Assembly: GCF_002934625.1 (NCBI RefSeq)
Contig: NZ_PTJD01000015.1
Coordinates: 1-64,000, forward strand
Source: Kineococcus xinjiangensis
Lineage (GTDB): Bacteria > Actinomycetota > Actinomycetes > Actinomycetales > Kineococcaceae
Direction of reading: 5' to 3'
DNA length: 64,000 nt
Shown here: piece after piece, positions 1 through 64,000 of the stretch
Layout of the letters: every line of letters starts with the position of its first letter
How positions within the stretch are numbered: the first letter of the stretch is position 1
Translations under genes and position numbers: made by a program
Notes under the pieces: generated by a model
Seen by the model: the letters and a program-made list of their open reading frames with translations, nothing else
What the model was told of the DNA's origin: nothing
The model's database searches: none

Positions 1-334
1 AGGCCCGCGCCCCCTCCCGCACGCCCATCTTCTCTGCCACCGACCTCTGCACGACGTCCCTCCTCGGGCACCAGCGTGCCGTTGGCGCTCCGACACGCTG
101 ATCCTCCGGCATTCAGTGCGCACCGGGAACCCCTGGGCCCAGCGAGTCTTCGCCAGGAGCAGCGTGGCGCCACTGACAAGGGCTAGTAAGGGAAAGTTGC
201 ACGCAGTAATAGTTGCCTGGAGTTTGCATCGCGCCTCACGGGTCATCTACGGTCGCTGTCAGCCGCCCGGATTCCAGGGCTGCGCGCACTTCATCGTCGT
301 CGTGCGGATCATGAGATGTGGCAGGAGATCAGTA
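1..334. other. No gene seen; upstream region of the phospholipase gene
   Basis: I see no convincing coding sequence here. An open frame continues upstream of the phospholipase signal peptide from 116, but its translation has no family resemblance and no suitable ribosome binding site. The stretch around 180-240 is less GC-rich than its surroundings and probably holds the phospholipase promoter; I could not define -35 and -10 boxes with confidence. Confidence 0.5.
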
Positions 335-742
335 GTGCGAATTTCGCTCAAGCGCGTCCGCAACGTGGCCGCGGCAGCTCTCATCGCGACCGGTTCCCTC
401 GGTCTGGTGGCGACGCCGGCCATGGCGGGACCGGATACCTACCCGACGAGCAATGGATGCGGTGCTGGCAGCGGCGTCTACAAGCATGTCCCGGATCGCT
501 GGTTCTCGGCGGACTTCCGACGCGCCTGTGACATCCACGACAAGGGTTACGGTTACGGTCAGCGGTCGAGCCGACTCTCCGTTGACAGGCAGCTCAGGTA
601 CAACCTGAAGCAGGCTTGCAACGCCGCCTACCGCAACAACGCGGTGACCAGGGCGGAGTGCCACGGCGTTTCGGAGATCTACTACGCTGCAGTTCGCAAC
701 AAGTCCAAGAGCTTCTACAAGGGCTCGGGCAACCCGGCCTGA
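335..742 (+). CDS. Secreted prokaryotic phospholipase A2
   Basis: Predicted to hydrolyse the sn-2 ester of phospholipids outside the cell. The 135-residue product begins with a signal peptide (basic residues 2-10, hydrophobic core 11-29, likely cleavage after the AMA at 29-31). The mature part has the bacterial PLA2 active-site helix with Cys65-Asp66-x-His68-Asp69 and a second Asp84. Cys42, Cys65, Cys95 and Cys109 could form the two family disulfides. I chose GTG 335 because AGGAG at 323-327 lies seven bases upstream; ATG 311 is also possible. The nearest relatives I recall are the short Streptomyces enzymes of the same fold. A strong hairpin follows the stop. The gene stands alone, next to IS remnants. 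Confidence 0.85.
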   Translation: MRISLKRVRNVAAAALIATGSLGLVATPAMAGPDTYPTSNGCGAGSGVYKHVPDRWFSADFRRACDIHDKGYGYGQRSSRLSVDRQLRYNLKQACNAAYRNNAVTRAECHGVSEIYYAAVRNKSKSFYKGSGNPA

Positions 743-768
743 CCCGCCCCTAGCGCGGGGTGAGAGCA

Positions 769-810
769 GATGAGGGGGGGACGCCCCAACCGGGCCGTCG
801 CCCCCTCATC
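769..810 (+). terminator. Hairpin terminator after the phospholipase gene
   Basis: An inverted repeat with 15-base arms (769-783 and 796-810, 14 of 15 pairs matching) and a 12-base loop starts 26 bases after the phospholipase stop. It has no clear T run, as is usual in very GC-rich actinobacteria. Confidence 0.65.
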
Positions 811-861
811 GCGTTCCCCGCGGTCTCGCGGATCCTGCATGGGTGGCGGCGCAACGCCCCA

Positions 862-1101
862 CTAGTTGTTCTGACCACTGAGGTTGGTGACGCGGGAGGC
901 GGGCGGTAGCCCGCCGAGTGCGGTGTGGTGGCGGAGGGGCCACCTCCCGCTCGCGGGGGAATGGTTGTAGAGGTGCAGCCACTTCGGCAAGGCCGCCCGC
1001 CGCTGCGACTCGGAGGTGCAGGGCCGGCCGTATGCCCACTCGGTGGCCAAGGTCCGGTGGAAGCGCTCGACTGGTGTGGTCGCCTTCAGCCGCTCCACAC
1101 T
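862..1101 (-). pseudogene. IS481-family transposase, C-terminal remnant
   Basis: The minus-strand translation carries the end of an IS481-type DDE transposase: a VERFHRTL block (catalytic Glu region), then WAYGRP, ALPKWLHLYNH and a closing ALGGLPPASRVTNLSGQ. Only the last quarter or so of the usual 300-plus residues is present. About nine extra residues interrupt the normally continuous YNHHRPH-ALGG stretch. Upstream of VERF the sequence stops resembling a transposase. No terminal inverted repeats were found. This is a decayed insertion-sequence fragment and cannot encode an active enzyme. Confidence 0.8.
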
Positions 1102-1174
1102 GCCTTCGGAGGTCTTCCCTGTGTCACGGACCGCGCGACCCCGGCGTGTCACAAACGTCCGTGCTCAGCACAGC

Positions 1175-1285
1175 TAGGGCGGCCGCCACACGCAGGTTCT
1201 CCGCGAGCCAGTTCATCGTCGGCTCGTTCCACCCCAGGTCGTGGGAGTCGGCCTGCAGGAAGAGCCGCAGCGGCTTATCCGCCCG
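1175..1285 (-). pseudogene. Esterase (enterochelin-esterase-like) remnant
   Basis: About 37 codons on the minus strand read RADKPLRLFLQ followed by DSHDLGW, W-x-AEN and a closing AAAL. This resembles the segment around the catalytic Asp of enterochelin-esterase-type alpha/beta hydrolases, where RVFLQDG-x-x-DL and W-x-x-AN-x-x-x-AAAL are usual. Flanking codons in the same frame show no further similarity and there is no start. It looks like an internal scrap left beside the IS481 remnant. The identification rests on memory of the family pattern. Confidence 0.5.
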
Positions 1286-1362
1286 TGGTTCAAGTTGAGG
1301 GCGTCGCTCTGGTCTCTCGGGCTGCAGGTCAACCGATGATCCTCTCCGCCCGTGTCACTTCC

Positions 1363-2315
1363 ATGAGGAACACCAAGGGAACGATCAGGCACCACGCGAC
1401 GCTGGTGATCGCCGTCTCGGTGCTGGGGACCGGGTGCGCCACCAGCAGTGCTCCGGGGACCCCCGGAGCGTCCGCGCCGACCCGGCCGACGCCTCTGCGC
1501 CGGTGTCGCAGACGCCGAGAGCACCTACCGCCTCCCGCAGTGCGTCGGCCCGGACAGCTCGGGCGACGCGACCGGCCGCGATGGCAGGCGCGGTGGCTCT
1601 GCCGTCGGGCTCAGCGACGGTGCCGGTGTACTGGCAGGCCGGTGAGAGTGTTCCCGCGTGGCTCTTCCGCGAGTTCGTCGCCGCTGATGGCGAGGGCGAC
1701 GACGCCGACCGGGCCCTCGCCGCTCTGCTCGGTGGCTTCCCGAGCGACTTCGACTACCAGAACGCGTGGTACGCGGGAACCGGACCATCGAACGTCAGCC
1801 GGGTCGGTGACCGCCTCGTGGTCGACCTGCCCGCCGGCGTCGCGCCGGGATCCAAGGACGCCGCGGACGCCGCCTGGGCCGTGCAACAGCTCGTCCACAC
1901 GGTCACCGCCGCCGCCGGCGAAGACCTGCCCGTGGAGATCCGCGAGGCCGGCGAGGCCCGGCCGGTGCTGTTCGGGCACGCGGTGCCCGAAACGGTGTCC
2001 CGCGCCCCGCAGGTCGACGTGCAGGCGCCCGCGTGGATCACCTCCACCAACACCGCCACTCCCCGTCAGGTCGTCGTGGAAGGCGTCGGCTCCGCTCCCG
2101 AAGGCATGCTGCTCTACAGGGTCACCGACTGGGCCGGCCACGACGTGGCGCGTGGATCGGTGCAGGCCGGCGCGAACGGGGTGTTCGCGGAGTTCTCGGT
2201 GACCATCCCGCTACCCGCGGGAGAGTACGAGATCGAGGTCGGGCGCCCCGACGCGTTCGACGGCGAGGCCGGCCCCGGGTCCCCCTTCGACACCAAGGTG
2301 GTCGCGATCCGCTGA
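1363..2315 (+). pseudogene. GerMN/Gmad2-domain lipoprotein, frameshifted near 1480-1500
   Basis: Two overlapping frames together encode one lipoprotein. From ATG 1363 one frame gives a basic N-terminus, a hydrophobic stretch and a lipobox ending LGTGC, then an Ala/Pro/Thr-rich linker. A second frame (open from 1434) continues with a similar linker, then a GerMN-type domain (PVYW at the start, VVDLP, AVQQLVHT) and a C-terminal Gmad2-type beta domain ending in DTKVVAIR. The switch lies in the low-complexity linker around 1480-1500. GerMN lipoproteins are anchored outside the membrane in many actinobacteria, often near two-component systems; none is present here. Either a true frameshift mutation or a base-calling error would explain it. 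ATG 1336 is an alternative start. Confidence 0.7.
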
Positions 2316-2543
2316 CGCGCACGCTGCGACTCGGCCCCTGCCACCGCTCGACCCCACTCACCCTCCCCCACCCTCACGAACGCCCGACGTGGACGCCCTC
2401 GGGATGCGATCGGAAGTGGTTGCCGACGACCGGTACGAGACCGCGCAGGACGGTTCGATCATGAACCAGTCGTGGCCGCGTTGGTGTGCAGATCCCGACC
2501 TCGGGCAAGTGTCGGATGACCCGAAACGCACCTGCTCGAGGTT

Positions 2544-2930
2544 GTGAGCGTCGATGCTGGCGGCGTGCGCACACCGCGAGCTGTCCGGACGTCCCCGCAA
2601 TCCCCTCTGGGCAGGGTCGGCGCGCTGCTTGCCCTGTCCGCGGTGGCCGTCATCACCGTGAGCGGGTGCAGTGGCGACCCTGCCGGAGCGGAGGGCGTGC
2701 GCATCAGTGTGTGCCCGGGCATCACGGACACCCGGGACACCGGCGACCAGATCCACCTGGAGTTCTTCCAGAGCGGCGCCGTCATCGAGGAAGCCGACGT
2801 GATGGTCGGCGACATCTACACCACCGTCGTGCCGGATGGGCTCACGATCGTGCACGCCGATGGCGAAGAGATGGCCCGATTCAAAGGCCCTGGCTCCAGG
2901 GAAGCGGGCGGCGGCTGCACGAGCGAGTGA
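2544..2930 (+). CDS. Small lipoprotein of unknown function
   Basis: The 128-residue product has an N-terminal region with a hydrophobic segment (about 22-39) followed by a lipobox ending VSGC, so it should be exported and lipidated at Cys42. The mature part (about 87 residues) is acidic, predicted mostly beta, with cysteines near both ends (SVCPG and GGGCTSE) that could pair. I do not recognise a family. GTG 2544 is the only start giving the full leader, though the ribosome binding site is weak. It follows the frameshifted GerMN lipoprotein by 228 bases with the same orientation; no operon link is evident. Confidence 0.6.
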   Translation: MSVDAGGVRTPRAVRTSPQSPLGRVGALLALSAVAVITVSGCSGDPAGAEGVRISVCPGITDTRDTGDQIHLEFFQSGAVIEEADVMVGDIYTTVVPDGLTIVHADGEEMARFKGPGSREAGGGCTSE

Positions 2931-3264
2931 TTCACCGGTCTGCCTGGTCGAGTCGGCATGACCGCGCTCCCCACCCACCATGCCCGCACGCCTCGCGGTG
3001 CGGGCGCAGTCATGGGCGGTCTGGTGCTTGCCGGGATCCGCAGGGCATGCCTCGAGACGAACGCCGTCGGCGCTTGACGTCCTTCGTCTGCGAGCCGCAA
3101 GCAGGTGCGTGGTGGCCGTCGCGAAGATGCGCCACGGGCAGAGGCTGACGTGGGCGAGGCCGCGTCAGTGGGTCTTGAGGTGGGCGGTGCCGTGCTCGAC
3201 GAAGGCGCGGGGCGCCAGGCTCGAGAGAGCAGCCGGGAGCCCTGCCGCAGCGGCGCCTACCTGG
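2931..3264. other. Gene-free stretch
   Basis: Several frames are open here, but none has a family resemblance, a credible start or coding-like composition. It lies between the 3' ends of the small lipoprotein and the convergent LGFP-repeat gene, so a terminator is expected. I found no perfect hairpin. Confidence 0.4.
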
Positions 3265-4200
3265 TCAGCCGATCGACTCCAGCTCTTCGATCCAGGCCCC
3301 GCGGTCGTACAGGCCGATCCCCAGGGTCATCACGCCCCCGTGGACCTCGCCGGGAGGGGCCGGGAACTGGACGACGCAGTGGATCCCCGCTGACGTCCTC
3401 GGGAACCCGGAGGTGGCGCGCCCACATCCTTCGACGGTGTACGGGCCCACGCCCGAGTTGACCTCCCGGATCTTCAGCTGCTCGGTGACGATGGCGTTGG
3501 AGGTGTAGTTCGCCATCACGTCGCCCCGACCCATCTCCCATGCGCGCATGAAACAGGTGACCGCCTCTTCGGGGCTGGCTCCCCGGTGCGGGGATCCGCA
3601 CCCCGGGACCCCGGATTCGGCGAACATGCGCATGCCGGACGGACGCCACTCGATCCAGCCGCGCTGGAAGTTGCTGCGCTTACCGCCGGGGATGTCGAAC
3701 TCGCTCGAGGTGGGGTAGCCGAACGGGCCGCCCTCCCAGGAGTACTGGCCCCACGCGTCCCGGATCGCTCCGCGCACGACGTGGGCGTTCGGGCCGGCCT
3801 GCGGCGACCAGTAGATGGACCCGCCCTCGAACACGTTGTACGCCCCGCGCCCGTCCGGCGTGCGGACCTCGTTGGTGCGCGGGAACCCGAGGTAGCCGCC
3901 CTCCCACCCGGCCCAGCCGTAGGCGTTGCGGATCGCGCCGTGCACCTCCTGCGCGCCGGTGGCCGGGGACCAGTAGATCGACCCGCCCTGGAAGACGACG
4001 TAGGCCCCGCGCCCGTTCGGGGTGCGGACCTCCCCGGTCAGCGGTGCGCCGAGGAAGCCACCACTGCCGCCCAAGGAGTCGTAGCGCACGCCGATGTCAC
4101 CACCGACCCGGCGATCAGCGTGCGCTGCCACAGCCCCGACCGTGGCGGCACAGACCCCCGTCAGGACAGCCGCCCCCGCCCGCCTCCACCATGCGCCCAT
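3265..4200 (-). CDS. Secreted LGFP-repeat protein
   Basis: The 311-residue product has a signal peptide (MGAWWRRAG..., cleavage probably after AHA near residue 27). Three or four LGFP-type repeats follow, seen as GGFLGAPLT-E-RTPNGRGAYVVFQGGSIYWSP, then GYLGFPRTNE and PFGYPTSSE units at about residues 35-200. LGFP repeats occur in cell-wall-associated actinobacterial proteins and are thought to bind the envelope. The remaining 110 residues, containing three cysteines, form an unrecognised C-terminal domain. ATG 4200 starts directly before the signal peptide. The gene is divergent from the HIT gene. Confidence 0.8.
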   Translation of the reverse strand: MGAWWRRAGAAVLTGVCAATVGAVAAHADRRVGGDIGVRYDSLGGSGGFLGAPLTGEVRTPNGRGAYVVFQGGSIYWSPATGAQEVHGAIRNAYGWAGWEGGYLGFPRTNEVRTPDGRGAYNVFEGGSIYWSPQAGPNAHVVRGAIRDAWGQYSWEGGPFGYPTSSEFDIPGGKRSNFQRGWIEWRPSGMRMFAESGVPGCGSPHRGASPEEAVTCFMRAWEMGRGDVMANYTSNAIVTEQLKIREVNSGVGPYTVEGCGRATSGFPRTSAGIHCVVQFPAPPGEVHGGVMTLGIGLYDRGAWIEELESIG

Positions 4201-4335
4201 GCACGCACAGTAGTCAGGACTCACTCCCGCGTGCACCCCTCTCCGGGAATCGGCCACCGACCGTGCCATCACCCCGCAGGCGCTGAGAACGGGACTGCCC
4301 CCACTCCCGCTGGTCGAACTGGAACTGTTGCGCAC

Positions 4336-4785
4336 ATGACACAGGACGCGACGTCGGCGGCGCAGGAGTGCATCTTCTGCGCCATCGTGGCCGGACAGGC
4401 CGAGGCCAGCGTGGTGTACGAAGACGAGACCGTCGTGGCCCTCATGGACCTGTCCCCCGTCACACCCGGCCATCTCCTCGTCGTGCCGCGCAAGCACGCG
4501 GTGGGCCTCGAAGGCCTCGATGGAGCCACCAGCGCTCACGTCTGGTCGGTCGGCCACGAGATGGCGCGTGCCCTGCGGCGCTCAGACCTGCGCTGCGAGG
4601 GGATCAACGTCCTCCTCTGCGACGGCGAAGCCGCCTTCCAGACGGTGTTCCACTTCCACCTCCACGTCATCCCCCGCTACGCCGGAGACGGCTGGACCAT
4701 CAAGCCCGAGCCGCTGGACCGCGAGAGATCGCTCCTCGACAGGGACGCGCGATCGATCAGGGACGCCATCGCGTCGACGGACTGA
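4336..4785 (+). CDS. HIT-family nucleotide hydrolase/transferase
   Basis: This 149-residue protein carries the histidine triad His106-Phe-His108-Leu-His110, where the central histidine of the family attacks the alpha-phosphate of nucleotide substrates such as AMP-lysine or dinucleoside polyphosphates. An N-terminal CIFC pair (Cys12, Cys15), the SPVTPGHLLVVPRKH block and the FHFHLHVIPR block are typical of the Hint/protein-kinase-C-interacting branch. Length fits the family. ATG 4336 follows a short intergenic region with no obvious Shine-Dalgarno, so the mRNA may be leaderless. It is a single gene, convergent with the next one. Confidence 0.88.
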   Translation: MTQDATSAAQECIFCAIVAGQAEASVVYEDETVVALMDLSPVTPGHLLVVPRKHAVGLEGLDGATSAHVWSVGHEMARALRRSDLRCEGINVLLCDGEAAFQTVFHFHLHVIPRYAGDGWTIKPEPLDRERSLLDRDARSIRDAIASTD

Positions 4786-4880
4786 CCGGTGACTTCCTCC
4801 CGAGCCGCTGTCGGGAAGGACGCCCCCCCTGCCGCCGCACGGGCGCGATCATGCGCGGTCCGCGACGAGCCGAGCCGTCC

Positions 4881-5507
4881 TCAGGTCGGGTAGTAGCCCG
4901 TCCAGGAGGCGCCGGTCCACAGCTCGTAGGCGTCCGGCCGCGCAGGTGAGGGATAGAGCCCTGGAGGGTCGTGGCCGGGCTGCGGGGCGGACTTCACCCG
5001 CCCGTCCCGGTGCAGGACCCAGGTGCCGCTGTAGTCCCAGGGCGGGCCGGCGTCGGTGTCGCGCACGTGGCTGCCGCCACCGATGTGGAACTGACCGAAC
5101 GTCAGCACGTGCGTGGTGTAGCCGTGCTGGAGCTCCTCGATGTTGCGCCTGCCCACGGCAACCCCCCACCGCCACGCCAGGACGAAAGGCACCAAATCAA
5201 TCAGCAGCACCCACCAGGGCAAGCCGTCACCGGGCGACTGCGACTCGGCGATCAGGTGGACGCCCACCAAGGTCAGGGGGAAGGCGATGGCGCCCTTGAG
5301 CAGCGCACGCAGGAACATGCTGTGCGCCGTCAGCCCCGGTAGGAGAGGTGGCGGCAGGAGCGGCACCTGCGGTGTCCGCCCCTGTGCCCGCGCTTCGGCG
5401 TAGCCGGGCACTTCCCGGGGCCTGACGTAGCGCAGGCTCTGGGAGCTGCGCGCAGACACCGTCAACCCCGCCCGGCGCGCAGGGGAGCACCCGTCATACG
5501 GCCCCAC
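4881..5507 (-). CDS. Membrane protein of unknown function
   Basis: The product (208 residues from GTG 5507) has a Pro-rich N-terminal region, two hydrophobic segments (about residues 65-87 and 95-118) and a hydrophilic C-terminal half of about 90 residues rich in Trp, Gly and Pro. The end (ARPDAYELWTGASWTGYYP) resembles the short Trp-containing motif near the ends of actinobacterial DUF2510-like membrane proteins, but I would not assign it. The start is uncertain; the residues before about 35 look less protein-like. Convergent with the HIT gene. Confidence 0.6.
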   Translation of the reverse strand: MGPYDGCSPARRAGLTVSARSSQSLRYVRPREVPGYAEARAQGRTPQVPLLPPPLLPGLTAHSMFLRALLKGAIAFPLTLVGVHLIAESQSPGDGLPWWVLLIDLVPFVLAWRWGVAVGRRNIEELQHGYTTHVLTFGQFHIGGGSHVRDTDAGPPWDYSGTWVLHRDGRVKSAPQPGHDPPGLYPSPARPDAYELWTGASWTGYYPT

Positions 5508-5947
5508 AGGGCGCCGTCGAGAAGGGCGACCGCCCGGCCGCAGCCGTCGCCGCCCGCGTCGGCGACCTCGATGTCCACGATGACCACGATGACCACCGTG
5601 CCCTGCGGCACCGGCATCGTGGACGACGACGGCGCCGACATCAGCCGTTGAGACCAGCGCCGACGCCGGTCTGGTGCCGTTCCGGTCTCAGCGGGGCGCG
5701 TGATCGCGCTGCCCCGACGATCGCCGCAGCCGCGAGTGGCACGCGATCACGGCGGCAGCGTGCAGATCCTGGCCGAGGTGGACTTCGAGGCCTCCCTGTG
5801 ACGCCACCCACGCAGCGACACTCCCTCGGTGCGTTGACCGGTTGAAACCGCCGTCGACTGTGAGCGGGTGCTCCAGTGCTGGTGGCACTGCGAGGGCCCG
5901 CCTCTCAGGTGGATGACCTGACGTGGCCTTCCGGTCACACTGAGCGG
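5508..5947. other. Gene-free stretch upstream of the GGDEF-EAL gene
   Basis: No coding region could be supported. Short frames exist (for example 27 codons beginning MSTMTTM near 5570), but none resembles a protein. A nine-base inverted repeat (GTGATCGCG and its complement, about 5700-5752) is present but too widely spaced to call a terminator. The promoter of the downstream c-di-GMP gene should be here. Confidence 0.4.
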
Positions 5948-8266
5948 GTGGAGCGTCGAGCGCGGCAGGTCACCCCGGAGTACTGGCCCGTCCGGCACCG
6001 GGTGTTGCTGGCGGTGGTGGTGTGCGGGGCGGTGACGTTCACCATGTCCACCATGCCCACGATGTCGTGGCTGCGGCGCGGGCTGGGGGAGTCGACGCTG
6101 CTGTGGGAGGGCTTCGCCTCGGCGGGAACCCGCTTCTTGGCCGGGGTGCTGTGCTGGCTGCGGGCAGGTGCCGCTGCGGGACCGGGCCGGCGGGCGTGGC
6201 GGTGGCTGGCCGCGGGGATGATGTGCTGGTCCAGCGGCTCGTTCATCAGCGCCTGGCGCTTCGAACCGGACATCGTGCCGCCGGTGCCGGCGATCTCCGA
6301 CGTGGGGTGGCTGGCGTTCTACCCGTGCGCGGTGATCGCGCTGTGGGAGCTGGTCCGCCAGCGCATGACGAGGCTGACGCCGGCGGTGTGGCTGGACGGG
6401 GCCACCGCGGCCGGTGGTGTGGCGATCCTGACTCTGTGGCTCGTCCTGGGTCATCCCGGCGCCACGACGGTGGGTGAGCCGCTGCAGGTCTTCTTCAACC
6501 TGGTCTACCCGCTGATGGATGCGGTGCTGGTGTTCCTCGCCGTCGGGGCGGTGGCGATGCTGGGCTGGCGGCCGAGCCGCTCGTGGTGGCTGCTGAGCAT
6601 CGGGCTGCTGCTCGTGTTCGCCGCCGACGCGATGTGGATGATCGAGATCATCAGCGGCACCATCGGCTACGAGGGGGTGGAGAACTCCTGGTGGGTGTGG
6701 GCCTACGTCTTCTACGCCCTGGCCTCCGGTGGGGCGCTGTCCGCGGAGCAGGCGGTGCGCACCGCGCCCCCGACGGCTGCGGTGGTGCCGGTGGCTGTGG
6801 CCGTGCTGGCCCTGGCGATGCTGACCCTGGCCCTCCTGCGTCCCGTGCCGCTGGCAGCGGCGGTCGCCGCCGCCCTCACCGTGCTGCTGGCGCTGCTGCG
6901 CCTGGTGGTCAGCCTGCGCCAGGAGCACGTCGTGGTGGCCTCACGACGCGAGGCGCGCACCGATGAGCTCAGCGGCCTGCCCAACCGGCGCGCACTGCGT
7001 GAGCACGCCCAGCACGTCCTCGCCTCCGGTGAACGGCCCGCCGCGCTGCTGCTGCTGGACCTGGACCGCTTCAAGGAGGTCAACGACGCCCTCGGCCACG
7101 CCGTCGGCGATCAGCTCCTGGCCATCGTCGCGGCCCGGCTGCGCCACGTCCTGCGCCAGGGAGAACTCATCGCCCGCCTCGGTGGTGACGAGTTCGCCCT
7201 CCTCACCACCGACACCGACGCCACCGACGCCACGCACGTCGCGGCCCGCATCCGCACCGCCATGGCCGACCCCATCGCGATCGGGACGTCGGTGCTGCAG
7301 GTGCAGGCCAGCATCGGCATCGCGGTCCACCCCGACCACGGCCGCGACCTCGACGAACTGCTGCAGGCCGCCGACATCGCCATGTACCGCGCCAAGCGCA
7401 CCCGCAGCGGCCACCACATCTACACCCCCACCCAGGACGCCGCAGCCCGCCACCGCCTCCACGAGCTGGCCGAACTGCGCGCAGCCGTCACCGCCGGGGA
7501 GCTGCTGGTGCACTACCAACCGCAGATCGACGCCACCACCCTGGCGGTGACCGGCGTGGAGGCGCTCATCCGCTGGCGCCGCCGCGACGGCCAGGTCGTG
7601 GCACCGGCGAGCTTCCTGCCGCTGGTGGAAGAAGCCGGCCTGATGCCCCAGCTCAGCGAGCACGTCCTCCAGCAGACCTGCCGGCACCTGCAGTTCTGGC
7701 GCGGCGCCGGGCTGCACCTGGAAGCCTCGATCAACCTGACCGCCGCCGAGATCACCCCCGCACTGCCCGAGCGCCTGCACACCCTCCTCGCCCTGCACGG
7801 CCTGCCCGCCCGCGCACTGCTCATCGAGCTCACCGAGGAGTCGCTGCTGACCGAACGCAGCGCCGCCCGCCAGGTCCTGGAACAGCTGCACGACCTCGGC
7901 GTGCGCGTGGCCATCGACGACTTCGGCACCGGCCACTCCACCTTCACCTACCTCTGCGAACTCCCCGTCGACCAGATCAAGGTCGACAAGTCGTTCGTCC
8001 TGCCCATGCTCGACGACCGGCGGGCCGGCGCCGCGGTGACCGCCAGCGTCGGCCTGGCCCGCGCTCTCGGCATCCAGACCGTCGCCGAGGGAGTGGAGAC
8101 CCCTGCCCTTCTGCGGGCAGCCGGCGCGGCCGGTTGTGACCTCCTGCAGGGGTACCACATCGCCCGCCCCATGCCCGCCGACGAGATCCCCACCTGGGCC
8201 GCGGACTGGAGCAGACACCACACCATCCACCCACGCCCCGTCCTCCGCCACGAAGAGCCGACATAG
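5948..8266 (+). CDS. Membrane GGDEF-EAL cyclic-di-GMP enzyme
   Basis: The N-terminal 300 or so residues contain about eight to nine hydrophobic segments, a putative membrane sensor. A GGDEF domain follows (GGDEF near residues 412-416) and then an EAL domain (EAL near 537-539, with ELTEES, DDFGTGHST, KVDKSF and AEGVE motifs). Both catalytic signatures are intact, so the protein could make and degrade cyclic-di-GMP; which activity dominates cannot be read from sequence. I prefer GTG 5948, since the extra 24 residues from GTG 5876 do not look protein-like. It is one of five c-di-GMP-type proteins in the window. No partner gene is adjacent. Confidence 0.88.
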   Translation: MERRARQVTPEYWPVRHRVLLAVVVCGAVTFTMSTMPTMSWLRRGLGESTLLWEGFASAGTRFLAGVLCWLRAGAAAGPGRRAWRWLAAGMMCWSSGSFISAWRFEPDIVPPVPAISDVGWLAFYPCAVIALWELVRQRMTRLTPAVWLDGATAAGGVAILTLWLVLGHPGATTVGEPLQVFFNLVYPLMDAVLVFLAVGAVAMLGWRPSRSWWLLSIGLLLVFAADAMWMIEIISGTIGYEGVENSWWVWAYVFYALASGGALSAEQAVRTAPPTAAVVPVAVAVLALAMLTLALLRPVPLAAAVAAALTVLLALLRLVVSLRQEHVVVASRREARTDELSGLPNRRALREHAQHVLASGERPAALLLLDLDRFKEVNDALGHAVGDQLLAIVAARLRHVLRQGELIARLGGDEFALLTTDTDATDATHVAARIRTAMADPIAIGTSVLQVQASIGIAVHPDHGRDLDELLQAADIAMYRAKRTRSGHHIYTPTQDAAARHRLHELAELRAAVTAGELLVHYQPQIDATTLAVTGVEALIRWRRRDGQVVAPASFLPLVEEAGLMPQLSEHVLQQTCRHLQFWRGAGLHLEASINLTAAEITPALPERLHTLLALHGLPARALLIELTEESLLTERSAARQVLEQLHDLGVRVAIDDFGTGHSTFTYLCELPVDQIKVDKSFVLPMLDDRRAGAAVTASVGLARALGIQTVAEGVETPALLRAAGAAGCDLLQGYHIARPMPADEIPTWAADWSRHHTIHPRPVLRHEEPT

Positions 8267-8570
8267 ACCACCCGCCGAAGCCGCCTCGCTCTGCCGCCCG
8301 CCCACCAGACGTCGCAGAACCGGTCGATTCGGGACTGTCCGATCTTCGGTGTGACCGCCAGGGCGGTCAGTGGGTGATGCGGCCCTCGAAGGTGGGGCCT
8401 CCCGCGCGAAGCGTGGGGAATGCCCAGCACCCAGCGGACGTCCGCACGTGACGTAGATCGCGCCCGATCCTGACGGCCGCCGGACGTCCTCGACCACCGG
8501 TGGCCGGACGCACGGGCAGCCGGTGATCCGCCGCCGCAGGTCTTCCTCGTGGCTGGCTAGCGTGGCGACC
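8267..8570. other. Gene-free stretch
   Basis: I see no gene here. A minus-strand frame around 8364-8430 ends in a stop (…GRITH) and could be a scrap of a lost gene, but I recognise no family. The immediate upstream of the next gene (GGCTAGCGTGGCGACC before ATG 8571) resembles an actinobacterial leaderless start with a -10-like TAGCGT. Confidence 0.35.
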
Positions 8571-9149
8571 ATGCCGTTGTCGGGACCCGCCGATCCCCTG
8601 CCGCACCGTCCCCGGCGGGTGCTCGTCGCCGGAACCTCCGGCTCGGGCAAGACGAGCCTGGCAGTCCGCATCGCCGCCGCGCTCCACGTGCGGCACGTGG
8701 AGATCGACGCTCTCTTCCACGGTCCGGCGTGGACGCCGCGGCCCTCCTTCGAGCGCGACGTGCACCACTTCAGCGCCGGGCCGGCGTGGGTGACGGAGTG
8801 GCAGTACGGCTCGGTCCGCGCACACCTGGCCGAGCGCGCCGACCTCGTCGTCTGGCTCGACCTGCCCAGGCACCGCGTCATGCGCCAGGTCGTCCGGCGC
8901 ACCCTCGTGCGCCGACTGCGCCGTCAGCAGCTCTGGAACGGCAACATCGAGCCGTCGCTGTGGACGTTCTTCACCGACCCGGACCACATCGTGCGCTGGG
9001 CCTGGCTCACCCACCACAAGACCGCGACGCGGGTGACCCACCTGCTCCGGCAGCACCCCGACCTCACCGTCGTCCGGCTCCGCAGCCACCGGGACGCCGA
9101 AGCCTGGCTGAGCGGTCCGCTGCACCACTCGACGCGCCACAGCTCCTGA
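8571..9149 (+). CDS. P-loop nucleotide kinase-like protein
   Basis: The 192-residue product has a Walker A loop GTSGSGKT at residues 21-28 after a short beta strand (RVLVA), then HVEIDALFHGPAWTPRP, the acceptor-binding pattern of the adenylate-kinase-related family often annotated as topology modulation (FlaR-like) protein. VVWLDLP and a basic RRTLVRRLRR helix follow, consistent with the lid and P-loop kinase core. The substrate is unknown. ATG 8571 begins MPLSGPAD; GTG 8523 would add 16 residues without similarity. The gene is monocistronic and convergent with the methyltransferase. Confidence 0.8.
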   Translation: MPLSGPADPLPHRPRRVLVAGTSGSGKTSLAVRIAAALHVRHVEIDALFHGPAWTPRPSFERDVHHFSAGPAWVTEWQYGSVRAHLAERADLVVWLDLPRHRVMRQVVRRTLVRRLRRQQLWNGNIEPSLWTFFTDPDHIVRWAWLTHHKTATRVTHLLRQHPDLTVVRLRSHRDAEAWLSGPLHHSTRHSS

Positions 9150-9236
9150 CCTCGCCCCCCGGACGTCCGGCGTCCGACGCCCCGCGGGCGCGATCGCGGT
9201 CGGCTCGACGCGCTGCCCCGATCGGCGGGACGCGCC

Positions 9237-9893
9237 CTACGCCGGGTGCGCCGTCCCCGCGGCGGGACGGCGGTGCACCTGCACCGTGTACGGGGCGCGG
9301 CCGTCCGGGCGCCGTGGGGAGGGGGGCTCGCCGTCCCAGCCGCCGTGCTCGGCCACGGGTTCCAGCGCCGCGGCGGCGCAGGTGGCCGCGTAGTCGCCGG
9401 GGGTCAGGTGGCGGTCGGCGGCGAAACCCGCGACGAGGAGGCCACCCGGGCGCAGCCACCCCGCGCAGCGCGCCACCACGTCCCCCTCCGTCCCGGGCGC
9501 GACGTAGACCAGGACGTTGCCCGCCGCGACCACGGCGTCCACCTCGCCCCCGAGGGCGTCGCGCAGCCGCTCCCCCGTCACCTCGAGCAGGTCCGACTCC
9601 ACCCACACCGCCCCCGGCTCCCGGCGGCGGGCCTCCGCGATCATGGACGCGTCGGAGTCGACACCGACGACGCGGTGGCCGAGGCGGCGCAGCGCCCGCG
9701 CCACCCGCCCCTCCCCGCAACCGGCGTCGACGATGCGCGAGGGCCCCGGCAGGAGCGCGTGCACGAAGTCCGCCTCGCCGTGGCCGCCGCCACCCGCCTC
9801 GTGCGCCTCGATGCGCGCCGCGTACTCGGCACCGCGGGCGCCGCCCGTCTCGGCGAGCCACCGGCTGCGGCGGCTCCGCTCCTCATCTGCCAC
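9237..9893 (-). CDS. Class I SAM-dependent methyltransferase
   Basis: The 218-residue protein carries SAM motif I VDAGCGEGR at residues 55-63 with an acidic residue after the second strand (VVGVDSD, Asp79), then AVWVESDLLEV and DAVVAAGNVLVYVAPG, the usual motif II/III positions of a Rossmann methyltransferase. The substrate cannot be inferred. GTG 9893 gives a compact N-terminus (MADEERSRRSRW), typical of small actinobacterial relatives; longer upstream reading overlaps the divergent acetyltransferase gene. The 70-base gap to that gene probably holds both promoters. Confidence 0.85.
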   Translation of the reverse strand: MADEERSRRSRWLAETGGARGAEYAARIEAHEAGGGGHGEADFVHALLPGPSRIVDAGCGEGRVARALRRLGHRVVGVDSDASMIAEARRREPGAVWVESDLLEVTGERLRDALGGEVDAVVAAGNVLVYVAPGTEGDVVARCAGWLRPGGLLVAGFAADRHLTPGDYAATCAAAALEPVAEHGGWDGEPPSPRRPDGRAPYTVQVHRRPAAGTAHPA

Positions 9894-9963
9894 GGACCCA
9901 TGCTGGCGTGCGGAGGTTCCCGCGGCGACACCGGGCACCGGAGCGCACTGGGATGCTGGGCCC

Positions 9964-11043
9964 GTGCCGGCAGAGATGGTCCCCCTGTCCACCGAGCGGC
10001 TGCTCCTGCGGCCGTACCGCGGCAGCGACCTGGACCCCTTCGCCGCGCTGATGGCCGACCCGGACGTGGTGCGGTACCTGCCGTGGCCGGTGCTGCCGCG
10101 GGCGCAGGCGGAGGAGTTCCACGCGCTGCGGCTGACGCGCACCCGGCTCGCCGCGGACGGCGACGCGCTCTCCTACGCGGTCGAGGTGCGGGACGGCGGG
10201 GAGTACGTCGGCGAGGTGCTGCTGCGCCTGCTGAGCGCCGCCGACGGGCAGGGCGAGATCGGCTTCTTCCTGGACCCGGCGCGGTCCGGGCGCGGCTACG
10301 CCGCGGAGGCCGCCACCGCTGTCCTCGACGCCGCGTTCTCGCAGTTCGGGATGCACCGGGTCCACGGCCGGTGCGACGGGGCGAACACCGCCTCCGCGGA
10401 CCTCATGCGCCGCCTCGGGATGCGGCAGGAGGCGCACCTGCGCGAGCACGAGCGGTTCAAGGGCTGGTGGGGCGAGGAACTGGTGTTCGCGGTGCTGCAG
10501 CGGGAGTGGACCACGCCGGCCGCGCCCCTGACCGACGGGGTGCACCTGCTCACGACCCCGGTGCCGGCGCGGGTCGAGGGGGAACTGGCGGAGGTCCTCG
10601 TCGACTGCGTCGCCGGCGGCGCCAGCGTGGGCTTCCCCGTTCCCCCGACGCCGGCGCAGGCACGGGCGTGGTGGCGCGCGGCGCTCGCCGGGGACGACGC
10701 CCTCACGTGGGTGGCCGTGGTGGGCGGCCGGGTCCGCGGCACGGTGCGACTGCTGCCCGCCGCCCAGACCAACGGCGCCCACCGCGCGGAGGTGGCGAAG
10801 CTGCTGGTGCACCGCGACGCCCGCGGCCTCGGCCTGGCGCGGGCCCTGCTGGCCGCGCTGGAGGCGGAGGCGCTGCGCCGCGGGCGCTGGCTGCTGGTGC
10901 TGGACACCGAGACGGGCAGCAGCGCGGAGGACCTGTACGCGCACCTGGGCTGGACGCGGGCGGGCGTGATCGGGGACTACGCCCTGCTCGCGGACGGGGG
11001 GACGGCGTCGACCACGGTGTTCTCCAAGCGGCTGTCGCCCTGA
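9964..11043 (+). CDS. Tandem GNAT acetyltransferase (two GNAT domains)
   Basis: The 359-residue product joins two acetyl-CoA-binding domains. Residues about 5-180 are of RimJ/RimL type (TERLLLRPY at the start, GEIGFFLDP, GRGYAAEA as the acyl-CoA loop, then ANTASADLMRRLGM). Residues about 190-355 form a second GNAT domain with AEVAKLLVHRDARGLGLARALL and EDLYAHLGW. Fused pairs occur elsewhere; the acceptors are unknown. The GTG at 9964 follows a GATGCTGGGCCC block like other leaderless starts in this window; ATG 9976 is an alternative. It is divergent from the methyltransferase. Confidence 0.82.
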   Translation: MPAEMVPLSTERLLLRPYRGSDLDPFAALMADPDVVRYLPWPVLPRAQAEEFHALRLTRTRLAADGDALSYAVEVRDGGEYVGEVLLRLLSAADGQGEIGFFLDPARSGRGYAAEAATAVLDAAFSQFGMHRVHGRCDGANTASADLMRRLGMRQEAHLREHERFKGWWGEELVFAVLQREWTTPAAPLTDGVHLLTTPVPARVEGELAEVLVDCVAGGASVGFPVPPTPAQARAWWRAALAGDDALTWVAVVGGRVRGTVRLLPAAQTNGAHRAEVAKLLVHRDARGLGLARALLAALEAEALRRGRWLLVLDTETGSSAEDLYAHLGWTRAGVIGDYALLADGGTASTTVFSKRLSP

Positions 11044-11121
11044 GCGGTCGCGCCACCGGCCTGCACGCCCTGCGCGCCCTGCGCCGGGACCCGGTCCAGG
11101 GCGTCGGGTGCTCCGGCGCGG

Positions 11122-11553
11122 CTACGGCGCGCGGAACTCCTCCACCCAGCGGCGCTGCCAGGGCGTCTCCACCGCGCGCCGGTGGTAGCGAGCGCGGACG
11201 AACGCGACCGCCTCCCCGGGTGGAACGCCGTCGAGGACGGCCAGGCAGGCCAGCGCCGTGCCGGTGCGGCCCACCCCGCCCCCGCAGGCGACCTCCACCC
11301 GCTGGGCCGCCGAGCGCTCCCACGCCTCCCGCAGCGCCTCGCGGGCGTCCCGCCGGTCGCGGGGCAGGCCGAAGTCGCGCCAGCGCAGCCACCTCGACGG
11401 CCAGGGGAGCTCGGGCGGGGGCGAACCCAGCAGGTAGAGGCCGAACTCCGGCTGCGGCCCCGGGGGCGGCGGCCGGCGCAGCCCCCGGCCGCGGACCAGC
11501 CGGCCCGAGGGCAGCGGCACGACCCCGGCGACCTCGTCCCAGGCGGGTTCCAC
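11122..11553 (-). CDS. Protein-tyrosine-phosphatase-like protein
   Basis: The 143-residue product has the P-loop signature Cys90-GGGVG-Arg96-T (CX5R), preceded by VEVA as the buried strand, and an upstream RWRDFGLP (Asp60) in the place of the general-acid loop. It is shorter than classical tyrosine phosphatases and matches small actinobacterial phosphatase-fold proteins. The substrate is unknown. Translation begins at GTG 11553 with GGAGG upstream. It lies 34 bases downstream of the mntR-like regulator on the same strand and may be the last gene of that operon, though no functional link is known. Confidence 0.72.
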   Translation of the reverse strand: MEPAWDEVAGVVPLPSGRLVRGRGLRRPPPPGPQPEFGLYLLGSPPPELPWPSRWLRWRDFGLPRDRRDAREALREAWERSAAQRVEVACGGGVGRTGTALACLAVLDGVPPGEAVAFVRARYHRRAVETPWQRRWVEEFRAP

Positions 11554-11587
11554 GGTGACGGCCCTCCTGCCACGGGCAGCGGCTGCG

Positions 11588-12283
11588 TCAGGCCGCGCCC
11601 GGCTCGACCACCCAGATCGACGCCGCGGCGGGCAGGCCGAGGTCGAAGCGCCGGCCCGCCGCCTCGACGAGGAGGGTGCCCGCGAACTCCTGCCGGGCGA
11701 GGACCGTCAGCACCACGTCCAGGGTGATGCCGACCTCCCCGAGGTAGCGCAGCAGGTCCGGGGCGCTGTCCGAGACCCGCGCCACCTGCAGGGGGCGCCC
11801 CACGCCCGCGGCGTCGAGCCGGGTCGCGGGCAGGTCGGGGAACGTGCCGTCCCGCCGCGGGATCGGGTCGCCGTGGGGGTCGCGGTCCGGGTCGCCCAGG
11901 CGCTGCGCGAGGCGCTCGACGAACTTGTCGCTGACGGCGTGCTCGAACACCTCGGCCTCGTCGTGCACCTCGTCCCAGCCGTAGCCGAGGTACTCCACGA
12001 GGAAGGTCTCGATGAGGCGGTGGCGGCGGACCATCCCCACGGCCGCGGCGCGCCCCTCCTCCGTCAGCTCGATCGAGCCGTAGCGCTCGTGCGCGAGCAG
12101 GCCCTGGTCGGTGAGCTTGCGGACGGCCTCGGAGACCGTCGAGCGGGAGAACCCCATGCGCTGCGCCAGCAGCGAGGTGGTCACGGGCTCGTCCGTCCAC
12201 TCCCGGGCGGTCCACACCTCCTTCAGGTAGTCCTCGGTGGTGGACGTCAGGTCGGGCGCTGGGGTCGTGCGGGGCCTAGGCAC
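11588..12283 (-). CDS. mntR: DtxR/MntR-family metal-dependent repressor
   Basis: The 231-residue regulator has an N-terminal winged helix (LTSTTEDYLKEVWTAREW, LAQRMGFSRSTVSEAVRKL, then the wing around GSIELTEEGR), the DtxR dimerisation/metal domain (RHRLIETFLVEYLGYGWDEVHDEAEVFEHAVSD with its His and Glu ligands), and a C-terminal SH3-like FeoA domain. In this family metal-loaded protein represses metal uptake. GTG 12283 overlaps the permease stop by eight bases, so it is co-translated as the last gene of the manganese transporter operon. That context and the transporter's ligands favour manganese over iron. An autoregulatory loop is inferred. Confidence 0.85.
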   Translation of the reverse strand: MPRPRTTPAPDLTSTTEDYLKEVWTAREWTDEPVTTSLLAQRMGFSRSTVSEAVRKLTDQGLLAHERYGSIELTEEGRAAAVGMVRRHRLIETFLVEYLGYGWDEVHDEAEVFEHAVSDKFVERLAQRLGDPDRDPHGDPIPRRDGTFPDLPATRLDAAGVGRPLQVARVSDSAPDLLRYLGEVGITLDVVLTVLARQEFAGTLLVEAAGRRFDLGLPAAASIWVVEPGAA

Positions 12284-13148
12284 GAGCGGCCCGCCTCTGG
12301 CGCGAGCGGAGGGTCCTGCCCGCGCGCGCCGCCAGCAGCCCGTGCCGGGGGGCCAGCAGGTACACCAGCGCGAACAGCGCGCCCTGGGTCAGGACGACCA
12401 TCCCGCCCGAGGACGCGTCGGCGTAGTAGCTGACGTAGATGCCCATGACCGCGGACAGGCCCGACAGCGCGGGCGCGAGGATCAGCATGCGGGAGAAGCG
12501 GTCGGTGAGGAGGTAGGCGGTCGCCCCCGGGGTGATGAGCATCGCCACGACGAGGACGACGCCGACGGCCTGCAGCGCGACCACCGTGGTCAGCGCGAGC
12601 AGGCCCAGCAGCAGCGCCCCCAGTCGGCGCGGCGAGAGCCCCACGGCGTGCGCCTGCGTCTTGTCGAACGCGTACAGCATCAGGTCGCGGCGCTTGAGCA
12701 GCAGGAGCGTCAGGGCGATGGCGCCGATGACGAGGACCTGGACGACGTCGGAGCGGCTGACGCCCAGGACGTTGCCGAACAGGATGTGGTTGAGGTCCGT
12801 CTGGCTCGGTGTCACGGAGATGAGCACCAGGCCCAGGGCGAAGAGCGTGGTGAACACGACCCCGATCGCCGCGTCCTCCTTGACCCGGCTGGTGTCGCGC
12901 ACGGTGCCGATGAGCACCACGGCGAGCAGGCCGAAGACGAAGGCGCCGATCGCGAAGGGCACGCCGGCGATGTAGGCCAGGACGACCCCCGGCAGGACGG
13001 CGTGGGAGACGGCGTCACCCATCAGCGACCAGCCGATGAGGACCAGCCAGCAGCTGATGACGCCGCAGACGACGGCCGCGGTGGTCGTCACGAGCAGGGC
13101 CCGCACCATGAAGGTGTAGCTCAGGGGTTCGAGCAGGAGTTCGAGCAC
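12276..13148 (-). CDS. Metal ABC transporter permease (ABC-3 family)
   Basis: The 290-residue membrane protein has eight to nine hydrophobic segments and the ABC-3 family core (MGDAVSHAVLPGVVLAYIAG, VKEDAAIGVVFTTLFALGLVLIS, then ALLVVAMLITPGATAYLL-like helices). It forms the channel for the metal delivered by the upstream binding protein. GTG 13148 has AGAGGGG six to eight bases upstream, and lies 10 bases past the ATPase stop. It overlaps the repressor gene by eight bases. Confidence 0.9.
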   Translation of the reverse strand: MLELLLEPLSYTFMVRALLVTTTAAVVCGVISCWLVLIGWSLMGDAVSHAVLPGVVLAYIAGVPFAIGAFVFGLLAVVLIGTVRDTSRVKEDAAIGVVFTTLFALGLVLISVTPSQTDLNHILFGNVLGVSRSDVVQVLVIGAIALTLLLLKRRDLMLYAFDKTQAHAVGLSPRRLGALLLGLLALTTVVALQAVGVVLVVAMLITPGATAYLLTDRFSRMLILAPALSGLSAVMGIYVSYYADASSGGMVVLTQGALFALVYLLAPRHGLLAARAGRTLRSRQRRAARA

Positions 13149-13158
13149 GGTGCCCCTC

Positions 13159-13905
13159 TCAGGCGGTCGCCCGGCCGCGGCCGAGCACGTCGAGGCCGAA
13201 GGCCATCGCGAGGTTGGCGGGCTCCAGGACCTCGGCCGGCGTGGAGTGCAGGAGGACCCGGCGCAGCAGCAGCACCGCCTCGGTGCACAGCTCGGGCAGG
13301 GCGTGCAGGTCGTGCGTGGAGACGAGCACGGTCCGGCCCTCCGCGGCGAGCTCGCCGAGGAGGGCGGAGATCGTGGCCTCGGAGCGCTTGTCGACGCCGG
13401 CGAAGGGCTCGTCCAGCAGGAGGATGCTCGCCCCCTGCGCGATGCCCCGCGCGACGAAGGCACGTTTGCGCTGACCACCCGAGAGGGCGCCGATCTGCCG
13501 GTCGGCGAGGTCTGCCAGCTCGACGCGGTCGAGGGCCTCGGCGACGGCTGCGCGGTCCGCGGCGCGAGGGCGGCGGGTGAACCCCTGGTGGCCGTAGCGG
13601 CCCATCATCACGACGTCGCGGACGCTGACCGGGAAGGCCCAGTCGACGTCCTCGCTCTGGGGGACGTAGCTGATCGCCCCGGAGCGGCGGGCCTTCGACG
13701 GCGGGCGCCCGTCGACGAGGACCTGCCCCTCGTCGGGCCGGACGAGACCCATGATCGACTTCATGAGGGTGGACTTGCCGGAGCCGTTCATGCCGATCAG
13801 CCCGCAGACGGCGCCCGCCCCCAGCCGCAGCGTCGCGCCGTCGAGGGCGACCACGTCGCCGTAGTGCACGGTGACGTCGCGGACGTCGATCGCGGGGGCG
13901 CTCAC
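13159..13905 (-). CDS. Metal ABC transporter ATP-binding protein
   Basis: The 248-residue ATPase has Walker A GMNGSGKST (about 38-46), the signature LSGGQ (141-145), Walker B ILLLDEP (Asp165) and the switch histidine in STHDLH. The whole pattern, including YVPQSEDVDW after the Q-loop, matches ATPases of the manganese/zinc/iron chelate group. GTG 13905 shares the sequence GTGA with the stop of the binding protein gene, so the two are translationally coupled. It energises uptake through the downstream permease. Confidence 0.92.
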   Translation of the reverse strand: MSAPAIDVRDVTVHYGDVVALDGATLRLGAGAVCGLIGMNGSGKSTLMKSIMGLVRPDEGQVLVDGRPPSKARRSGAISYVPQSEDVDWAFPVSVRDVVMMGRYGHQGFTRRPRAADRAAVAEALDRVELADLADRQIGALSGGQRKRAFVARGIAQGASILLLDEPFAGVDKRSEATISALLGELAAEGRTVLVSTHDLHALPELCTEAVLLLRRVLLHSTPAEVLEPANLAMAFGLDVLGRGRATA

Positions 13906-14852
13906 GCGCTGCCCTTCAGGCCCTCGACGATGGTCTCCGCGTCGTGGCGGAGGAGGTCGAGGTAGGTGGGCACGGGCCCGCCCTCCTCCGACAGCGAGTC
14001 GACGTAGAGGGTCCCGCCGAACCGGGCGCCGGTGGACTCGGCCACCTGCCGCATGGGCTCGTCGGAGACGGTGGACTCGCAGAAGACCGCGGGCACGTCG
14101 TTGCGCTCGACGAACTCGATCACGTCGGCGACCTGCTGCGGGGTGGCCTGCTGCTCGGCGTTGACGGCCCAGAGGTACTGCTCCTGCAGCCCGGCGTCGC
14201 GGGCGAGGTAGGAGAAGGCCCCCTCGCAGGTGACGAGCGCCCGCTGGTTCTCCGGGAGGGTCTCCAGTTCGGCGACGAGCTCGTCGCGCACCTGCCGCAG
14301 CTCGGCCGTGTACGCCTCGGCGTTGCGCGCGTAGTCCTCCGCGTGGGCCGGGTCCAGCTCGCTGAGGGCCTCGGCGATGTTCGCGACGTAGATCTCGGCG
14401 TTCAGCGGGGACATCCACGCGTGCGGGTTCGCGAGCCCGGCGTAGGCGTCCTCGGTGATCGGCAGGTCCTCGACGCCCTCGCTGACGACCGCGTGCGGGA
14501 CCTCGACCTCCTCCACGAACTGCTCGAACCACGCCTCGAGCCCCAGCCCGTTGTCGAGGACGAGGTCCGCCTCGGCTGCGCGGCGGACGTCCGACGGCGT
14601 CGGCTCGTACCCGTGGATCTCCGCTCCGGCCTTGGTGATCGACTCGACGCGCAGGTGCTCGCCCGCGACGTTGCGGGTCATGTCGGCCAGCACGGTGAAA
14701 GTGGTCAGCACGACGGGCCGGTCGTCGCCGGGGGCGGCCCCGGCGCCGGAGCCGCCGCAGCCGCCGAGGGCGAGGGCGGACGCGCCGGCCACGAGGGCGG
14801 CGAGCAGGGGACGGACTCGTGCTTCGGTGCCTCGAATCCGAGAGTTCGGCAT
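13902..14852 (-). CDS. Manganese-type metal-binding lipoprotein of the ABC transporter
   Basis: This cluster A-I (PsaA/MntC-type) substrate-binding lipoprotein of 316 residues has a lipobox ending LGGC (Cys32). Its likely metal ligands are His80 (IHGYEPTPSD), His144 (NPHAWMSP), Glu210 (TCEGAFSYL) and Asp285 (YVDSLS). Two His plus Glu plus Asp is the manganese/iron pattern; zinc-type relatives usually have a third His at the Glu position. The protein captures metal outside the membrane and passes it to the permease. It is the first gene of the operon. TATGGT sits a few bases before ATG 14852, so the transcript may be almost leaderless. Confidence 0.92.
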   Translation of the reverse strand: MPNSRIRGTEARVRPLLAALVAGASALALGGCGGSGAGAAPGDDRPVVLTTFTVLADMTRNVAGEHLRVESITKAGAEIHGYEPTPSDVRRAAEADLVLDNGLGLEAWFEQFVEEVEVPHAVVSEGVEDLPITEDAYAGLANPHAWMSPLNAEIYVANIAEALSELDPAHAEDYARNAEAYTAELRQVRDELVAELETLPENQRALVTCEGAFSYLARDAGLQEQYLWAVNAEQQATPQQVADVIEFVERNDVPAVFCESTVSDEPMRQVAESTGARFGGTLYVDSLSEEGGPVPTYLDLLRHDAETIVEGLKGSA

Positions 14853-14902
14853 GGCGAAACCATAGCCCTCCCCCACCGTCGGCGCGATCGGTGCCGGGCG
14901 GC

Positions 14903-15487
14903 TCAGGGCGCGGCCGGCGGCACCCCCCGCCCGTCCCACTCCTCCCGGGTGAGGGCGTGCTCGACCCCGCCGTGCTCCGCGCCGGGGATCGGCTCGTCGA
15001 CGTCCAGGGCGAACGTGCGGACGTGGCGCATGCCGAGGGCCGCCATCGTGGCGCGGGAGGCGACGTTGACCGCCATCGTCTCGGCGAAGACCCGACGCAG
15101 GCCGAGGTCCTCGAACCCGTGCCGCAACAGCTCGCGCGCGCCCTCCCCGGCCAGGCCCCGCCGCCAGTGCCGGCGCAGCAGCCGGTAGCCGAGCTCGGCC
15201 TGCCCCTCCACCGGCCCCTGGTCCGGCCGCACCGGCGGCTCCAGCAACCACCACCCCACCGGCTCCCCGCCGGCGAGGCCCACCCAGAACCCCAGCCCCG
15301 GCGCCCGGCCGGCCAGCGCGAGGCGGCCGCGGTGCAGCTCCTCGACCTCCGCCCGGCTGCGCGCCCGGCCGCTGCCCAGGTAGCGCATCACCTCGGGGTC
15401 GGAGTCCAGCTCCACCTCGAACTCCAGGTGCTCCTCGGCGAGGGGCACCAGCACGAGGCGGGCGGTGCGGAGAACCTGCTGTCCCAT
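14903..15487 (-). CDS. GNAT acetyltransferase (RimJ/RimL type)
   Basis: The 194-residue product has the family pattern: TARLVLVPL at the start, ELGYRLLRRHWRRGLAGEGARELL (acetyl-CoA loop) and VFAETMAVNVASRATMAALGM. Such enzymes acetylate ribosomal protein N-termini, antibiotics or small molecules; the acceptor is unknown. ATG 15487 precedes the conserved first strand directly. It lies 50 bases upstream of the manganese binding protein gene on the same strand, so read-through into that operon is possible, but the manganese genes appear to have their own start signal. Confidence 0.85.
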   Translation of the reverse strand: MGQQVLRTARLVLVPLAEEHLEFEVELDSDPEVMRYLGSGRARSRAEVEELHRGRLALAGRAPGLGFWVGLAGGEPVGWWLLEPPVRPDQGPVEGQAELGYRLLRRHWRRGLAGEGARELLRHGFEDLGLRRVFAETMAVNVASRATMAALGMRHVRTFALDVDEPIPGAEHGGVEHALTREEWDGRGVPPAAP

Positions 15488-15524
15488 GCGCAGATCATGG
15501 ACCGGCCGGCGCGGCAGGCCCGGC

Positions 15525-16043
15525 TCAGATCCGCTCCAGCGTCGCCGGGTCCTCCCCGTCGAAGAACTTCTCCAGCACCTCGCGGAACACCGGCTCGTCG
15601 GGGTCGGCGCGCGCGAACAGCGTCATCGACGAGCGCAGCTTCACCGCGTCCGTCGTCGATCCCATGATCCGCACCGGGTCGTGCGAGGCGGAGCCCGCGA
15701 GCACCCGGGCGCACTCCAGCAGCCGCGGGCCGAGCACCGGGTGGGCGAGGTAGCCGCGGGCCGCCGCCAGCCCGGGCAGGGCGTAGCGCTGCGCCGTCTC
15801 GCTGCGCCCGAGCCCCGCCACCTGCGGGAAGACGAACCACATCCAGTGGCTGCGCTTGCCGCCCGCCCGCAGTTCCTCCACCGCCCGCCGGTACGTGCCC
15901 CCGGCGTCCTGCGCCGCCACGAACCGGCCCAGGTCGTGGGGGTCCGGGGAGCGGCCGGCGTCCGGCTGCGGCTCGGTCTGCTCGGGGTTCGCGTCCGGCG
16001 TCTGCACACCGGCCAGGCTGCCACCACCGGGCGGTGCCCGCAC
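15525..16043 (-). CDS. DUF1810 family protein
   Basis: The 172-residue product shows the DUF1810 pattern: DLGRFVAAQDAGGTYRRAVEELRAGGKRSHWMWFVFPQ, then LGRSETAQRYAL and VLGPRLLECARVL, with a K-LRSSMTLF block near the end. The biochemical role of this family was not clear when I learned it; some members sit near ADP-ribose or NAD-related genes. The first 35 residues are Pro/Gln-rich and variable, so GTG 16007 could be the true start. The gene begins just past the small membrane protein gene, so the two are probably co-transcribed. Confidence 0.78.
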   Translation of the reverse strand: MRAPPGGGSLAGVQTPDANPEQTEPQPDAGRSPDPHDLGRFVAAQDAGGTYRRAVEELRAGGKRSHWMWFVFPQVAGLGRSETAQRYALPGLAAARGYLAHPVLGPRLLECARVLAGSASHDPVRIMGSTTDAVKLRSSMTLFARADPDEPVFREVLEKFFDGEDPATLERI

Positions 16044-16046
16044 TGC

Positions 16047-16202
16047 TCAGCGGAGGAGGCTGCGCGCTCCGCGGGCGACGTCGGCCACCAGGTCCGCAGC
16101 GCTCCGCTCGAGCAGGGGGAGCCGCTCGCGCCGCGGGATCGCGCTGCGGCCGAGGGCGGCGAGGAAGAGGGCCAGGAGGGTCAGGTACACGACGGTGGCC
16201 AT
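16047..16202 (-). CDS. Small single-pass membrane protein (51 aa)
   Basis: A 51-residue reading frame begins MATVVYLTLLALFLAALG, a single hydrophobic segment, followed by an amphipathic, Arg-rich tail (RRERLPLLERSAADLVADV). GAGGGAG lies five bases before ATG 16202, a good ribosome binding site. It sits between the DUF2252 gene and the DUF1810 gene in the same orientation. I do not recognise a family; the hydrophobic pattern and ribosome binding site support expression. Confidence 0.55.
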   Translation of the reverse strand: MATVVYLTLLALFLAALGRSAIPRRERLPLLERSAADLVADVARGARSLLR

Positions 16203-16257
16203 CGCGGCTCCCTCGGGATCTCGGTGCTGCACCACTGCCGGCGAGGCACCCGGCACC

Positions 16258-17763
16258 TCAACGGTAGACGTGGTCGACCCGCCGGTACGCGCCCAGCGCG
16301 TGGTCGGCGAGGAAGTCGCGGTGGTCCCGGCGCACCCGCTGCGCGGACTCCTCCGCGAAGCGGACGATGTCGTCGACGAACAGGTCTTCCAGCCCGATCG
16401 CCGCGACGACCGCCGGGGCGACGTCGTGGTCGACCTGTCCGCCACCGCCGGAGGTGGCGTGGGCGTGGGCCACGACCCGGCCGCAGATCTCGGCGTACTC
16501 CAGCCACTGCGACTTCGACAGGTCGTCGAGGTCGATGTCGTCGCGGAAGGCGGAGCGCTCGCGCACGAGGAAGCTGAGCCCCTCGTGCTCGACGCTGCCG
16601 TTGAACACGTCGCCGTGCTCCAGGTGGACCCGGTGCGCGTGCGCGATCCGCTCGCCGTGGCCGTCGTGCTCGAAGTCCGACGGGGGGACGAGACCGGCGA
16701 GGGCGGAGCGGCGCGCTTGCTTCAGCTCCAGCAGGATGTCGTCGCTGCCGTCGGCGCAGGGCCCCTCGATGAGCACGTAGTAGCGCGTCAGTCCCAGGGA
16801 GGCCGTGCCCTGCCCCTTGCGCTCGGCCACGTCCTTCACCCGCATCCCCGCGGCGCGGTCCGGGACGGCGACGTCGTTGGACTCCACGAAGCGGTCGATG
16901 ACCTCCTGGAACTCCTGGCGGCGGCTGCTGACCGGCACCAGGCGGTCGTCGGCGCGGAACCCGCGGCGGTGCTCGTCGAGGTACTTCTTCTCCAGCCACC
17001 GGGCCCGGCCGCCTGAGCTGGCCCCTTCGAGGAGGTCGGCCACCAGGGGCGGGGAGTTGTCCTGCCGCAGCTGGCGGAGGCACTCGAGGCCCTCGCTGGC
17101 GTAGCGGTTCATGGCGGCGACGTAGCCGCGGACGAAGTGCTCGACGATCCGCCGCCGGCGGGAGCGGCCGTAGCCGGCCACCTCGTGCGCGGCGATCAGG
17201 AACCCGACGGAGCCGCGCTTGAGGTCCCACGTGAACGGCGCGTAGTACGCCTCGTCGTAGTCGTCGATGCCGAAGATGGGGACGTTGTCCACGTTGGGGA
17301 CGACCCCGAAGTTCTCCGGGTGGATGTCCCCGGCGGCCAGGACGGTGGGCATCCAGGCGTCCTCCCCGGCCATGTCCCGGTAGAACAGCAGGCAGGTGCC
17401 CCGGAAGAAGGAGAACAGCGACCCGGCGAGCTTCTCGAACTTCGCCTCCGCGTCCTCCTCGTGATCCGTGATCCGGGTGTGGTGGTCCTCGCGCAGGGTC
17501 TGGCGGACGTGGATGCGCCGGTCGTTGCCGGTGAGCATGCGGGGGATGAGGACCATCTCACCGCAGGCGCGCGCCCGGGCCAGTTCCTGGAAGGCCTCGA
17601 CCCGCGAGACGACCTCCCGCGGACGCTGGGGTCCGGACCGGGTTCCCGGCTTCGTCCTCGACGTGGTCCCCGGGGTCTTCCTCGACCGCGTTCCCGACGT
17701 GGTTCCGGACTTCGTCGCGGGCTTCGTCCCGGACGTGGCCGGGCCGGTGTTCGCATCGTGCAT
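16258..17763 (-). CDS. DUF2252 family protein
   Basis: The 501-residue product has the DUF2252 hallmark blocks: FRGTCLLFYRDMA, VLAAGDIHPENFGV, IFGIDDYDEAYYAPFTWDLKRGSVG, DDILLELKQARRSAL and RDHRDFLADHALG. The fold is related to aminoglycoside-phosphotransferase-type kinases (GDIHPENFG and IDDYDEA resemble HxDxxxxN and DxD loops), but activity is not established. Residues about 5-45 are a low-complexity Gly-Thr-Ser-Arg-Lys run built from short repeats. I chose ATG 17763 because GAGGA lies seven bases upstream; GTG 17787 would add eight residues. Confidence 0.88.
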   Translation of the reverse strand: MHDANTGPATSGTKPATKSGTTSGTRSRKTPGTTSRTKPGTRSGPQRPREVVSRVEAFQELARARACGEMVLIPRMLTGNDRRIHVRQTLREDHHTRITDHEEDAEAKFEKLAGSLFSFFRGTCLLFYRDMAGEDAWMPTVLAAGDIHPENFGVVPNVDNVPIFGIDDYDEAYYAPFTWDLKRGSVGFLIAAHEVAGYGRSRRRRIVEHFVRGYVAAMNRYASEGLECLRQLRQDNSPPLVADLLEGASSGGRARWLEKKYLDEHRRGFRADDRLVPVSSRRQEFQEVIDRFVESNDVAVPDRAAGMRVKDVAERKGQGTASLGLTRYYVLIEGPCADGSDDILLELKQARRSALAGLVPPSDFEHDGHGERIAHAHRVHLEHGDVFNGSVEHEGLSFLVRERSAFRDDIDLDDLSKSQWLEYAEICGRVVAHAHATSGGGGQVDHDVAPAVVAAIGLEDLFVDDIVRFAEESAQRVRRDHRDFLADHALGAYRRVDHVYR

Positions 17764-17865
17764 CGATCGTTCCTCCGTGGTCGTCACGTCCTCCGGACAT
17801 CGCGGACGCCGGCCCGGTGGTTCACTGCGTCGTGCACCGCGTCATGCACTGCGCGAGAGCGCGCT

Positions 17866-18156
17866 TCAGGGGGTCCGCACCCGTGAGCCCCTCATCAGGT
17901 CCCTCAGCTTCAGCAGGTGACGGGCCGGGGTCGCGGAGAGCCCCAGGAAGACGACCCCCACGAGGAAGACGGCCGTTCCCGCCCCGGCGACCGCGGCCAC
18001 CAGCAGGGCCAGGCCGGCCACGGCGCCGAGCAGGCGTGGCACGATCCAGCGCGGCGAGCACCGGTGACTCCCCATGACCCGAGCGAGCTCCGGGTCCTCC
18101 ATGGTCAGCATCTCCTCGATGGCAGCGAGCTCGCGTCGCTGCTCCTCACTGAGCAT
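17866..18156 (-). CDS. DUF3040 small membrane protein
   Basis: The 96-residue product begins MLSEEQRRELAAIEEMLTMEDPELARVM, the recognisable DUF3040 N-terminal helix, followed by two hydrophobic segments (about 35-75) and a basic C-terminus. DUF3040 proteins are small actinobacterial membrane proteins of unknown role. ATG 18156 has GGAGG six bases upstream. A SigB/SigF-like promoter lies 75-99 bases upstream (18231-18255), which would make this a general-stress gene. Confidence 0.82.
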   Translation of the reverse strand: MLSEEQRRELAAIEEMLTMEDPELARVMGSHRCSPRWIVPRLLGAVAGLALLVAAVAGAGTAVFLVGVVFLGLSATPARHLLKLRDLMRGSRVRTP

Positions 18157-18230
18157 GTAGCCCTCCCCTTCCGCCCCCGAGGGGGCAGTGCCCCGACCCG
18201 TCCGGCGGCCTCGGCCCCCGTGCGTTCCTG

Positions 18231-18255
18231 ATACCCACTCGGCGTTCGGGGAACC
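18231..18255 (-). promoter_or_regulatory. SigB/SigF-type stress promoter of the DUF3040 gene
   Basis: On the minus strand GGTT (18255-18252) is followed by 15 bases and GGGTAT (18236-18231). This fits the actinobacterial general-stress consensus GNNT-N14-16-GGGTAT. Transcription would begin near 18222, leaving a leader of about 65 bases before ATG 18156. Confidence 0.55.
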
Positions 18256-18290
18256 TGTTCCCACCCTGTCGTCACGGGTTCGTCATGTGC

Positions 18291-18324
18291 AGGTGCCCCC
18301 TCCGCCGCAGCGGAGGGGGCACCT
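18291..18324 (-). terminator. Perfect hairpin terminator downstream of the 18371-19063 gene
   Basis: Arms of 15 bases (18291-18305 and 18310-18324) pair perfectly around a four-base CGCA loop, 46 bases past the stop of the membrane-anchored protein gene. The same hairpin stands upstream of the stress promoter of the DUF3040 gene and insulates it. Confidence 0.8.
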
Positions 18325-18370
18325 GGTGCCGGGGTTTCCGGAACCGGCCGCGAGGCGGCCGGACGTGGGG

Positions 18371-19063
18371 TCAGCGCACCCCGGAGATCTTGTCGGCCTG
18401 CACGTAGACCTGGCCCGGCTCGAGCCGCTTGGCGGGGTCGTAGGCGCCCATCTCGTCCAGCAGCGCCTGGTCGACCGGACGCAGCGTGCCGCTGAGGTTC
18501 ACGGTGTCACCGGCCTCGACCTTGAAGGGGGACTCCCCGGCCGCGAACTCCGGGAGGCGCACCAGGACCGAACGGCCGGCGTCCGGGCCGACGTAGAAGG
18601 CCTCGTCCGCGACGACCTCGAGCACCTTGACCTCGCGGGCGTCCACGGTCTGCCCCGCCATCGCCGTCAGGTCGGCGTCGGTGGACAGCGCGTCGGCGGA
18701 GAAGGCCTCGCCGGACAGCACGTCGGTGCCGCCCACGAGCAGGGCCCCGGCAGCAGCCGCGGAGCCGTCGACGGAGGGCGCGTCGACCGAGGGGGCGTCA
18801 GCCGAGGGGGTGTCGGCGGACGGGGACGGCTCCGGGGCGGTCTCCGTCGGGGACACGTCGACGTCCGGCTCCTCCACCGGGTCGGCCGACTCGCTCACCG
18901 CCACGGGTGCCGTGGCCTCGTCGTCGTCGTCGTTCACGGCCGCGGCGATGGCCCAGACGGCCAGCGCGAGCAGCAGGGCACCGAGCAGGATCCACAACCA
19001 CGGCACGCCGCGACGGGACTGCTCGGCAGTGGGGTGGCTGCCGGTGGGTGTGGGAGCGGACAT
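18371..19063 (-). CDS. Membrane-anchored protein with acidic linker, unknown function
   Basis: The 230-residue product has a short cytoplasmic N-terminus, one membrane segment (about residues 20-42), an Asp/Glu/Ser/Pro-rich linker (about 44-95, with repeated PSADAPSVDAPS units) and a C-terminal domain of about 110 residues with the look of an OB-fold beta barrel (DAREVKVLEVVADEAFYVGP, RSVLVRL, DTVNLSGTLRPV). I do not recognise a specific family. ATG 19063 has AGGAGG six bases upstream. A perfect terminator follows. Confidence 0.72.
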   Translation of the reverse strand: MSAPTPTGSHPTAEQSRRGVPWLWILLGALLLALAVWAIAAAVNDDDDEATAPVAVSESADPVEEPDVDVSPTETAPEPSPSADTPSADAPSVDAPSVDGSAAAAGALLVGGTDVLSGEAFSADALSTDADLTAMAGQTVDAREVKVLEVVADEAFYVGPDAGRSVLVRLPEFAAGESPFKVEAGDTVNLSGTLRPVDQALLDEMGAYDPAKRLEPGQVYVQADKISGVR

Positions 19064-19154
19064 GCGAAACCTCCTGGACGGGTGTGCGTTCCCTCCCGCA
19101 CTGCCCCGCCCCGGGCGGCCGCGAACCCGGGACCGCCCCACTGTCACAGAACCG

Positions 19155-19764
19155 TCATGCGAGGAGGGCGTGGAGGTGGGTGGCGGCCAGCAGCAGGGCG
19201 AGGGAGCGGGAGGTGATGCTCCGGTCGCGCGCGTCGAGGACGGCACCGAGGTCGCTGCCGCGGGCCAGGTGCGGCAGCACCGCGCGGAGGGCGTCGACGC
19301 GGTACCCGGCGAGGCGCAACTGCTGGACGATCCGCGCGTCGCGGACGTGCGGTGGCGCGTACCGGCGGTGGTTGCGCTCGTCGCGGTCGGGCACCACCAG
19401 GCCCTCGGCCTCCCAGTGCCGCAACGTCGAGGCCCGGACTCCCAGCGCGGAGGCCAGTTCCGAGACGGTCATCGCGTCGTCGGGCCGCACGTCGCACATC
19501 GGCTCGCCGGTGATCGACGCGGCGGCCGCCCTGGCGGCGGTGAGCCCGCGACGCTCGGCGTCGAGTCCGCCGTGCGCGGCGTCCAGCATGCCCAGCACCC
19601 GGTCCACCGGCCCCGCGTGGACGGCGCGCAGGACCACTGCGGCCTCCACCGGCCCGACGCCCGCCGCGAGGGCGCGGTACGCCAGCGCGGACTGCAGGTG
19701 CCGTTGGGTATGGACGCGGTGACCCGATGCCCTGCGCTGCGCCACCGGCAGGACGCCCGCGCGC
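19155..19764 (-). pseudogene. Double-MerR transcriptional regulator, 5' truncated
   Basis: Residues in the C-terminal half form a full MerR-type winged helix (VSELASALGVRASTLRHWEAEGL, RNHRRYAPPHVRDARIVQQLR). The N-terminal half reads GVLPVAQRRASGHRVHTQRHLQSALAYRAL, which is the wing and following helices of another MerR domain, so this is a two-MerR-domain protein. The first domain lacks its helix-turn-helix: similarity stops around 19764, where the sequence becomes the 5' part of the divergent DUF6194 gene. A GTG at 19811 could start translation of an altered N-terminus. The gene is probably non-functional or changed. Confidence 0.7.
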
Positions 19765-20204
19765 TCCCTCGGCGACGTCGTCGTCGTGCAGCCGGCTCCG
19801 GGGGACGGCACCCCGGAGATCGCCTGGGGGACACCTTCCTCTACTACTCACCCGACGGGCGAGTCCCCCGGGCCGGGCAGCCGTTCGCCACCGCCGTCAC
19901 CAAGGACTACCCCGGCGAACCCGCCTCGGGCCTCGACCGGCCGGGAGCCTTCCGGGTCAACGTCCACGCCGGCGCGGAGGCCTTCGAGGCGCATTGCGGT
20001 CACGGCCCGCGGGAGGCTTCCCCGCCCGACGGCGTCGACCACCGGCATCGGGACGTGGTCCTGCCGCACCCGGTCTACGCCCGGCTCGGGTGGGTGTGCG
20101 TGGTGGACCCCGCGGAGCGGTCGGCGGCCGCGACCCGCGAGCTGCTCACCACCGCGCACCGGCTCGCGGCGCTGCGCCACCGGCGCCGCAGCGGGGAACG
20201 GTGA
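19762..20204 (+). pseudogene. DUF6194 family gene, 5' truncated and frameshifted
   Basis: Two frames join into a DUF6194 protein: SLGDVVVVQPAPGDGTPEIAWG (frame of 19786) and then, one base out of step, DTFLYYSPDGRVP, PFATAVTKDYPGEPASGLDRPGAFRVNVHAG and the C-terminal VYARLGWVCVVDP block. The shift falls exactly in a run of five G at 19826-19830; six G would restore the frame. The usual start Met and first ten or so residues are missing; upstream in frame there is a TGA at 19720. DUF6194 proteins are of unknown function in actinobacteria. See the adjacent MerR entry for the shared junction. Confidence 0.75.
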
Positions 20205-20231
20205 GGGCGGTTCCCCCGGCGAGGACCCCGG

Positions 20232-20651
20232 TCACTCCGGCGGCAGCACGAGGCCGGGGAGCCAGGCGATCTCCCACCGGTTGCCCTCCGGGTCGGCGAC
20301 GTAGCCGGAGCGACCGCCCCACTCCCGCCGGACCGGTGCGCTGATGAGGACGGCGCCCGCCGCCAGGGCCGCGCGGTGCACGGCGTCGACGTCCGCGGCC
20401 GTCCCCACGTTGACGGCCAGGGTGATGCCGTTCCACCCGCCGGGCGGGGGCGGCGCCTGGCCGGGGGCGGCCTCCCCGCCGAGCAGCTCCACCGGGTACA
20501 GGGCCATGCGCACCCCGCCCGCCTGGTACTGCGCGAAGTCCTCCTCACCTCCGGGCAGTTCCTCCCAGCCCCAGGCTGCGTAGAACGCCCGCAGGCGCGG
20601 CAGGTCCCGCGCCCCGAGGGTGATGAACGAGATGCGCTGCGGCACGGCCAT
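20232..20651 (-). CDS. VOC (glyoxalase/bleomycin-resistance) family protein
   Basis: The 139-residue product has two beta-alpha-beta-beta-beta modules of the VOC superfamily: RISFITLGARDLPRLRAFYAAWGWEE at the start and GYVADPEGNRWEIAWLPG at the end, with ALYPVE, TLAVNV between. Family members bind metal or small molecules; the function here is unknown. ATG 20651 has AGGA about eight bases upstream; GTG 20666 is the alternative. Confidence 0.85.
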   Translation of the reverse strand: MAVPQRISFITLGARDLPRLRAFYAAWGWEELPGGEEDFAQYQAGGVRMALYPVELLGGEAAPGQAPPPPGGWNGITLAVNVGTAADVDAVHRAALAAGAVLISAPVRREWGGRSGYVADPEGNRWEIAWLPGLVLPPE

Positions 20652-20739
20652 CGGCAGATCCTGCACGACGCGGGCACCGGAACCCGGGGTCGCGGGCCCG
20701 GCCCTTGCGCGCGACGCCTCCGCGGTCGCGGCCGGGCCC

Positions 20740-21915
20740 CTACGCCGCCGGCCCGGCGAGGGCGATCAGCAGGTCGGCGGTCCGCACGACGCCCAGGACG
20801 TGCCCGGGGCCGGCGACGCACACCACCGGGGCGTGGACGTCGGCTACGGGCCTGGCCGCCGCCATGCGCGCCACCTCCGCCGGCGACGTGGACGGCGTGA
20901 CGACCGTGGCGGGTGACCAGCGGGGCGCGTCCGCCGGGCCGGTGCCGCCCCAGCGCACGAGCTGCGGCAGGCCGTCGGGACCCAGGAGGACGTCGCAGGC
21001 GGCCGGGTCGGTGCCGCTGCGCACGGGCCGGACGAGACCGGCGACGGAGTCGTCCATCCGCGCCCGCGCGGCGCCGCCGCGGATCTGCGCCACGACACGG
21101 GGGTCGAGGGCGGGCAGCATCTGCGCCGCCGGCCGCGCCAGCGCCCAGCCCTGCCCGAACGGCACCCCGAGCCGGACGACGGCCTCCAGCTCCTCGGGCG
21201 TCTCGATGCCCTCCGCGAGGACCCAGCCGTCCATCCGGCGCACGAAGTCGCCGAGGACCTCGACGAGGGCGCGCTTGACCTGGTCGGTGTCGATGCCGCT
21301 GATGAGCTCGCGGTCGAGCTTGACGATGTCCGGGCGCAGCTGCAGCAGGCGGCTCAGGCCCGCGTGACCGGTGCCGGCGTCGTCCATGGCGATCCGCGCT
21401 CCCCGCGCGCGCAGCTCCGCGAGGAGGGCGGTGAAGGCGGCCACGTCCTTCGCGCGGGTGTGCTCGGTGATCTCCACGACGAGGCAGGACAGGTCCGCGT
21501 GGTCCAGCAGCGGACCGGCGACGAGGGGGTCGGTGAGCAGGTGCGGCTCGACGTTGACGGTGAGGAACATCCCCTCCCGCAGCACGGCGCGGCGGGAGAC
21601 GGCGTCGGCCAGCACCCGGCCCTGGAGGCGGGCGTTGACGCCCCAGTGCTCGGCGGCGGTGAACCAGCGGTCGGGGCTGGCGGCGATGGCGCCGTCGAAG
21701 CGGGACAGCAGCTCGTAGCCGGCGACCTGGCCGGTGCTCAGCTCGGCGAGGGGCTGCGCGTGCAGGGTGAGCCGGTGCGGCTCGCGGATCACCTCCGCCA
21801 GGGCGTGCCGCCAGCGCTCGTCCGTCGGGGGCGGCGGGACCGGGCGGGCGGGCGGCGCGGCAGCCCCGGTGGCGGGGACGGCTCCGGCGGCGGGAGCCGT
21901 CGGGAGCACGGTCAC
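20740..21915 (-). CDS. EAL-domain phosphodiesterase fused to CBS-type C-terminus
   Basis: The 391-residue soluble protein has an N-terminal Ala/Pro-rich tail, an EAL domain (about 35-275) and a C-terminal region of about 110 residues resembling a CBS pair (DVLLGPDGLPQLV..., then ADVHAPVVCVAGPGHVLGVVRTADLLIAL). The EAL triad reads YELLSRF, so the catalytic Glu of EAL is kept; NVEP, EITEH, DDAGTGH, KLDRELI and AEGIET keep the metal-binding residues. It should hydrolyse cyclic-di-GMP, perhaps gated by a nucleotide in the CBS part (inference). GTG 21915 is the likeliest start. Confidence 0.83.
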   Translation of the reverse strand: MTVLPTAPAAGAVPATGAAAPPARPVPPPPTDERWRHALAEVIREPHRLTLHAQPLAELSTGQVAGYELLSRFDGAIAASPDRWFTAAEHWGVNARLQGRVLADAVSRRAVLREGMFLTVNVEPHLLTDPLVAGPLLDHADLSCLVVEITEHTRAKDVAAFTALLAELRARGARIAMDDAGTGHAGLSRLLQLRPDIVKLDRELISGIDTDQVKRALVEVLGDFVRRMDGWVLAEGIETPEELEAVVRLGVPFGQGWALARPAAQMLPALDPRVVAQIRGGAARARMDDSVAGLVRPVRSGTDPAACDVLLGPDGLPQLVRWGGTGPADAPRWSPATVVTPSTSPAEVARMAAARPVADVHAPVVCVAGPGHVLGVVRTADLLIALAGPAA

Positions 21916-21989
21916 ACCAGCGCATCGGCAGCGCAGCCGCCCGGCACGAGCAGGTCCCACCGATCGGGCCAACAGCGGGCGGCCCGGCG

Positions 21990-24900
21990 TCAGCGCACCA
22001 CCACCTCGGTGCCGGCCTCCAGCGTCCCCGCCCGGACGCGCACGGTCGCAGTCCCGGGCTCCAGGCCCCGCAGCGTCAGGGTGGGCGCGTCGAGCCCCAC
22101 GACGGCGCCCGCTCGCGGGGCGCGCCTGCGGCCGGTGTCGACGGAGACGCCCTCGCCGCTGAAGCGCGCGCCGGGCGGGACGGCCAGCTCGACGGGGCGA
22201 CCCGCGAGGTCGACACCGGTCAGGGACAGCGGCGCGCTCCCCCCGGGGGCCAGTGCGGCGGGGCCGGTGAGGTGCAGCTTCCGCAGCAGCGGCCGGGCCT
22301 CGGCGCGCAGCCAGCCGTCGTCGCCGCCGGTCGCGGCGAGCAGCAGCGCCCGCGTCCCGGTGGGCGGGGGCGCCGCCCGCTGCGGGCGCAGGTGCAGCAG
22401 GGTCCACGAGGCCCAGCCCTGCGGGCGCACGCCGACGTGCACGACGCCCTCCCGCCGTCCCACGGCGGCGCCGTCCGCGCTGACGAGGGCGACCCGCTGG
22501 CCCGTCGCCGCCCGGTGCCGGGCCAGCCAGTCCTCCAGCAGCCGCCGCTCCCCCGGGTCGGCCAGACCACCGGCCGCCCCGGACGTCCCCCGCTCCGCGA
22601 GGACCACGACCCCGCGGACGCCGGGGTCGCGTCCCGCCGCCGCCAGCTCCGCCTGCAGCCACGGCAGCTGGGCGTAGTCGGCGGTGCGCAGCGACCCGCC
22701 CGCGGAGTCCAGCAGCAGGTAGCGGGTGCCGCCGACGTCGACGCGGCGGTGCGGGGCGGGCGCGGCACCGGCGGCGAGCCCGGCCGCGGCGGAGCTCCCC
22801 ACCTCCCCGTCCCCGGGCAGCCACGACCACGGCAGGCCGGGCGGCAGGGTGCGCTCGATCAGGGAGCGGGCGAAGGTGACGTCGGCCTCGGTGGCGGCGG
22901 GGCCGACCACGCTGCCGAGGAGGAGGACGTGCCGGGCGCCCGCTCCGGTGGCCTCCCGCAGTGCCCGCACGAGGGCCTCGGCGGCGGGTGAGGACTCCCC
23001 GTCGGCGGCGCGCAGCCGCGTCCCGGGGACCACGGCCACCGCCTCGCCGGGCGCGGTGGCGGACGTCGCGGAGACGGGCATCGCGGCGGGGTCGAGCGGT
23101 CCGCCGTCGGCCGCGGGCACCGCCCCCGGCACCGCCAGCGCGTCGAGCAGCGCGAACTCCACCGCGCCCGCGCCGCGCCGGGCGGCGTCGGTCTGCACGA
23201 GGTAGAGGCGGTCCACGGTGACGTCGTCCGCGCCGGGGGGCAGCTCGCCCTCCACGCGCCGCCACCCGGTCCAGTCCACCCGCGCGGCGAACGTGAACGG
23301 CGCGGCGGCGCCCCGCACGCGGATCGCCGCGCGCAGCCAGGCCCCGGAGCCGTCGCCGCGCACCCACAGGGCCAGGCCCCTGCTGCCGCGGGGGGCCCGC
23401 AGGGGCGCGGCCGCCACGGCGGAGGCGGTCGAGGTGCCCACCGCCTGGTTGCGGAAGTCGTAGGCGAGGCGGAGCGCGCGCGGCACACCGGGCAGGTCGG
23501 GAACGTCGACGCCGGTGGTGGTGGCCGTGCCGCGCACGGCGGTGGCGCTCCACCGGGCGGGGTCGGTGAGCGGGTCGAGGCCGACGACCTGCCGTCCGAC
23601 CGCGACGGGCACCCGGGCGGTGCGCCCCCCGGCGCTGAGGGTGACGGGGACGACGACGGGGCCGCCGGTGCTGGCGGTGAGGCGGAACCCGCCGGGCAGG
23701 GCAGTGATCTGGAGGACGCCCGGGTCGGCCTCGACGCGCACGTCGGACGGCTCGACGGCGGCGGCGGCGCCCTCGGCGTCCCGGCCGACCACGACGACGT
23801 CCACGGCGGCCCCCGCGCCGGGCAGGTCGACCGTCTCGTCCCCGGCGGCGGAGGCTGCGGGGCGCAGGCCGAGGCGGTACAGGGGCCCGAGGACGGTGAG
23901 GGGGGCGCTGCCCGTGACGGCTCCCGCGCCCACCCTCAGCGTCGTGGTCCCGGGCCGCAGGCCCCGCACGACAGTGGCTGGCGCCGGCTGCGGCTGGGCC
24001 GGGCCGTTCGCCGCGACGGCGGGGTCCTCGACGGTCCAGCCGGCGGGCGGGACGGGGGGCGCGGGGACGGGCGCGCCGCTGTCGTCGAGGGCGGTGGCCG
24101 TGACGGTGCGCGACATCCCCGCGAAGGTGCGCAGCTCCGCTGCGGCGCCCACGGTGAAGCGGTGGGGCACCCCGCCGCCGGGCGCGGGGACGAGTCCGAT
24201 GGCGTTGGCCACCGGCCGCTGCGCCCCGTCGGAGGGCACGCCGACGGGCGAGACGCCGGCGTCGCCGGGGCGGCGGGCCACCATCTGCGCGGAGCCGCCG
24301 CCGTCGAGCATGACCGCCTCGACGGCCCCGGCCTCCTGCAGCAGCCGGGCCGTCTCCACGGCGGTGGCGCCGCGGGAGGCGGGCGTGCCGCCGTCGACGG
24401 TGAGGAGCAGCACCTCCCCGCTCGCCGTCCAGCCGACGGCGCTGCGGGCCCGCAGCGCCGCCCAGGTGGGGTCGGCGGTGTCGACGGGGGCGAGGGCGCC
24501 GCCGCGGAGCAGGACGAGGCGGGCGCCGAGGGCGAAGCTGCCCGGGCCGGTCGGCAGCGCGCCGGTGCGCAGGGAGTGGTCGATGTGGACGGGGGTGCCG
24601 ACGGGGAGCGCGGCGAGGTCGGCGGCGGCCGCGCCGGTGGCGACGAGGACGGAGCCGCCCTCGGGGACCGGGAGGGCGGTGGCGCCGGTGCGCACGGCGC
24701 TGACCCGCCCGCCGACGACCTCGACCTCGGTGGCGGGCCCGGCGGCGATCTTCGTGGCGGCCAGCGCGCGGTTCCCCGGCCCCCAGGCGGGGGTGTAGAG
24801 GGCGAGGGAGCCGGGCCGGACGGCGCCGGGGTTGAGGGAGGCGAGCGGCCAGGTGCGGCCGGCGGCGGTGACGCTGCCCTGGAGGAGGACGTCGGCGACG

Positions 24901-25430
24901 GTGCCGGGACCGACGCCGGGGAAGCCGACGGCCACCTGCGGCCAGTCCTCGGCCTTGAGCACCCCGCCCACCGCGACGGGCCCGTCCGGGGCGCCGGTGC
25001 GGTCGATGTCGAAGAAGTCGCCGTTGACGGCGGCCACGGCGCCGGAGCGGCCCGCGAGGTCGGCGGGGGTGCGCGGGTTGCTGAGGGTGTCCTGCAACAG
25101 GCGCGCCCGGGTGGGCCCGTCCGGGCGCAGGCGCAGGACGGCGCTGTCGAGGAAGCCGAGGGGGTCGACGCTGCGGCGCCGTTGCAGGACGACGCCGGGG
25201 GCGATCTCCTCGGTGGAGGAGTCCAGCAGCAGCGCCGCGCCCGTCTGGGCCGGCATCGCGGCACCGGGGAGGGTCGCGTCGGGGAGGGCGGCCGCCGTCG
25301 CGCGGGGGGCGAGGAGCCCCGGGGCCGACAGGACGGGGCCGGTGAGGGCCGCGGCGAGGCAGAACGTCAGGAGCCTGCCCCGCACCCCCCGAGATCGACG
25401 CTGGGTCTTCGATTGACTACGCCCCGTCAC
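21990..25430 (-). CDS. Large secreted NAGPA-domain protein with degenerate metallophosphatase domain
   Basis: The 1146-residue product has a signal peptide (hydrophobic 20-47), a phosphodiester glycosidase (NAGPA) domain (about 100-425, with NGDFFD at 136-141 and MLDGGGSAQ at 374-382), Ig-like/BIG-type repeats, a galactose-binding-like beta-sandwich (about 640-770) and then a region with the layout of a calcineurin-like phosphoesterase (RYLLLDSAGGSLRTADYAQLPWLQAEL). In that region the usual metal motifs are replaced: GD by GS, GNHE by GDGE, the later His by Glu, GHxH by ADGA. A final BIG-like repeat ends the protein. Secretion, cleavage of glycoside phosphodiesters, and a role at the wall are inferred. 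Confidence 0.83.
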   Translation of the reverse strand: MTGRSQSKTQRRSRGVRGRLLTFCLAAALTGPVLSAPGLLAPRATAAALPDATLPGAAMPAQTGAALLLDSSTEEIAPGVVLQRRRSVDPLGFLDSAVLRLRPDGPTRARLLQDTLSNPRTPADLAGRSGAVAAVNGDFFDIDRTGAPDGPVAVGGVLKAEDWPQVAVGFPGVGPGTVADVLLQGSVTAAGRTWPLASLNPGAVRPGSLALYTPAWGPGNRALAATKIAAGPATEVEVVGGRVSAVRTGATALPVPEGGSVLVATGAAAADLAALPVGTPVHIDHSLRTGALPTGPGSFALGARLVLLRGGALAPVDTADPTWAALRARSAVGWTASGEVLLLTVDGGTPASRGATAVETARLLQEAGAVEAVMLDGGGSAQMVARRPGDAGVSPVGVPSDGAQRPVANAIGLVPAPGGGVPHRFTVGAAAELRTFAGMSRTVTATALDDSGAPVPAPPVPPAGWTVEDPAVAANGPAQPQPAPATVVRGLRPGTTTLRVGAGAVTGSAPLTVLGPLYRLGLRPAASAAGDETVDLPGAGAAVDVVVVGRDAEGAAAAVEPSDVRVEADPGVLQITALPGGFRLTASTGGPVVVPVTLSAGGRTARVPVAVGRQVVGLDPLTDPARWSATAVRGTATTTGVDVPDLPGVPRALRLAYDFRNQAVGTSTASAVAAAPLRAPRGSRGLALWVRGDGSGAWLRAAIRVRGAAAPFTFAARVDWTGWRRVEGELPPGADDVTVDRLYLVQTDAARRGAGAVEFALLDALAVPGAVPAADGGPLDPAAMPVSATSATAPGEAVAVVPGTRLRAADGESSPAAEALVRALREATGAGARHVLLLGSVVGPAATEADVTFARSLIERTLPPGLPWSWLPGDGEVGSSAAAGLAAGAAPAPHRRVDVGGTRYLLLDSAGGSLRTADYAQLPWLQAELAAAGRDPGVRGVVVLAERGTSGAAGGLADPGERRLLEDWLARHRAATGQRVALVSADGAAVGRREGVVHVGVRPQGWASWTLLHLRPQRAAPPPTGTRALLLAATGGDDGWLRAEARPLLRKLHLTGPAALAPGGSAPLSLTGVDLAGRPVELAVPPGARFSGEGVSVDTGRRRAPRAGAVVGLDAPTLTLRGLEPGTATVRVRAGTLEAGTEVVVR

Positions 25431-25466
25431 AGCGCGGAGCCTAGCCCGAACGCCGCCGCCCCGGGC

Positions 25467-28034
25467 TCAGAGCCGGTCGAGCCCCGTCACCCGCACCACC
25501 GCCGTCCCCGCCTCGTCGGACGCGTCGAGGTCCACCTCCGCGGTGATCCCCCAGTCGCGGTCGCCCGCCGGGTCGTCCAGCACCTGCCGCACGTGCCAGC
25601 ACCGCGGCGAACCCGCACCCCCGGGGCGGTCGCCGCGGTCCACCTGCAGCAGCTGCGGGCCGCGGGCGTCGGGCCCCGTGCCGATGCTCGGGTGCTCGGC
25701 GAAGTAGCCGTCGAGGGCCGCCGTCCACTCCGGCACCCCCCACGTGCCGGGCACGTCCTCGTCGAGGGCCGCCAGCTCCCCGGTCTTGTGCCGGGCGGCC
25801 AGCTCCACCCGGCGGAACATCGCGTTGCGCACCAGCACCCGGAACGCCCGCTCGTTGGCGGTCACCGGCGGGGCCTCCTCCTCCTGCGGCGCGGTGGCCG
25901 TCTCCGGGTCCTCCGAGGGGTCGCGCAGCCGCTCCCACTCCGCGAGCAGGCTCGAGTCGGTCTGGCGCACGACCTCCCCGAGCCACTCCACGAGGTCGGT
26001 CAGCTCGTCGGTGCGGGCGTCCTCGGGCACCGTCTGCCGCAGCGCCTTGTAGGCGTCGGCCAGGTAGCGCAGCACCAGGCCCTCCGACCGGGCGAGCTGG
26101 TAGAACGCCACGAAGTCGGTGAACGTCATCGCCCGCTCGTACATGTCGCGGACCACCGACTTCGGCTTCAGCTCGTAGTCGGCGACCCACGGCTGCGTCT
26201 GCCGGAACACCTCGAACGCGGCGGTCAGCTCCTCCTCCAGGGGCTTCGGCCAGGTGATCTCCTCCAGCAGCTCCATCCGCTCGTCGTACTCCAGGCCCTC
26301 GGACTTCATCCGGGCCACCGCCTCGCCCTTCGCCTTGAACTGCTGCGCGAACAGGACCTTCTGCGGGTCGTCGAGGGTGGCCTCGATGACGGAGACCGCG
26401 TCCAGGGCGTAGGTGGGCGAGGCGGTGTCCAACGTCTCCAGCACCGCCAGGGCGAACGGCGACAGCGGCTGGTTCAGGGCGAAGTCGAGCTGCAGGTCCG
26501 CGACGAGGCGGACCTGCCGACCGTCCGGAAGCGGCTCGGGCAACCGCTCCACGACCCCCGCGGCGAGCAGGGTGCGAAACAGCGCCACGGCCCGGCGGAC
26601 GTGGCGGACCTGCTGCTTCGGCGGTTCGTGGTTCTCGCGCAGCAGGTGCCGCATCGCCTCCACGGGGTCCCCGGGACGCTGCAGCACGTTGAGGAGCATC
26701 GCCGTGGTGACGCGGAAGTGGGACGTGAGCTGCTCCGGCGAGGCGTCGACGAGCTTGTCGTGGGTGCTGCGGCTCCAGGAGACGACACCCTCGGCCGCCT
26801 TCACGCGCTGCACCCGCTTCAGCTTCGCCGCGTCGTCGCCGGCCTTGGCGACCCGGCGCGCGTTCTCCACCTCGTGCTCGGGGGCCTGCACGACGACGGT
26901 GCCGGCGGTGTCGAAGCCGGCCCGCCCGGCCCGCCCGGCGATCTGGTGGAACTCTCGCGCCTTGTAGTGGCGCACGCGGCGGCCGTCGAACTTCGTCAGG
27001 CCGGAGAACAGGACCGTGCGGATCGGCACGTTGATGCCGACGCCGAGGGTGTCGGTGCCGCAGATGACCTTCAGCAGGCCCGCCTGGGCGAGGGTCTCCA
27101 CGAGGCGGCGGTACTTCGGCAGCATCCCGGCGTGGTGGACGCCGACGCCCATCCGCAGCAGGCGGGAGAGGACCTTGCCGAACCCGGCGGCGAAGCGGAA
27201 CCCGCCGATGGCCGCCGCGATCGCGTCCCGCTGCTCCCGCGTGGCGATCTTCGCGCTGGTCAGGGCCTGGGCCTGCTCCACCGCCGCCGCCTGCGTCGGG
27301 TGCACCACGTAGACGGGCGCCCGGTCGGTCTTGAGCAGGTCCTCGATGGTCTCCTGCAGCGGCGTCGTCACGTAGTAGTGGTGCAGCGGCACGGGCCGCT
27401 CGACGGAGGTCACCACGGCCGTCTCCCGGCCGGTGCGCCGGGTGAGGTCGCGCTGCAGCCACGTGACGTCCCCGAGGGTCGCCGACATGAGCAGGAACTG
27501 GGCCTGCGGCAACTCGATGAGGGGAACCTGCCACGCCCAGCCGCGGTCCGGCTCGGCGTAGAAGTGGAACTCGTCCATCACGACCTGGCCGACGTCCGCC
27601 AACGTCCCCGAGCGCAGGGCGATGTTCGCCAGGATCTCCGCGGTGCAGCAGATGATCGGGGCGCCGGCGTTGACGGAGGCGTCGCCGGTCATCATGCCGA
27701 CGCGCTCGGCGCCGAAGGTCTCCACCAGGGCGAAGAACTTCTCCGACACCAGCGCCTTGAGGGGGGCGGTGTAGAAGGTGCGCTCCCCGCGGGCCAGCGC
27801 CGCGGCGTGCGCACCGGCCGCCACGAGCGACTTCCCCGAGCCGGTGGGGGTGGACAGGATCACGTTGGAGCCGGTGACGACCTCCAGCAGGGCCTCCTGC
27901 TGCGCCGGGTACAGCGAGATCCCGTTGCCGGTGACCCACTCCTCGAACGCCTCGTAGACCGCGTCGGGGTCAGCGTCCGGTCCGGGCGCCGGGAGCAGGT
28001 CGGGCAGGAAGGCGGGAGCACCGGAGGCAGTCAT
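25467..28034 (-). CDS. DEAD/DEAH-box RNA helicase with DUF3516
   Basis: The 855-residue Ski2-like superfamily 2 helicase has Walker A TPTGSGKS at 62-69, motif II DEFH at 154-157 and motif III SAT at 184-186. Motifs V and VI read GTDTLGVGIN and QIAGRAGRAG. The C-terminal half is the DUF3516 region shared by actinobacterial orthologues. Such proteins unwind RNA, probably in RNA turnover. It is a long, single-gene unit on the minus strand, divergent from the 2H-phosphoesterase pair, with 63 bases between starts. Confidence 0.92.
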   Translation of the reverse strand: MTASGAPAFLPDLLPAPGPDADPDAVYEAFEEWVTGNGISLYPAQQEALLEVVTGSNVILSTPTGSGKSLVAAGAHAAALARGERTFYTAPLKALVSEKFFALVETFGAERVGMMTGDASVNAGAPIICCTAEILANIALRSGTLADVGQVVMDEFHFYAEPDRGWAWQVPLIELPQAQFLLMSATLGDVTWLQRDLTRRTGRETAVVTSVERPVPLHHYYVTTPLQETIEDLLKTDRAPVYVVHPTQAAAVEQAQALTSAKIATREQRDAIAAAIGGFRFAAGFGKVLSRLLRMGVGVHHAGMLPKYRRLVETLAQAGLLKVICGTDTLGVGINVPIRTVLFSGLTKFDGRRVRHYKAREFHQIAGRAGRAGFDTAGTVVVQAPEHEVENARRVAKAGDDAAKLKRVQRVKAAEGVVSWSRSTHDKLVDASPEQLTSHFRVTTAMLLNVLQRPGDPVEAMRHLLRENHEPPKQQVRHVRRAVALFRTLLAAGVVERLPEPLPDGRQVRLVADLQLDFALNQPLSPFALAVLETLDTASPTYALDAVSVIEATLDDPQKVLFAQQFKAKGEAVARMKSEGLEYDERMELLEEITWPKPLEEELTAAFEVFRQTQPWVADYELKPKSVVRDMYERAMTFTDFVAFYQLARSEGLVLRYLADAYKALRQTVPEDARTDELTDLVEWLGEVVRQTDSSLLAEWERLRDPSEDPETATAPQEEEAPPVTANERAFRVLVRNAMFRRVELAARHKTGELAALDEDVPGTWGVPEWTAALDGYFAEHPSIGTGPDARGPQLLQVDRGDRPGGAGSPRCWHVRQVLDDPAGDRDWGITAEVDLDASDEAGTAVVRVTGLDRL

Positions 28035-28097
28035 GGTGGGTCCATCGTCCCACCGCCCGGGCGGGGTCGGGGCGCCCGGCGGCTAGCGTGCTGCGGC

Positions 28098-28646
28098 ATG
28101 AGTTCCTCCGCGGACCGGGGTGCCGCCCGGGAGACCGGGCTGGTCCTCACCGTCCCCGCCCTCGCGCCTCTCGTCGACCGGTGGCGGCTGACGACCGTCC
28201 CCTCAGCGGCGCTGGGCGGGCCGGTGCACGTGACCGCCCTGTACCCGTGGCTGCCGGCGCCCGCGTACGGCGAGGGGCTCGCCCGCCTGCGCGACCTCGC
28301 CCGGGACCTGGCACCCCTGACGCTGGCCTTCGAGCGGCTGGGCACCTTCCCCAGCGGCGTCCTGCACCTGCACCCGGAACCGGAGGATGACGTGCGGCAC
28401 CTGGCGCGCACGCTGCAGGCCGCGTTCCCGCAGTGCCCGCCCTACGGAGGGCAGTTCCCCGACCCCGTGCCCCACCTCACCGTCGCCACGGCTCCCCCGG
28501 AGGCGCTACCCGACCTGGAACGGGAGGTCCGCAACGCCCTCGCTCCCCACCTGCCGGTGATCGCCACCGTGGATCACCTCACGGTGATGGAGCAGCAGGA
28601 CGACGGACGCTGGCTGCAGGCCCACCACATCGGTCTCGGGTCATGA
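28098..28646 (+). CDS. 2H phosphoesterase (2'-5' RNA ligase family)
   Basis: The 182-residue protein has two H-x-T motifs, HVTALYPWL near residue 44 and HLTVATAPP near 128, the signature of 2H phosphoesterases (LigT/CpdB-like), which act on 2',3'- or 1'',2''-cyclic phosphates or 2'-5' linkages. The exact substrate is unknown. The start ATG 28098 follows GGCTAGCGTGCTGCGGC, a pattern seen before several starts here that look leaderless. Its stop overlaps the next gene (ATGA), so the two are coupled. Confidence 0.83.
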   Translation: MSSSADRGAARETGLVLTVPALAPLVDRWRLTTVPSAALGGPVHVTALYPWLPAPAYGEGLARLRDLARDLAPLTLAFERLGTFPSGVLHLHPEPEDDVRHLARTLQAAFPQCPPYGGQFPDPVPHLTVATAPPEALPDLEREVRNALAPHLPVIATVDHLTVMEQQDDGRWLQAHHIGLGS

Positions 28647-29647
28647 GCGGCGATCCGTGGATCGAGGCGGCACGGCAGGCGGAGGAGCTGCGCGCGGCGA
28701 GCGAGCGGCTCGGGATGCCGTCGCAGGTCGCGCAGGTGCCGCCGGCGCTGCCGCTGGACTCCCCGCTGATCCTCGACACCGACGTCGGCGGTGACCCCGA
28801 CGACGCGGTCGCCGTGGTCGCCGCCGCACAGGACCCGCTGCTCGCCCTGGTCGTCACCGCCGACGAGACACCGGAGGGGGAACGGGCCCGGCTGGCCCGC
28901 CTGCTGCTGGACCAGCTCGGCCGCGCCGACGTCGGGGTCGTGCGGGGCCCCTGCCTGGGCGCCACCCGCTACGTCGCCCTCGACGGCCTGGTCCTGCCCC
29001 CCGCCGACCTGCCCGCCGGCGAGGACGCCGTCGAGGCGGCGGTGGGGGCCGTCGTGCGCGCCGGCGGCGGCCGCGCGCGGTGGGTCGGCATGGGACCCCT
29101 CACCAGCCTCGCGGCGCTGCAGCGGCGCCGCCCCGACCTGGTGGGCGCCCTGCGGGTGACGCAGATGGGCGCGGCCCTGGACTACCGCCACCCCGACCGG
29201 GCCGAGCACAACGTCCGCCTCGACGTCGCCGCCGCCCGCCACGTCCTGGCCCACGTCGCGGACCTGGAGTTCGTCCTGAGCGACGTGACGTTCACCCCGG
29301 AGCTCGCCCTCGGCGCCGACCACCCCATCACCACCGCCCTGGCCGACAGCGCCCTGCCGTGGGCGCAGACCCTCACCGCGCACCTGCGCGCGTGGTTCGA
29401 CCGGTTCCACCCCGACACCCTCCAGCACGACGCGCTCACCCTCACCGCCGCGCTCGGGTTGCCGGTGGTGTCGATGCGCCCGGCCACCGTGGCCCTCGAC
29501 GAGATCGGCCGCATGCGCGAGGCCGAGGGCGGGCGGCGGGTGCGGTTGTCCCAGCACGCCCACTACGGCCGGTTCTGGTTCTGGCTGCACCAGCAGTTCA
29601 CGGCCGCGGGCCTCCCGCTCCCCCGTCCCGCCGCGACGACCTCCTGA
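28643..29647 (+). CDS. Inosine/uridine-preferring nucleoside hydrolase family protein
   Basis: The 334-residue product carries the Ca-binding DTDVGGDPDDA block near residue 48, the fingerprint of ribonucleoside N-hydrolases, together with GMGPLTSLA and the C-terminal Asp region expected in the family (ALTLTAALG). These enzymes cleave the N-glycosidic bond of nucleosides. The first 40 residues form an extra helix. ATG 28643 overlaps the preceding stop by four bases, indicating translational coupling to the 2H phosphoesterase. Confidence 0.85.
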   Translation: MSGDPWIEAARQAEELRAASERLGMPSQVAQVPPALPLDSPLILDTDVGGDPDDAVAVVAAAQDPLLALVVTADETPEGERARLARLLLDQLGRADVGVVRGPCLGATRYVALDGLVLPPADLPAGEDAVEAAVGAVVRAGGGRARWVGMGPLTSLAALQRRRPDLVGALRVTQMGAALDYRHPDRAEHNVRLDVAAARHVLAHVADLEFVLSDVTFTPELALGADHPITTALADSALPWAQTLTAHLRAWFDRFHPDTLQHDALTLTAALGLPVVSMRPATVALDEIGRMREAEGGRRVRLSQHAHYGRFWFWLHQQFTAAGLPLPRPAATTS

Positions 29648-29709
29648 GCATCCGCGCCGGCGGGACCGGGGTCGTTGCCGCCCGGAGCCCGGTCCAGGAT
29701 GCTGGGGCG

Positions 29710-30432
29710 ATGCGTCGTCCCGGGGTGCTCGCGGCGGGCGTCGCGCTGACCGTCGCCGTCCTGGGCGGGGCCGCCGTCGCCGTCGCGGGCCTGCCCGGCA
29801 CCGGGGGCGGCCGTGGCGCGGCGGTCGCCGACGGCAGCACCGCGCCCTCCGGGTCGGCCTCCCGCACCGACGGGGGGACGTCGCCCGCTGCCGGCACGGT
29901 GGCTGCCGAGCCGGTGACCCCGCTGGTCCGCGAACTGTCGGTGGCGAGCGGCCACGACGTGGCGGATCGGGACGTGCTGGTCTCCGCGCAGGTGGATGGC
30001 GATCGCGTCGTGCTCCTGGCGAGGGAAGCCCGCGAGGACGAGGCCGCGTACGGCGGCCGGGCGGCGCAGCTGTGGCTGTCGCGCCAGGGCGCGCCGTTCG
30101 AGCGGCTGTCCGACTACCTCTCGTACGACCTGAGCTGCATGGAGGGCGACGCCGTCTGCGAGCGCCTGCGGCCGACCGGGCTGGGACTGGCCGCCGTCTG
30201 GCAGGACGGGGACCGTTCCACGCTGCTCGTCGCGCTCCCCGAGGGCAGGACGGCGCAGGTGCGCACCGCGGAGGGAGCACCCGTCGCCCTCACGGCGGCG
30301 GAGCGCGGCTCCGTGGGCACCGTCCGCACGGACCTGCCCTGGGACCTGGCGGTGGACGTCACGCAGGCGGGCGACACCTACCGGCTCCCCCTCCCCGTCG
30401 GCGGGGTCGTCACCGGGATCGCCGGCGGATGA
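29710..30432 (+). CDS. Secreted or membrane-anchored protein, unknown
   Basis: The 240-residue product has a signal/anchor at 4-27, a Gly/Ser/Thr-rich linker (to about 65) and a soluble domain of about 170 residues with beta-strand-like segments and two cysteines (LSCMEGDAVCERL) that could form a disulfide. I recognise no family. ATG 29710 follows the block CAGGATGCTGGGGCG, consistent with a leaderless transcript. Convergent with the ATP-grasp gene. Confidence 0.65.
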   Translation: MRRPGVLAAGVALTVAVLGGAAVAVAGLPGTGGGRGAAVADGSTAPSGSASRTDGGTSPAAGTVAAEPVTPLVRELSVASGHDVADRDVLVSAQVDGDRVVLLAREAREDEAAYGGRAAQLWLSRQGAPFERLSDYLSYDLSCMEGDAVCERLRPTGLGLAAVWQDGDRSTLLVALPEGRTAQVRTAEGAPVALTAAERGSVGTVRTDLPWDLAVDVTQAGDTYRLPLPVGGVVTGIAGG

Positions 30433-30468
30433 CCGGGGGCGGCCCGCGGGGGGGCTCCGCTCCCGCGC

Positions 30469-31323
30469 TCAGCCGTGGAACTCGACGTAGCCGGTGGCGG
30501 CGTCGTGCGCGACCGCCACCACCGGCTCCTCCCGGCGGGCACGGGCCACCTGGGTCTCCTCCGGCGCCCACGCCCAGCGCCCGGCGCCCGCGGTGCCGGC
30601 GACCTCGACGGCGTCGACGAAGCGCACCGGGTCGCAGTCGTAGGGGCCGGACGCCCACAGCGGGTTGGCCTCCACGACCAGCCACCGCCCGGAGCGGCAG
30701 TCCACCGCCACGTCGAGCGAGCAGACCGGCGGGCAGTCCGACCCCAGCGCCCGCACGGCGTGGCGGGCGAAGACCAGGGCGTCCGGGGAGCGGCCGGACG
30801 CCAGCGCGGGACTCCACGCCCGGCCGGCGACGCGGTAGGGGCTGCCGGTGAGGACCTCCCCGTCGCAGACGACGAAGCGGTGCTCGTGGTCGAGCTGCAG
30901 GACGTCCCGCGTGTACTGCACCCGCATGCTCCCCGTGGCGCCGGAGCCCTCCGCGGCACGCCGGAACTCCTGCGCGTCCCAGATCCCGGCGGGGCAGTCG
31001 AGGAGCTTGAGCAGGGCGGGCTTGACGAACATCCGTCCCGACGGGAGCCGGTCCAGAGTGGTGGAGACGACCTCCCGCCCGGTGAGGGCGGGGTCGATCG
31101 TGCTGACCCAGTCCCAGCCGGGGGCGACCAGGGCCGGGGCGAGGCCGGCGACGTGCAGGCGCGCGGCGTAGGCGTCGGCCATCCAGAAGACCAGCGCGTC
31201 GTACTCCGCGGCCGGCGGCACCTCGACGCTGTAGGAGAGGAACAGCCGCCGGTCTCCGCGGCCGGGTGCCAGGCGCATCGCGACGGCGCTCGATCGGGCG
31301 ATGACGCACAGCGCGCGGTCCAT
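30469..31323 (-). CDS. ATP-grasp domain protein (DUF4343-like)
   Basis: The 284-residue product has a weakly conserved N-terminal part, then FVKPALLKLLD (nucleotide-contact Lys), a QYTRDVLQLDHEHRFVVCDGEVLTGS strand pair, and SLDVAVDCRSGRWLVVEANPLWASG, in which the Asp and E-x-N resemble the ATP-grasp metal-binding residues. The family ligates carboxylates to amines; the substrate is unknown. ATG 31323 is the likely start; GTG 31332 would add three residues. Confidence 0.7.
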   Translation of the reverse strand: MDRALCVIARSSAVAMRLAPGRGDRRLFLSYSVEVPPAAEYDALVFWMADAYAARLHVAGLAPALVAPGWDWVSTIDPALTGREVVSTTLDRLPSGRMFVKPALLKLLDCPAGIWDAQEFRRAAEGSGATGSMRVQYTRDVLQLDHEHRFVVCDGEVLTGSPYRVAGRAWSPALASGRSPDALVFARHAVRALGSDCPPVCSLDVAVDCRSGRWLVVEANPLWASGPYDCDPVRFVDAVEVAGTAGAGRWAWAPEETQVARARREEPVVAVAHDAATGYVEFHG

Positions 31324-31370
31324 GCGGGTCACGCTGCTGGACCCGTCCGCCTCCCGTCCAACGGGTTGCG

Positions 31371-31414
31371 CCCGCCCGGCATCCGGCCGGCCGGTCGGAT
31401 GCCAGGTGGGCGGG
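31371..31414 (-). terminator. Hairpin terminator of the small acidic protein gene
   Basis: Inner arms 31378-31385 and 31396-31403 pair perfectly (GGCATCCG), and outer arms 31371-31377 and 31408-31414 add a second stem, right after the stop at 31417 on the minus strand. Confidence 0.65.
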
Positions 31415-31416
31415 GC

Positions 31417-31581
31417 TCAGGAGCCGCCCTGCTCCTCGTCCGAGTCCGCACCGACGTGGGTGCCGGTGTCGCCGGTCTCGCTGTCGGCGATGACGTCCTC
31501 GATGCTCGGCTGCCCGGCGTGCGTGTTCAGGCCGGCGGCGTCGGGGTCGTTGTCGGGGATGTCGTCGACCTGCTCGCTCAT
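31417..31581 (-). CDS. Small acidic protein (54 aa)
   Basis: A 54-residue, strongly acidic protein (Asp/Glu-rich, no cysteine, no hydrophobic segment) runs from MSEQVDDIPDN to EEQGGS. It probably lacks a stable fold. GGAGGAGAGCGC immediately before ATG 31581 is a strong ribosome binding site, and a terminator follows the stop, so I think it is a real gene. No family recognised. Confidence 0.65.
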   Translation of the reverse strand: MSEQVDDIPDNDPDAAGLNTHAGQPSIEDVIADSETGDTGTHVGADSDEEQGGS

Positions 31582-31902
31582 GCGCTCTCCTCCGCCGGTG
31601 GTGATCCTCGGCGCCAGTCTGCCCGAGGGGCCGGCCCGGCGCTCAGCGCAGGACGTGGACCCGCCGCGGTGGCCGTGCGCTCCCGGAGGGGCCGAGCATC
31701 GCCCCCGCGTGCTCGGCCCCACCCGCCGGGGCATGTCGCGCCCTGCTCGGCGACGTGGTGGCGCGGAAGCAGCCGCCACACCCCTACGACGCACCGGAGC
31801 GCCCATCGGTTGCACCCGGACGCCCACGAGTTCCGCCGGGCGCCCGGCAGCGCAGGCAGAGGCCGTGCCGGGGAGGCGCCGGGGCACGCCGGGGACGGGC
31901 GG
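31582..31902. other. Gene-free stretch upstream of the small acidic protein
   Basis: No coding region could be supported. It separates the TauE/SafE stop from the start of the small acidic protein, so it should hold a terminator for the former and the promoter for the latter. I saw no clear -10/-35 pair and no perfect hairpin. Confidence 0.4.
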
Positions 31903-32682
31903 TCAGTCGGCGAGGAACGTCCACAGGGCGACGCAGCCCATCACGACGATGACCGCGCGCAGCACCGCGGGCGGCAGCCGCCGGCCCACCGAGGCGCCGA
32001 GCTGCCCGCCCACGAGGGAGCCCGCCGCGACGAGGCCCACCGCGGCCCACGCGATGCGCTCCGGGGCGACGACCACGTAGATCAGCGCCGCCACGACGTT
32101 GACCGCCAGGGCCAGCACGTTCTTCAGGGCGTTGAGCCGCTGCAGGCCGTCCGCGAGGAGCGGCCCCATGATCCCCATCAGGAGGATGCCCTGCGCGGCG
32201 GTGAAGTAGCCGCCGTAGACGCCCGCGCCGTAGACGGCCAGCAGCAGGCCCACCGCCCCCCAGCCCGTGGGGTCCCCGGTGCGGCCGCGCGCCGCCCGCC
32301 GTGCGCTGACGACCCGCTGCAGGCGCGTCTGGAGGACGACGAGGAGGAGGGCGAGGACCAGCAGGACCGGGACGATCGCCTCGAACGCCCGCTCCGGCAG
32401 GTGCAGCAGCAGCGACGCCCCCGTCACCGCCCCCAGCAGCGAGGCGGGCAGCAGCCGCAGCAGCCGCCTGCCCTGCCCCCGCAGCTCCCGGCGGTAGCCC
32501 CAGGCGCCGCTGAAGCCGCCGAAGACCAGCCCGATGGCGTTGCTCATGGTGGCCGTCACCGGCGGGTAGCCGAAGGCGACGAGCACGGGGAAGGTCACCA
32601 GCGTCCCGGAGCCGACGACGGTGTTGATGGCGCCGGCCCACACCCCGGCGGCCAGGATCGCCAGCGCCTCGCCCCAGTGCAC
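31903..32682 (-). CDS. TauE/SafE-family membrane exporter
   Basis: This 259-residue protein has eight hydrophobic segments arranged as two repeats, with the family motif GAINTVVGSGTLVTFPVL in the first half and GGQLGASVGRRLPP near the end. TauE/SafE proteins are thought to export sulfoacetate, sulfite or related organosulfur anions; there is no sulfur-metabolism neighbour here to name a substrate. GTG 32682 is the start. Confidence 0.88.
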   Translation of the reverse strand: MHWGEALAILAAGVWAGAINTVVGSGTLVTFPVLVAFGYPPVTATMSNAIGLVFGGFSGAWGYRRELRGQGRRLLRLLPASLLGAVTGASLLLHLPERAFEAIVPVLLVLALLLVVLQTRLQRVVSARRAARGRTGDPTGWGAVGLLLAVYGAGVYGGYFTAAQGILLMGIMGPLLADGLQRLNALKNVLALAVNVVAALIYVVVAPERIAWAAVGLVAAGSLVGGQLGASVGRRLPPAVLRAVIVVMGCVALWTFLAD

Positions 32683-32926
32683 GCCCGGAGGCTAACCGGC
32701 AGCACCCAGGGTCCCGGTGGGCGGGCCGGTCGTGGCCCCGCGGAGCACGGGGCGCCCCGGTCCTGCCGGCGCAGCGACACCGAGCCGCCTACGCCGTTCG
32801 GGGTCGTCCGTGCGCGCCCGCGCTCCCGGTGCTGTCACGCTGCCGAGGGCCACGTCGCGGCACGCACCCACCTCGCCCGCCTGCGATGTGACTGCACCGC
32901 CCGTGACACGTGAGGAGCCGGTCCGC

Positions 32927-33532
32927 ATGAGCCGTCGCACCGTCGTCTCCCGGCGCAAGGTCGCGAACGTCCTCGCCGCCCGCATCGAGGGCCGCCTCGG
33001 TGACGCGGACTTCGCGGACTTCCTGCTCTGGGACCGCTCCGCCGCCGCGCACCTCGCCCTGCTGAACTTCGTGGCCGCGGTGAAGCTCACGGCGTGGACC
33101 GGCGCCGACGAGATCACCGAGGACCAGATCGCCTTCCTCGCGCGCAGCGTCGCCCGCGACGGCCACGCCCGGCGCGCCGGCGGCGCAGCGGAGCCCGGGA
33201 TGACCGTGACCGGCGCCGCCCACGACGCGGACGTGGCGGGTCTGTCCACCACCTTGCGGCAGATGTTCGGGCACGAGCCCCTGGAGCAGGACCTGCGGGT
33301 GTACTCCGCGAACATGGGCAGGCTCGCCGCCCGCGTGTTCCAGCAGCAGGACGGCGACGGGTGGCGCAGCTCCTACGACGAGATCGCCGAGGCCCTGCCC
33401 GTCGTCCCCGGCGGCCGGATCCTCGCGGGGCTCGCGCTCGGGTTCGCGACGTGGCGGCTGCGCCGCGCCGGGCTGCTGGGCGTCCCCCGTCGCACGATCG
33501 ACCTGCGGGACGACGTCCGCGTCACCGCCTGA
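32927..33532 (+). CDS. Hypothetical protein (201 aa)
   Basis: The 201-residue product begins MSRRTVVSRRKVANVLAARIEG, lacks a signal peptide and has one hydrophobic stretch near residues 165-180. It is Ala/Arg-rich and partly helical. I do not recognise a family. GAGGAG lies nine bases before ATG 32927. The 244 bases upstream contain no other gene. It is convergent with nhaA. Confidence 0.6.
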   Translation: MSRRTVVSRRKVANVLAARIEGRLGDADFADFLLWDRSAAAHLALLNFVAAVKLTAWTGADEITEDQIAFLARSVARDGHARRAGGAAEPGMTVTGAAHDADVAGLSTTLRQMFGHEPLEQDLRVYSANMGRLAARVFQQQDGDGWRSSYDEIAEALPVVPGGRILAGLALGFATWRLRRAGLLGVPRRTIDLRDDVRVTA

Positions 33533-33554
33533 CCCGTCCGGCGCGGCGCAGCCC

Positions 33555-34904
33555 CTACGCCTGGTCGGGACGCCCCACCTGGTCGGGGCGCCCCACCTGG
33601 TCGGGGTGCTCGTAGATGTCGGGGATGCCGTCCGCGTCCGTGTCGGCCCGCTCCCGCTTCTCGAGGCGCCGGTACACGCCGTTGCGCATCCGCAGCAGCA
33701 CCGTGGCCAGCAGGGCCGCCAGCAGGGAGCCGACGAGGACACCGACCTTGACGTGCTCGGCCTCCTCGCTGCCCGGCCCGAAGGCGAGCTCCCCGATGAG
33801 CAGGGACACCGTGAAGCCGATCCCGCCGAGCAGCGCCAGGCCGAGGACGTCCCACCACGACAGCCCCTCGTCCAGCTCGGCGTGGGTGAAGCGCTGCACG
33901 AGGTAGGTGGCCCCGGTGATGCCGATGCTCTTGCCGAGCACGAGCGCGGCGATGATGCCGATCGTCAGCGGGTCCCGCAGGGCACTGCCCAGCCCCGCCA
34001 GCCCGCCGACGCCCACGCCCGCCGCGAAGAACGCGAACACGGGGACGGCCACCCCGGCCGAGACCGGCCGCCACACGTGCTCGAAGTGCTCCGCCAGCCC
34101 AGGCCCCGACTCCTCGCCCCCGGCCTCCCTGCCCCGCAGCACCGGCACCGCGAAGCCGAGGAGGACACCGGCGACCGTGGCGTGCACCCCGGAGGCGTGC
34201 ACCAGGTACCAGGTGACCAGCGCCAGCGGCAGCAGGAACCAGACGCTGCTCACCCGTCGCTGCACCAGGAACGCGAACAGGCCCAGCGGCAGCAGCGCCA
34301 GCAGGAGCATCCCCGGCACCAGCTCGCGCGTGTAGAACAGCGCGATGATCGTGATGGCCAGCAGGTCGTCCACCACGGCCAGCGTCAGGAGGAAGGTGCG
34401 CAGCCCCGTCGGCAGGTGGGTGCTGATGACGGCGAGGACGGCCAGCGCGAAGGCGATGTCCGTGGCGGTGGGGATCGCCCAGCCGCGCAGCACGCCCGGC
34501 TCCCCGCCCAGGTTGATGAGGACGTAGACCAGCGCCGGGACGGCCATGCCGCCCACGGCCGCCGCGACCGGCAGCGCGGCGCGGCGCGGATCCCGCAGGT
34601 CACCGGCGACGAACTCCCGCTTCAGCTCCAGCCCCGCGACGAAGAAGAAGATCGCGAGGAGACCGTCGGCCGCCCACTGGCCCAGCGTGAGGTCCAGGTG
34701 CAGGGCGTGCGGGCCGAAGCGGGCGTCGCGCAGGGCCTCGTAGCTGCCGCTGGCGGAGGAGTTCGCCCAGACGAGGGCCAGCACGGTCGCCAGGAGCAGC
34801 AGCGCCCCACCCACCGTCTCGCTGCGCAGCACGTCGGAGATGCGGCGCGCCTCCGGGTACGAGCCCGGGCCGAACAGGGTGGACTTGGGGGGGTGCGTGC
34901 TCAC
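33555..34904 (-). CDS. nhaA: Na+/H+ antiporter NhaA with calcium-motif tail
   Basis: The 449-residue protein has the NhaA arrangement of about 12 membrane segments, with Asp149 in PTATDI and the paired Asp179-Asp180 in VVDDLLAI at the positions of the known proton/sodium residues. It exchanges sodium for protons. The C-terminal tail (about 415-449) is unusual: [11 protein letters not shown] (DxDxDGxxD, calcium-binding pattern) followed by repeats of DQVGRP encoded by an 18-bp tandem repeat (33561-33614). GTG 34904 has AGGAGA seven bases upstream. Confidence 0.9.
33561..33614. repeat. 18-bp tandem repeat in the nhaA 3' end
   Basis: Three units (33561-33578, 33579-33596, 33597-33614), the first two differing at one position and the third diverging after its first ten bases, encode the DQVGRP motif. 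Copy number could vary between strains. Confidence 0.85.
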
Positions 34905-35108
34905 AGCGGCGTCTCCTGGGGTCGGTCGAACGACTGCCGACCAGTCTTCCCGGCGCACCGCCTCCCACCGTACCGGCCCCGCCCGGGTGCGGACGGACCT
35001 CGCTCACCCGGGCGGCCCACGCCTCCCGCGCCGGTGCCCGGCCGGACGCTTCAGCGGCGCCGGAACGGGTAGGGGCGGTCGGAGGACGACCAGCACGGAG
35101 GGGATCTC

Positions 35109-35768
35109 GTGGCCGACACCGCCATCATCGACGTCGACGGAACGCTCGTGGACAGCAACTACCAGCACACCCTGGCGTGGTTCCGCGCCTTCCGCCGCTT
35201 CGACGTCGTGGTGCCCGTCTGGCGCATCCACCGCAGCATCGGCATGGGGGGCGACCAGCTCGTCCCCGAGCTGGTCGGCGAGGACTTCGCCGAGCGGCAC
35301 GGGGAGGACGCGCAGGAGGCGTGGGTGGAGGAGTTCGACCGGCTCATCGACGAGGTGGAGCCGTTCGAGGGCGCCCGGGAGCTGCTGCGCACCCTCGGCG
35401 AGCGGGGCTTCACCGTGGTGCTGGCCTCCTCCGGCAAGCCCCAGCACGTCGACCGCTTCCTCGACCTGCTCGACGCGCGGGAGCTGTGCGCGGGGTGGAC
35501 GACGTCGGCGGACGCGGACGCCACGAAGCCGTCGCCGGACCTCCTGCTGAACGCCCTGCGGAAGGTGGGGGGCACGTCGGGCGTCGCGGTGGGCGACTCC
35601 ACGTGGGACGCCCTGGCCGCCGGCCGGGCGGACATGCCCTCGGTGGCGGTGCGCACCGGCGGCTTCTCCCCCGAGGAGCTGCAGGAGGCCGGGGCCGTGC
35701 ACGTCGCCGAGTCGCTGCCGGAGCTGATCGCCGCGCTGGACAGCACGCCCCTGGGCTCGCCGTCCTGA
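35109..35768 (+). CDS. HAD-superfamily hydrolase (phosphoglycolate-phosphatase-like)
   Basis: The 219-residue product has HAD motif I IDVDGTLVDSN (nucleophile Asp8 followed by DGT), motif II VVLASSGKP, a Lys in TKPSPD for motif III and motif IV GVAVGDSTWDA. The cap lies between motifs I and II. It resembles small phosphatases of the PGP type; the substrate is unknown. GTG 35109 has GGAGGGG five to seven bases before. A possible stress-type promoter is GCTT-N15-GGGTAG at 35048-35072. Confidence 0.83.
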   Translation: MADTAIIDVDGTLVDSNYQHTLAWFRAFRRFDVVVPVWRIHRSIGMGGDQLVPELVGEDFAERHGEDAQEAWVEEFDRLIDEVEPFEGARELLRTLGERGFTVVLASSGKPQHVDRFLDLLDARELCAGWTTSADADATKPSPDLLLNALRKVGGTSGVAVGDSTWDALAAGRADMPSVAVRTGGFSPEELQEAGAVHVAESLPELIAALDSTPLGSPS

Positions 35769-35784
35769 GCGGGCGCCCGCGGGG

Positions 35785-36405
35785 CTACTCGAACCGGGCG
35801 GTGTCCCCGGCCCCGACGCGGACGACCTCCGGGTAGCCCTCGGACCAGTCCACGACCGTCGTGGGCCGCGTTCCGCACTCGCCCGCGTCGAGAACGGCGT
35901 CGACGACGTGGTCGAGCTCCTCCTTCACCGTCCAGCCGTCCGTCATGGGCTCCTCCTGCCCGGGCAGGAGGAGCGTGCTGGACAGCAGCGGCTCCCCGAG
36001 CTCCCGCAGCAGCACCCGCACCAGCGGGAACTCGGGGATGCGCACCCCCACGGTCTTCTTCTTCGGGTGCGCCAGCCGCCGCGGCACCTCCTTCGTGGCG
36101 GGGAGGATGAAGGTGTACGGCCCCGGGGTGGCCGACTTGATCGCGCGGAACGCCGCGTTGTCCAGGTGCACGAGCTCCCCGAGCTGGGCGAACTCCGCGC
36201 ACACGAGGGTGAAGTGGTGCTTCTCCCCGAGGGCGCGGATCGTGCGGATCCGCTCCGCGCCGTCCGGGCTGCCGACGCGGCAGCCGAGGGCGTAGCCGGA
36301 GTCCGTCGGGTAGGCGATCAGCGCGTCGTCGCGCAGCATCGCCACGACCTGCGCGACGGCGCGCGGCTGCGGGTCGACCGGATGGACGTCGAAGTAGCGG
36401 GCCAC
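35785..36405 (-). CDS. Sua5/YciO-family protein (threonylcarbamoyl-AMP synthase fold)
   Basis: The 206-residue product has the conserved YPTDSGYALGCRVG, a KHHFTLVC and KSATPGPYTFILPATKEVPRRL and GVRIPEFP pattern of the Sua5/YciO family, which makes threonylcarbamoyl-AMP for tRNA t6A in the Sua5/TsaC members. The length and sequence fit the shorter YciO branch, whose activity differs in the literature I recall; I would not assign t6A synthesis with certainty. GTG 36405 is the start. Convergent with the HAD gene. Confidence 0.8.
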   Translation of the reverse strand: MARYFDVHPVDPQPRAVAQVVAMLRDDALIAYPTDSGYALGCRVGSPDGAERIRTIRALGEKHHFTLVCAEFAQLGELVHLDNAAFRAIKSATPGPYTFILPATKEVPRRLAHPKKKTVGVRIPEFPLVRVLLRELGEPLLSSTLLLPGQEEPMTDGWTVKEELDHVVDAVLDAGECGTRPTTVVDWSEGYPEVVRVGAGDTARFE

Positions 36406-36447
36406 GCTGCGAGCCTAGGACGGCCGGGCGCTGGCCGGTTCCCCGGC

Positions 36448-38127
36448 TCAGCCCACCGCCAGCTCGAAGAAGACGCGCTTGCCGCTCTCGGTGGCCTCCA
36501 CGCCCCAGCGCCGCGCCAGCACGTCGACGATGTGGAGGCCGCGCCCGGTCATCGCGTCCTCCCCCGCCTCCCGCAGCTGCGGCATCCGCACCGAGGCGTC
36601 GGCGACCTCGACCCGCAGGGCGCCGGGGAGCTGCTCCACGGTGACCTCCACCCCTTCCGTGGTGTGCAGGACCGCGTTCGTGACGATCTCGCTGGTGAGG
36701 ATCTCCGCCTCGTCGGCGACGGCGTCCGCGGACCACGCCTGCAGCACGTCGGTGACGAACTGCCGGGCCGCCCCGACGCTGGCCGGGTCGCAGGGGAAGC
36801 GCCGCGCGACGCGGGTGCCCGCCCCCTCGCGCGCCGGGATGCGCAGGGCCAGGACCGCGACGTCGTCCTCCTGCGCGCAGCCGTCGAGCATCTGCGGCAC
36901 GACCTGCTCGACGACGCGCTGCGGCAGCGGGGGCAGCCGCTGCAGGACCCGGTGCAGCCGCTGGATCCCCGCCTCGACGTCGGAGTCGCGCGCCTCCACG
37001 AGCCCGTCGGTGAACAGCAGCACCAGCGTGCCCGGCGCCAGCAGCAGGGTGTGCTCCGTGCAGCGCAGCTCCTCCTCCACGCCCAGCGGCGGGTCGGGGG
37101 TGATGTCGAGGGAGTGCGCCTCTCCGCCGGGCGGGCGCACCACCGGGGCGGGGTGCCCGGCCAGCACCACCGTGACGGCGCCCGTGCCGGGCTGCAGCTC
37201 CAGGTAGGCGCACGTCGCGAACTGCGGGATGCCCAGCGCCCACATCAGCCGGTTGACGCGTTCCACGACCCCCGACGGGGAGTGCCCCTCCAGCGCGTAG
37301 GCCTGCATGGCGTTGCGGACCTGCCCCATGACGGCGGCCGCGGCGAGGTTGTGCCCGGCGACGTCGCCGATGAGCACGGCGATGCTGCCGCTGGGCAGGC
37401 GCAGGGCGCTGTAGAAGTCACCGCCCACCTCGTAGCCCTGGGCGGCGGGCACGTAGTGCGTGGCCACGGGCAGCCCGAGGCGGCCGAAGTCCTCCGGCGG
37501 CAGCAGGGCGCGCTGCAGGGTGACGGCGGCGCCGTGGGCGATCTCGTGCAGCCGGGCCCGCTCCAGCGCCTGGGCGTAGTGGCTGGCGAGGGTCCGCATC
37601 AGCCGGCGCTCGTCGTCGTCGAAGGTGCGTTCGGAGGAGTAGGCGACGGACCAGCCGCCGATGACCCGGCCGGAGACGACGAGCGGCAGGGACGCCCAGG
37701 CGCACCGGCGCTGCGTGTGCAGGACGAACTCCGCGCCGGGGAACCGGCGCAGGAGCTGGGCGGGGTTCTCCACGAAGTGGACGCGGCCGGTGGCTGCGGC
37801 GTCGGCGACGGGGCAGGCCGCGAGCTTCTCGGGGTCGCGCACGGCCTCGAGGAACTCCGCGGGGTAGCCGCTGACGTGGGAGACGACGAGGCGGTGCTCC
37901 GCGAGCAGGCAGACCATCGTGCCGTCGCAGCCCAGCACCACGGGGGTGCGCTGCATGATGACGCGCTGGACCTGCTCGAGGGTGACGGCCTGCGACAGCG
38001 CGGAGGCGGTGTCCAGCAGGAGCACCGCGCGGCGGGCCGCGGCCTGCGCCTGGCGGGTGCTGCGCTCGAGGAGCCGCCGGCGGTGGGGGTCCTCGGGCAG
38101 CGTCCCGGCGCTGGAGGACCCGCTCAC
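36448..38127 (-). CDS. GAF-PP2C(SpoIIE)-HATPase phosphatase/kinase fusion
   Basis: The 559-residue protein has an N-terminal GAF domain (about 40-200), a PP2C/SpoIIE phosphatase domain (about 205-410; GGDFYSAL, GDVAGHN, TDGLVEAR, EDDVAVLAL) and a C-terminal RsbW-type ATPase (about 420-555; ILTSEIVTNAVLH, TGRGLHIVDVLA). Such proteins dephosphorylate anti-anti-sigma factors and may also act as kinases. I chose GTG 38127, with GGAGGT seven bases upstream. It lies 101 bases past the RsbW gene stop on the same strand and is likely in its operon. Confidence 0.86.
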   Translation of the reverse strand: MSGSSSAGTLPEDPHRRRLLERSTRQAQAAARRAVLLLDTASALSQAVTLEQVQRVIMQRTPVVLGCDGTMVCLLAEHRLVVSHVSGYPAEFLEAVRDPEKLAACPVADAAATGRVHFVENPAQLLRRFPGAEFVLHTQRRCAWASLPLVVSGRVIGGWSVAYSSERTFDDDERRLMRTLASHYAQALERARLHEIAHGAAVTLQRALLPPEDFGRLGLPVATHYVPAAQGYEVGGDFYSALRLPSGSIAVLIGDVAGHNLAAAAVMGQVRNAMQAYALEGHSPSGVVERVNRLMWALGIPQFATCAYLELQPGTGAVTVVLAGHPAPVVRPPGGEAHSLDITPDPPLGVEEELRCTEHTLLLAPGTLVLLFTDGLVEARDSDVEAGIQRLHRVLQRLPPLPQRVVEQVVPQMLDGCAQEDDVAVLALRIPAREGAGTRVARRFPCDPASVGAARQFVTDVLQAWSADAVADEAEILTSEIVTNAVLHTTEGVEVTVEQLPGALRVEVADASVRMPQLREAGEDAMTGRGLHIVDVLARRWGVEATESGKRVFFELAVG

Positions 38128-38228
38128 GCCGACCACCTCCCCGCCGTCCTCGCCGGGGTCGCCCCCCTGGGGGGGCTGACGGTAGCCGATGCGGCGGGCC
38201 GGGCGGCCCGGCGTCGGCTCGCCGCCGA

Positions 38229-38672
38229 TCACAGCAGCGAGTCGAGGTCCACCTCTGCGTGCAGCGCCTCGGGGAAGCCGTCGGAGGTGAGGAACTCCCG
38301 GGGCTCGAACCAGACGCACTTGCCGCCGCCCTGCTCCGGGGGCACCGCGTCGACGCCCCAGTCGTGGGAGAGGGACTCCACGAGCCGCAGCCCGCGCCCG
38401 GTCGTCGCGGACAGGTCGAAGCGCCGCTGCCGGGGTGACGCCGGGGACCGGTCGGCCACCTCCACCCGGATCCGTCCCGCGTCGGTGCGGCGCAGGGCGA
38501 TGGTCATGGGGGTGCGCCCGTGCAGCACCGCGTTGGTCACGAGCTCGGAGATGCCGAGCTCAGCGGACTCCTCCAGCTCCTCCGCGCCGAACTCGCGCAG
38601 GGCGTCGCGCACGTAGCGCCGGGCCGCGGAGACGGCCTGCGCCATCGGGTCCAGGGACAGCGGTTCGCTCAC
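38229..38672 (-). CDS. RsbW-type anti-sigma factor ATPase
   Basis: The 147-residue protein has the HATPase fold of anti-sigma serine kinases: N-box SELVTNAVLHG, DRSPA and the ATTGRGLRLVESL G-box. A short C-terminal extension (about 115-147) is not typical. In this family phosphorylation of an anti-anti-sigma protein frees or captures a sigma factor. No sigma factor or STAS-domain protein is in the window. GTG 38672 has GGAGGGG upstream. Confidence 0.85.
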   Translation of the reverse strand: MSEPLSLDPMAQAVSAARRYVRDALREFGAEELEESAELGISELVTNAVLHGRTPMTIALRRTDAGRIRVEVADRSPASPRQRRFDLSATTGRGLRLVESLSHDWGVDAVPPEQGGGKCVWFEPREFLTSDGFPEALHAEVDLDSLL

Positions 38673-38742
38673 GGCCTCGCCCCTCCGGGTGCTCCTGCGG
38701 GACGGGGCGCGGCGGTGGTCCGCACCCGGCCGTCGCCCCTGC

Positions 38743-39225
38743 TCACTCCGCTCCCCGCCACGGCTGCGGGTCCTCGCCGGCGATCTGCCGCTCGAACTGG
38801 TCGAACAGCCACCGCCGGTAGGCGGCGACGTCGGCGGGGGCCGCCAGGGTGAGCAGGTGCTCGCCCTGGCGGCAGTACTCGTCGGCCTCCTCCAGGATGC
38901 CCCGCATCCGCCGGACGAACGGCCCGACGTGCCGGGGGACCCGGTAGGTGACGTCCAGGTCCTCCTCGCCGCGTTCGAGGGCGGCGGCCATCTCGGCGTC
39001 GGGTGCGGCGCTGAACGCCCCGTAGGTGGTCTGGGCCTCGGCGGCGAGGTCGAGCAGGCGCTGCGGCACGGACTCCTCGACGTGCTCGCGGGCGTGCTGC
39101 TGCGCGCCGATCTGGATGAGGGCCAGCTCGCGCATCAGCTCCTCACCGTGCTGGGCCGAGCGGGCCCGCAGGCGGAGCGGGATCCGCAGCAGGCGGACCT
39201 CGGCCAGGTCGGTGTCGTCGGGCAC
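38743..39225 (-). CDS. Stand-alone partner protein sharing a domain with the adjacent RsbW-PAS fusion
   Basis: The 160-residue product has no known family that I can name. It starts RLLRIPLRLRARSAQHGEELMRELALI and ends with DVTYRVP, MRGILEEADEYCRQGEHLL and YRRWLFDQFERQIAGEDPQPW. The same layout recurs in residues about 150-310 of the divergent RsbW-PAS protein (RLHRLPVALYCAWQQHAEAVL…, LDVGVSVP, VLRSVLDEAVRLAAQGRML, LRNWCCDEVLRQAAGLRPVPW). It is mostly helical. GTG 39225 is the start. It lies in line with RsbW and SpoIIE genes and is likely in the same operon. Confidence 0.7.
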   Translation of the reverse strand: MPDDTDLAEVRLLRIPLRLRARSAQHGEELMRELALIQIGAQQHAREHVEESVPQRLLDLAAEAQTTYGAFSAAPDAEMAAALERGEEDLDVTYRVPRHVGPFVRRMRGILEEADEYCRQGEHLLTLAAPADVAAYRRWLFDQFERQIAGEDPQPWRGAE

Positions 39226-39361
39226 CGCGCCAGTGTTCCACGGTGCCCTTCCGCGGTCCTGCCCGTCGCCGGCCCGCTGGGGGCGACTGCGCGGGACCGG
39301 GCCGACTACTCTTCGAGAGTGCTCGTCACCCGCGGTCAGATCGCCGGCGGGGGGCGGTGCG

Positions 39362-40660
39362 ATGCCCGGTGAAGCTCCCGCGCCCGGAGGACAGGTGCTG
39401 GTGCACCGGGCCCTCGCGCTGGCCCCCGAGCCGGCCAGCGCCGCCCGCGCGCGCCGCGCCGTCGCGGAGGCGCTGACCGAGGCGGGGATCGACGACGACC
39501 TGGTGGAGTCCGCCACCCTGCTCGTGAGCGAGCTCATCACCAACGCCGTGATCCACGCCCGCTCCGACATCGGCTTGACGATCACCGTGCGGAGCGGGGC
39601 GGTGCTGGTGGAGGTCTCCGACCGCAGCCCGCACCTGCCCACGCGCCGCGACTACGACGCCACGGCCACCACCGGGCGGGGGCTGGACCTGCTGGAGCTG
39701 GTGGCCGACGACTGCGGTGCGCTCCTGCAGGACAGCGGCAAGGTCGTGTGGTTCGCCCTCGGCGGACGCCGGGAGGAGTTCCACCCGGCGCCCGGGCCGG
39801 CACCTGCCCCCTCGGAGGCCGCCCCCGAGGGGATGGCCATCCGGCTGCACCGGTTGCCGGTCGCCCTCTACTGCGCGTGGCAGCAGCACGCGGAGGCGGT
39901 GCTGCGCGAGCGGCTGCTGAGCTGCTTCCGGGAGGACGGCTCCCCGGACGCGGGACAGCTGGACGAGGTGGGGGTGGCGAGCGAGGCGATGTCGCTGCTC
40001 GCCGACGGCACGCTGGAGGTCTTCGCCCAGCGCGACTCCGGGGTGGTCTCCCTCGACGTCGGCGTGTCCGTGCCCTCCGGGGCGGTTGCCGGCTTCGCCG
40101 TGCTGCGCTCCGTGCTCGACGAGGCGGTGCGGCTGGCGGCGCAGGGCCGGATGCTGGCACCGCCCACTCCGCCGGAGATCCTCCGGCTGCGGAACTGGTG
40201 CTGCGACGAGGTGCTGCGACAGGCTGCGGGCCTGCGCCCGGTGCCGTGGTCGAGGGTCGTGGAGGCCGATCAGGGCAGCGCGGAGTGGTCGACGCCGGAG
40301 TGGGACGCCAGCGCGGTCCGCTTCGCCCGTGCCGCGGTGCTCGCCGCCGACGACGCCAACCGCATCATCGCGGTGAGCCCGACGGCGGCCGAGCTGCTGG
40401 GGTGGCAGGCGGAGGAGCTCACGGGCGAGCGCCTCATCGCGGTCATCCCGCCGCAGCTGCGGGAGGCGCACATCGCCGGTTTCATGCGGTACCAGACGAC
40501 GGGCCGCTCGCGGATCATCGGCACTCCGGTGCCCGTGGCCGCCCTGCGCCGCGACGGCAGCACCGTGGCCGTGGAGCTGCTGCTGGAGGCCCGTCCCGCG
40601 GGGAACGGCCGGACGGTGTTCGTCGCGGAACTCCGCGAGCCGGCGGAGCCGACCGGCTGA
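39362..40660 (+). CDS. RsbW-type ATPase fused to partner domain and PAS domain
   Basis: The 432-residue product contains an RsbW-like ATPase (about 10-130; LVSELITNAVIHARSD, ATTGRGLDLLELV), a middle domain (about 150-310) matching the neighbouring 160-aa protein, and a C-terminal PAS domain (about 320-432; NRIIAVSPTAAELLGWQAEELTGERL). It would couple a PAS signal to an anti-sigma ATPase. Start ATG 39362 follows GCGGGGGGCGGTGCG. The 136-base gap to the divergent partner gene may hold a shared promoter. Confidence 0.8.
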   Translation: MPGEAPAPGGQVLVHRALALAPEPASAARARRAVAEALTEAGIDDDLVESATLLVSELITNAVIHARSDIGLTITVRSGAVLVEVSDRSPHLPTRRDYDATATTGRGLDLLELVADDCGALLQDSGKVVWFALGGRREEFHPAPGPAPAPSEAAPEGMAIRLHRLPVALYCAWQQHAEAVLRERLLSCFREDGSPDAGQLDEVGVASEAMSLLADGTLEVFAQRDSGVVSLDVGVSVPSGAVAGFAVLRSVLDEAVRLAAQGRMLAPPTPPEILRLRNWCCDEVLRQAAGLRPVPWSRVVEADQGSAEWSTPEWDASAVRFARAAVLAADDANRIIAVSPTAAELLGWQAEELTGERLIAVIPPQLREAHIAGFMRYQTTGRSRIIGTPVPVAALRRDGSTVAVELLLEARPAGNGRTVFVAELREPAEPTG

Positions 40661-40684
40661 GGCGACCGCGGGACCCACCACGAC

Positions 40685-40707
40685 GGGCCCGCATCGACGG
40701 CGGGCCC
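40685..40707. terminator. Convergent hairpin between the PAS fusion and the GAF-GGDEF gene
   Basis: Arms GGGCCCGC (40685-40692) and GCGGGCCC (40700-40707) pair perfectly around a seven-base loop, midway between two convergent genes. Confidence 0.6.
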
Positions 40708-40717
40708 CCGGAGCGGC

Positions 40718-41719
40718 TCAGCGGGAGCGGCGGCTGGCCTTGTCGGCGTACATGAGGCGGTCCGCCAGGCGCAGGACGTCACCGGCCGTGGAGGGCAGCG
40801 CTGCGGTGACCGTGCCGACGCTGATCCCCAGCGGCGGGCAGCCGGCCGGCGCGCCGAGGTCGGCGGGCCCGGTCCTGCGCAGGCGGTCGGCGACGTCGAA
40901 GACCATGTCGTCGGGGAGGTCCTCGCAGACGACGACGAACTCGTCGCCGCCGAGGCGGGCCACGGTGTCGGTGGGGCGGACGAGGGAGCGCAGCCGGCGG
41001 CTCACGGCCACGAGCACCTCGTCCCCCGCGTCGTGGCCGAAGGCGTCGTTGACGGCCTTGAACCCGTCGAGGTCGCAGAAGAACACGGTCGGCGGCCGGC
41101 CGCTGCGCTGGGCCCGGTTGAGCGCCTGCTCCAGGCGGTCCACGAGCAGGCGGCGGTTGACGAGCCCGGTGAGGGCGTCGTGGGTGGCGTAGTGGTCGAC
41201 CTCGGCGAGGACCCCGACGAGCTCGACGTGCTGGCGCCGCAGCTCCAGCAGCGCCTCGGCCTGCGCGGCGATGTCGCGCAGGGCGGCGAACTGCCCGGCC
41301 TCGAGGGTGCGGGCGACCGGGTCCACGACGCAGAGGGTTCCGACGGCGTAGCCGTCGGTGTCGCGCAGCGGGAGGCTGGCGTACATCCGCACGTCGGCGA
41401 CGACCCCGGTGACGAACGGGCCGTCGGCGAAGCGGGGGTCGAGGGAGGCGTCGGCGACGTGCACGGGCACACCGGCGGCGACGACGTGGGCGCACATCGA
41501 GTCGTCGCGGGGGAACTGGCCGCAGGCCATGCCCGTGGCGGCGGCCTGCCACTGCCGGTCCGTGTCGATGAGGTTGACGACCCCGACGGGGGCGCCGGTG
41601 ACGTAGGTGGCGAGCCGGGTCAGGCCCTCGAGGTCGGGGGCCGGTGGCCGGTCCAGGATCCCGAGGCGCTGCAGTGCGGCGACGCGCGCAGCGTCGTCCG
41701 GCGGGACGGGTGCTCGCAC
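40718..41719 (-). CDS. GAF-GGDEF diguanylate cyclase
   Basis: The 333-residue protein combines a GAF domain (about 18-155) with a GGDEF domain (about 170-330; LGGDEF near 256-260, FFCDLDGFKAVND and the following NDAFGHDAGD). It is soluble and predicted to make cyclic-di-GMP in response to a bound ligand; nothing in the sequence identifies the ligand. GTG 41719 starts the gene. Divergent from the large MASE1 protein, from which it is separated by 217 bases. Confidence 0.88.
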   Translation of the reverse strand: MRAPVPPDDAARVAALQRLGILDRPPAPDLEGLTRLATYVTGAPVGVVNLIDTDRQWQAAATGMACGQFPRDDSMCAHVVAAGVPVHVADASLDPRFADGPFVTGVVADVRMYASLPLRDTDGYAVGTLCVVDPVARTLEAGQFAALRDIAAQAEALLELRRQHVELVGVLAEVDHYATHDALTGLVNRRLLVDRLEQALNRAQRSGRPPTVFFCDLDGFKAVNDAFGHDAGDEVLVAVSRRLRSLVRPTDTVARLGGDEFVVVCEDLPDDMVFDVADRLRRTGPADLGAPAGCPPLGISVGTVTAALPSTAGDVLRLADRLMYADKASRRSR

Positions 41720-41936
41720 AGCGTTCCCCCAGGGGCCGGACGGACGGTCTGACCGTTGCCCATCGGCATCGGGAGGGCCCGGCCTGAGGGAACGTGGCGG
41801 GGGTCACCCCCCTGGCGGTGCGGGGTCCGTGCGCGCGCACCCCGGGCCGGATCCGCTTACTGTGGTAGCCCGGCGTGATCGCCTGACTACCCGGTCGGGC
41901 CGGCCCGGACCACGGGCTCGGGGACGGAGGGACTGC

Positions 41937-44558
41937 GTGGCCACTCCCGCGGCAGGCCCGAGGGCCCGCACCGCCGCCTGGGCCGCCGCGTTCGTCCTCG
42001 CGGCGCTGGTGGGCAGGGCCACGCGCCTGGAGATGCCGCCCTTCGCGTTCGTGTGGCCGGCGGCCGGGGTGGGGATCCTGTGGCTGCTCCTCGCCCCACG
42101 CAGCCGCCGCTACCGCGTCGAGCTGCCGGTGCTGGCCGTGGCCGCCTTCCTGGTGAACCTCGTCACCGGTGCCCCGCCCGCCCTGGCGCTGGCGTTCATG
42201 CTGGCCAACTCGGTCAACGCGGTGGTGGGGGCAGCCGTCCTCCAGCGGCTGAGCCCGCGCAGCCCGTACGCGCTGCGCGACACCCGCGGGCTCGTCGTCC
42301 TCGGCGTGGCCGCCCTCGCCGGGGCGGCCGCCAGCGCGCCGGTGAGCGTGGCGGTGACGCTCCTCGACGACGCCTCACGCACTGCATCGATGGCGGTGCT
42401 GTGGGTCCTGCGCTACGGGACGAGCAGCGGCGTCGTGATGGGCCTGGTCCTCGCGTGGCGGGCCCGGCTGGAGGAGCGGCGCCGGGGGGAGCAGGTGCCC
42501 GGGCCCCGCCTGCGGGAGGCGGCCGGGGTCCTGGCCGTCTCCCTCGCCGTGCACGCCGCCGTGTTCAGCCAGCGCCCGGAGTACGCCTTCGCCTTCCTCG
42601 TCCTGCCGGCGATCGTGCTGGTCGGCTGGCGCCTCGGCCCCGCCTGGACCGCCGCGCACGGCGCGCTGACCGCGGCGTTCGCCGTGGCCGCGACCATGGT
42701 CGGGCGGGGCCCGTTCGCCGGTCTCGAGTCGCTGCCGCTGCGCACGGCCGTGGTGCAGGCGTTCATCGGCGTGACCGGCCTCGTCGGGCTGGCGCTGAGC
42801 ATCGAGGTGCGCCAGCGGCACGCGGCCCTGCGCGACTCCCAGCGCCGCGGCGACGCGCTGGAGCGGACCCTGCAGAGCGCCGTCGTGGGCAACGCCCTGC
42901 TCCACCTGGACCCGGGGCGCCGCGGCCGCGTCCACTACGCCAACCCGGCGCTGCGCAGGTGGTGGGGCGACGAGGAGGGCCGCGTGCTGCAGGGGTGGTC
43001 CTGGCTGGACGTCCTCGACCCGGCGGACCGCGCGGCGTTCGAGCGGGTCCTCGACGACCTCGCGGAGGGCCGCGCCACCGCGTGGGACGGCGAACTGCGC
43101 CACCGCACCCTCGACGGCGAGGAGCGGTTCTGCCGGGCGGCCGCCGCGCGGCTGGACCTGCCCGCCACCGAGGGCGGGCGCGCGGAGGAGCCGCTGGCCA
43201 ACCTCCAGCTCGTCGACATCACCGAGCGGAAGGCCCTCGAGGCGCGCCTCGTCCACCAGGCGCTGCACGACCAGCTCACCGGCCTGCCCAACCGGCTCCT
43301 GCTCGCCGAGCGGCTGGAGCAGGGTCTGGCCTCGCTGCCGCGCACCGGCCGCACGCTCGCCCTGATCTTCTTCGACCTCGACCACTTCAAGCGGATCAAC
43401 GACTCCCTCGGCCACGCCGCGGGCGACGAGGTGCTGAGCACCGTCGCCGTCCGGCTCACGGCCGGGGTCCGGCCGAACGACACGGTGGCCCGCATCGGCG
43501 GTGACGAGTTCGTCGTGTGCTGCCCCGACATCGACGTCGCCGAGCACGTCTCGGTCGTGGCGGCCCGGCTGCTCGCCGCCGTGCGCAGGCCGGTGACCGT
43601 GGCGGGCCGAGAGGTGGAGGTCGGCATCAGCGCCGGCATCACCCTGGCCCGCCCCGGCGCGACGGCCGCCGACCTCCTGCGGGAGTCGGACACGGCCATG
43701 TACGAGGCGAAGTCGGCGGGGCGGGGGCGGTTCGAGTTCTTCACCGAGTCCCTGTTCGACCGGGCCAGGCGGGGCCTGGAGCTGGAGGGGGAGCTGCGCC
43801 GCGCCGTCGCCGCCGGACAGTTCGTGCTGCACTACCAGCCGATCGTGGACCTCGCCTCGGGGCGGGTGCTGGCGGCGGAGGCCCTCGTGCGCTGGGAGCA
43901 CCCCTCCCGCGGGCTGCTGCTCCCGGGCGAGTGGCTGGAGGTGGCGGAGAACTGCGGTCTGATGCCGCAGCTCGGCGCGCTGCTGCTGCGGGACGCGGTG
44001 CGGCAGTGGCCCCAGCTGGCCGCGGTGCACGGCCCGGAGGTGTCGGTGCACGTGAACGTGAGCGCCTCGCAGCTGCGCGACGACGGCATCCTCGACACGA
44101 TCACCGAGGCGCTGCGCGAGAGCGGCACCCCGGCGGAGCACGTCGTGCTGGAGCTGACGGAGACGCAGCTGCTGACGGTGCGGGAGTCCCTGGTGGCCAA
44201 CCTGGACAGCATCCGGGACCTCGGGGTGCGCCTGGCCGTCGACGACTTCGGCACCGGGTACTCCTCCCTGACCCAGCTGACCTCCCTGCCGATCGACGAG
44301 GTGAAGATCGACCGCCGGTTCGTGGCGGCGATGGGGACGGAGCCGCGCAGCCGGGCGGTGGTGCACGCCGTGATCGCGATGGCGCGGGAGATGGGGCTGC
44401 CCGTGGTGGCCGAGGGCGTGGAGACGCAGGAGACGGCGGAACTGCTGGCGCGGGCGGGCTGCCCGGCGGCGCAGGGGTTCCTGTGGGGCCGGCCCGGCCA
44501 GGTGATCGACCTGCGCTCCGCCCCCGTGCCGGAGGGCGCTTCCCGCGCCTCTCGATAG
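41937..44558 (+). CDS. MASE1-PAS-GGDEF-EAL cyclic-di-GMP enzyme
   Basis: The 873-residue protein begins with a MASE1-type membrane sensor of about eight segments (PFAFVWPAAGVGILWLLL, RYRVELPVLAVAAFLVN), followed by a PAS domain (about 300-440), GGDEF (521-525, GGDEF) and EAL (648-650; EALVRWEHP, ELTETQL, DDFGTGYSS, KIDRRF, AEGVET). Both active sites look intact. I chose GTG 41937, six bases after GGAGG. It is the largest c-di-GMP protein in the window. Confidence 0.9.
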   Translation: MATPAAGPRARTAAWAAAFVLAALVGRATRLEMPPFAFVWPAAGVGILWLLLAPRSRRYRVELPVLAVAAFLVNLVTGAPPALALAFMLANSVNAVVGAAVLQRLSPRSPYALRDTRGLVVLGVAALAGAAASAPVSVAVTLLDDASRTASMAVLWVLRYGTSSGVVMGLVLAWRARLEERRRGEQVPGPRLREAAGVLAVSLAVHAAVFSQRPEYAFAFLVLPAIVLVGWRLGPAWTAAHGALTAAFAVAATMVGRGPFAGLESLPLRTAVVQAFIGVTGLVGLALSIEVRQRHAALRDSQRRGDALERTLQSAVVGNALLHLDPGRRGRVHYANPALRRWWGDEEGRVLQGWSWLDVLDPADRAAFERVLDDLAEGRATAWDGELRHRTLDGEERFCRAAAARLDLPATEGGRAEEPLANLQLVDITERKALEARLVHQALHDQLTGLPNRLLLAERLEQGLASLPRTGRTLALIFFDLDHFKRINDSLGHAAGDEVLSTVAVRLTAGVRPNDTVARIGGDEFVVCCPDIDVAEHVSVVAARLLAAVRRPVTVAGREVEVGISAGITLARPGATAADLLRESDTAMYEAKSAGRGRFEFFTESLFDRARRGLELEGELRRAVAAGQFVLHYQPIVDLASGRVLAAEALVRWEHPSRGLLLPGEWLEVAENCGLMPQLGALLLRDAVRQWPQLAAVHGPEVSVHVNVSASQLRDDGILDTITEALRESGTPAEHVVLELTETQLLTVRESLVANLDSIRDLGVRLAVDDFGTGYSSLTQLTSLPIDEVKIDRRFVAAMGTEPRSRAVVHAVIAMAREMGLPVVAEGVETQETAELLARAGCPAAQGFLWGRPGQVIDLRSAPVPEGASRASR

Positions 44559-44621
44559 GCGCTCGGTAGGCGCCCGGCGGGACGGCACGCAGGTGTCGGA
44601 CCCGGCTGGTACCAAGGAGCC

Positions 44622-45698
44622 GTGCCAGCTCCCGCGACCGGCAGGCCCCTCCTCGACGTGCGCCGCCTGTGGGCGGAGCCCGCCGCCCTCGCCAGCCCCC
44701 GTGGGCAGCAGGTGCGCGGGCGGTTCCCCGGCGCGGAGGTCGTGGAGGTGGAGTCGCACTGGGGCATCCCCGGCCTGCACGGCAACGCCGGCAACGTCGA
44801 GCGCTGGGTCCGGGTGAAGACGGAGGACCTCGTGCTGGGGGTGAAGAAGTCCCTGGCCGCGCGCCCCAACGGCCGCTCCGCGGACTTCATCGCCCCCTCC
44901 ACCGCCAACGGCTGCGCGATGGCGTGCGCCTACTGCTACGTGCCGCGGCGGAAGGGCTACGCCAACCCCGTCACCGTGTTCACCAACATCGACGACATCA
45001 CCGGCTACCTCGCCCGCCACATCCGCAGGCAGGGCCCGAAGCCGGAACCGAACCAGTGCGACCCCTCGGCGTGGGTGTACGACCTCGGCGAGAACAGCGA
45101 CTGCTCCGTCGACGCCCTCGTCAGCGACAACGTCGCCGACCTGGTCGCCCTGTTCCGGGAGGAGCCGGGCGCGAAGGCGTCGTTCGCCACGAAGTACGTC
45201 AACCGCGGCCTGCTCGACCTCGACCCCCGCGGCCGCACCCGCATCCGGTTCTCGGTGATGCCCCCGGCGGACGCGAAGCAGCTCGACCTGCGCACCACGC
45301 CCGTGCCGCAGCGCATCGCGGCCGTGGACGACTTCGTCGCGGCGGGCTACGAGGTGCACCTGAACCTCTCCCCCGTCGTCCTGCGCGGCGGCTGGCTGCA
45401 CGACTGGGCGGAACTGCTCACCCACATCGACGACGTCCTCTCCCCGGCCGCGAAGGCCCAGGCCGCCGCCGAGGTGATCCTGCTGACCCACAACGAGGAC
45501 CTGCACGAGGTGAACCTCGGCTGGCACCCCCGCGCGGAGCGGGTGCTGTGGCGCCCGGACCTGCAGGAGCGCAAACGCTCGGAGAACGGCGCGGTGAACG
45601 TGCGCTACGACCGCGCGAACAAGGGCCGCGCCGTGCAGGCGGTGCGCGACCTCGTGGCCCGGCACGCGCCGTGGCTGCCCATCCGCTACGCGTTCTGA
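44622..45698 (+). CDS. Spore photoproduct lyase family radical SAM protein
   Basis: The 358-residue product has Cys98-x3-Cys102-x2-Cys105 (CAMACAYC) followed by YVPRRKGYANP, which fits the radical-SAM cluster loop of spore photoproduct lyase. Other cysteines, Cys146 and Cys161, are candidates for the hydrogen-donor position. In sporulating bacilli the enzyme repairs 5-thyminyl-5,6-dihydrothymine; non-spore-forming actinobacteria carry relatives of less certain role. GTG 44622 has AAGGAG close upstream. Confidence 0.8.
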   Translation: MPAPATGRPLLDVRRLWAEPAALASPRGQQVRGRFPGAEVVEVESHWGIPGLHGNAGNVERWVRVKTEDLVLGVKKSLAARPNGRSADFIAPSTANGCAMACAYCYVPRRKGYANPVTVFTNIDDITGYLARHIRRQGPKPEPNQCDPSAWVYDLGENSDCSVDALVSDNVADLVALFREEPGAKASFATKYVNRGLLDLDPRGRTRIRFSVMPPADAKQLDLRTTPVPQRIAAVDDFVAAGYEVHLNLSPVVLRGGWLHDWAELLTHIDDVLSPAAKAQAAAEVILLTHNEDLHEVNLGWHPRAERVLWRPDLQERKRSENGAVNVRYDRANKGRAVQAVRDLVARHAPWLPIRYAF

Positions 45699-46282
45699 CG
45701 CACCGTGCGCACGTTCATCCGCTCGCCGGGGCGCGCGAAGATGCTGAGGACCTCCGCGGGCTCGTTCCCGGCGGAGCCGAACCAGTGCGGCACCCGGGCG
45801 TCGAAGTCGGCGACGTCGCCGGGGGCGAGCACCCAGTCCTCGTCCCCGACGAGGAGCCGCATGCGGCCGGAGAGGACGTAGATCCACCCGCGGCCGTCGT
45901 GCGCCCGCGGGTGCGGGCGGGCCTCCCCCGCCGGGAGGACGATCTTCCACGCCTGCATGGCGGCGCGCTGCCGGGTCAGCGGGACGACCATCCGCCCCTT
46001 GAGGTGACCGGGCCTCAGCCGCAAGCGCGGGTCTCCGACGTCGGGCGCGCCCACGAGGTCGTCCAGCGGGACCTGGTACGCCTGCGACAGCGCGAGGAGC
46101 AGTTCCAGCGTCGGCCGGCGCTGCCCCGTCTCGAGCCGCGACAGGGTGCTCTTGGAGATGCCGGTGGCCTCCGCGAGCTCCACGAGGGTGGTGCCGCGTT
46201 CGGCGCGGAGCCGCTTGAGCCGGGCCCCGACCTGCTGGAGCACGGCGGTGACGGCCGTCGACGTGTCGTCCACGGCGCTCAT
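45686..46282 (-). CDS. XRE-family regulator with cupin domain
   Basis: The 198-residue protein has a helix-turn-helix of XRE type (about 18-75; RLKRLRAERGTTLVELAEATGISKSTLSRLETGQRRPTLELLL) and a C-terminal cupin (about 110-190; DGRGWIYVLSGRMRLLVGDEDWVLAPGDVADFDARVPHWFG). Members respond to small ligands bound in the cupin. Its start ATG 46282 is 69 bases from the divergent small membrane protein, a likely regulated partner. Its 3' end overlaps the photolyase-like gene by 13 bases. Confidence 0.86.
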   Translation of the reverse strand: MSAVDDTSTAVTAVLQQVGARLKRLRAERGTTLVELAEATGISKSTLSRLETGQRRPTLELLLALSQAYQVPLDDLVGAPDVGDPRLRLRPGHLKGRMVVPLTRQRAAMQAWKIVLPAGEARPHPRAHDGRGWIYVLSGRMRLLVGDEDWVLAPGDVADFDARVPHWFGSAGNEPAEVLSIFARPGERMNVRTVRQNA

Positions 46283-46351
46283 CCCAGCGGCGATTCCCGG
46301 AAACGGCAACGTTCGTCGACGTGCGGTCCGCGCCGTTGCAGCCTGGCCGGC

Positions 46352-46618
46352 ATGAGCATCCGAACTCCCGCCGGGACCACCCGGACCATCCCCGCCGGCC
46401 CGCCGAGCAGGCACCAGCTGGCCCTGATGATCTGGCTCGCCGTCTTCCCCACCCTCACCGTCCTCAACCTGGTCCTCGGGAACTGGCTCAGCACCCTGGG
46501 GCCGCTCCCGCGCACCTTCGTGCTCACCACCGTCGCGGTGCCGATCGTCGTCTACGGGCTCATGCCGCCGCTGCACCGGCTTCGCGCCCGCCTGCTGCAC
46601 CCCGCCGCGGACACCTGA
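46352..46618 (+). CDS. Small membrane protein (88 aa), divergent from the XRE-cupin regulator
   Basis: The 88-residue product has a Thr/Pro-rich N-terminus and two hydrophobic segments (about 30-50 and 58-78) ending in a basic tail. The pattern (IWLAVFPTLTVLNLVLGNWL... PLPRTFVLTTVAVPIVVYGLMPPL) resembles membrane tails found fused to or beside antibiotic-biosynthesis-monooxygenase proteins in actinobacteria; the role is unknown. ATG 46352 is the start. Confidence 0.7.
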   Translation: MSIRTPAGTTRTIPAGPPSRHQLALMIWLAVFPTLTVLNLVLGNWLSTLGPLPRTFVLTTVAVPIVVYGLMPPLHRLRARLLHPAADT

Positions 46619-46666
46619 GCCACCAGGGAAAACGCCTCGCCACCGGCCGGCCCGCCCCGTAACGTC

Positions 46667-46699
46667 GAGGGCCGCCCGCCGCTCGCGCGGGCGGCCCTC
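46667..46699 (+). terminator. Perfect hairpin between the small membrane protein and rtcB
   Basis: Arms of 13 bases (46667-46679 and 46687-46699) pair perfectly around a seven-base loop, 48 bases past the upstream stop. It insulates rtcB. Confidence 0.75.
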
Positions 46700-46750
46700 C
46701 CCGCGCCGCAGGACCGCTGCCGCGCGCCCGCACGAGACCAGGAGTCCCCC

Positions 46751-47938
46751 GTGAACGAGTTCCCCGTCCCGCTGAGCGGCGCGCAGGCGGAGACCCTCAT
46801 GTGGGCGCACGAGCACGAGGTGGAGCACGCGGCGCTGAACCAGCTCCGCGGCATCAGCCGGCTGCCGTGGGTGCGCGGCGTGCGCGTCATGCCGGACGTG
46901 CACCTGGGAAAGGGCGCCACCGTCGGCTCGGTCATCGCCATGCGCGACGCCCTCAGCCCGTCCGCCGTCGGCGTGGACATCGGCTGCGGGGTGGCCGCGG
47001 TGCGCACCAGCCTGACGGTGGAGGACCTCCCCGACGACCTCGCCCCGCTGCGCTCGGCGATCGAGGCGGCGGTTCCCGTGGGCTTCAGCGCGCACGAGCG
47101 CGACGTGGACCTGCGCCCGCTGCGCCTGGCGCAGCGGGGAACCGGCCTGTGGCGCCGCTTCGGCGACCTGCACCCCGGCGTGCAGGACCGCGAGACCCGG
47201 GCCCACCACCAGCTCGGCACCCTCGGCGGCGGCAACCACTTCATCGAGGTGTGCGCGTCGACGTCGGGGCAGGTGTGGCTGACCCTGCACAGCGGGTCCC
47301 GCAACATCGGCAAGGAGATCGCGGAGCGGCACATCGCCGCGGCGAAGGTGCTGCGCCACAACGTCGGCCTGCCCGACCGCGACTTGGCGGTGTTCCTCGC
47401 CGGGACCCCGGAGATGGACGCCTACCGCCGTGACCTGGACTGGGCGCAGGACTACGCCGCCCTCTCCCGGGAGGTGATGCTCGCGCTGCTGGAGGGGGTG
47501 CTGCGGCGGGCGTTCCCGGCGGTGGTGTTCTCCGAGCGCATCTCCATCCACCACAACTACGTGACGGAGGAGGTCGTGGACGGCGAGCGGCTGCTCGTCA
47601 CCCGCAAGGGTGCGATCCGGGCGGGTGCCGGCACGCTGGGCCTGATCCCCGGTTCCATGGGGGTGGGCAGCTACGTGGTGCGCGGCAAGGGCGACCCCCG
47701 CTCCTACTGGAGCGCCTCGCACGGGGCCGGGCGGCGGATGAGCCGCGGTGAGGCGAAGCGCCGGTTCACCACCGCCGACCTCGCGGAGCAGACCCGCGGG
47801 GTGGAGAGCCGCAAGGACGCTGGGGTCCTCGACGAGGCACCGGGCGCCTACAAGGACCTGGCGGCGGTCATCGCCGCGCAGGAGGACCTCGTGGAGGTGG
47901 TCGAGCACCTGCGGCCCCTCGTCTGCGTCAAGGGGTGA
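46751..47938 (+). CDS. rtcB: RtcB-family RNA ligase
   Basis: The 395-residue protein has the RtcB signatures: MPDVHLGKG, VGVDIGCGV (Asp76, Cys79 as metal ligands), LGGGNHFIEV, LHSGSRNIG and SASHGAGRRMSRGEAKR, with the His of SHGAGR as the guanylylation site. It joins 2',3'-cyclic phosphate or 3'-phosphate RNA to 5'-OH ends using GTP and Mn. The N-terminus is shorter than in some homologues. GTG 46751 follows AGGAGTCCCCC. No RtcA cyclase or archease gene is nearby. Confidence 0.92.
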   Translation: MNEFPVPLSGAQAETLMWAHEHEVEHAALNQLRGISRLPWVRGVRVMPDVHLGKGATVGSVIAMRDALSPSAVGVDIGCGVAAVRTSLTVEDLPDDLAPLRSAIEAAVPVGFSAHERDVDLRPLRLAQRGTGLWRRFGDLHPGVQDRETRAHHQLGTLGGGNHFIEVCASTSGQVWLTLHSGSRNIGKEIAERHIAAAKVLRHNVGLPDRDLAVFLAGTPEMDAYRRDLDWAQDYAALSREVMLALLEGVLRRAFPAVVFSERISIHHNYVTEEVVDGERLLVTRKGAIRAGAGTLGLIPGSMGVGSYVVRGKGDPRSYWSASHGAGRRMSRGEAKRRFTTADLAEQTRGVESRKDAGVLDEAPGAYKDLAAVIAAQEDLVEVVEHLRPLVCVKG

Positions 47939-47949
47939 GTTCAGGTGCG

Positions 47950-47989
47950 AGCGGTCCCGGCCCGGCGTTCCGTCCGGGCCGGGACCGCT
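47950..47989. terminator. Perfect 16-bp convergent terminator between rtcB and the polyester hydrolase gene
   Basis: Arms at 47950-47965 and 47974-47989 pair perfectly around an eight-base loop, in the gap between two convergent stops. It should stop transcription from both sides. Confidence 0.85.
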
Positions 47990-47996
47990 GCCCGGG

Positions 47997-48878
47997 TCAG
48001 TGCGGGCAGGTGGCGCGGTACTCCAGGACGATGCTGTCCGGCGCCGGCGGCGGGCAGAGGAACTGGTCGTAGCGGGTGTCGTCGTCGACGAACCGCTTGA
48101 GCCAGGCGATGCTCTGCCTCGCGACCGTGGTGTTGGTCGAGTTCACGCTGGTCGGTGCGCTGTGGCTCGCCCCGCGCAGTTCGAGGTAGGCCTTCTCCGG
48201 GGTCGCGGTGAGGCTGCCGTAGAACGGCTCGGCGTGCTGGGAGACGGGAGCGACGCTGTCCCGCTCCGCTCCGACGATGAACGTCGGGGTGGTGACCTCG
48301 GGCCACGTCTTGTCCGTGTTCCACGGGGTGAGCGGGATGACGGCCTGCAGGGAGGGGTCGTCCTTCGCGGCCTCCAGCGCGCCGCCGCCGCCCATGGAGT
48401 GGCCCATCACGGCGAGCCGCGTGGGGTCGATGCGCCCGCGCACGCTGCTGGACTGCGTGAGGTACCGCAGGGCCGCGCGCAACTGGTCGCCGCGGGAGGA
48501 GGGCTGGTCGTAGCGGCTGTTCGTGTCGATGGTGATGACGACGAACCCCTGCGAGGCCAGCCGGGGACCGAGCCACGCGACGCTGGACTGCGTCGCCGTG
48601 AACCCCGGGGAGATGGCCACCGCGCCGAAGGTTCCCGCCGAGGTGGTCGTGGGGTAGTAGATGGTCCCCCCGCCGAACCCGCTGACGCGGTAGCGCGAGA
48701 CCGAGGTCTGGGCGATGGCGAAGGGCCCCTGCACGGCCTCGACGGAAGCGCGCGTCGGAGCCGGGCCGCGCTCGTAGGGGCTGGCCGCCATCGCCGGAGC
48801 GGGCGCGACGAACAGGGGCAGCGCGGCCAGCACGGAGGCGGCCAGGGGCAGGCGGAAGGCACGGGACGTCGAGGGCAT
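47997..48878 (-). CDS. Secreted polyester hydrolase (cutinase/PETase-like)
   Basis: The 293-residue product matches the polyester-hydrolase (type I cutinase, PETase-like) family. It has a signal peptide (about 1-31, cleavage after AMA), mature start ASPYERGP, the nucleophile box GHSMGGGG (Ser161), Asp207 in AERDSVAPV and His239 in GASH. Oxyanion residues are Phe93 (PGFTATQ) and Met162. Trp186 in PLTPW matches the substrate-clamping Trp. Cys275 and Cys291 fit the conserved disulfide of family members (QFLCP…TCP). It lacks the second disulfide and the Ser214/Ile218-type pair of the Ideonella enzyme, keeping His/Phe at those positions (SQHAEPFY). Activity on cutin, PET or PHA is inferred. Its promoter at 48990-49018 and a 105-base leader precede ATG 48878. 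Confidence 0.9.
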
Positions 48879-48989
48879 CGACAGGTCTCTTCTCCTCGGG
48901 CGGCGACGGGAAGTTCGCCGGCGGGCGCGGGTGAGCGGCTGCACCGGGGTTCGCCGAGCGACCGGTTCCGGGTGCAGCCGGCACCTCTG

Positions 48990-49018
48990 AACCTACGTTT
49001 GCTCTACCACCCGGTCAA
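48990..49018 (-). promoter_or_regulatory. Sigma-70-type promoter of the polyester hydrolase gene
   Basis: On the minus strand TTGACC (49018-49013) and TAGGTT (48995-48990) are spaced by 17 bases. Transcription would begin near 48983 and leave about 105 untranslated bases before ATG 48878. Confidence 0.6.
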
Positions 49019-49135
49019 CCCCCCACCACCGGCGTTTCCGGTCGCGCAGCGTCCCGGTCCTGGTCGCTCGCGGTGACAGCATGCGCATCGCGCCGGCCCG
49101 ATCCCAGGTGCCGTCCGGGGCCGGCCGCTCCCGCC

Positions 49136-49912
49136 TCACCCGGCAGCCGGCTCCCGCACCAGCCAGGCGCTGAGGTAGCGGGTCGTCCCCGTCTGCAGGC
49201 CGACGAAGTTCTGCGTCCCCTCGACGCCGGCGAAGGGCCGGATCGCGGAGCGGAACGGCCGCGGGATCCAGGCGTCGATGAGGCCGAGCTTGCGGGCGTT
49301 GTCGGCGCGCATCGCCCGCAGCACCTCCTCGGAGACGTCGAGCTCCCGGCGCAGCGCGAGACCCGACTCCGCCAGTTCCCGGCGCAGCGCCGCGACGCGC
49401 CCGGCGGGACGCAGGTCCGCCCAGTAGAGGCTCCCGCCGGGACGAAGCACGCGGCGGACCTCGGAGAGGAAGGCGGGCACGGAGCTGTAGCAGTGGGAGG
49501 ACTCGACGTTCACCACGGCGTCGAAGCTGCCGTCGGGGAACGGCAGGGCCAGCGCGTCACCGTGGACGAAGGACAGCCCCGGACCGGCGCGGTGCCGGGC
49601 GCACAACGCGACGGCCCGCGCCGAGAAGTCGAGCCCGACGACAGAGCGGGGCCCCCGGTAGCGGCTGAGGTAGGAGGCGCCACCGCCGCGCCCGGAGCCG
49701 ACCTCGAGGACGTCGCAGCCGCTCACGTCCCCTGCGACCACGTGCTCGTAGAGCTGGATGCAGAGACGGTCCGGCTCGTCGCGCGGTTCCAGCCGCAGGG
49801 GCGACGGCTCGGGCGGGGCGTACCCGTAGTTCATGAAGGTCCACTCGGGCTGGCGCACCCGGGCCGCCAGCAGTTCGTAGCAGGCCCGCCACGCCAGTCG
49901 CCGTGCGTCCAT
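49136..49912 (-). CDS. SAM-dependent methyltransferase (lipid-type)
   Basis: The 258-residue product has motif I DVLEVGSGRGGGASYL, then SVVGLDFS, a GDALALPFPDGSFDAVVNVES motif II/III and VLRPGGSLYWADLRP. Overall it resembles phthiotriol/phenolphthiotriol-dimycocerosate methyltransferases and related fatty-acid-derived substrates. The actual substrate is unknown. It lies eight bases past the PHA-depolymerase-like gene on the same strand, so the two are likely co-transcribed; ATG 49912 is the start. Confidence 0.82.
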   Translation of the reverse strand: MDARRLAWRACYELLAARVRQPEWTFMNYGYAPPEPSPLRLEPRDEPDRLCIQLYEHVVAGDVSGCDVLEVGSGRGGGASYLSRYRGPRSVVGLDFSARAVALCARHRAGPGLSFVHGDALALPFPDGSFDAVVNVESSHCYSSVPAFLSEVRRVLRPGGSLYWADLRPAGRVAALRRELAESGLALRRELDVSEEVLRAMRADNARKLGLIDAWIPRPFRSAIRPFAGVEGTQNFVGLQTGTTRYLSAWLVREPAAG

Positions 49913-49920
49913 GGCCGAGG

Positions 49921-50745
49921 CTATCGCCGGGCGCTGCCCGCCCGCTCGGGACCGAGGAACCCGCCGATGGCCGCCGCCGCCTCCGCCGCGGCCTCCAGCA
50001 GCAGCAGGTGCCCGGCCCCGCGGACGACGTGCACCCGCGCCTGCGGGAGCAGCGCCCCCAGCAGCGTTGCGTTGCAGACGGGGACGAGGGGGTCCTCCCC
50101 GCCGGTGAGGACGAGCGCAGGGGCCCTGAGCCGGGACAGCCACGGCAGGCTGGACCACAGGAGGGCCGCCTGGAGCTGGCCGGCGTAGGAGGCCGGGTGC
50201 ACGGGCTGGGCGTAGCGGCGGGCGTACCGCTCCAGGTCGGCGGGGCGCCGCGCGAGCCGGCCCCCGAAGAGGTGCGGTGCGGCGGAGCGCATCCAGTTCG
50301 GGTCCGCCATCTGCGGCAGCGTGAGCAGTGCGTACGCGAGGGCGCTGCCGGGCACGGAGCCCACCCCGACACCGGTCGCCACGAGCACGAGGCGCCGCAC
50401 CGCCCCGGGGACGTCCCGGGCCAGCTGCTGGGCGACCATGCCCCCGAAGGAGAAGCCGAGCACGTCGGCGCGGGCGACCCCGAGCCGGGCGAGGACCCCG
50501 GCGGCGATCCTCGCCTGGTCGTGGATCGACAGCGGGGCGTTCGCCGGCGGGCTGGCACCGCAGCCCGGGGCGTCGTAGGCGATGGTGGCGATCCCCGGCG
50601 GCAGCTGCTCCCGCAGGGGCTCCCACATCGCGCGGCCACCGCCGACGCCGTTGAGCAGCAGCAGGGGCGATTCGCCCTCGGTCACGTCCACGGCCACCCG
50701 GTGGTGGCCGATCTCGAGCAGTTCCCGGCGTGCGTGCACGGCCAC
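49921..50745 (-). CDS. PHA-depolymerase-like alpha/beta hydrolase
   Basis: The 274-residue protein begins near a VTEGESPLLLLNGVGGG core, has nucleophile box GFSFGG (Ser99), an Asp in TGGEDPLVPV and His in GAGHLLLLE. It lacks a signal peptide. The blocks PLLLLNGVGG and ATGVGVGSVPGS resemble intracellular poly(3-hydroxyalkanoate) depolymerases, but other esterases share the fold. Its place in the operon with a phasin-like gene supports a role in granule mobilisation (inference). Start: GTG 50745. Confidence 0.72.
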   Translation of the reverse strand: MAVHARRELLEIGHHRVAVDVTEGESPLLLLNGVGGGRAMWEPLREQLPPGIATIAYDAPGCGASPPANAPLSIHDQARIAAGVLARLGVARADVLGFSFGGMVAQQLARDVPGAVRRLVLVATGVGVGSVPGSALAYALLTLPQMADPNWMRSAAPHLFGGRLARRPADLERYARRYAQPVHPASYAGQLQAALLWSSLPWLSRLRAPALVLTGGEDPLVPVCNATLLGALLPQARVHVVRGAGHLLLLEAAAEAAAAIGGFLGPERAGSARR

Positions 50746-50761
50746 CGTTCCCGGGCGGCCG

Positions 50762-51505
50762 CTAGAGGGCCGCGCCTCCGTTGATGTCCAGGAGCTGGCC
50801 CGTCACGAACGCCGCGTCGTCGCTGCAGAGGAACGCGACGCCTCCGGCGATGTCCTCCGGCTGCCCGGCGCGGCCCAGCAGGTTGTCGGTCATCAGCCGG
50901 TCGCGCGCCTCCTGCGGCATGGCGGCGGTCATCGGCGTCTCGATGAAACCGGGCCGGATGCCGTTGACCGTCGTGCCGAACCGGGCGAGCTCCACCGCGG
51001 CGCTGCGCACGAGGCCGACGACCCCGGCCTTGGCGGCGATGTAGTTCATCTGCCCGAGGTTGCCCGTCTTGGCCACGATCGAGGAGATGAGGACGACGCG
51101 GCCGGGCCCCTCGGTGCGCAGCCACGGGGCGGCGGCACGCAGGCAGTCGAAGACGCCGGTGAGGTTCACGGCGAGGACCTGGTCCCAGTCGTCGTCGGAG
51201 AGCTTGTGGAACATGCGGTCCCGGGTGATCCCGGCGTTGCCGATGAGGGTGTCGAGACCGCCGAGGGCGTCCGCGGCGTGCGACAGCGCCTCCGTGACCT
51301 GCGCCCGGTCGGTGACGTCGCAGCGCAGCCCCACGACGGTGGATCCCGTCGACTGCGCGATCGATGCGGCGGTCTCGCGGGCCGCCTCCTCGTTGACGTC
51401 CAGCAGGGCGACGCTCAGGCCGTCGCGCGCCAGGCGCTCTGCGACGGCCGCACCGAGGCCCCTGGCCCCACCCGTGACGACTGCTCTGGAAACGCTGTAG
51501 TTCAC
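50762..51505 (-). CDS. SDR reductase (FabG/PhaB-like)
   Basis: The 247-residue enzyme has TGGARGLG (11-18) for NAD(P)H, NAG at 90-92, Ser141/142, Tyr155 and Lys159 (YIAAK). This fits 3-oxoacyl-ACP/acetoacetyl-CoA reductases. It lies 16 bases upstream of the hydrolase gene on the same strand and downstream of the granule proteins, so it may supply or recycle hydroxyacyl-CoA, but a fatty-acid role is possible. A second, separate PhaB-like gene stands next to phaC. Start ATG 51505. Confidence 0.85.
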   Translation of the reverse strand: MNYSVSRAVVTGGARGLGAAVAERLARDGLSVALLDVNEEAARETAASIAQSTGSTVVGLRCDVTDRAQVTEALSHAADALGGLDTLIGNAGITRDRMFHKLSDDDWDQVLAVNLTGVFDCLRAAAPWLRTEGPGRVVLISSIVAKTGNLGQMNYIAAKAGVVGLVRSAAVELARFGTTVNGIRPGFIETPMTAAMPQEARDRLMTDNLLGRAGQPEDIAGGVAFLCSDDAAFVTGQLLDINGGAAL

Positions 51506-51573
51506 CCTCGCTCCGTTCTCCGCGATCGGTCGTGCTGTGCGCCGGTCCCGGTCTCGTCCACCGGAGCGCTGTC

Positions 51574-52251
51574 CTAGGAAGTGCTGTCCTCGACGGCGTC
51601 GGTGTCGTCCTCGGCGTCGGCGCGCCCCTCCAGGAGGGCGATGCGCTTCTCGAGCATCGACACGACCCCCGGGCGGGCGGCGTGCGCCTGCTCGTAGGCG
51701 AGGAGCGCCTGCAGCCGGGGCAACTGGTAGTGCCGCAGCCTGGCGCGGATGCTGGGGAGGCTGTACTCGTCCCAGTGCGCCACCGGCGCTTCCTCGGGCT
51801 CGGGCTCGACCTCCGCCACGGGCTCCGGCTCCGGCTCCGGCTCCGGCTCGGGCTCCGGCTCGGGCTCCGGCTCGACCTCCGCCACGGGCTCCGGCTCCGC
51901 CAGGGCCACGAGTTCCCGGGCGGCCTCCGGCTCCGACGCAGTGCCGGACTGCACCGGGAGGACCGGCTGCACGTCGGTGACGGAGGGAGCCGTGACCCCC
52001 GCATGTCCTGCCTGCGGCCGCGGCCCCTCAGGAGCGGCCCCGGCCGGCTGCGCCGGACGCGTCGCGCCCAGGACGGAGGCGCCGGCGCGAATGGAGGCCG
52101 CGGACCAGCGCAGGCAGAGGACTGTGGCCGCCGTGGTGGCTCGCACGCAGGAGAGCTGCCAGGCGGACATCGCGGCCACGGCGGCCGCAGGGGAGGTCGC
52201 GTCCCAGCCGGTTGTGGAGCGACGGGCTGTGGACCTGCTGGACGGGGTCAT
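51574..52251 (-). CDS. Acidic-repeat protein in the PHA operon
   Basis: The 225-residue product has a helical N-terminus (about 1-60), a linker with EPEPEPEP and VAEVEPEPE repeats (about 110-150), and a helical C-terminal domain (WDEYSLPSIRARLRHYQLPRLQALLAYEQAHAARPGVVSMLEKRI) reminiscent of small actinobacterial granule or lipid-associated proteins; that likeness is from memory. It could be a granule surface or partition protein. Start ATG 52251. It follows the phasin-like gene in the same orientation. Confidence 0.65.
   Translation of the reverse strand: MTPSSRSTARRSTTGWDATSPAAAVAAMSAWQLSCVRATTAATVLCLRWSAASIRAGASVLGATRPAQPAGAAPEGPRPQAGHAGVTAPSVTDVQPVLPVQSGTASEPEAARELVALAEPEPVAEVEPEPEPEPEPEPEPEPEPVAEVEPEPEEAPVAHWDEYSLPSIRARLRHYQLPRLQALLAYEQAHAARPGVVSMLEKRIALLEGRADAEDDTDAVEDSTS
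51795..51900. repeat. EP/VAEVEPEP coding repeat
   Basis: Six-base GGCTCC/GGCTCG units and a repeated block of about 30 bases encode the Glu-Pro and VAEVEPEP repeats of the acidic protein. The second copy starts near 51868. Such arrays can change length. Confidence 0.75.
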
Positions 52252-52339
52252 GTGTGGTGCCGTTTCCTCGCGGGGGCCGCCACAGCGCGCAGGCGCTGCG
52301 GCGGCCCTACCAGTGCGGACTCCGAGACGGGGTGGGGGC

Positions 52340-52636
52340 TCAGAGGCCCGTGCTGTCCTCGCCGCCGGCAGCCTCGGCCGCGCGGTTGGCGAGGTCCTCG
52401 GTGAGGCTGGTGGTGCGCTCGACGATGCCGCGGGTCAGGGTGCGCTGCACGTCGAGCACCTTCGCGGCGAAGTCGAAGTACTGGTCGATGGCCTGGGCCG
52501 GGTCGACCTGCACGGGGTTCGTGCCGATGCTGCCGGCGGCGTCCTGCACGGTGCGCGTCCAGGTGCTGAACGCGTCGAGGACGGCCTGCTGGCTCTGCTG
52601 CATGGCCTGGAAGTACTGCTCCTGCAGAGTGGGCAT
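52340..52636 (-). CDS. Phasin-like granule protein
   Basis: The 98-residue product is a single amphipathic helical protein (YFQAMQQSQQAVLDAFSTWTRTVQDAAG..., IDQYFDFAAKVLDVQRTLTRGIVERTTSLTEDLANR) with the composition of a phasin, the proteins that coat polyhydroxyalkanoate granules. It lacks a signal peptide. ATG 52636 has GAGGAGATC just upstream. A strong promoter lies 54-84 bases upstream (52690-52720). It is the first gene of the operon with the acidic-repeat protein, reductase and hydrolase. Confidence 0.75.
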   Translation of the reverse strand: MPTLQEQYFQAMQQSQQAVLDAFSTWTRTVQDAAGSIGTNPVQVDPAQAIDQYFDFAAKVLDVQRTLTRGIVERTTSLTEDLANRAAEAAGGEDSTGL

Positions 52637-52689
52637 CTCGATCTCCTCGGTCGGAAGTGGGTGCGGGGTCGGCGGGTGCTGCGCTTGAA

Positions 52690-52720
52690 ATAGTACGCAG
52701 CACTGTGCGTGGTACGTCAA
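52690..52720 (-). promoter_or_regulatory. Phasin-operon promoter with overlapping inverted repeat
   Basis: On the minus strand TTGACG (52720-52715) and TACTAT (52695-52690) are separated by 19 bases. Within the spacer, ACGCA-N6-TGCGT (52695-52710) is a perfect inverted repeat, a likely operator. The XRE regulator at 54551 is a candidate binder (inference). Confidence 0.55.
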
Positions 52721-52834
52721 GCGGAGCGCGATCCCATCTCCTGCCCTCGCCCCGGGCGGGGCTTCAGCCGGGGCCCTCCCGCACCGATGATCCAGCGGAG
52801 GAGCGGACCCGCAGGGACGGAGGCAGCGGCGCAG

Positions 52835-54490
52835 ATGGGCATCGCCGTGGTCTTCACGATCTCCGCACTGGTGTGCGCGGGGACGGCCGTCGTCGCCTGG
52901 CGGCGCAGGCACAACACCCCGGCGGCCGCCGCCCTCGCCGCGGCGCTGCTGGGGACCGCCCTCTGGTCGGGTGCGGACGCGTTCCTCCACCTCGGGGTGG
53001 ACCCGCTCGTGCAGCGCATCGCCGGCCGGTTCGGCTTCGCGGGCATCTACCTCACGACGACGGCGCTGTGGTGCCTCAGCCGCGCCGTGGCGGATCCCCA
53101 CTGGCGGCTGCGACGCCGGGTCGCGCTCCGGCTGGCCGCGGCGCCGACGCTGCTGCTTGCAGCGCTGCTCACGAACCCCTGGCACCACCTGATGTTCTCC
53201 AGCGTGACCTTCTCCGGGTCCGACTCGGTCATGCAGCTGACCCTCGGTCCCCTGTTCTGGGTCCACAGCGCCTACTGCTACGCCCTGTTCGGGTGGGCCG
53301 TGCAGCGCCTGGTCACCACCCGGCGGCGGGCACAGGGGGTCTTCCGCCACCAGGTGACGCACCTGCTCCTCGGCGCCTGCATCCCGCTGCTCGGCAACGT
53401 CACGGCCGTCGTCCTGCCGCAAGGCGGAGGACCGGTCGACTACACCCCGGTCCTCTTCACCCTCACCGGGCTCGTCAACGCCCGCGCGCTCCTCCGCCAC
53501 GGCTTGCTGAAGCTGGTGCCGGTGGCCCGCGAGGAGGTCGTCAACAGCATCCAGGACGCCGTGCTGGTCATCGACTCCGGCGGCACCGTCATCGACCACA
53601 ACCCCGCCGCTCGCGCGCTGCTGTCCCGGCACCGGCCCGACGTCGTCGGGGAGGTCGTCGGGCGCCCGGCTGCGGAGGTGGTCTCCCCCGCCCTGGTGGA
53701 GCCGCTGGAGGACGGCGCGCTCCACCGCCAGGTGGAGGTCCTGCCCGGCCTGCACCTCGACTCCCGCATCAGCGTGCTGCACGACCGCCACGGCCGGCCG
53801 CTCGGGCGGGTCGTGGTCGCCCGTGACATCAGCGAGCTCGTCGAGCAGCGCAGGGCCGTCCAGGAGGCCAACGCGCGCCTCGTCGAGCAGCTCGCCCTGA
53901 CGGAGGCGCTGCAGGCGCGCCTGGCCGAGGAGGCCGCCCGGGACGCGCTCACCGGCCTGCACAACCGCCGCCACCTCATGGAGGCCCTCGAGGAGGCCCT
54001 GGCACGTGCGGGGGGCGAGGAGCCCGTCAGCGTCGTCCTGATCGACGTCGACCACTTCAAGTCCGTGAACGACACCCACGGCCACCGGGGTGGCGACGCG
54101 GTCCTGCGGGCGGTGGCCACCGCCCTCCAGCGGGGCTGCCGGCCCCGCGACACCGTCGCCCGCTACGGCGGGGAGGAGTTCGTCATCCTGCTCCCCGGCA
54201 CCGACGACGCCGAGGCGGTGCGCCGCGCCGAGGAGCTGCGGCTGCGCTGCGCCGCCCTCGCGGTGCCCGTCACCGCGCTGCCGGGCCAGTCCCTGCCGGG
54301 ACCGCGCTCCCCCGAGGACGGGAGGCGGCGCCGCGACGAGCCGGGCGCGGTCATCACGGTGACGTTCTCGGCGGGGGTCGCCACCTCCCCGCAGCACGCC
54401 GCGGACGCCGACGCCCTGATCGCCGTCGCCGACCACGCGCTGTACGCAGCCAAGGCCGCGGGCCGCAACCGGGTGGTCGCCGCGGCCTGA
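52835..54490 (+). CDS. 7TM-PAS-GGDEF diguanylate cyclase
   Basis: The 551-residue protein has about seven membrane segments resembling the histidine-kinase N-terminal 7TM region, a PAS domain (about 230-350), a coiled linker and a GGDEF domain with GGEEF (about 445-449). Its membrane end would sense a signal and the GGEEF domain make cyclic-di-GMP. I chose ATG 52835 (GGAGG upstream); ATG 52787 would add 16 residues. It is divergent from the phasin operon and co-directional with the XRE regulator. Confidence 0.87.
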   Translation: MGIAVVFTISALVCAGTAVVAWRRRHNTPAAAALAAALLGTALWSGADAFLHLGVDPLVQRIAGRFGFAGIYLTTTALWCLSRAVADPHWRLRRRVALRLAAAPTLLLAALLTNPWHHLMFSSVTFSGSDSVMQLTLGPLFWVHSAYCYALFGWAVQRLVTTRRRAQGVFRHQVTHLLLGACIPLLGNVTAVVLPQGGGPVDYTPVLFTLTGLVNARALLRHGLLKLVPVAREEVVNSIQDAVLVIDSGGTVIDHNPAARALLSRHRPDVVGEVVGRPAAEVVSPALVEPLEDGALHRQVEVLPGLHLDSRISVLHDRHGRPLGRVVVARDISELVEQRRAVQEANARLVEQLALTEALQARLAEEAARDALTGLHNRRHLMEALEEALARAGGEEPVSVVLIDVDHFKSVNDTHGHRGGDAVLRAVATALQRGCRPRDTVARYGGEEFVILLPGTDDAEAVRRAEELRLRCAALAVPVTALPGQSLPGPRSPEDGRRRRDEPGAVITVTFSAGVATSPQHAADADALIAVADHALYAAKAAGRNRVVAAA

Positions 54491-54550
54491 GCGCGCGACC
54501 GCCCCCGGGCCCGCACCCCCAACCGCGGGGCGCGGTTATCGTTGGCTGTC

Positions 54551-54964
54551 ATGGACGTGAACGGCGCCTGGAAGGCGCAGGGCGCCGCCCTCGGCTCGTT
54601 CATCCGCGCCCAGCGGCAGCTCGCCGACCTCTCCCTGCGGGAGCTGTCGACGATGACGAAGGTGTCCAACGCCTACCTCAGCCAGGTCGAGCGGGGGTTG
54701 CACCAGCCCTCCGTCCGCGTGCTGGGGTCGATCGCCCAGGCCCTCGGCGTCCCCACCGACCAGCTCCTCGCGGCCGCCGGGTTCGGCGGCCAGGGCGCGC
54801 CGGAGCAGGCGGGCGAGCGGGACGAGCAGCCGGCCGAGCCCGGCCGGGCGCAGGCTCCCGTCCCCGGCACCGAGGACGCGATCCTCGCCGATCCGGCGCT
54901 CACACCCGAGCAGCGTCAGGCCCTGCTCGGCGTCTACCGCAGCTTCCTCGCGCAGAGCCCCTGA
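54551..54964 (+). CDS. XRE-family regulator beside phaC
   Basis: The 137-residue protein has a clear XRE helix-turn-helix (about 15-72; FIRAQRQLADLSLRELSTMTKVSNAYLSQVERGLHQPSVRVLGSIAQALG) and a Pro/Glu-rich tail ending in TPEQRQALLGVYRSFLAQ. Such small regulators stand beside phaC in actinobacteria, where they probably control PHA genes; that role is inferred. The upstream TTATCGTTGGCTGTC block looks like a -10 of a leaderless transcript before ATG 54551. Confidence 0.8.
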   Translation: MDVNGAWKAQGAALGSFIRAQRQLADLSLRELSTMTKVSNAYLSQVERGLHQPSVRVLGSIAQALGVPTDQLLAAAGFGGQGAPEQAGERDEQPAEPGRAQAPVPGTEDAILADPALTPEQRQALLGVYRSFLAQSP

Positions 54965-55012
54965 CGACCGGCCTCGGCCGCCCCGCCTGACCGTTCGGCG
55001 GCGCCCCCGAGC

Positions 55013-55050
55013 GGAACGGGGCGCCCGGGAGGACCCGGACGCCCCGTTCC
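55013..55050. terminator. Hairpin after the XRE gene, convergent with phaC
   Basis: Arms GGAACGGGGCG (55013-55023) and CGCCCCGTTCC (55040-55050) pair perfectly around a 16-base loop. It lies between the 3' ends of two convergent genes. Confidence 0.7.
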
Positions 55051-55053
55051 CAC

Positions 55054-55081
55054 GACGGGCGGGTGGAAGCACCCGCCCGTC
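55054..55081 (-). terminator. Hairpin at the 3' end of phaC
   Basis: Arms of 12 bases (55054-55065 and 55070-55081) pair perfectly around a GAAG tetraloop, next to the phaC stop at 55084. Confidence 0.75.
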
Positions 55082-55083
55082 CC

Positions 55084-56865
55084 TCAGCGCTCGTGCACGT
55101 AGGTCCCCGGGGCCGGCTCCAGCGCCGGGTAGCGCTCGCTGCCCATGGGCGGCGGCTCCCGCAGCTCTCCCGACCGCTCGGAGATCCACGGGGTCCAGTC
55201 CTCCCACCAGCTGCGGGGGGACTCCACCGCCTGCGACCGCCACACGTCAGGGTCGCGGGGCAGCTCCGCGCCGTCGAGGACCCAGTGCCGGGACTTGGGG
55301 TTCGGCGGGTTCACGACCCCGGCGATGTGGCCGGAGTTCGTCAGCACGAACCGCACGTCGCCCTTGGGCAGCAGGGCGCCCTTGTAGACGGACTTCCACG
55401 GCGCGATGTGGTCCTGCTCCGCGGCGACGAAGTACAGGTCCTCCGTCACCGCCCCCAGGTCCAGCTCCTTCCCGTCCAGCTCCATCACGCCCCGGGCGAG
55501 CTGGTTCTCCAGGTAGCAGGAGCGCAGGTAGAAGGAGTGCATGCCCGCCGGCATCCGGGTGGAGTCGGCGTTCCAGGCCAGGAGGTCGAAGGCCTTCGGC
55601 TCCTCCCCCATCAGCCAGTTGTTGACCACGTAGTTCCAGATGAGGTCGTTGCTGCGCAGCAGGTCGAAGGTGGCGCGCATGTCGGCACCGGGGAGGAAGC
55701 CGCTCTTCTCCATCCGGCGCTCCAGGCGCTCCACGGTCGCCTCGTCCGTGAAGACGCCCAGGACGCCCGGCTCCGAGAAGTCGATGAGCGTGTTCAGCAG
55801 CGTCCCCGTCCGCACGCGGCGGTCGCCCACGGTGGCCAGGTACGCCAGGGTCGCCATGGTCAGCGTGCCGCCCAGGCACAGCCCGATGACGTTGACCGCC
55901 TCGGCGCCCGTGATGTCCTGGATGACGTCGATCGCCTGCCGCGGTCCCGAGACGAGGTAGTCGTCCATGCGGATGCCGCGCATCGACTCGTCCGGGTTGC
56001 GGTAGCTGATCACGAAGACCGTCAGCCCCTGCTGCACCGCCCACTCCACGAGGCTGCGCCCGGGGGCGAGGTCCATCATGTAGAACTTGTTGATCCACGG
56101 CGGGCTGAACAGCAGCGGGATCTCCCGGACCTGCTCCGTCTGCGGCGAGTACTGGATGAGCTCCATCAGCTCGTTGCGGAAGACCACCTCGCCGGGTGTG
56201 GCGGCCAGGTCGCGGCCCACCTCGAACTGCCCCGGCACGGTCTGGCGCGGCTGCCCGCCGTTCGTCGCCAGGTCGTCCAGGAAGTTGCGCGCGCCCTTGG
56301 CCAGGCTCTGCCCGCCCGTCTCGAACGCCTTGCGCAACGCGGCCGGGTTGCCCAGCAGGGTGTTGGTCGGCGCCGAGGCGTCGAGGAGCTGGCGGAGGAG
56401 GAACTCCGTCTTCGCCCGCTGCGAGCCCTCCAGCTCGGTCGACTCCAGCAGCTCCTGCGAGAGCCGCTCCAGCAGCAGGTGCTGCTGCCGCAGCGCCCAG
56501 TACCAGGGGTTCTGCTCCCAGGCTGGGTCGGCGAACCGCTTGTCCCGCGGGACCTCGCTCACCGGCCCCTCGGCGTCCTGCCCGCCGGCGCGCAGGACCC
56601 CGGCGGAGACCGCCTCGGTGACGTCCGCGGCGTAGCGCAGGAAGGCCGCGCTCGTGCGGGTCGGGGAGGACGCCAGGCGCTTGGTGAACTCCGCCACGGC
56701 CGGGCCGAAGGAGGCGGGGTCGAGCTGCCCGACGTAGTCGCTGCCGGGGAAGCCCTCCGTCGCCGCGTCGAGGGCCTCCTCCAGCTTCTCGCGCCACTCG
56801 TCGTAGGGGGAGCGCCGGGACTGCGCCCCGGCGTCGGGACCCTTGCTCGTGCTGTCGGCGCTCAC
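55084..56865 (-). CDS. phaC: Class I polyhydroxyalkanoate synthase
   Basis: The 593-residue enzyme polymerises 3-hydroxyacyl-CoA into PHA. The lipase-like box GLCLGG has Cys330 as nucleophile, with Asp485 (AAEQDHIAPW) and His513 (NSGHIAG) completing the triad. Length and N-terminal domain fit class I synthases that use short chains, and no PhaE or PhaR subunit is nearby. GTG 56865 shares GTGA with the phaB stop, so the two are translationally coupled. A terminator follows. Confidence 0.95.
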   Translation of the reverse strand: MSADSTSKGPDAGAQSRRSPYDEWREKLEEALDAATEGFPGSDYVGQLDPASFGPAVAEFTKRLASSPTRTSAAFLRYAADVTEAVSAGVLRAGGQDAEGPVSEVPRDKRFADPAWEQNPWYWALRQQHLLLERLSQELLESTELEGSQRAKTEFLLRQLLDASAPTNTLLGNPAALRKAFETGGQSLAKGARNFLDDLATNGGQPRQTVPGQFEVGRDLAATPGEVVFRNELMELIQYSPQTEQVREIPLLFSPPWINKFYMMDLAPGRSLVEWAVQQGLTVFVISYRNPDESMRGIRMDDYLVSGPRQAIDVIQDITGAEAVNVIGLCLGGTLTMATLAYLATVGDRRVRTGTLLNTLIDFSEPGVLGVFTDEATVERLERRMEKSGFLPGADMRATFDLLRSNDLIWNYVVNNWLMGEEPKAFDLLAWNADSTRMPAGMHSFYLRSCYLENQLARGVMELDGKELDLGAVTEDLYFVAAEQDHIAPWKSVYKGALLPKGDVRFVLTNSGHIAGVVNPPNPKSRHWVLDGAELPRDPDVWRSQAVESPRSWWEDWTPWISERSGELREPPPMGSERYPALEPAPGTYVHER

Positions 56866-57596
56866 ATGTACTGCCCACCGTTGACCGAGTAGACCTGGCC
56901 GGTGATGAACGCCGAGCTCGGGTCGGCGAGGAACTCCACGACGCGGGCGACCTCGTCGGGCTCGCCGAGCCGGCCAGCCGGGATCTTGGCGACGACCTTG
57001 TCGAGGGCCTCCTTCGGCACCGCCGCGACCATGTCGGTGGCGATGTAGCCGGGGGCCACGCAGTTGACGGTGATGCCCTTGCGCGCGGTCTCCTGCGCGA
57101 GGCTCATCGTCAGGCCGAACAGCCCGGCCTTGGCCGCGGCGTAGTTGGCCTGACCGATGTTGCCGGCCTCGCCGATGATGGAGCTGATGCTGATGATGCG
57201 GCCGCTGCCGCGCTCCAGCATGTGCTCGAGCACCGCGCGGGAGAGGTAGAAGGCGCCCGAGAGGTTCACCTGGATCACGCGGTCCCAGTCCTCGACCGGC
57301 ATCTTGCGGACCGTCTTGTCCGCGGTGATCCCGGCGTTGTTCACGAGGATGTCCAGGCGGCCGTGCTCGTTGAGGACCTCGGAGACGACGCGCTCGCAGT
57401 CGCTGCTGGAGCCGATGTTGCCCTGGTGCGCGGAGCAGCCGGGGTGATCCTCGAGGAAGCGCTTGGCGGCCTCGGTGTCGCGGGAGTACCCCGCTGCGAC
57501 CGTGACCCCGCGCGCCGCGAGGCGCGCGCTGATCGCCGCGCCGATGCCGCGCACGCCGCCCGTGACCAGCGCGACCTGTCCCGTCATGTCACCCAT
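56862..57596 (-). CDS. phaB: Acetoacetyl-CoA reductase
   Basis: The 244-residue SDR enzyme has TGGVRGIG near 12-19, NNAG at 86-89, Ser138/139, Tyr152 and Lys156 (YAAAK). In the PHA pathway it reduces acetoacetyl-CoA to (R)-3-hydroxybutyryl-CoA with NADPH. I chose ATG 57596, eight bases after AGGAG; ATG 57587 is a second option. phaC follows with a four-base overlap. An inverted repeat at 57659-57681 upstream is a possible operator. Confidence 0.93.
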   Translation of the reverse strand: MGDMTGQVALVTGGVRGIGAAISARLAARGVTVAAGYSRDTEAAKRFLEDHPGCSAHQGNIGSSSDCERVVSEVLNEHGRLDILVNNAGITADKTVRKMPVEDWDRVIQVNLSGAFYLSRAVLEHMLERGSGRIISISSIIGEAGNIGQANYAAAKAGLFGLTMSLAQETARKGITVNCVAPGYIATDMVAAVPKEALDKVVAKIPAGRLGEPDEVARVVEFLADPSSAFITGQVYSVNGGQYM

Positions 57597-57658
57597 GTCT
57601 GCCACTCCTTCCGCCCCGGGCACGACCGCCCCGGGCGCTCTCGTCGTTGTCCCCTGAT

Positions 57659-57681
57659 GGGGCTGCGTGGAGTGCAGCCCC
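57659..57681. promoter_or_regulatory. Inverted repeat between phaA and phaB
   Basis: GGGGCTGC and GCAGCCCC (eight bases each) flank a seven-base spacer, upstream of phaB. It could be an operator for a PHA regulator; a short hairpin is an alternative. Confidence 0.4.
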
Positions 57682-57734
57682 GCATCGAAACCGCGGTGTT
57701 CTCGGGTGGTGCTCGTGAGTGGTGCTACGAGGTG

Positions 57735-57763
57735 GGCCGGCACCCGCGGGGCGGGTGCCGGCC
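57735..57763 (-). terminator. Hairpin terminator downstream of phaA
   Basis: Arms of 13 bases pair perfectly around a three-base loop, 13 bases past the phaA stop on the minus strand. It separates phaA from phaB, which therefore probably has its own promoter. Confidence 0.7.
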
Positions 57764-57776
57764 GGGGCTCGTGACG

Positions 57777-58964
57777 TCAGGCGGAGGGCACGCGCAGCAG
57801 GAGCGCGTCGCCCTGGCCGCCGCCGCCGCACAGGCCGGCGGCGCCGAGGCCGCCGCCGCGGCTGCGCAGCTCGTTCACCAGGTGCAGGGTGATGCGCGCC
57901 CCGCTCATGCCGATCGGGTGGCCCATGGAGATCGCGCCGCCGTTGACGTTGACGATCTCGTCGGAGACGCCGAGGTCGCGGATCGACTGGATCGCGACCG
58001 AGGCGAACGCCTCGTTGATCTCGAACAGGTCCACGTCGCCGGTCCCGAGGCCCGCCTTCTGCAGGGCCTGCTTGATCGCGTTGGACGGCTGCGACTGCAG
58101 CGACGGGTCGGGACCCGCCACCGCGCCGTAGGAGACGATCTCGGCGAGCACCGGCAGGCCCAGCTCCGCGGCCTTCTCCTCGCTCATGACCACCACGGCG
58201 CAGGCGCCGTCGGAGATCTGCGAGGACGACGCCGCGGTGATGGTGCCGTCGGCGGCGAAGGCCGGCCGCAGCTTCGCGAGCATCTCGGCGGTGGTGTCGG
58301 CGCGCACGCCCTCGTCGTCGGTCACGAGGATCGGGTCGCCCTTGCGCTGGCGCACCGGGACGGGGACGATCTCGTCGGAGAAGGCCCCGTTCTTCATGCC
58401 GGCGGTCGCCCGCTCGTGGGAGCGCGCGGCGTACTCGTCCTGCTCCTGGCGGGAGATGCCGAGGGCGCGGTTGTACTCCTCGGTGGACTCCCCCATCCCG
58501 CGCTGCTCGATCGTGCAGAACAGCCCGTCGTGCAGGGTGGAGTCGAGCACCGTCTGGTTGCCGTAGCGGTACCCGGAGCGGGCGCCGGGCAGCAGGTACG
58601 GGGCGTTGGTCATGGACTCCATGCCGCCGGCGACGACGACGTCCGCCTCACCGAGCCGGACGAGCTGGTCGGCGTGGGCGATGGCGTTCATGCCCGAGAG
58701 GCAGACCTTGTTGACGGTCTCGGCCGGCACGCGCATCGGGATGCCGGCGTTGAGCGCCGCCTTCCGGGAGGTGATCTGCCCGGCTCCGGCCTGGAGGACG
58801 TGGCCCATCACGACGTAGTCGACCTGCTCGCCCGTCAGCCCCGCCTTCTCCAGCGCGCCGGCGATGGCGAAGCCCCCGAGGTCGGTGGCGGAGAAGCTCT
58901 GCAGCGCACCCAGCATCTTGCCGATGGGGGTGCGGGCGCCGCTGACGAGGACGGACTTCGGCAT
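57777..58964 (-). CDS. phaA: Acetyl-CoA acetyltransferase (beta-ketothiolase)
   Basis: The 395-residue thiolase has the acyl-accepting Cys88 (NKVCLSG), His349 in [10 protein letters not shown] and Cys379 in LCGGGGQG. It condenses two acetyl-CoA to acetoacetyl-CoA, the first step of PHB synthesis. The position next to phaB and phaC supports the name phaA over degradative thiolases. GGAGG lies five bases before ATG 58964. Confidence 0.93.
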
Positions 58965-59317
58965 GGATCCTCCAGTTCCGTAGCGGACGCGCCCCGAGCT
59001 CCTGGCTCGGTCGCCGGGGGACCCGGGGCCGTCATTGGCCTAGCAGGGAAGGTGGCGGTGCGGGTTGGCTGTCGCACCCACTGAGAAGCAGCCGCATGTT
59101 CGCGCCTCTGCGTACACATGCACAAGCCTTGCGTGACCTCGTTCACACGTCGCCCCCGCGCTTCACGCACGGGACACTCCGCGTTCCTCCGCAGATTACC
59201 CGCGGAACCGCCGCTGCGCGCGGTCGTCGCTCCCCGCTCCGGGCAGGCGCTGGGGGCTTCCACCCCGCAGCAGCGGCGGCGGGCGGTCCCTCGCGGCGGC
59301 GGCCGGCCCGAGGGGGC
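58965..59317. other. Divergent promoter region between phaA and the ribokinase gene
   Basis: No coding region could be supported in these 353 bases. It is the shared upstream region of phaA (minus) and the kinase (plus). The stretch near 59115-59130 contains TGCGTACACATGCAC, whose GTACGCA core also appears in the phasin promoter. I could not place -35 and -10 boxes with confidence. Confidence 0.4.
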
Positions 59318-60223
59318 ATGATCGGCAGCGTGCAGCGGTCGGTGGTGGTCCTGGGGTCGGTGAACCTCGACGTCGTGGCCGAGGTGGACCACCTGCCGCG
59401 CCCCGGCGAGACGCTGACGGCGACCGCCGTCCGCACCCAGGCCGGGGGCAAGGGCGCGAACCAGGCGGTGGCCGCGCTGCGCTGCGGCGCGCAGGTGCGC
59501 TTCGTGGCCCGCACCGGGGACGACCCCGCCGGCGCGGTGCTGCGGGAGGCGCTCGGCCGGGCGGGACTGGACCTGGCGCACGTGCGCACCGTCGCGGGCG
59601 TCCCCAGCGGCACCGCCTACATCACCACGGCCGGGGGCGAGAACGTCATCGTGCTGGACCGCGGGGCGAACCACGCGTGGCCCGGCGCGGACGGCGCGGG
59701 ACCGGACCTCGACGTGGTGCGCAGGGCGGCGGTCCTCGTCCTCCAGCACGAGGTGCCCGCGGCGGTCGTGGCCGCGGCGGCGCGGGCGGCGACGGGGCGG
59801 GTGGTGCTCAACGCCGCCCCCTCCGCCCCGGTCGCCGACGAGGTCCTCGCCCTGTGCGACCCGCTCGTCGTCAACGAGCACGAGCTGCGCGACCTGACCG
59901 GGGAGGAGGACCCGCGGCGGGGTCTCGCCGACCTGGCCGCCCGGGGAACGCGGTCGGTGGTGGTGACCCTCGGCGCGGCGGGGGCGCTCTGGTGGGACGG
60001 GGCGACCGGCTCCTGCCCCGCCCCCCGCGTGGAGGCGGTCGACAGCACGGGTGCCGGCGACGCCCTCGTGGGGGCGCTCGCCGCCCGGCTGGCGGCGGGC
60101 GCCCCGCTGGCCGAGGCGGTGCCCTGGGCGGTCGCCGCGGCGTCGCTGTCGGTGGGGCGGGTGGGGACCCACGACTCCTACCCCACCGCCGCCGACGTCG
60201 AGGAGGCGGTCAGCAGCGCCTGA
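59318..60223 (+). CDS. rbsK: Ribokinase (PfkB family)
   Basis: The 301-residue kinase begins with VVVLGSVNLDVVAEVDHLPRPGET, has AGGKGANQAVA for the sugar pocket and DSTGAGDALVGAL with the catalytic Asp and the anion hole. It phosphorylates ribose or a related sugar; deoxyribokinase activity cannot be excluded. ATG 59318 has a poor ribosome binding site; GTG 59330 is an alternative. No ribose transporter is adjacent. Its 3' end overlaps the beta-helix gene by 14 bases. Confidence 0.87.
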   Translation: MIGSVQRSVVVLGSVNLDVVAEVDHLPRPGETLTATAVRTQAGGKGANQAVAALRCGAQVRFVARTGDDPAGAVLREALGRAGLDLAHVRTVAGVPSGTAYITTAGGENVIVLDRGANHAWPGADGAGPDLDVVRRAAVLVLQHEVPAAVVAAAARAATGRVVLNAAPSAPVADEVLALCDPLVVNEHELRDLTGEEDPRRGLADLAARGTRSVVVTLGAAGALWWDGATGSCPAPRVEAVDSTGAGDALVGALAARLAAGAPLAEAVPWAVAAASLSVGRVGTHDSYPTAADVEEAVSSA

Positions 60224-61421
60224 TCGTGGAGCCGCTGAGGGTGACGTTGCGGATCACGAGGTTGTCCGCGCAGGGGTTCTCCACGATGCGGCTGCCCACC
60301 AGCGTGAAGTTCTGCAGGGTGATGTCGCGGTTGCCGGGGAGCTCCGAGCGCTCAGCCAGCCGCACCTCGCCGCCCCGGCTGATGGTTCCGCCGCGCGTGG
60401 CGATGTCCACGCCGTGGCAGTTCTCGATCAGCACGGCGTTGTTGCCGGTGTCCGCGATGTCCACCCGCTCGACGACGGCACCGCCGCTCTCGGAGACGCA
60501 GAAGATCCCCCTGCCGCCGCCGCGGGCCCGCACTGTGCCGACGCGGATGTTGGTCGGGTACCCCGTGCCGATCCGGCCGTTGCGGTTGGCCATCCGGAAG
60601 GCGGCGTAGCCGGTGCCCGTGCCGGTGTTCTCCGCGTCGACCGTGCCGATGCTCGCGTTGACGGTCTGGTTCAGCAGCAGCCCCGACTGGCCGACGTTCC
60701 GCGCGGTCACCGTGCCGATGGTCAGGCCGTCGACGCCGAAGGTCTCCACGGCGTGGGAGCTGGCGCCGGAGACGTAGACGTCGCCGATGCGGACGTTGCG
60801 GGAAGGCCGGCTCCGGTCGCCGTAGTTGTCGATGCGGACGCCCAGCCCGGACCCGAGCCGCATGGTGATCCGGCCGAGGGTGAGGTTGTCGACGCTGCGG
60901 GCGAAGATCCCGTACAGGGGGGTGCCGGTGACCGTGAGGTTCTGGATCTCGACGTGGGTGGTGCCGCGGGAGTAGACGGGCGCGTAGTCGCCGCTCGCCG
61001 TGCCGCGCGCCTCGATCGTTCCGCAGACGTCGAGCACGGTGTAGCTGGGCAGGCTGATGCGCTGGCCGGCGGGGATCCCGCCCGAGCCGCGCACGACGAC
61101 GCGCTGCTTCACCGTCCGCCCCGGCGTGAGGCTGTTGACGGCGGCCTGCACCGCGGAGCGCAGGTCCGTGCCGGTGTAGAGGGTGCGGCCGCCGTTGCGC
61201 GCGGTCCACGTGTTCACGGTCCGGACGGCCTCGGCGTGGTAGGTCCCGTCCCCGCACGCGGCGGCCGCGGGCGGGGCGGCGGCGACGAGCCCGGCAGAGG
61301 CCAGCGCGAAGGCGGCGGCACCGGTGAGGGCCCGGCGCCAGGGCGTGCCGGGCGCGCGACGTCCGGGAGCGGAATCCGGGCCGGGAGCACGACGGAGGGC
61401 AGGACGAAGCGGACGGGGCAC
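60210..61421 (-). CDS. Secreted right-handed beta-helix protein
   Basis: The 403-residue product has a long basic N-terminus and signal segment (about 30-54, cleavage after AAA), then a series of parallel beta-helix coils seen as VEIQNLTVTGTP, LTLGRITMRLG, VRIGDVYVSGASSH, IGTVTARNVGQSGLLL and VRVGTVRARGGGRGI. Such folds bind or cut polysaccharides, but no catalytic residues of pectate lyase are obvious. The four or so cysteines near the ends may stabilise it. The start is GTG 61421. Confidence 0.82.
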   Translation of the reverse strand: MPRPLRPALRRAPGPDSAPGRRAPGTPWRRALTGAAAFALASAGLVAAAPPAAAACGDGTYHAEAVRTVNTWTARNGGRTLYTGTDLRSAVQAAVNSLTPGRTVKQRVVVRGSGGIPAGQRISLPSYTVLDVCGTIEARGTASGDYAPVYSRGTTHVEIQNLTVTGTPLYGIFARSVDNLTLGRITMRLGSGLGVRIDNYGDRSRPSRNVRIGDVYVSGASSHAVETFGVDGLTIGTVTARNVGQSGLLLNQTVNASIGTVDAENTGTGTGYAAFRMANRNGRIGTGYPTNIRVGTVRARGGGRGIFCVSESGGAVVERVDIADTGNNAVLIENCHGVDIATRGGTISRGGEVRLAERSELPGNRDITLQNFTLVGSRIVENPCADNLVIRNVTLSGSTIRRC

Positions 61422-61621
61422 GCGAGCTCCTCAGGTCACCGTTGACGGGAAGCGGCCCCTGCAACGTTTCACGGGCCCCGGCCGACGCTAGGAGGGCGCA
61501 CGGGGGTCGTCAAGTCCGGTGCCGCGCGTCCCAGACGCCGGTTCCGGAGCCCGGCTGCGCATGCCGCACGCTGGAACCCGGGGCGGGACGGCGGGTGCGA
61601 CGGTCCCCGCGGACCGCGCTG

Positions 61622-61652
61622 TTGACCTTGCCGCTGCGTCAAGGTCCAGCCT
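61622..61652 (+). promoter_or_regulatory. MerR-type promoter and operator of the TipA-like gene
   Basis: TTGACC (61622-61627), a 19-base spacer and CAGCCT (61647-61652) form a promoter with the long spacer typical of MerR control. In the spacer, GACCTTG-N9-CAAGGTC (61624-61646) is a perfect inverted repeat centred at 61635. The arrangement predicts autoregulation by the MerR protein. Confidence 0.7.
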
Positions 61653-61706
61653 CGGGGGTGGACCGGAGCGGTTCCGGTCGACGGACGCGCGGGAAGGACG
61701 GCGGGC

Positions 61707-62465
61707 GTGGCCTTGTCGATCACGGAGGTGGCGCGGCTGACGGGAGTCACCTCGCGCACGCTGCGGCACTACGACGCGATCGGCCTGCTGGCCCCGGCCC
61801 GGGTCGGGGCCAACGGCTACCGCTACTACGAGGAGGCGCAGTTGCTGCGGCTGCAGCAGATCCTGCTGCTGCGCGAGCTCGGCATGGGCCTGGAGGCGAT
61901 CGGCGAGATCCTCACCGGCCAGCGCGACCGCCTGGAGGCCCTGCGCGGGCACCGGGAGTGGCTGCAGGCCGAGCAGCAGCGCCTGGCGCGCCTCGCCGAC
62001 ACCGTCGCGCGCACCATCACGCACCTGCAGGAGGGAACACCCATGAGCGCACCCGAGATGTTCGACGGCTTCGCCGAGCGGCAGGCCGAGGCCGAGGAGT
62101 CCCTGGCCGCCCGCTACGGCGAGGGCGTGCGCGAGCACTTCGCCACCGCCCGGCAGCGGACGGCGGACTGGACGCGGCAGGACCACCTCGCCGCGCAGCA
62201 GGAGATGGAGCGGCTGGACTCGCGCGTCCTCGAACTGCTGCGCTCCGGGGCGGAGCCCGGGGCACCGGAGGTCCTCGACGTCATCGACGGGCACCACCGG
62301 GCGGTGGCGCAGCACTGGACCCCGGACCGGGCGAGCTACACCGGCCTGGGGCAGCTCTACGTCGACGACCCGCAGTTCCGCGCCCGCTACGACGCCCTGG
62401 ACCCGGCCCTGGCCGAGTTCTACCGCGACGCCATCGGCGCCTACGCGCAGCAGCGCCTGAGCTGA
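61707..62465 (+). CDS. TipA-like MerR regulator
   Basis: The 252-residue protein has an N-terminal MerR winged helix (SITEVARLTGVTSRTLRHYDAIGLL, ANGYRYYEEAQLLRLQQI), a coiled linker and a C-terminal TipAS-type drug-binding domain (about 130-250; FDGFAERQAEAEESLAARYG, WTRQDHLAAQQEMERLDS). Members activate multidrug-response genes and themselves on binding thiopeptides or other drugs. GTG 61707 is the start; the upstream operator predicts autoregulation. Confidence 0.87.
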   Translation: MALSITEVARLTGVTSRTLRHYDAIGLLAPARVGANGYRYYEEAQLLRLQQILLLRELGMGLEAIGEILTGQRDRLEALRGHREWLQAEQQRLARLADTVARTITHLQEGTPMSAPEMFDGFAERQAEAEESLAARYGEGVREHFATARQRTADWTRQDHLAAQQEMERLDSRVLELLRSGAEPGAPEVLDVIDGHHRAVAQHWTPDRASYTGLGQLYVDDPQFRARYDALDPALAEFYRDAIGAYAQQRLS

Positions 62466-62567
62466 GCGCCTCGCGGCCGGGACCACCGGTGTGCGGGGCC
62501 GCGGCCCCGTACACCGGCCCGGGGATGCGCGGGACCTCCGTAGGGGGCTGGCGGGCCGAGGGGGGCG

Positions 62568-63045
62568 TCACTCCTCCCGGGCCGCCAGTCGCTCGACGGC
62601 CGAGGCCAGCGCACTGGCGCGCGCCTGCGGCGTCCTCGCCTTCAGCAGGGGCAGCATCACGGCGTACCGCTCGGACCGGCCGAGCGCCCCGAACGCGGCA
62701 ACGGTACGGGCGTCGCCGGCCAGTGCGGCGGCGAGGTCCGGGGGCACCTCAGCGGTGCGCTGCGGTTCGTAGGCCGCCTGCCAGCGACCGTCCGCCCGAG
62801 CTGCCTCGACCTCGACGAGGCCGGCGGCATGCATGCGTCCCGCCGCCACCAGCGCCTCGCCCTTCGCCACGTTGACCTGTGACCAGGAACTGCAGGGGCG
62901 GCGGCGCGAATATCTCTGCAGGTAGGAGGAGTCGTCGCAGGCACGCCGCTACCCGTCGATCCAGCCGAAGCACAGGGCCACGTCGAGCGCGTCCAGCGCC
63001 GAGACGGACACCAGGCCGGAACCTCGCTTCGCGATCCGCAGCCAC
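62568..63045 (-). pseudogene. YdeI/OmpD-associated family gene with internal amber codon
   Basis: A single minus-strand frame reads EAWLRIAKRGSGLVSVSALDALDVALCFGWIDG, then TAG (62951-62949), then RRACDDSSYLQRYSRRRPCSSWSQVNVAKGEALVAAGRMHAAGL and the rest of a YdeI/OmpD-associated protein to the stop at 62568. In relatives the stop position is usually a Gln. The first 20 or so residues are not recognisable. Translation could restart at GTG 62870 and give a 100-residue fragment. The family is of unclear function. Confidence 0.8.
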
Positions 63046-63102
63046 GCCTCGGTCCGGTTCCAGGGGCGGGGAAACCAGCGGCGGGTCGCGGTTCCGACGG
63101 GA

Positions 63103-63169
63103 AGGGGGTGATCGCTGCGGCTAGCATTCGACGATCTGCGGTGACGTGCCCACCGAGCGGTCACCCCCT
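63103..63169. promoter_or_regulatory. Inverted repeat upstream of the Lsr2-domain gene
   Basis: AGGGGGTGA (63103-63111) pairs with TCACCCCCT (63161-63169); with four further bases on each inner side the arms match at 12 of 13 positions. The 49-base gap puts the arms across the presumed promoter, so this could be a pair of operator sites. Confidence 0.45.
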
Positions 63170-63192
63170 CCCCACCAGGGTTGGAGAACGAG

Positions 63193-64000
63193 ATGCCCGA
63201 CCATTCCGTCGCCCTCACCCTCACCCGTGAACTGCCCGTCGGCACCGGGGACCTCGAGGTTCCGGTCCGCCGCAACGGCCGCCGCTACGGCACCCTCACG
63301 GTCAGCTCCGAGGGCCTGTCGTGGAACCCCTCCACCTCACGGCCCCCCGTCGCCGTCGGCTGGGACGCCCTGCAGGACGCCTTCGCCGCGGCCGCCGCGG
63401 CGAAGGGGACGGGTGCGGACGCCTCCGCCGCGGCGCCGACCGCGGCGAGGTCCACCGCCGCGAAGTCCACCGCGAAGGCCGCCGGCACGAGGGCCCGGGC
63501 CGGGAAGGCCACCCGCGACGCCCACACCGCCAGCGTGAACGCGGCCGTCGACGAGGCGACCGCAGCCTCCCCCGGCGGCGACGTCGCCCCCGAGGTGCCG
63601 CCCGTCGAGCTCGTGCCCGCTGCCGAGGCCTCCACCCGGACGGCGGCTGCGCGACGGAAGCCCACCGCGCGCAACGCCGCCCTCAGGACCGCCGCGGAGT
63701 CCGGCGCCGGCACCGCGCCGCGCGAGGCCGCGACCGACGAGGCCGCCCCCGCCGTCGTCCCGGAGGCCGGCGGTTTCGAAGTGCCCACTCCCGCCGAGAC
63801 GCCCCTGGCCACGAAGCGCGCCCCCCGCAGACCCGCCGGGAGGAACGCCGCACGCACGACCGGGCAGCCCGCCGCGGCGGCCCAGGACGCCCCGCCCAAC
63901 GCCCGCGAGGTGCGGCGCTGGGCGGAGGGCATCGGCTTCGCCGTCCCCGCTCGCGGGCCCCTCAGCGCCTTCGTCCTCGCCGAGTACCGCGCCGCCCACC
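63193..64000 (+). CDS. Lsr2-domain protein with histone-H1-like linker (partial, runs off the window)
   Basis: The readable 269 codons start at ATG 63193, with TTGGAG upstream. The N-terminal domain (about 1-70; LEVPVRRNGRRYGTLTVSSEGLSWNP) is unassigned. The middle (about 75-235) is Ala/Thr/Arg/Lys-rich like histone H1 tails. The end resolves into NAREVRRWAEGIGFAVPARGPLSAFVLAEYRAAH, which is the Lsr2 C-terminal DNA-binding motif that contacts the AT minor groove. It is probably a nucleoid-associated protein. The 3' end lies outside. Confidence 0.8.
   Translation, partial: MPDHSVALTLTRELPVGTGDLEVPVRRNGRRYGTLTVSSEGLSWNPSTSRPPVAVGWDALQDAFAAAAAAKGTGADASAAAPTAARSTAAKSTAKAAGTRARAGKATRDAHTASVNAAVDEATAASPGGDVAPEVPPVELVPAAEASTRTAAARRKPTARNAALRTAAESGAGTAPREAATDEAAPAVVPEAGGFEVPTPAETPLATKRAPRRPAGRNAARTTGQPAAAAQDAPPNAREVRRWAEGIGFAVPARGPLSAFVLAEYRAAH

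Follow-up and report, generated by a model that had tools for sequence, protein, structure and literature searches.

A PETase-family hydrolase with an uncommon active-site rim, encoded beside PHA genes in Kineococcus xinjiangensis

The gene at 47997..48878, on the minus strand of the window (the whole 64-kb stretch of Kineococcus xinjiangensis DNA that was analysed), encodes a PETase/cutinase-family hydrolase. The explanation that fits best, and that I hold with good confidence, is a secreted cutinase-like enzyme of the PF12740 family that works as a single gene, on a type I scaffold with an altered subsite II rim, with the adjoining PHA genes as neighbours only. The enzyme is of a common kind, and it is the rim of its active site that is uncommon.

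The hydrolase gene and its predicted product

The reading frame starts with an ATG at 48878 and ends with a stop at 47997, encoding 293 amino acids; the earlier note had given these coordinates correctly, and had left the strand unstated. An alternative frame with a GTG start reaches 48944 (315 residues), and a ribosome-binding-like stretch, GAGGAG, was recognized by eye upstream of the ATG. Residues 1–31 form a signal-like N-terminus, also read by eye, with a cut after AMA and a mature form of 262 amino acids; this would direct the hydrolase to export. Against the Pfam PETase family (PF12740) the protein scores 397.5 bits, for a cut-off of 28, well above anything chance would give, and the match encompasses profile positions 3–263 of 263 and residues 53–314 of the 315-residue frame. 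Solved PET hydrolases and cutinases were matched in a sequence search, with E-values down to 1.4e-123. The NF051441 model, describing the BHET hydrolase BdeA, matches residues 22–315 of the longer frame with 489.7 bits, under its curated cut-off of 520.

Ser161, Asp207, His239, Phe93, Met162, Trp186 and the C275/C291 pair were all found at the positions previously assigned to them, as were both motif regions quoted for this protein, including the Ser161 box. The Phe-Met-Trp aromatic clamp is kept. C275 and C291 are the only cysteines of the hydrolase, and presumably pair as they do in homologues.

The mature form of 262 residues was modelled with AlphaFold2 from an alignment of 44 sequences. 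The model has a mean pLDDT of 90.6 and a pTM of 0.92, and the pLDDT drops to 60 at mature residues 211–220, in the block that holds the beta8-alpha6 loop, whose modelled shape is therefore uncertain. Foldseek was used to compare the model to the PDB, and among the 50 matches listed, solved hydrolases of the family are found with E-values from 2e-44 to 9e-37; the top matches listed are a Thermomonospora curvata hydrolase, the Streptomyces exfoliatus lipase, PSH1, an ancestral PETase, PHL7 and PET40. A second structural aligner superposed the T. curvata hydrolase on the model with a Z-score of 44.8 and an rmsd of 1.1, over 259 residues. The T. curvata hydrolase (7yko/7ykp/7ykq), the S. exfoliatus lipase (1jfr), PET40 and PHL7 all share the fold (Z 43.2–44.8, rmsd 1.1–1.3), and are 65–70% identical to the hydrolase. 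The structure prediction that the earlier note had called for shows a resemblance to solved hydrolases, and together with the profile score and the sequence and structure matches it gives good support to the claim of a PETase-fold, probably secreted, cutinase-like enzyme.

The proposed placement in the Thermobifida cutinase group proved loose, as TfCut2 is 58–60% identical, while the nearest named relative among the matches listed is from Cellulomonas cellasea (78–79% identical), which the hydrolase joins in the tree with a support of 90/96. That tree includes IsPETase, LCC and TfCut2 as references, all three long-branched; a false-join warning was raised and the bootstrap did not settle, and the tree was therefore used solely to place the hydrolase beside C. 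cellasea. The end branch of the hydrolase measures 0.37, for a median of 0.15, with many rows equally long and no flag raised by the program. Enzymes from its own taxonomic family are 67–70% identical to it, and the hydrolase is present in 7 of the 11 genomes of that family (E below 1e-100) and in 76 of the 394 sampled genomes of the class (E 1e-60 or better). This kind of hydrolase is common in actinobacteria.

The active-site rim

PET hydrolases have been sorted into types by the features surrounding their active site. In the available text of PMC11219463, type I enzymes of the Joo scheme carry a single disulfide and His/Phe at positions 164/243 of LCC, and their beta8-alpha6 loop is not extended, with PHL7, which has Leu at the Phe243 position, as an exception; type II enzymes have two disulfides and the extended loop, and in type IIb subsite II contains Trp together with Ser/Thr. 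Type IIb has also been characterized by a small polar residue next to the catalytic His (PMC7031157, in excerpt). The loop of IsPETase is three residues longer than that of the Streptomyces enzyme SM14est, which is assigned to type I, and the extension has been associated with a subsite II cleft that is continuous (PMC6779837, in excerpt).

Sequence alignment places the type I His of subsite II, the catalytic Ser and the oxyanion Met at H160-S161-M162 (48393..48401), and the catalytic Asp207 at 48258..48260, all on the minus strand. On the same strand, the catalytic His239 is followed by Ser240 (48159..48164), at the position of the type I Phe (F243 of LCC) and of S238 in IsPETase, and then by residues 241–257 (48108..48158), which in the alignment make up an extended beta8-alpha6 loop and the start of the next helix.

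From His239 to the AWLK motif there are 18 residues in the hydrolase, as in IsPETase. The same spacing is 15 in TfCut2, in LCC, in all 91 locus rows, counting the distant rows L093 and L106, and in 28/28 further rows from a class-wide sample (27 by script, and L135 by eye). None of the 117 other loop sequences shares the loop length of the hydrolase, a count that includes repeats (L085/L031 and L089/L007 are apparently the same records) and many close relatives. These rows consist of loci kept from at least 440 relatives and of the best loci from the class sample, where 76 genomes had a match (28 of these loci being new), all chosen by similarity to the hydrolase, and the counts thus describe rarity among relatives rather than across PF12740 as a whole. 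The aligner places the extra residues elsewhere in the loop in the hydrolase than in IsPETase.

Of 118 rows, this hydrolase included, 7 carry Ser directly behind the catalytic His (6 of the 117 others), L093 and L106 being left out of this count and of the loop-free tree. This Ser is present in two other groups, both lacking the longer loop. A quick tree from which the loop was omitted, and which has no bootstrap, requires three changes to Ser, in keeping with its having arisen separately in the lineage of the hydrolase.

The remaining features are those of type I. Ala204 and Ala241 occupy the positions of the cysteines forming the second disulfide (DS1) of type II, His160 is at the position of LCC His164, and the subsite-II Trp of type IIb is absent. 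The Ser and Ile substitutions of the Ideonella type are also absent, as had been claimed, with His215 and Phe219 in their place. The hydrolase therefore resembles IsPETase in the Ser after the catalytic His and in the 18-residue spacing that leads up to the AWLK motif, but differs from it in lacking the DS1 cysteines, in having His instead of Trp159, and in having His/Phe instead of Ser214/Ile218. Of the type I features it possesses the single disulfide and the His, but neither the Phe nor the short loop; of the type IIb features it possesses the extended loop and one half of the Trp and Ser/Thr pair (Ser240), but no second disulfide. The earlier description of a complete type I signature thus stands for the other type I marks, and fails for Ser240 in place of Phe and for the loop of IsPETase length. 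As judged from the alignment, the hydrolase classifies as a mosaic, neither full type I nor type II, because the Ser and the loop length are similar to type IIb while the second disulfide and the subsite-II Trp are absent. Type III was also considered, and rejected: such enzymes have Gln after the catalytic Ser and Tyr replacing the clamping Trp (PMC13396203, in excerpt), where the hydrolase has Met162 and Trp186.

Enzymes mixing type I and type II features are already known, in other combinations (PMC11219463, in the text available). PET27 and PET30, from Bacteroidetes, have a long loop with one disulfide and Trp-Ser in subsite II, and CaPETase, from Cryptosporangium, is type I-like with a Trp, having Trp-Phe in subsite II (same source). 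The combination of His-Ser with a long loop distinguishes the hydrolase from all three. In PHL7, unlike in the hydrolase, the three loop residues are missing and the His is followed by Leu (PMC11219463, in part), and the three ancestral PETases that were aligned in full also lack the three extra residues, with Phe after the His. The loop is also shorter in the Streptomyces rows of the locus alignment.

Ser240 and the three-residue extension would make subsite II more open and more flexible than in the sister enzymes, a prediction made by analogy with type II enzymes. Alternatively, both may be neutral drift that leaves the substrate range unchanged, a reading to which I give a little less than an even chance. 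The end branch of the hydrolase, above the median in a tree where many rows are as long, is consistent with drift, as is the presence of Ser after His in two groups without the longer loop. The conflicting results for the W159H/S238F variant of IsPETase, less active in one study and more active in another (PMC11219463, in excerpt), can be read in the same direction. A loop exchange has been tried in PE-H (PMC7031157, in the part available). Against drift, Ser240 lies at LCC F243, a site altered in engineered enzymes (PMC11219463, in excerpt), and the loop extension affects the very subsite to which Ser240 belongs. The hydrolase is a ready-made test of which subsite II features of IsPETase matter, as the Ser and the loop length are found here without the Trp, the Ser/Ile pair or the second disulfide, with sister enzymes up to 79% identical that have neither.

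Likely substrates

The Ser161-Asp207-His239 triad and the Phe93/Met162 oxyanion pair imply ester hydrolysis by the usual acyl-enzyme mechanism. From what is known of the family, its substrates would be polymers such as cutin or polycaprolactone, or the PET oligomer BHET, while PET itself would be attacked at the surface at most. By analogy with the relatives, the hydrolase probably acts on aliphatic polyesters or PET oligomers. The Streptomyces LipA, a BHET hydrolase, belongs to the same family (PMC11169514, in excerpt; NF051441), although the hydrolase scores below the cut-off of the latter model; LipA degrades BHET, and one variant of it roughens PET film (PMC11169514, in excerpt).

A general extracellular lipase/esterase of the Streptomyces exfoliatus kind, acting on lipids and short esters and on polymers only incidentally, is a serious possibility, if not the favoured one, and it is not exclusive of the other readings. 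One of the closest solved relatives listed is the S. exfoliatus lipase (1jfr), with 69% identity and a Z-score of 44.0, and the family is frequent in the genomes of the class (76/394). However, PET40 (65%) and PHL7 (66–67%) are nearly as close, with titles that name a PETase and a polyester hydrolase, and the aromatic clamp is kept in the hydrolase.

A further proposal is that a type I cutinase has here evolved in nature, and independently, in the direction of the IsPETase active site, with Ser next to the catalytic His and the IsPETase loop length on a scaffold lacking the second disulfide, and with better polyester activity at ordinary temperature than its close sisters; I consider this unlikely. 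A secreted cutinase-like hydrolase with a changed subsite II rim is the reading retained here.

The neighbouring PHA genes

The PHA genes begin, on the minus strand, with a PhaA-like thiolase at 57777..58964 (PF00108, 314.8 bits), followed by a PhaB-like SDR reductase at 56862..57596 (PF13561, 203.4 bits for 56862–57578; start chosen by eye) and by the PHA synthase PhaC at 55084..56865, which is class I-like with a GLCLGGT active-site box (PF07167, 205.4 bits; TIGR01838, 611.8 bits for a cut-off of 622.65). This phaA-phaB-phaC set (55084–58964) was possibly gained in this lineage, as PhaC was found in none of the 11 sampled genomes of the family. In 1-kb steps over 40–64 kb the GC content is 0.71–0.78, and is lowest in the phaA-phaC stretch (0.712–0.720), a difference from which no conclusion is drawn.

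After PhaC, the genes for an XRE regulator and a GGDEF protein are both on the strand opposite to the pha genes. The minus-strand order then continues with a small phasin-like protein (52340..52636; PF09361, 14.9 bits for a cut-off of 24.9; start by eye), an acidic protein, a FabG/PhaB-like SDR reductase (50762..51505; identified by profile searches), an alpha/beta hydrolase that is weakly PHA depolymerase-like (49921..50745; TIGR02240, 142.7 bits for a cut-off of 250.6), a SAM methyltransferase next upstream of the hydrolase (49136..49912; PF08241, 81.9 bits for the frame 49136–49978; start by eye), and the hydrolase itself, at a distance of ∼6.2 kb from PhaC. The acidic protein (51574–52251), located between the phasin-like and SDR genes, has a long Glu-Pro repeat and weakly matches NF033649, a model for lipid droplet-associated proteins (53.2 bits, cut-off 110), which makes it a candidate granule protein. 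The methyltransferase is similar to phthiotriol dimycocerosate methyltransferase (232.5 bits) and to the fatty-acid O-methyltransferase Mtf2 (210.4 bits), both under cut-off, and its gene closely follows that of the depolymerase-like alpha/beta hydrolase. The latter was found in 1 of the 10 genomes searched (E 1e-20 or better, 38% identity).

The hydrolase seems to be a transcription unit of its own, as deduced from a promoter-like site on one side and a hairpin on the other. The promoter-like site, TTGACC-N17-TAGGTT (48990..49018, minus strand), is located ∼110 bases before the ATG; the pattern TTGAC N17-19 TANNNT has 2 matches in the 64-kb window, for 0.10 expected, and a stricter sigma-70 scan returned 0 sites. 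The hairpin (47950..47989, minus strand) lies between the convergent hydrolase and RtcB genes and is strong, with 16-nt arms that are 100% complementary, at −46.3 kcal/mol with a z of −5.74. It has no T run, and a terminator scan returned 0 sites; it is possibly a terminator shared by the two genes.

From the position of the gene, the earlier note had suggested an organism that uses external polyesters as carbon and stores them as PHA. I regard such a working pair as very unlikely. It would agree with the genes adjoining each other, mostly on the same strand, and with Ideonella sakaiensis, which is reported to convert PET to PHA (PMC8497579, in excerpt). To look at relatives, 12 other proteins of the window were compared by tblastn (E 1e-8) to 111 loci, made up of 79 named loci of up to 21 kb, kept from at least 440 relatives, with the rest of 2–4 kb; 59 of the 79 named loci have ∼10 kb on each side. 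No match to PhaC, PhaA or the phasin-like protein was obtained in any of the 111 loci, the 79 named ones included. The methyltransferase, the alpha/beta hydrolase and RtcB match only the window's own two loci among the 111. Generic matches to the two SDR proteins (8 loci) or to the GGDEF protein (3 loci), at 28–40% identity, are present in 11 of the 79 named loci; they might be taken in favour of the pairing, but were not counted as PHA genes because those families are found everywhere. Ten further stretches of relatives, larger or spanning whole contigs, showed no match to PhaC, PhaA or the phasin-like protein, and one SDR match at 33%.

At the level of whole genomes, PhaC was found by neither protein nor profile search in the 11 genomes of the family, 7 of which have the hydrolase. 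Among the 394 class genomes the hydrolase occurs in 76 and PhaC in 28, and the two occur together in 2, for 5.4 expected; in the second of these two genomes they lie on separate contigs. A one-sided Fisher test gives p = 0.065 with the source genome and 0.021 without it, and since these counts are uncorrected for kinship the claim is limited to the lack of an excess, rather than avoidance.

The genome was also searched for enzymes of PET-monomer breakdown. The profile of the ring-hydroxylating dioxygenase alpha subunit (PF00848), the family to which I take terephthalate dioxygenase to belong, had no match in the hydrolase's own genome, while its controls matched in 4 of the 14 genomes. This genome thus seems to lack the usual route through terephthalate dioxygenase. 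The tannase/MHETase-like profile PF07519 had no match in this genome, nor in any control, so that this negative does not establish an absence. With adjacency not seen in the relatives examined, no excess co-occurrence, a promoter-like site and hairpin belonging to the hydrolase and no dioxygenase found, the pairing is not supported as a functional unit and was rejected as the leading reading; the adjacency looks like coincidence. Adjoining PHA genes should therefore not be read as a plastic-to-bioplastic pathway before relatives have been checked.

It is also very unlikely that the hydrolase is an extracellular PHA depolymerase, as the PHA genes next door might suggest, since it belongs to PF12740, with a PF10503 (Esterase_PHB) protein encoded elsewhere in the genome (contig C6), and has no room for a substrate-binding domain because PF12740 covers 53–314 of 315 residues. 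The PHB-depolymerase-family esterase on C6 (127 bits to PF10503; L126, 997–2292) has no obvious signal peptide by eye, and its contig differs from that of the PHA genes.

On the other side of the hairpin, the RtcB-family protein (46751–47938, plus strand) has homologues in 8 of the 9 family genomes searched, at no more than 48–52% identity. Four RtcB-bearing family genomes also have the hydrolase, with the two genes on the same contig but more than 2 Mb apart in G003 and G004, and on different contigs in G008 and G011; the RtcB-family gene was possibly acquired separately. Further along, at 44622–45698 on the plus strand, the window encodes a spore photoproduct lyase-family protein (PF20903, 104.2 bits).
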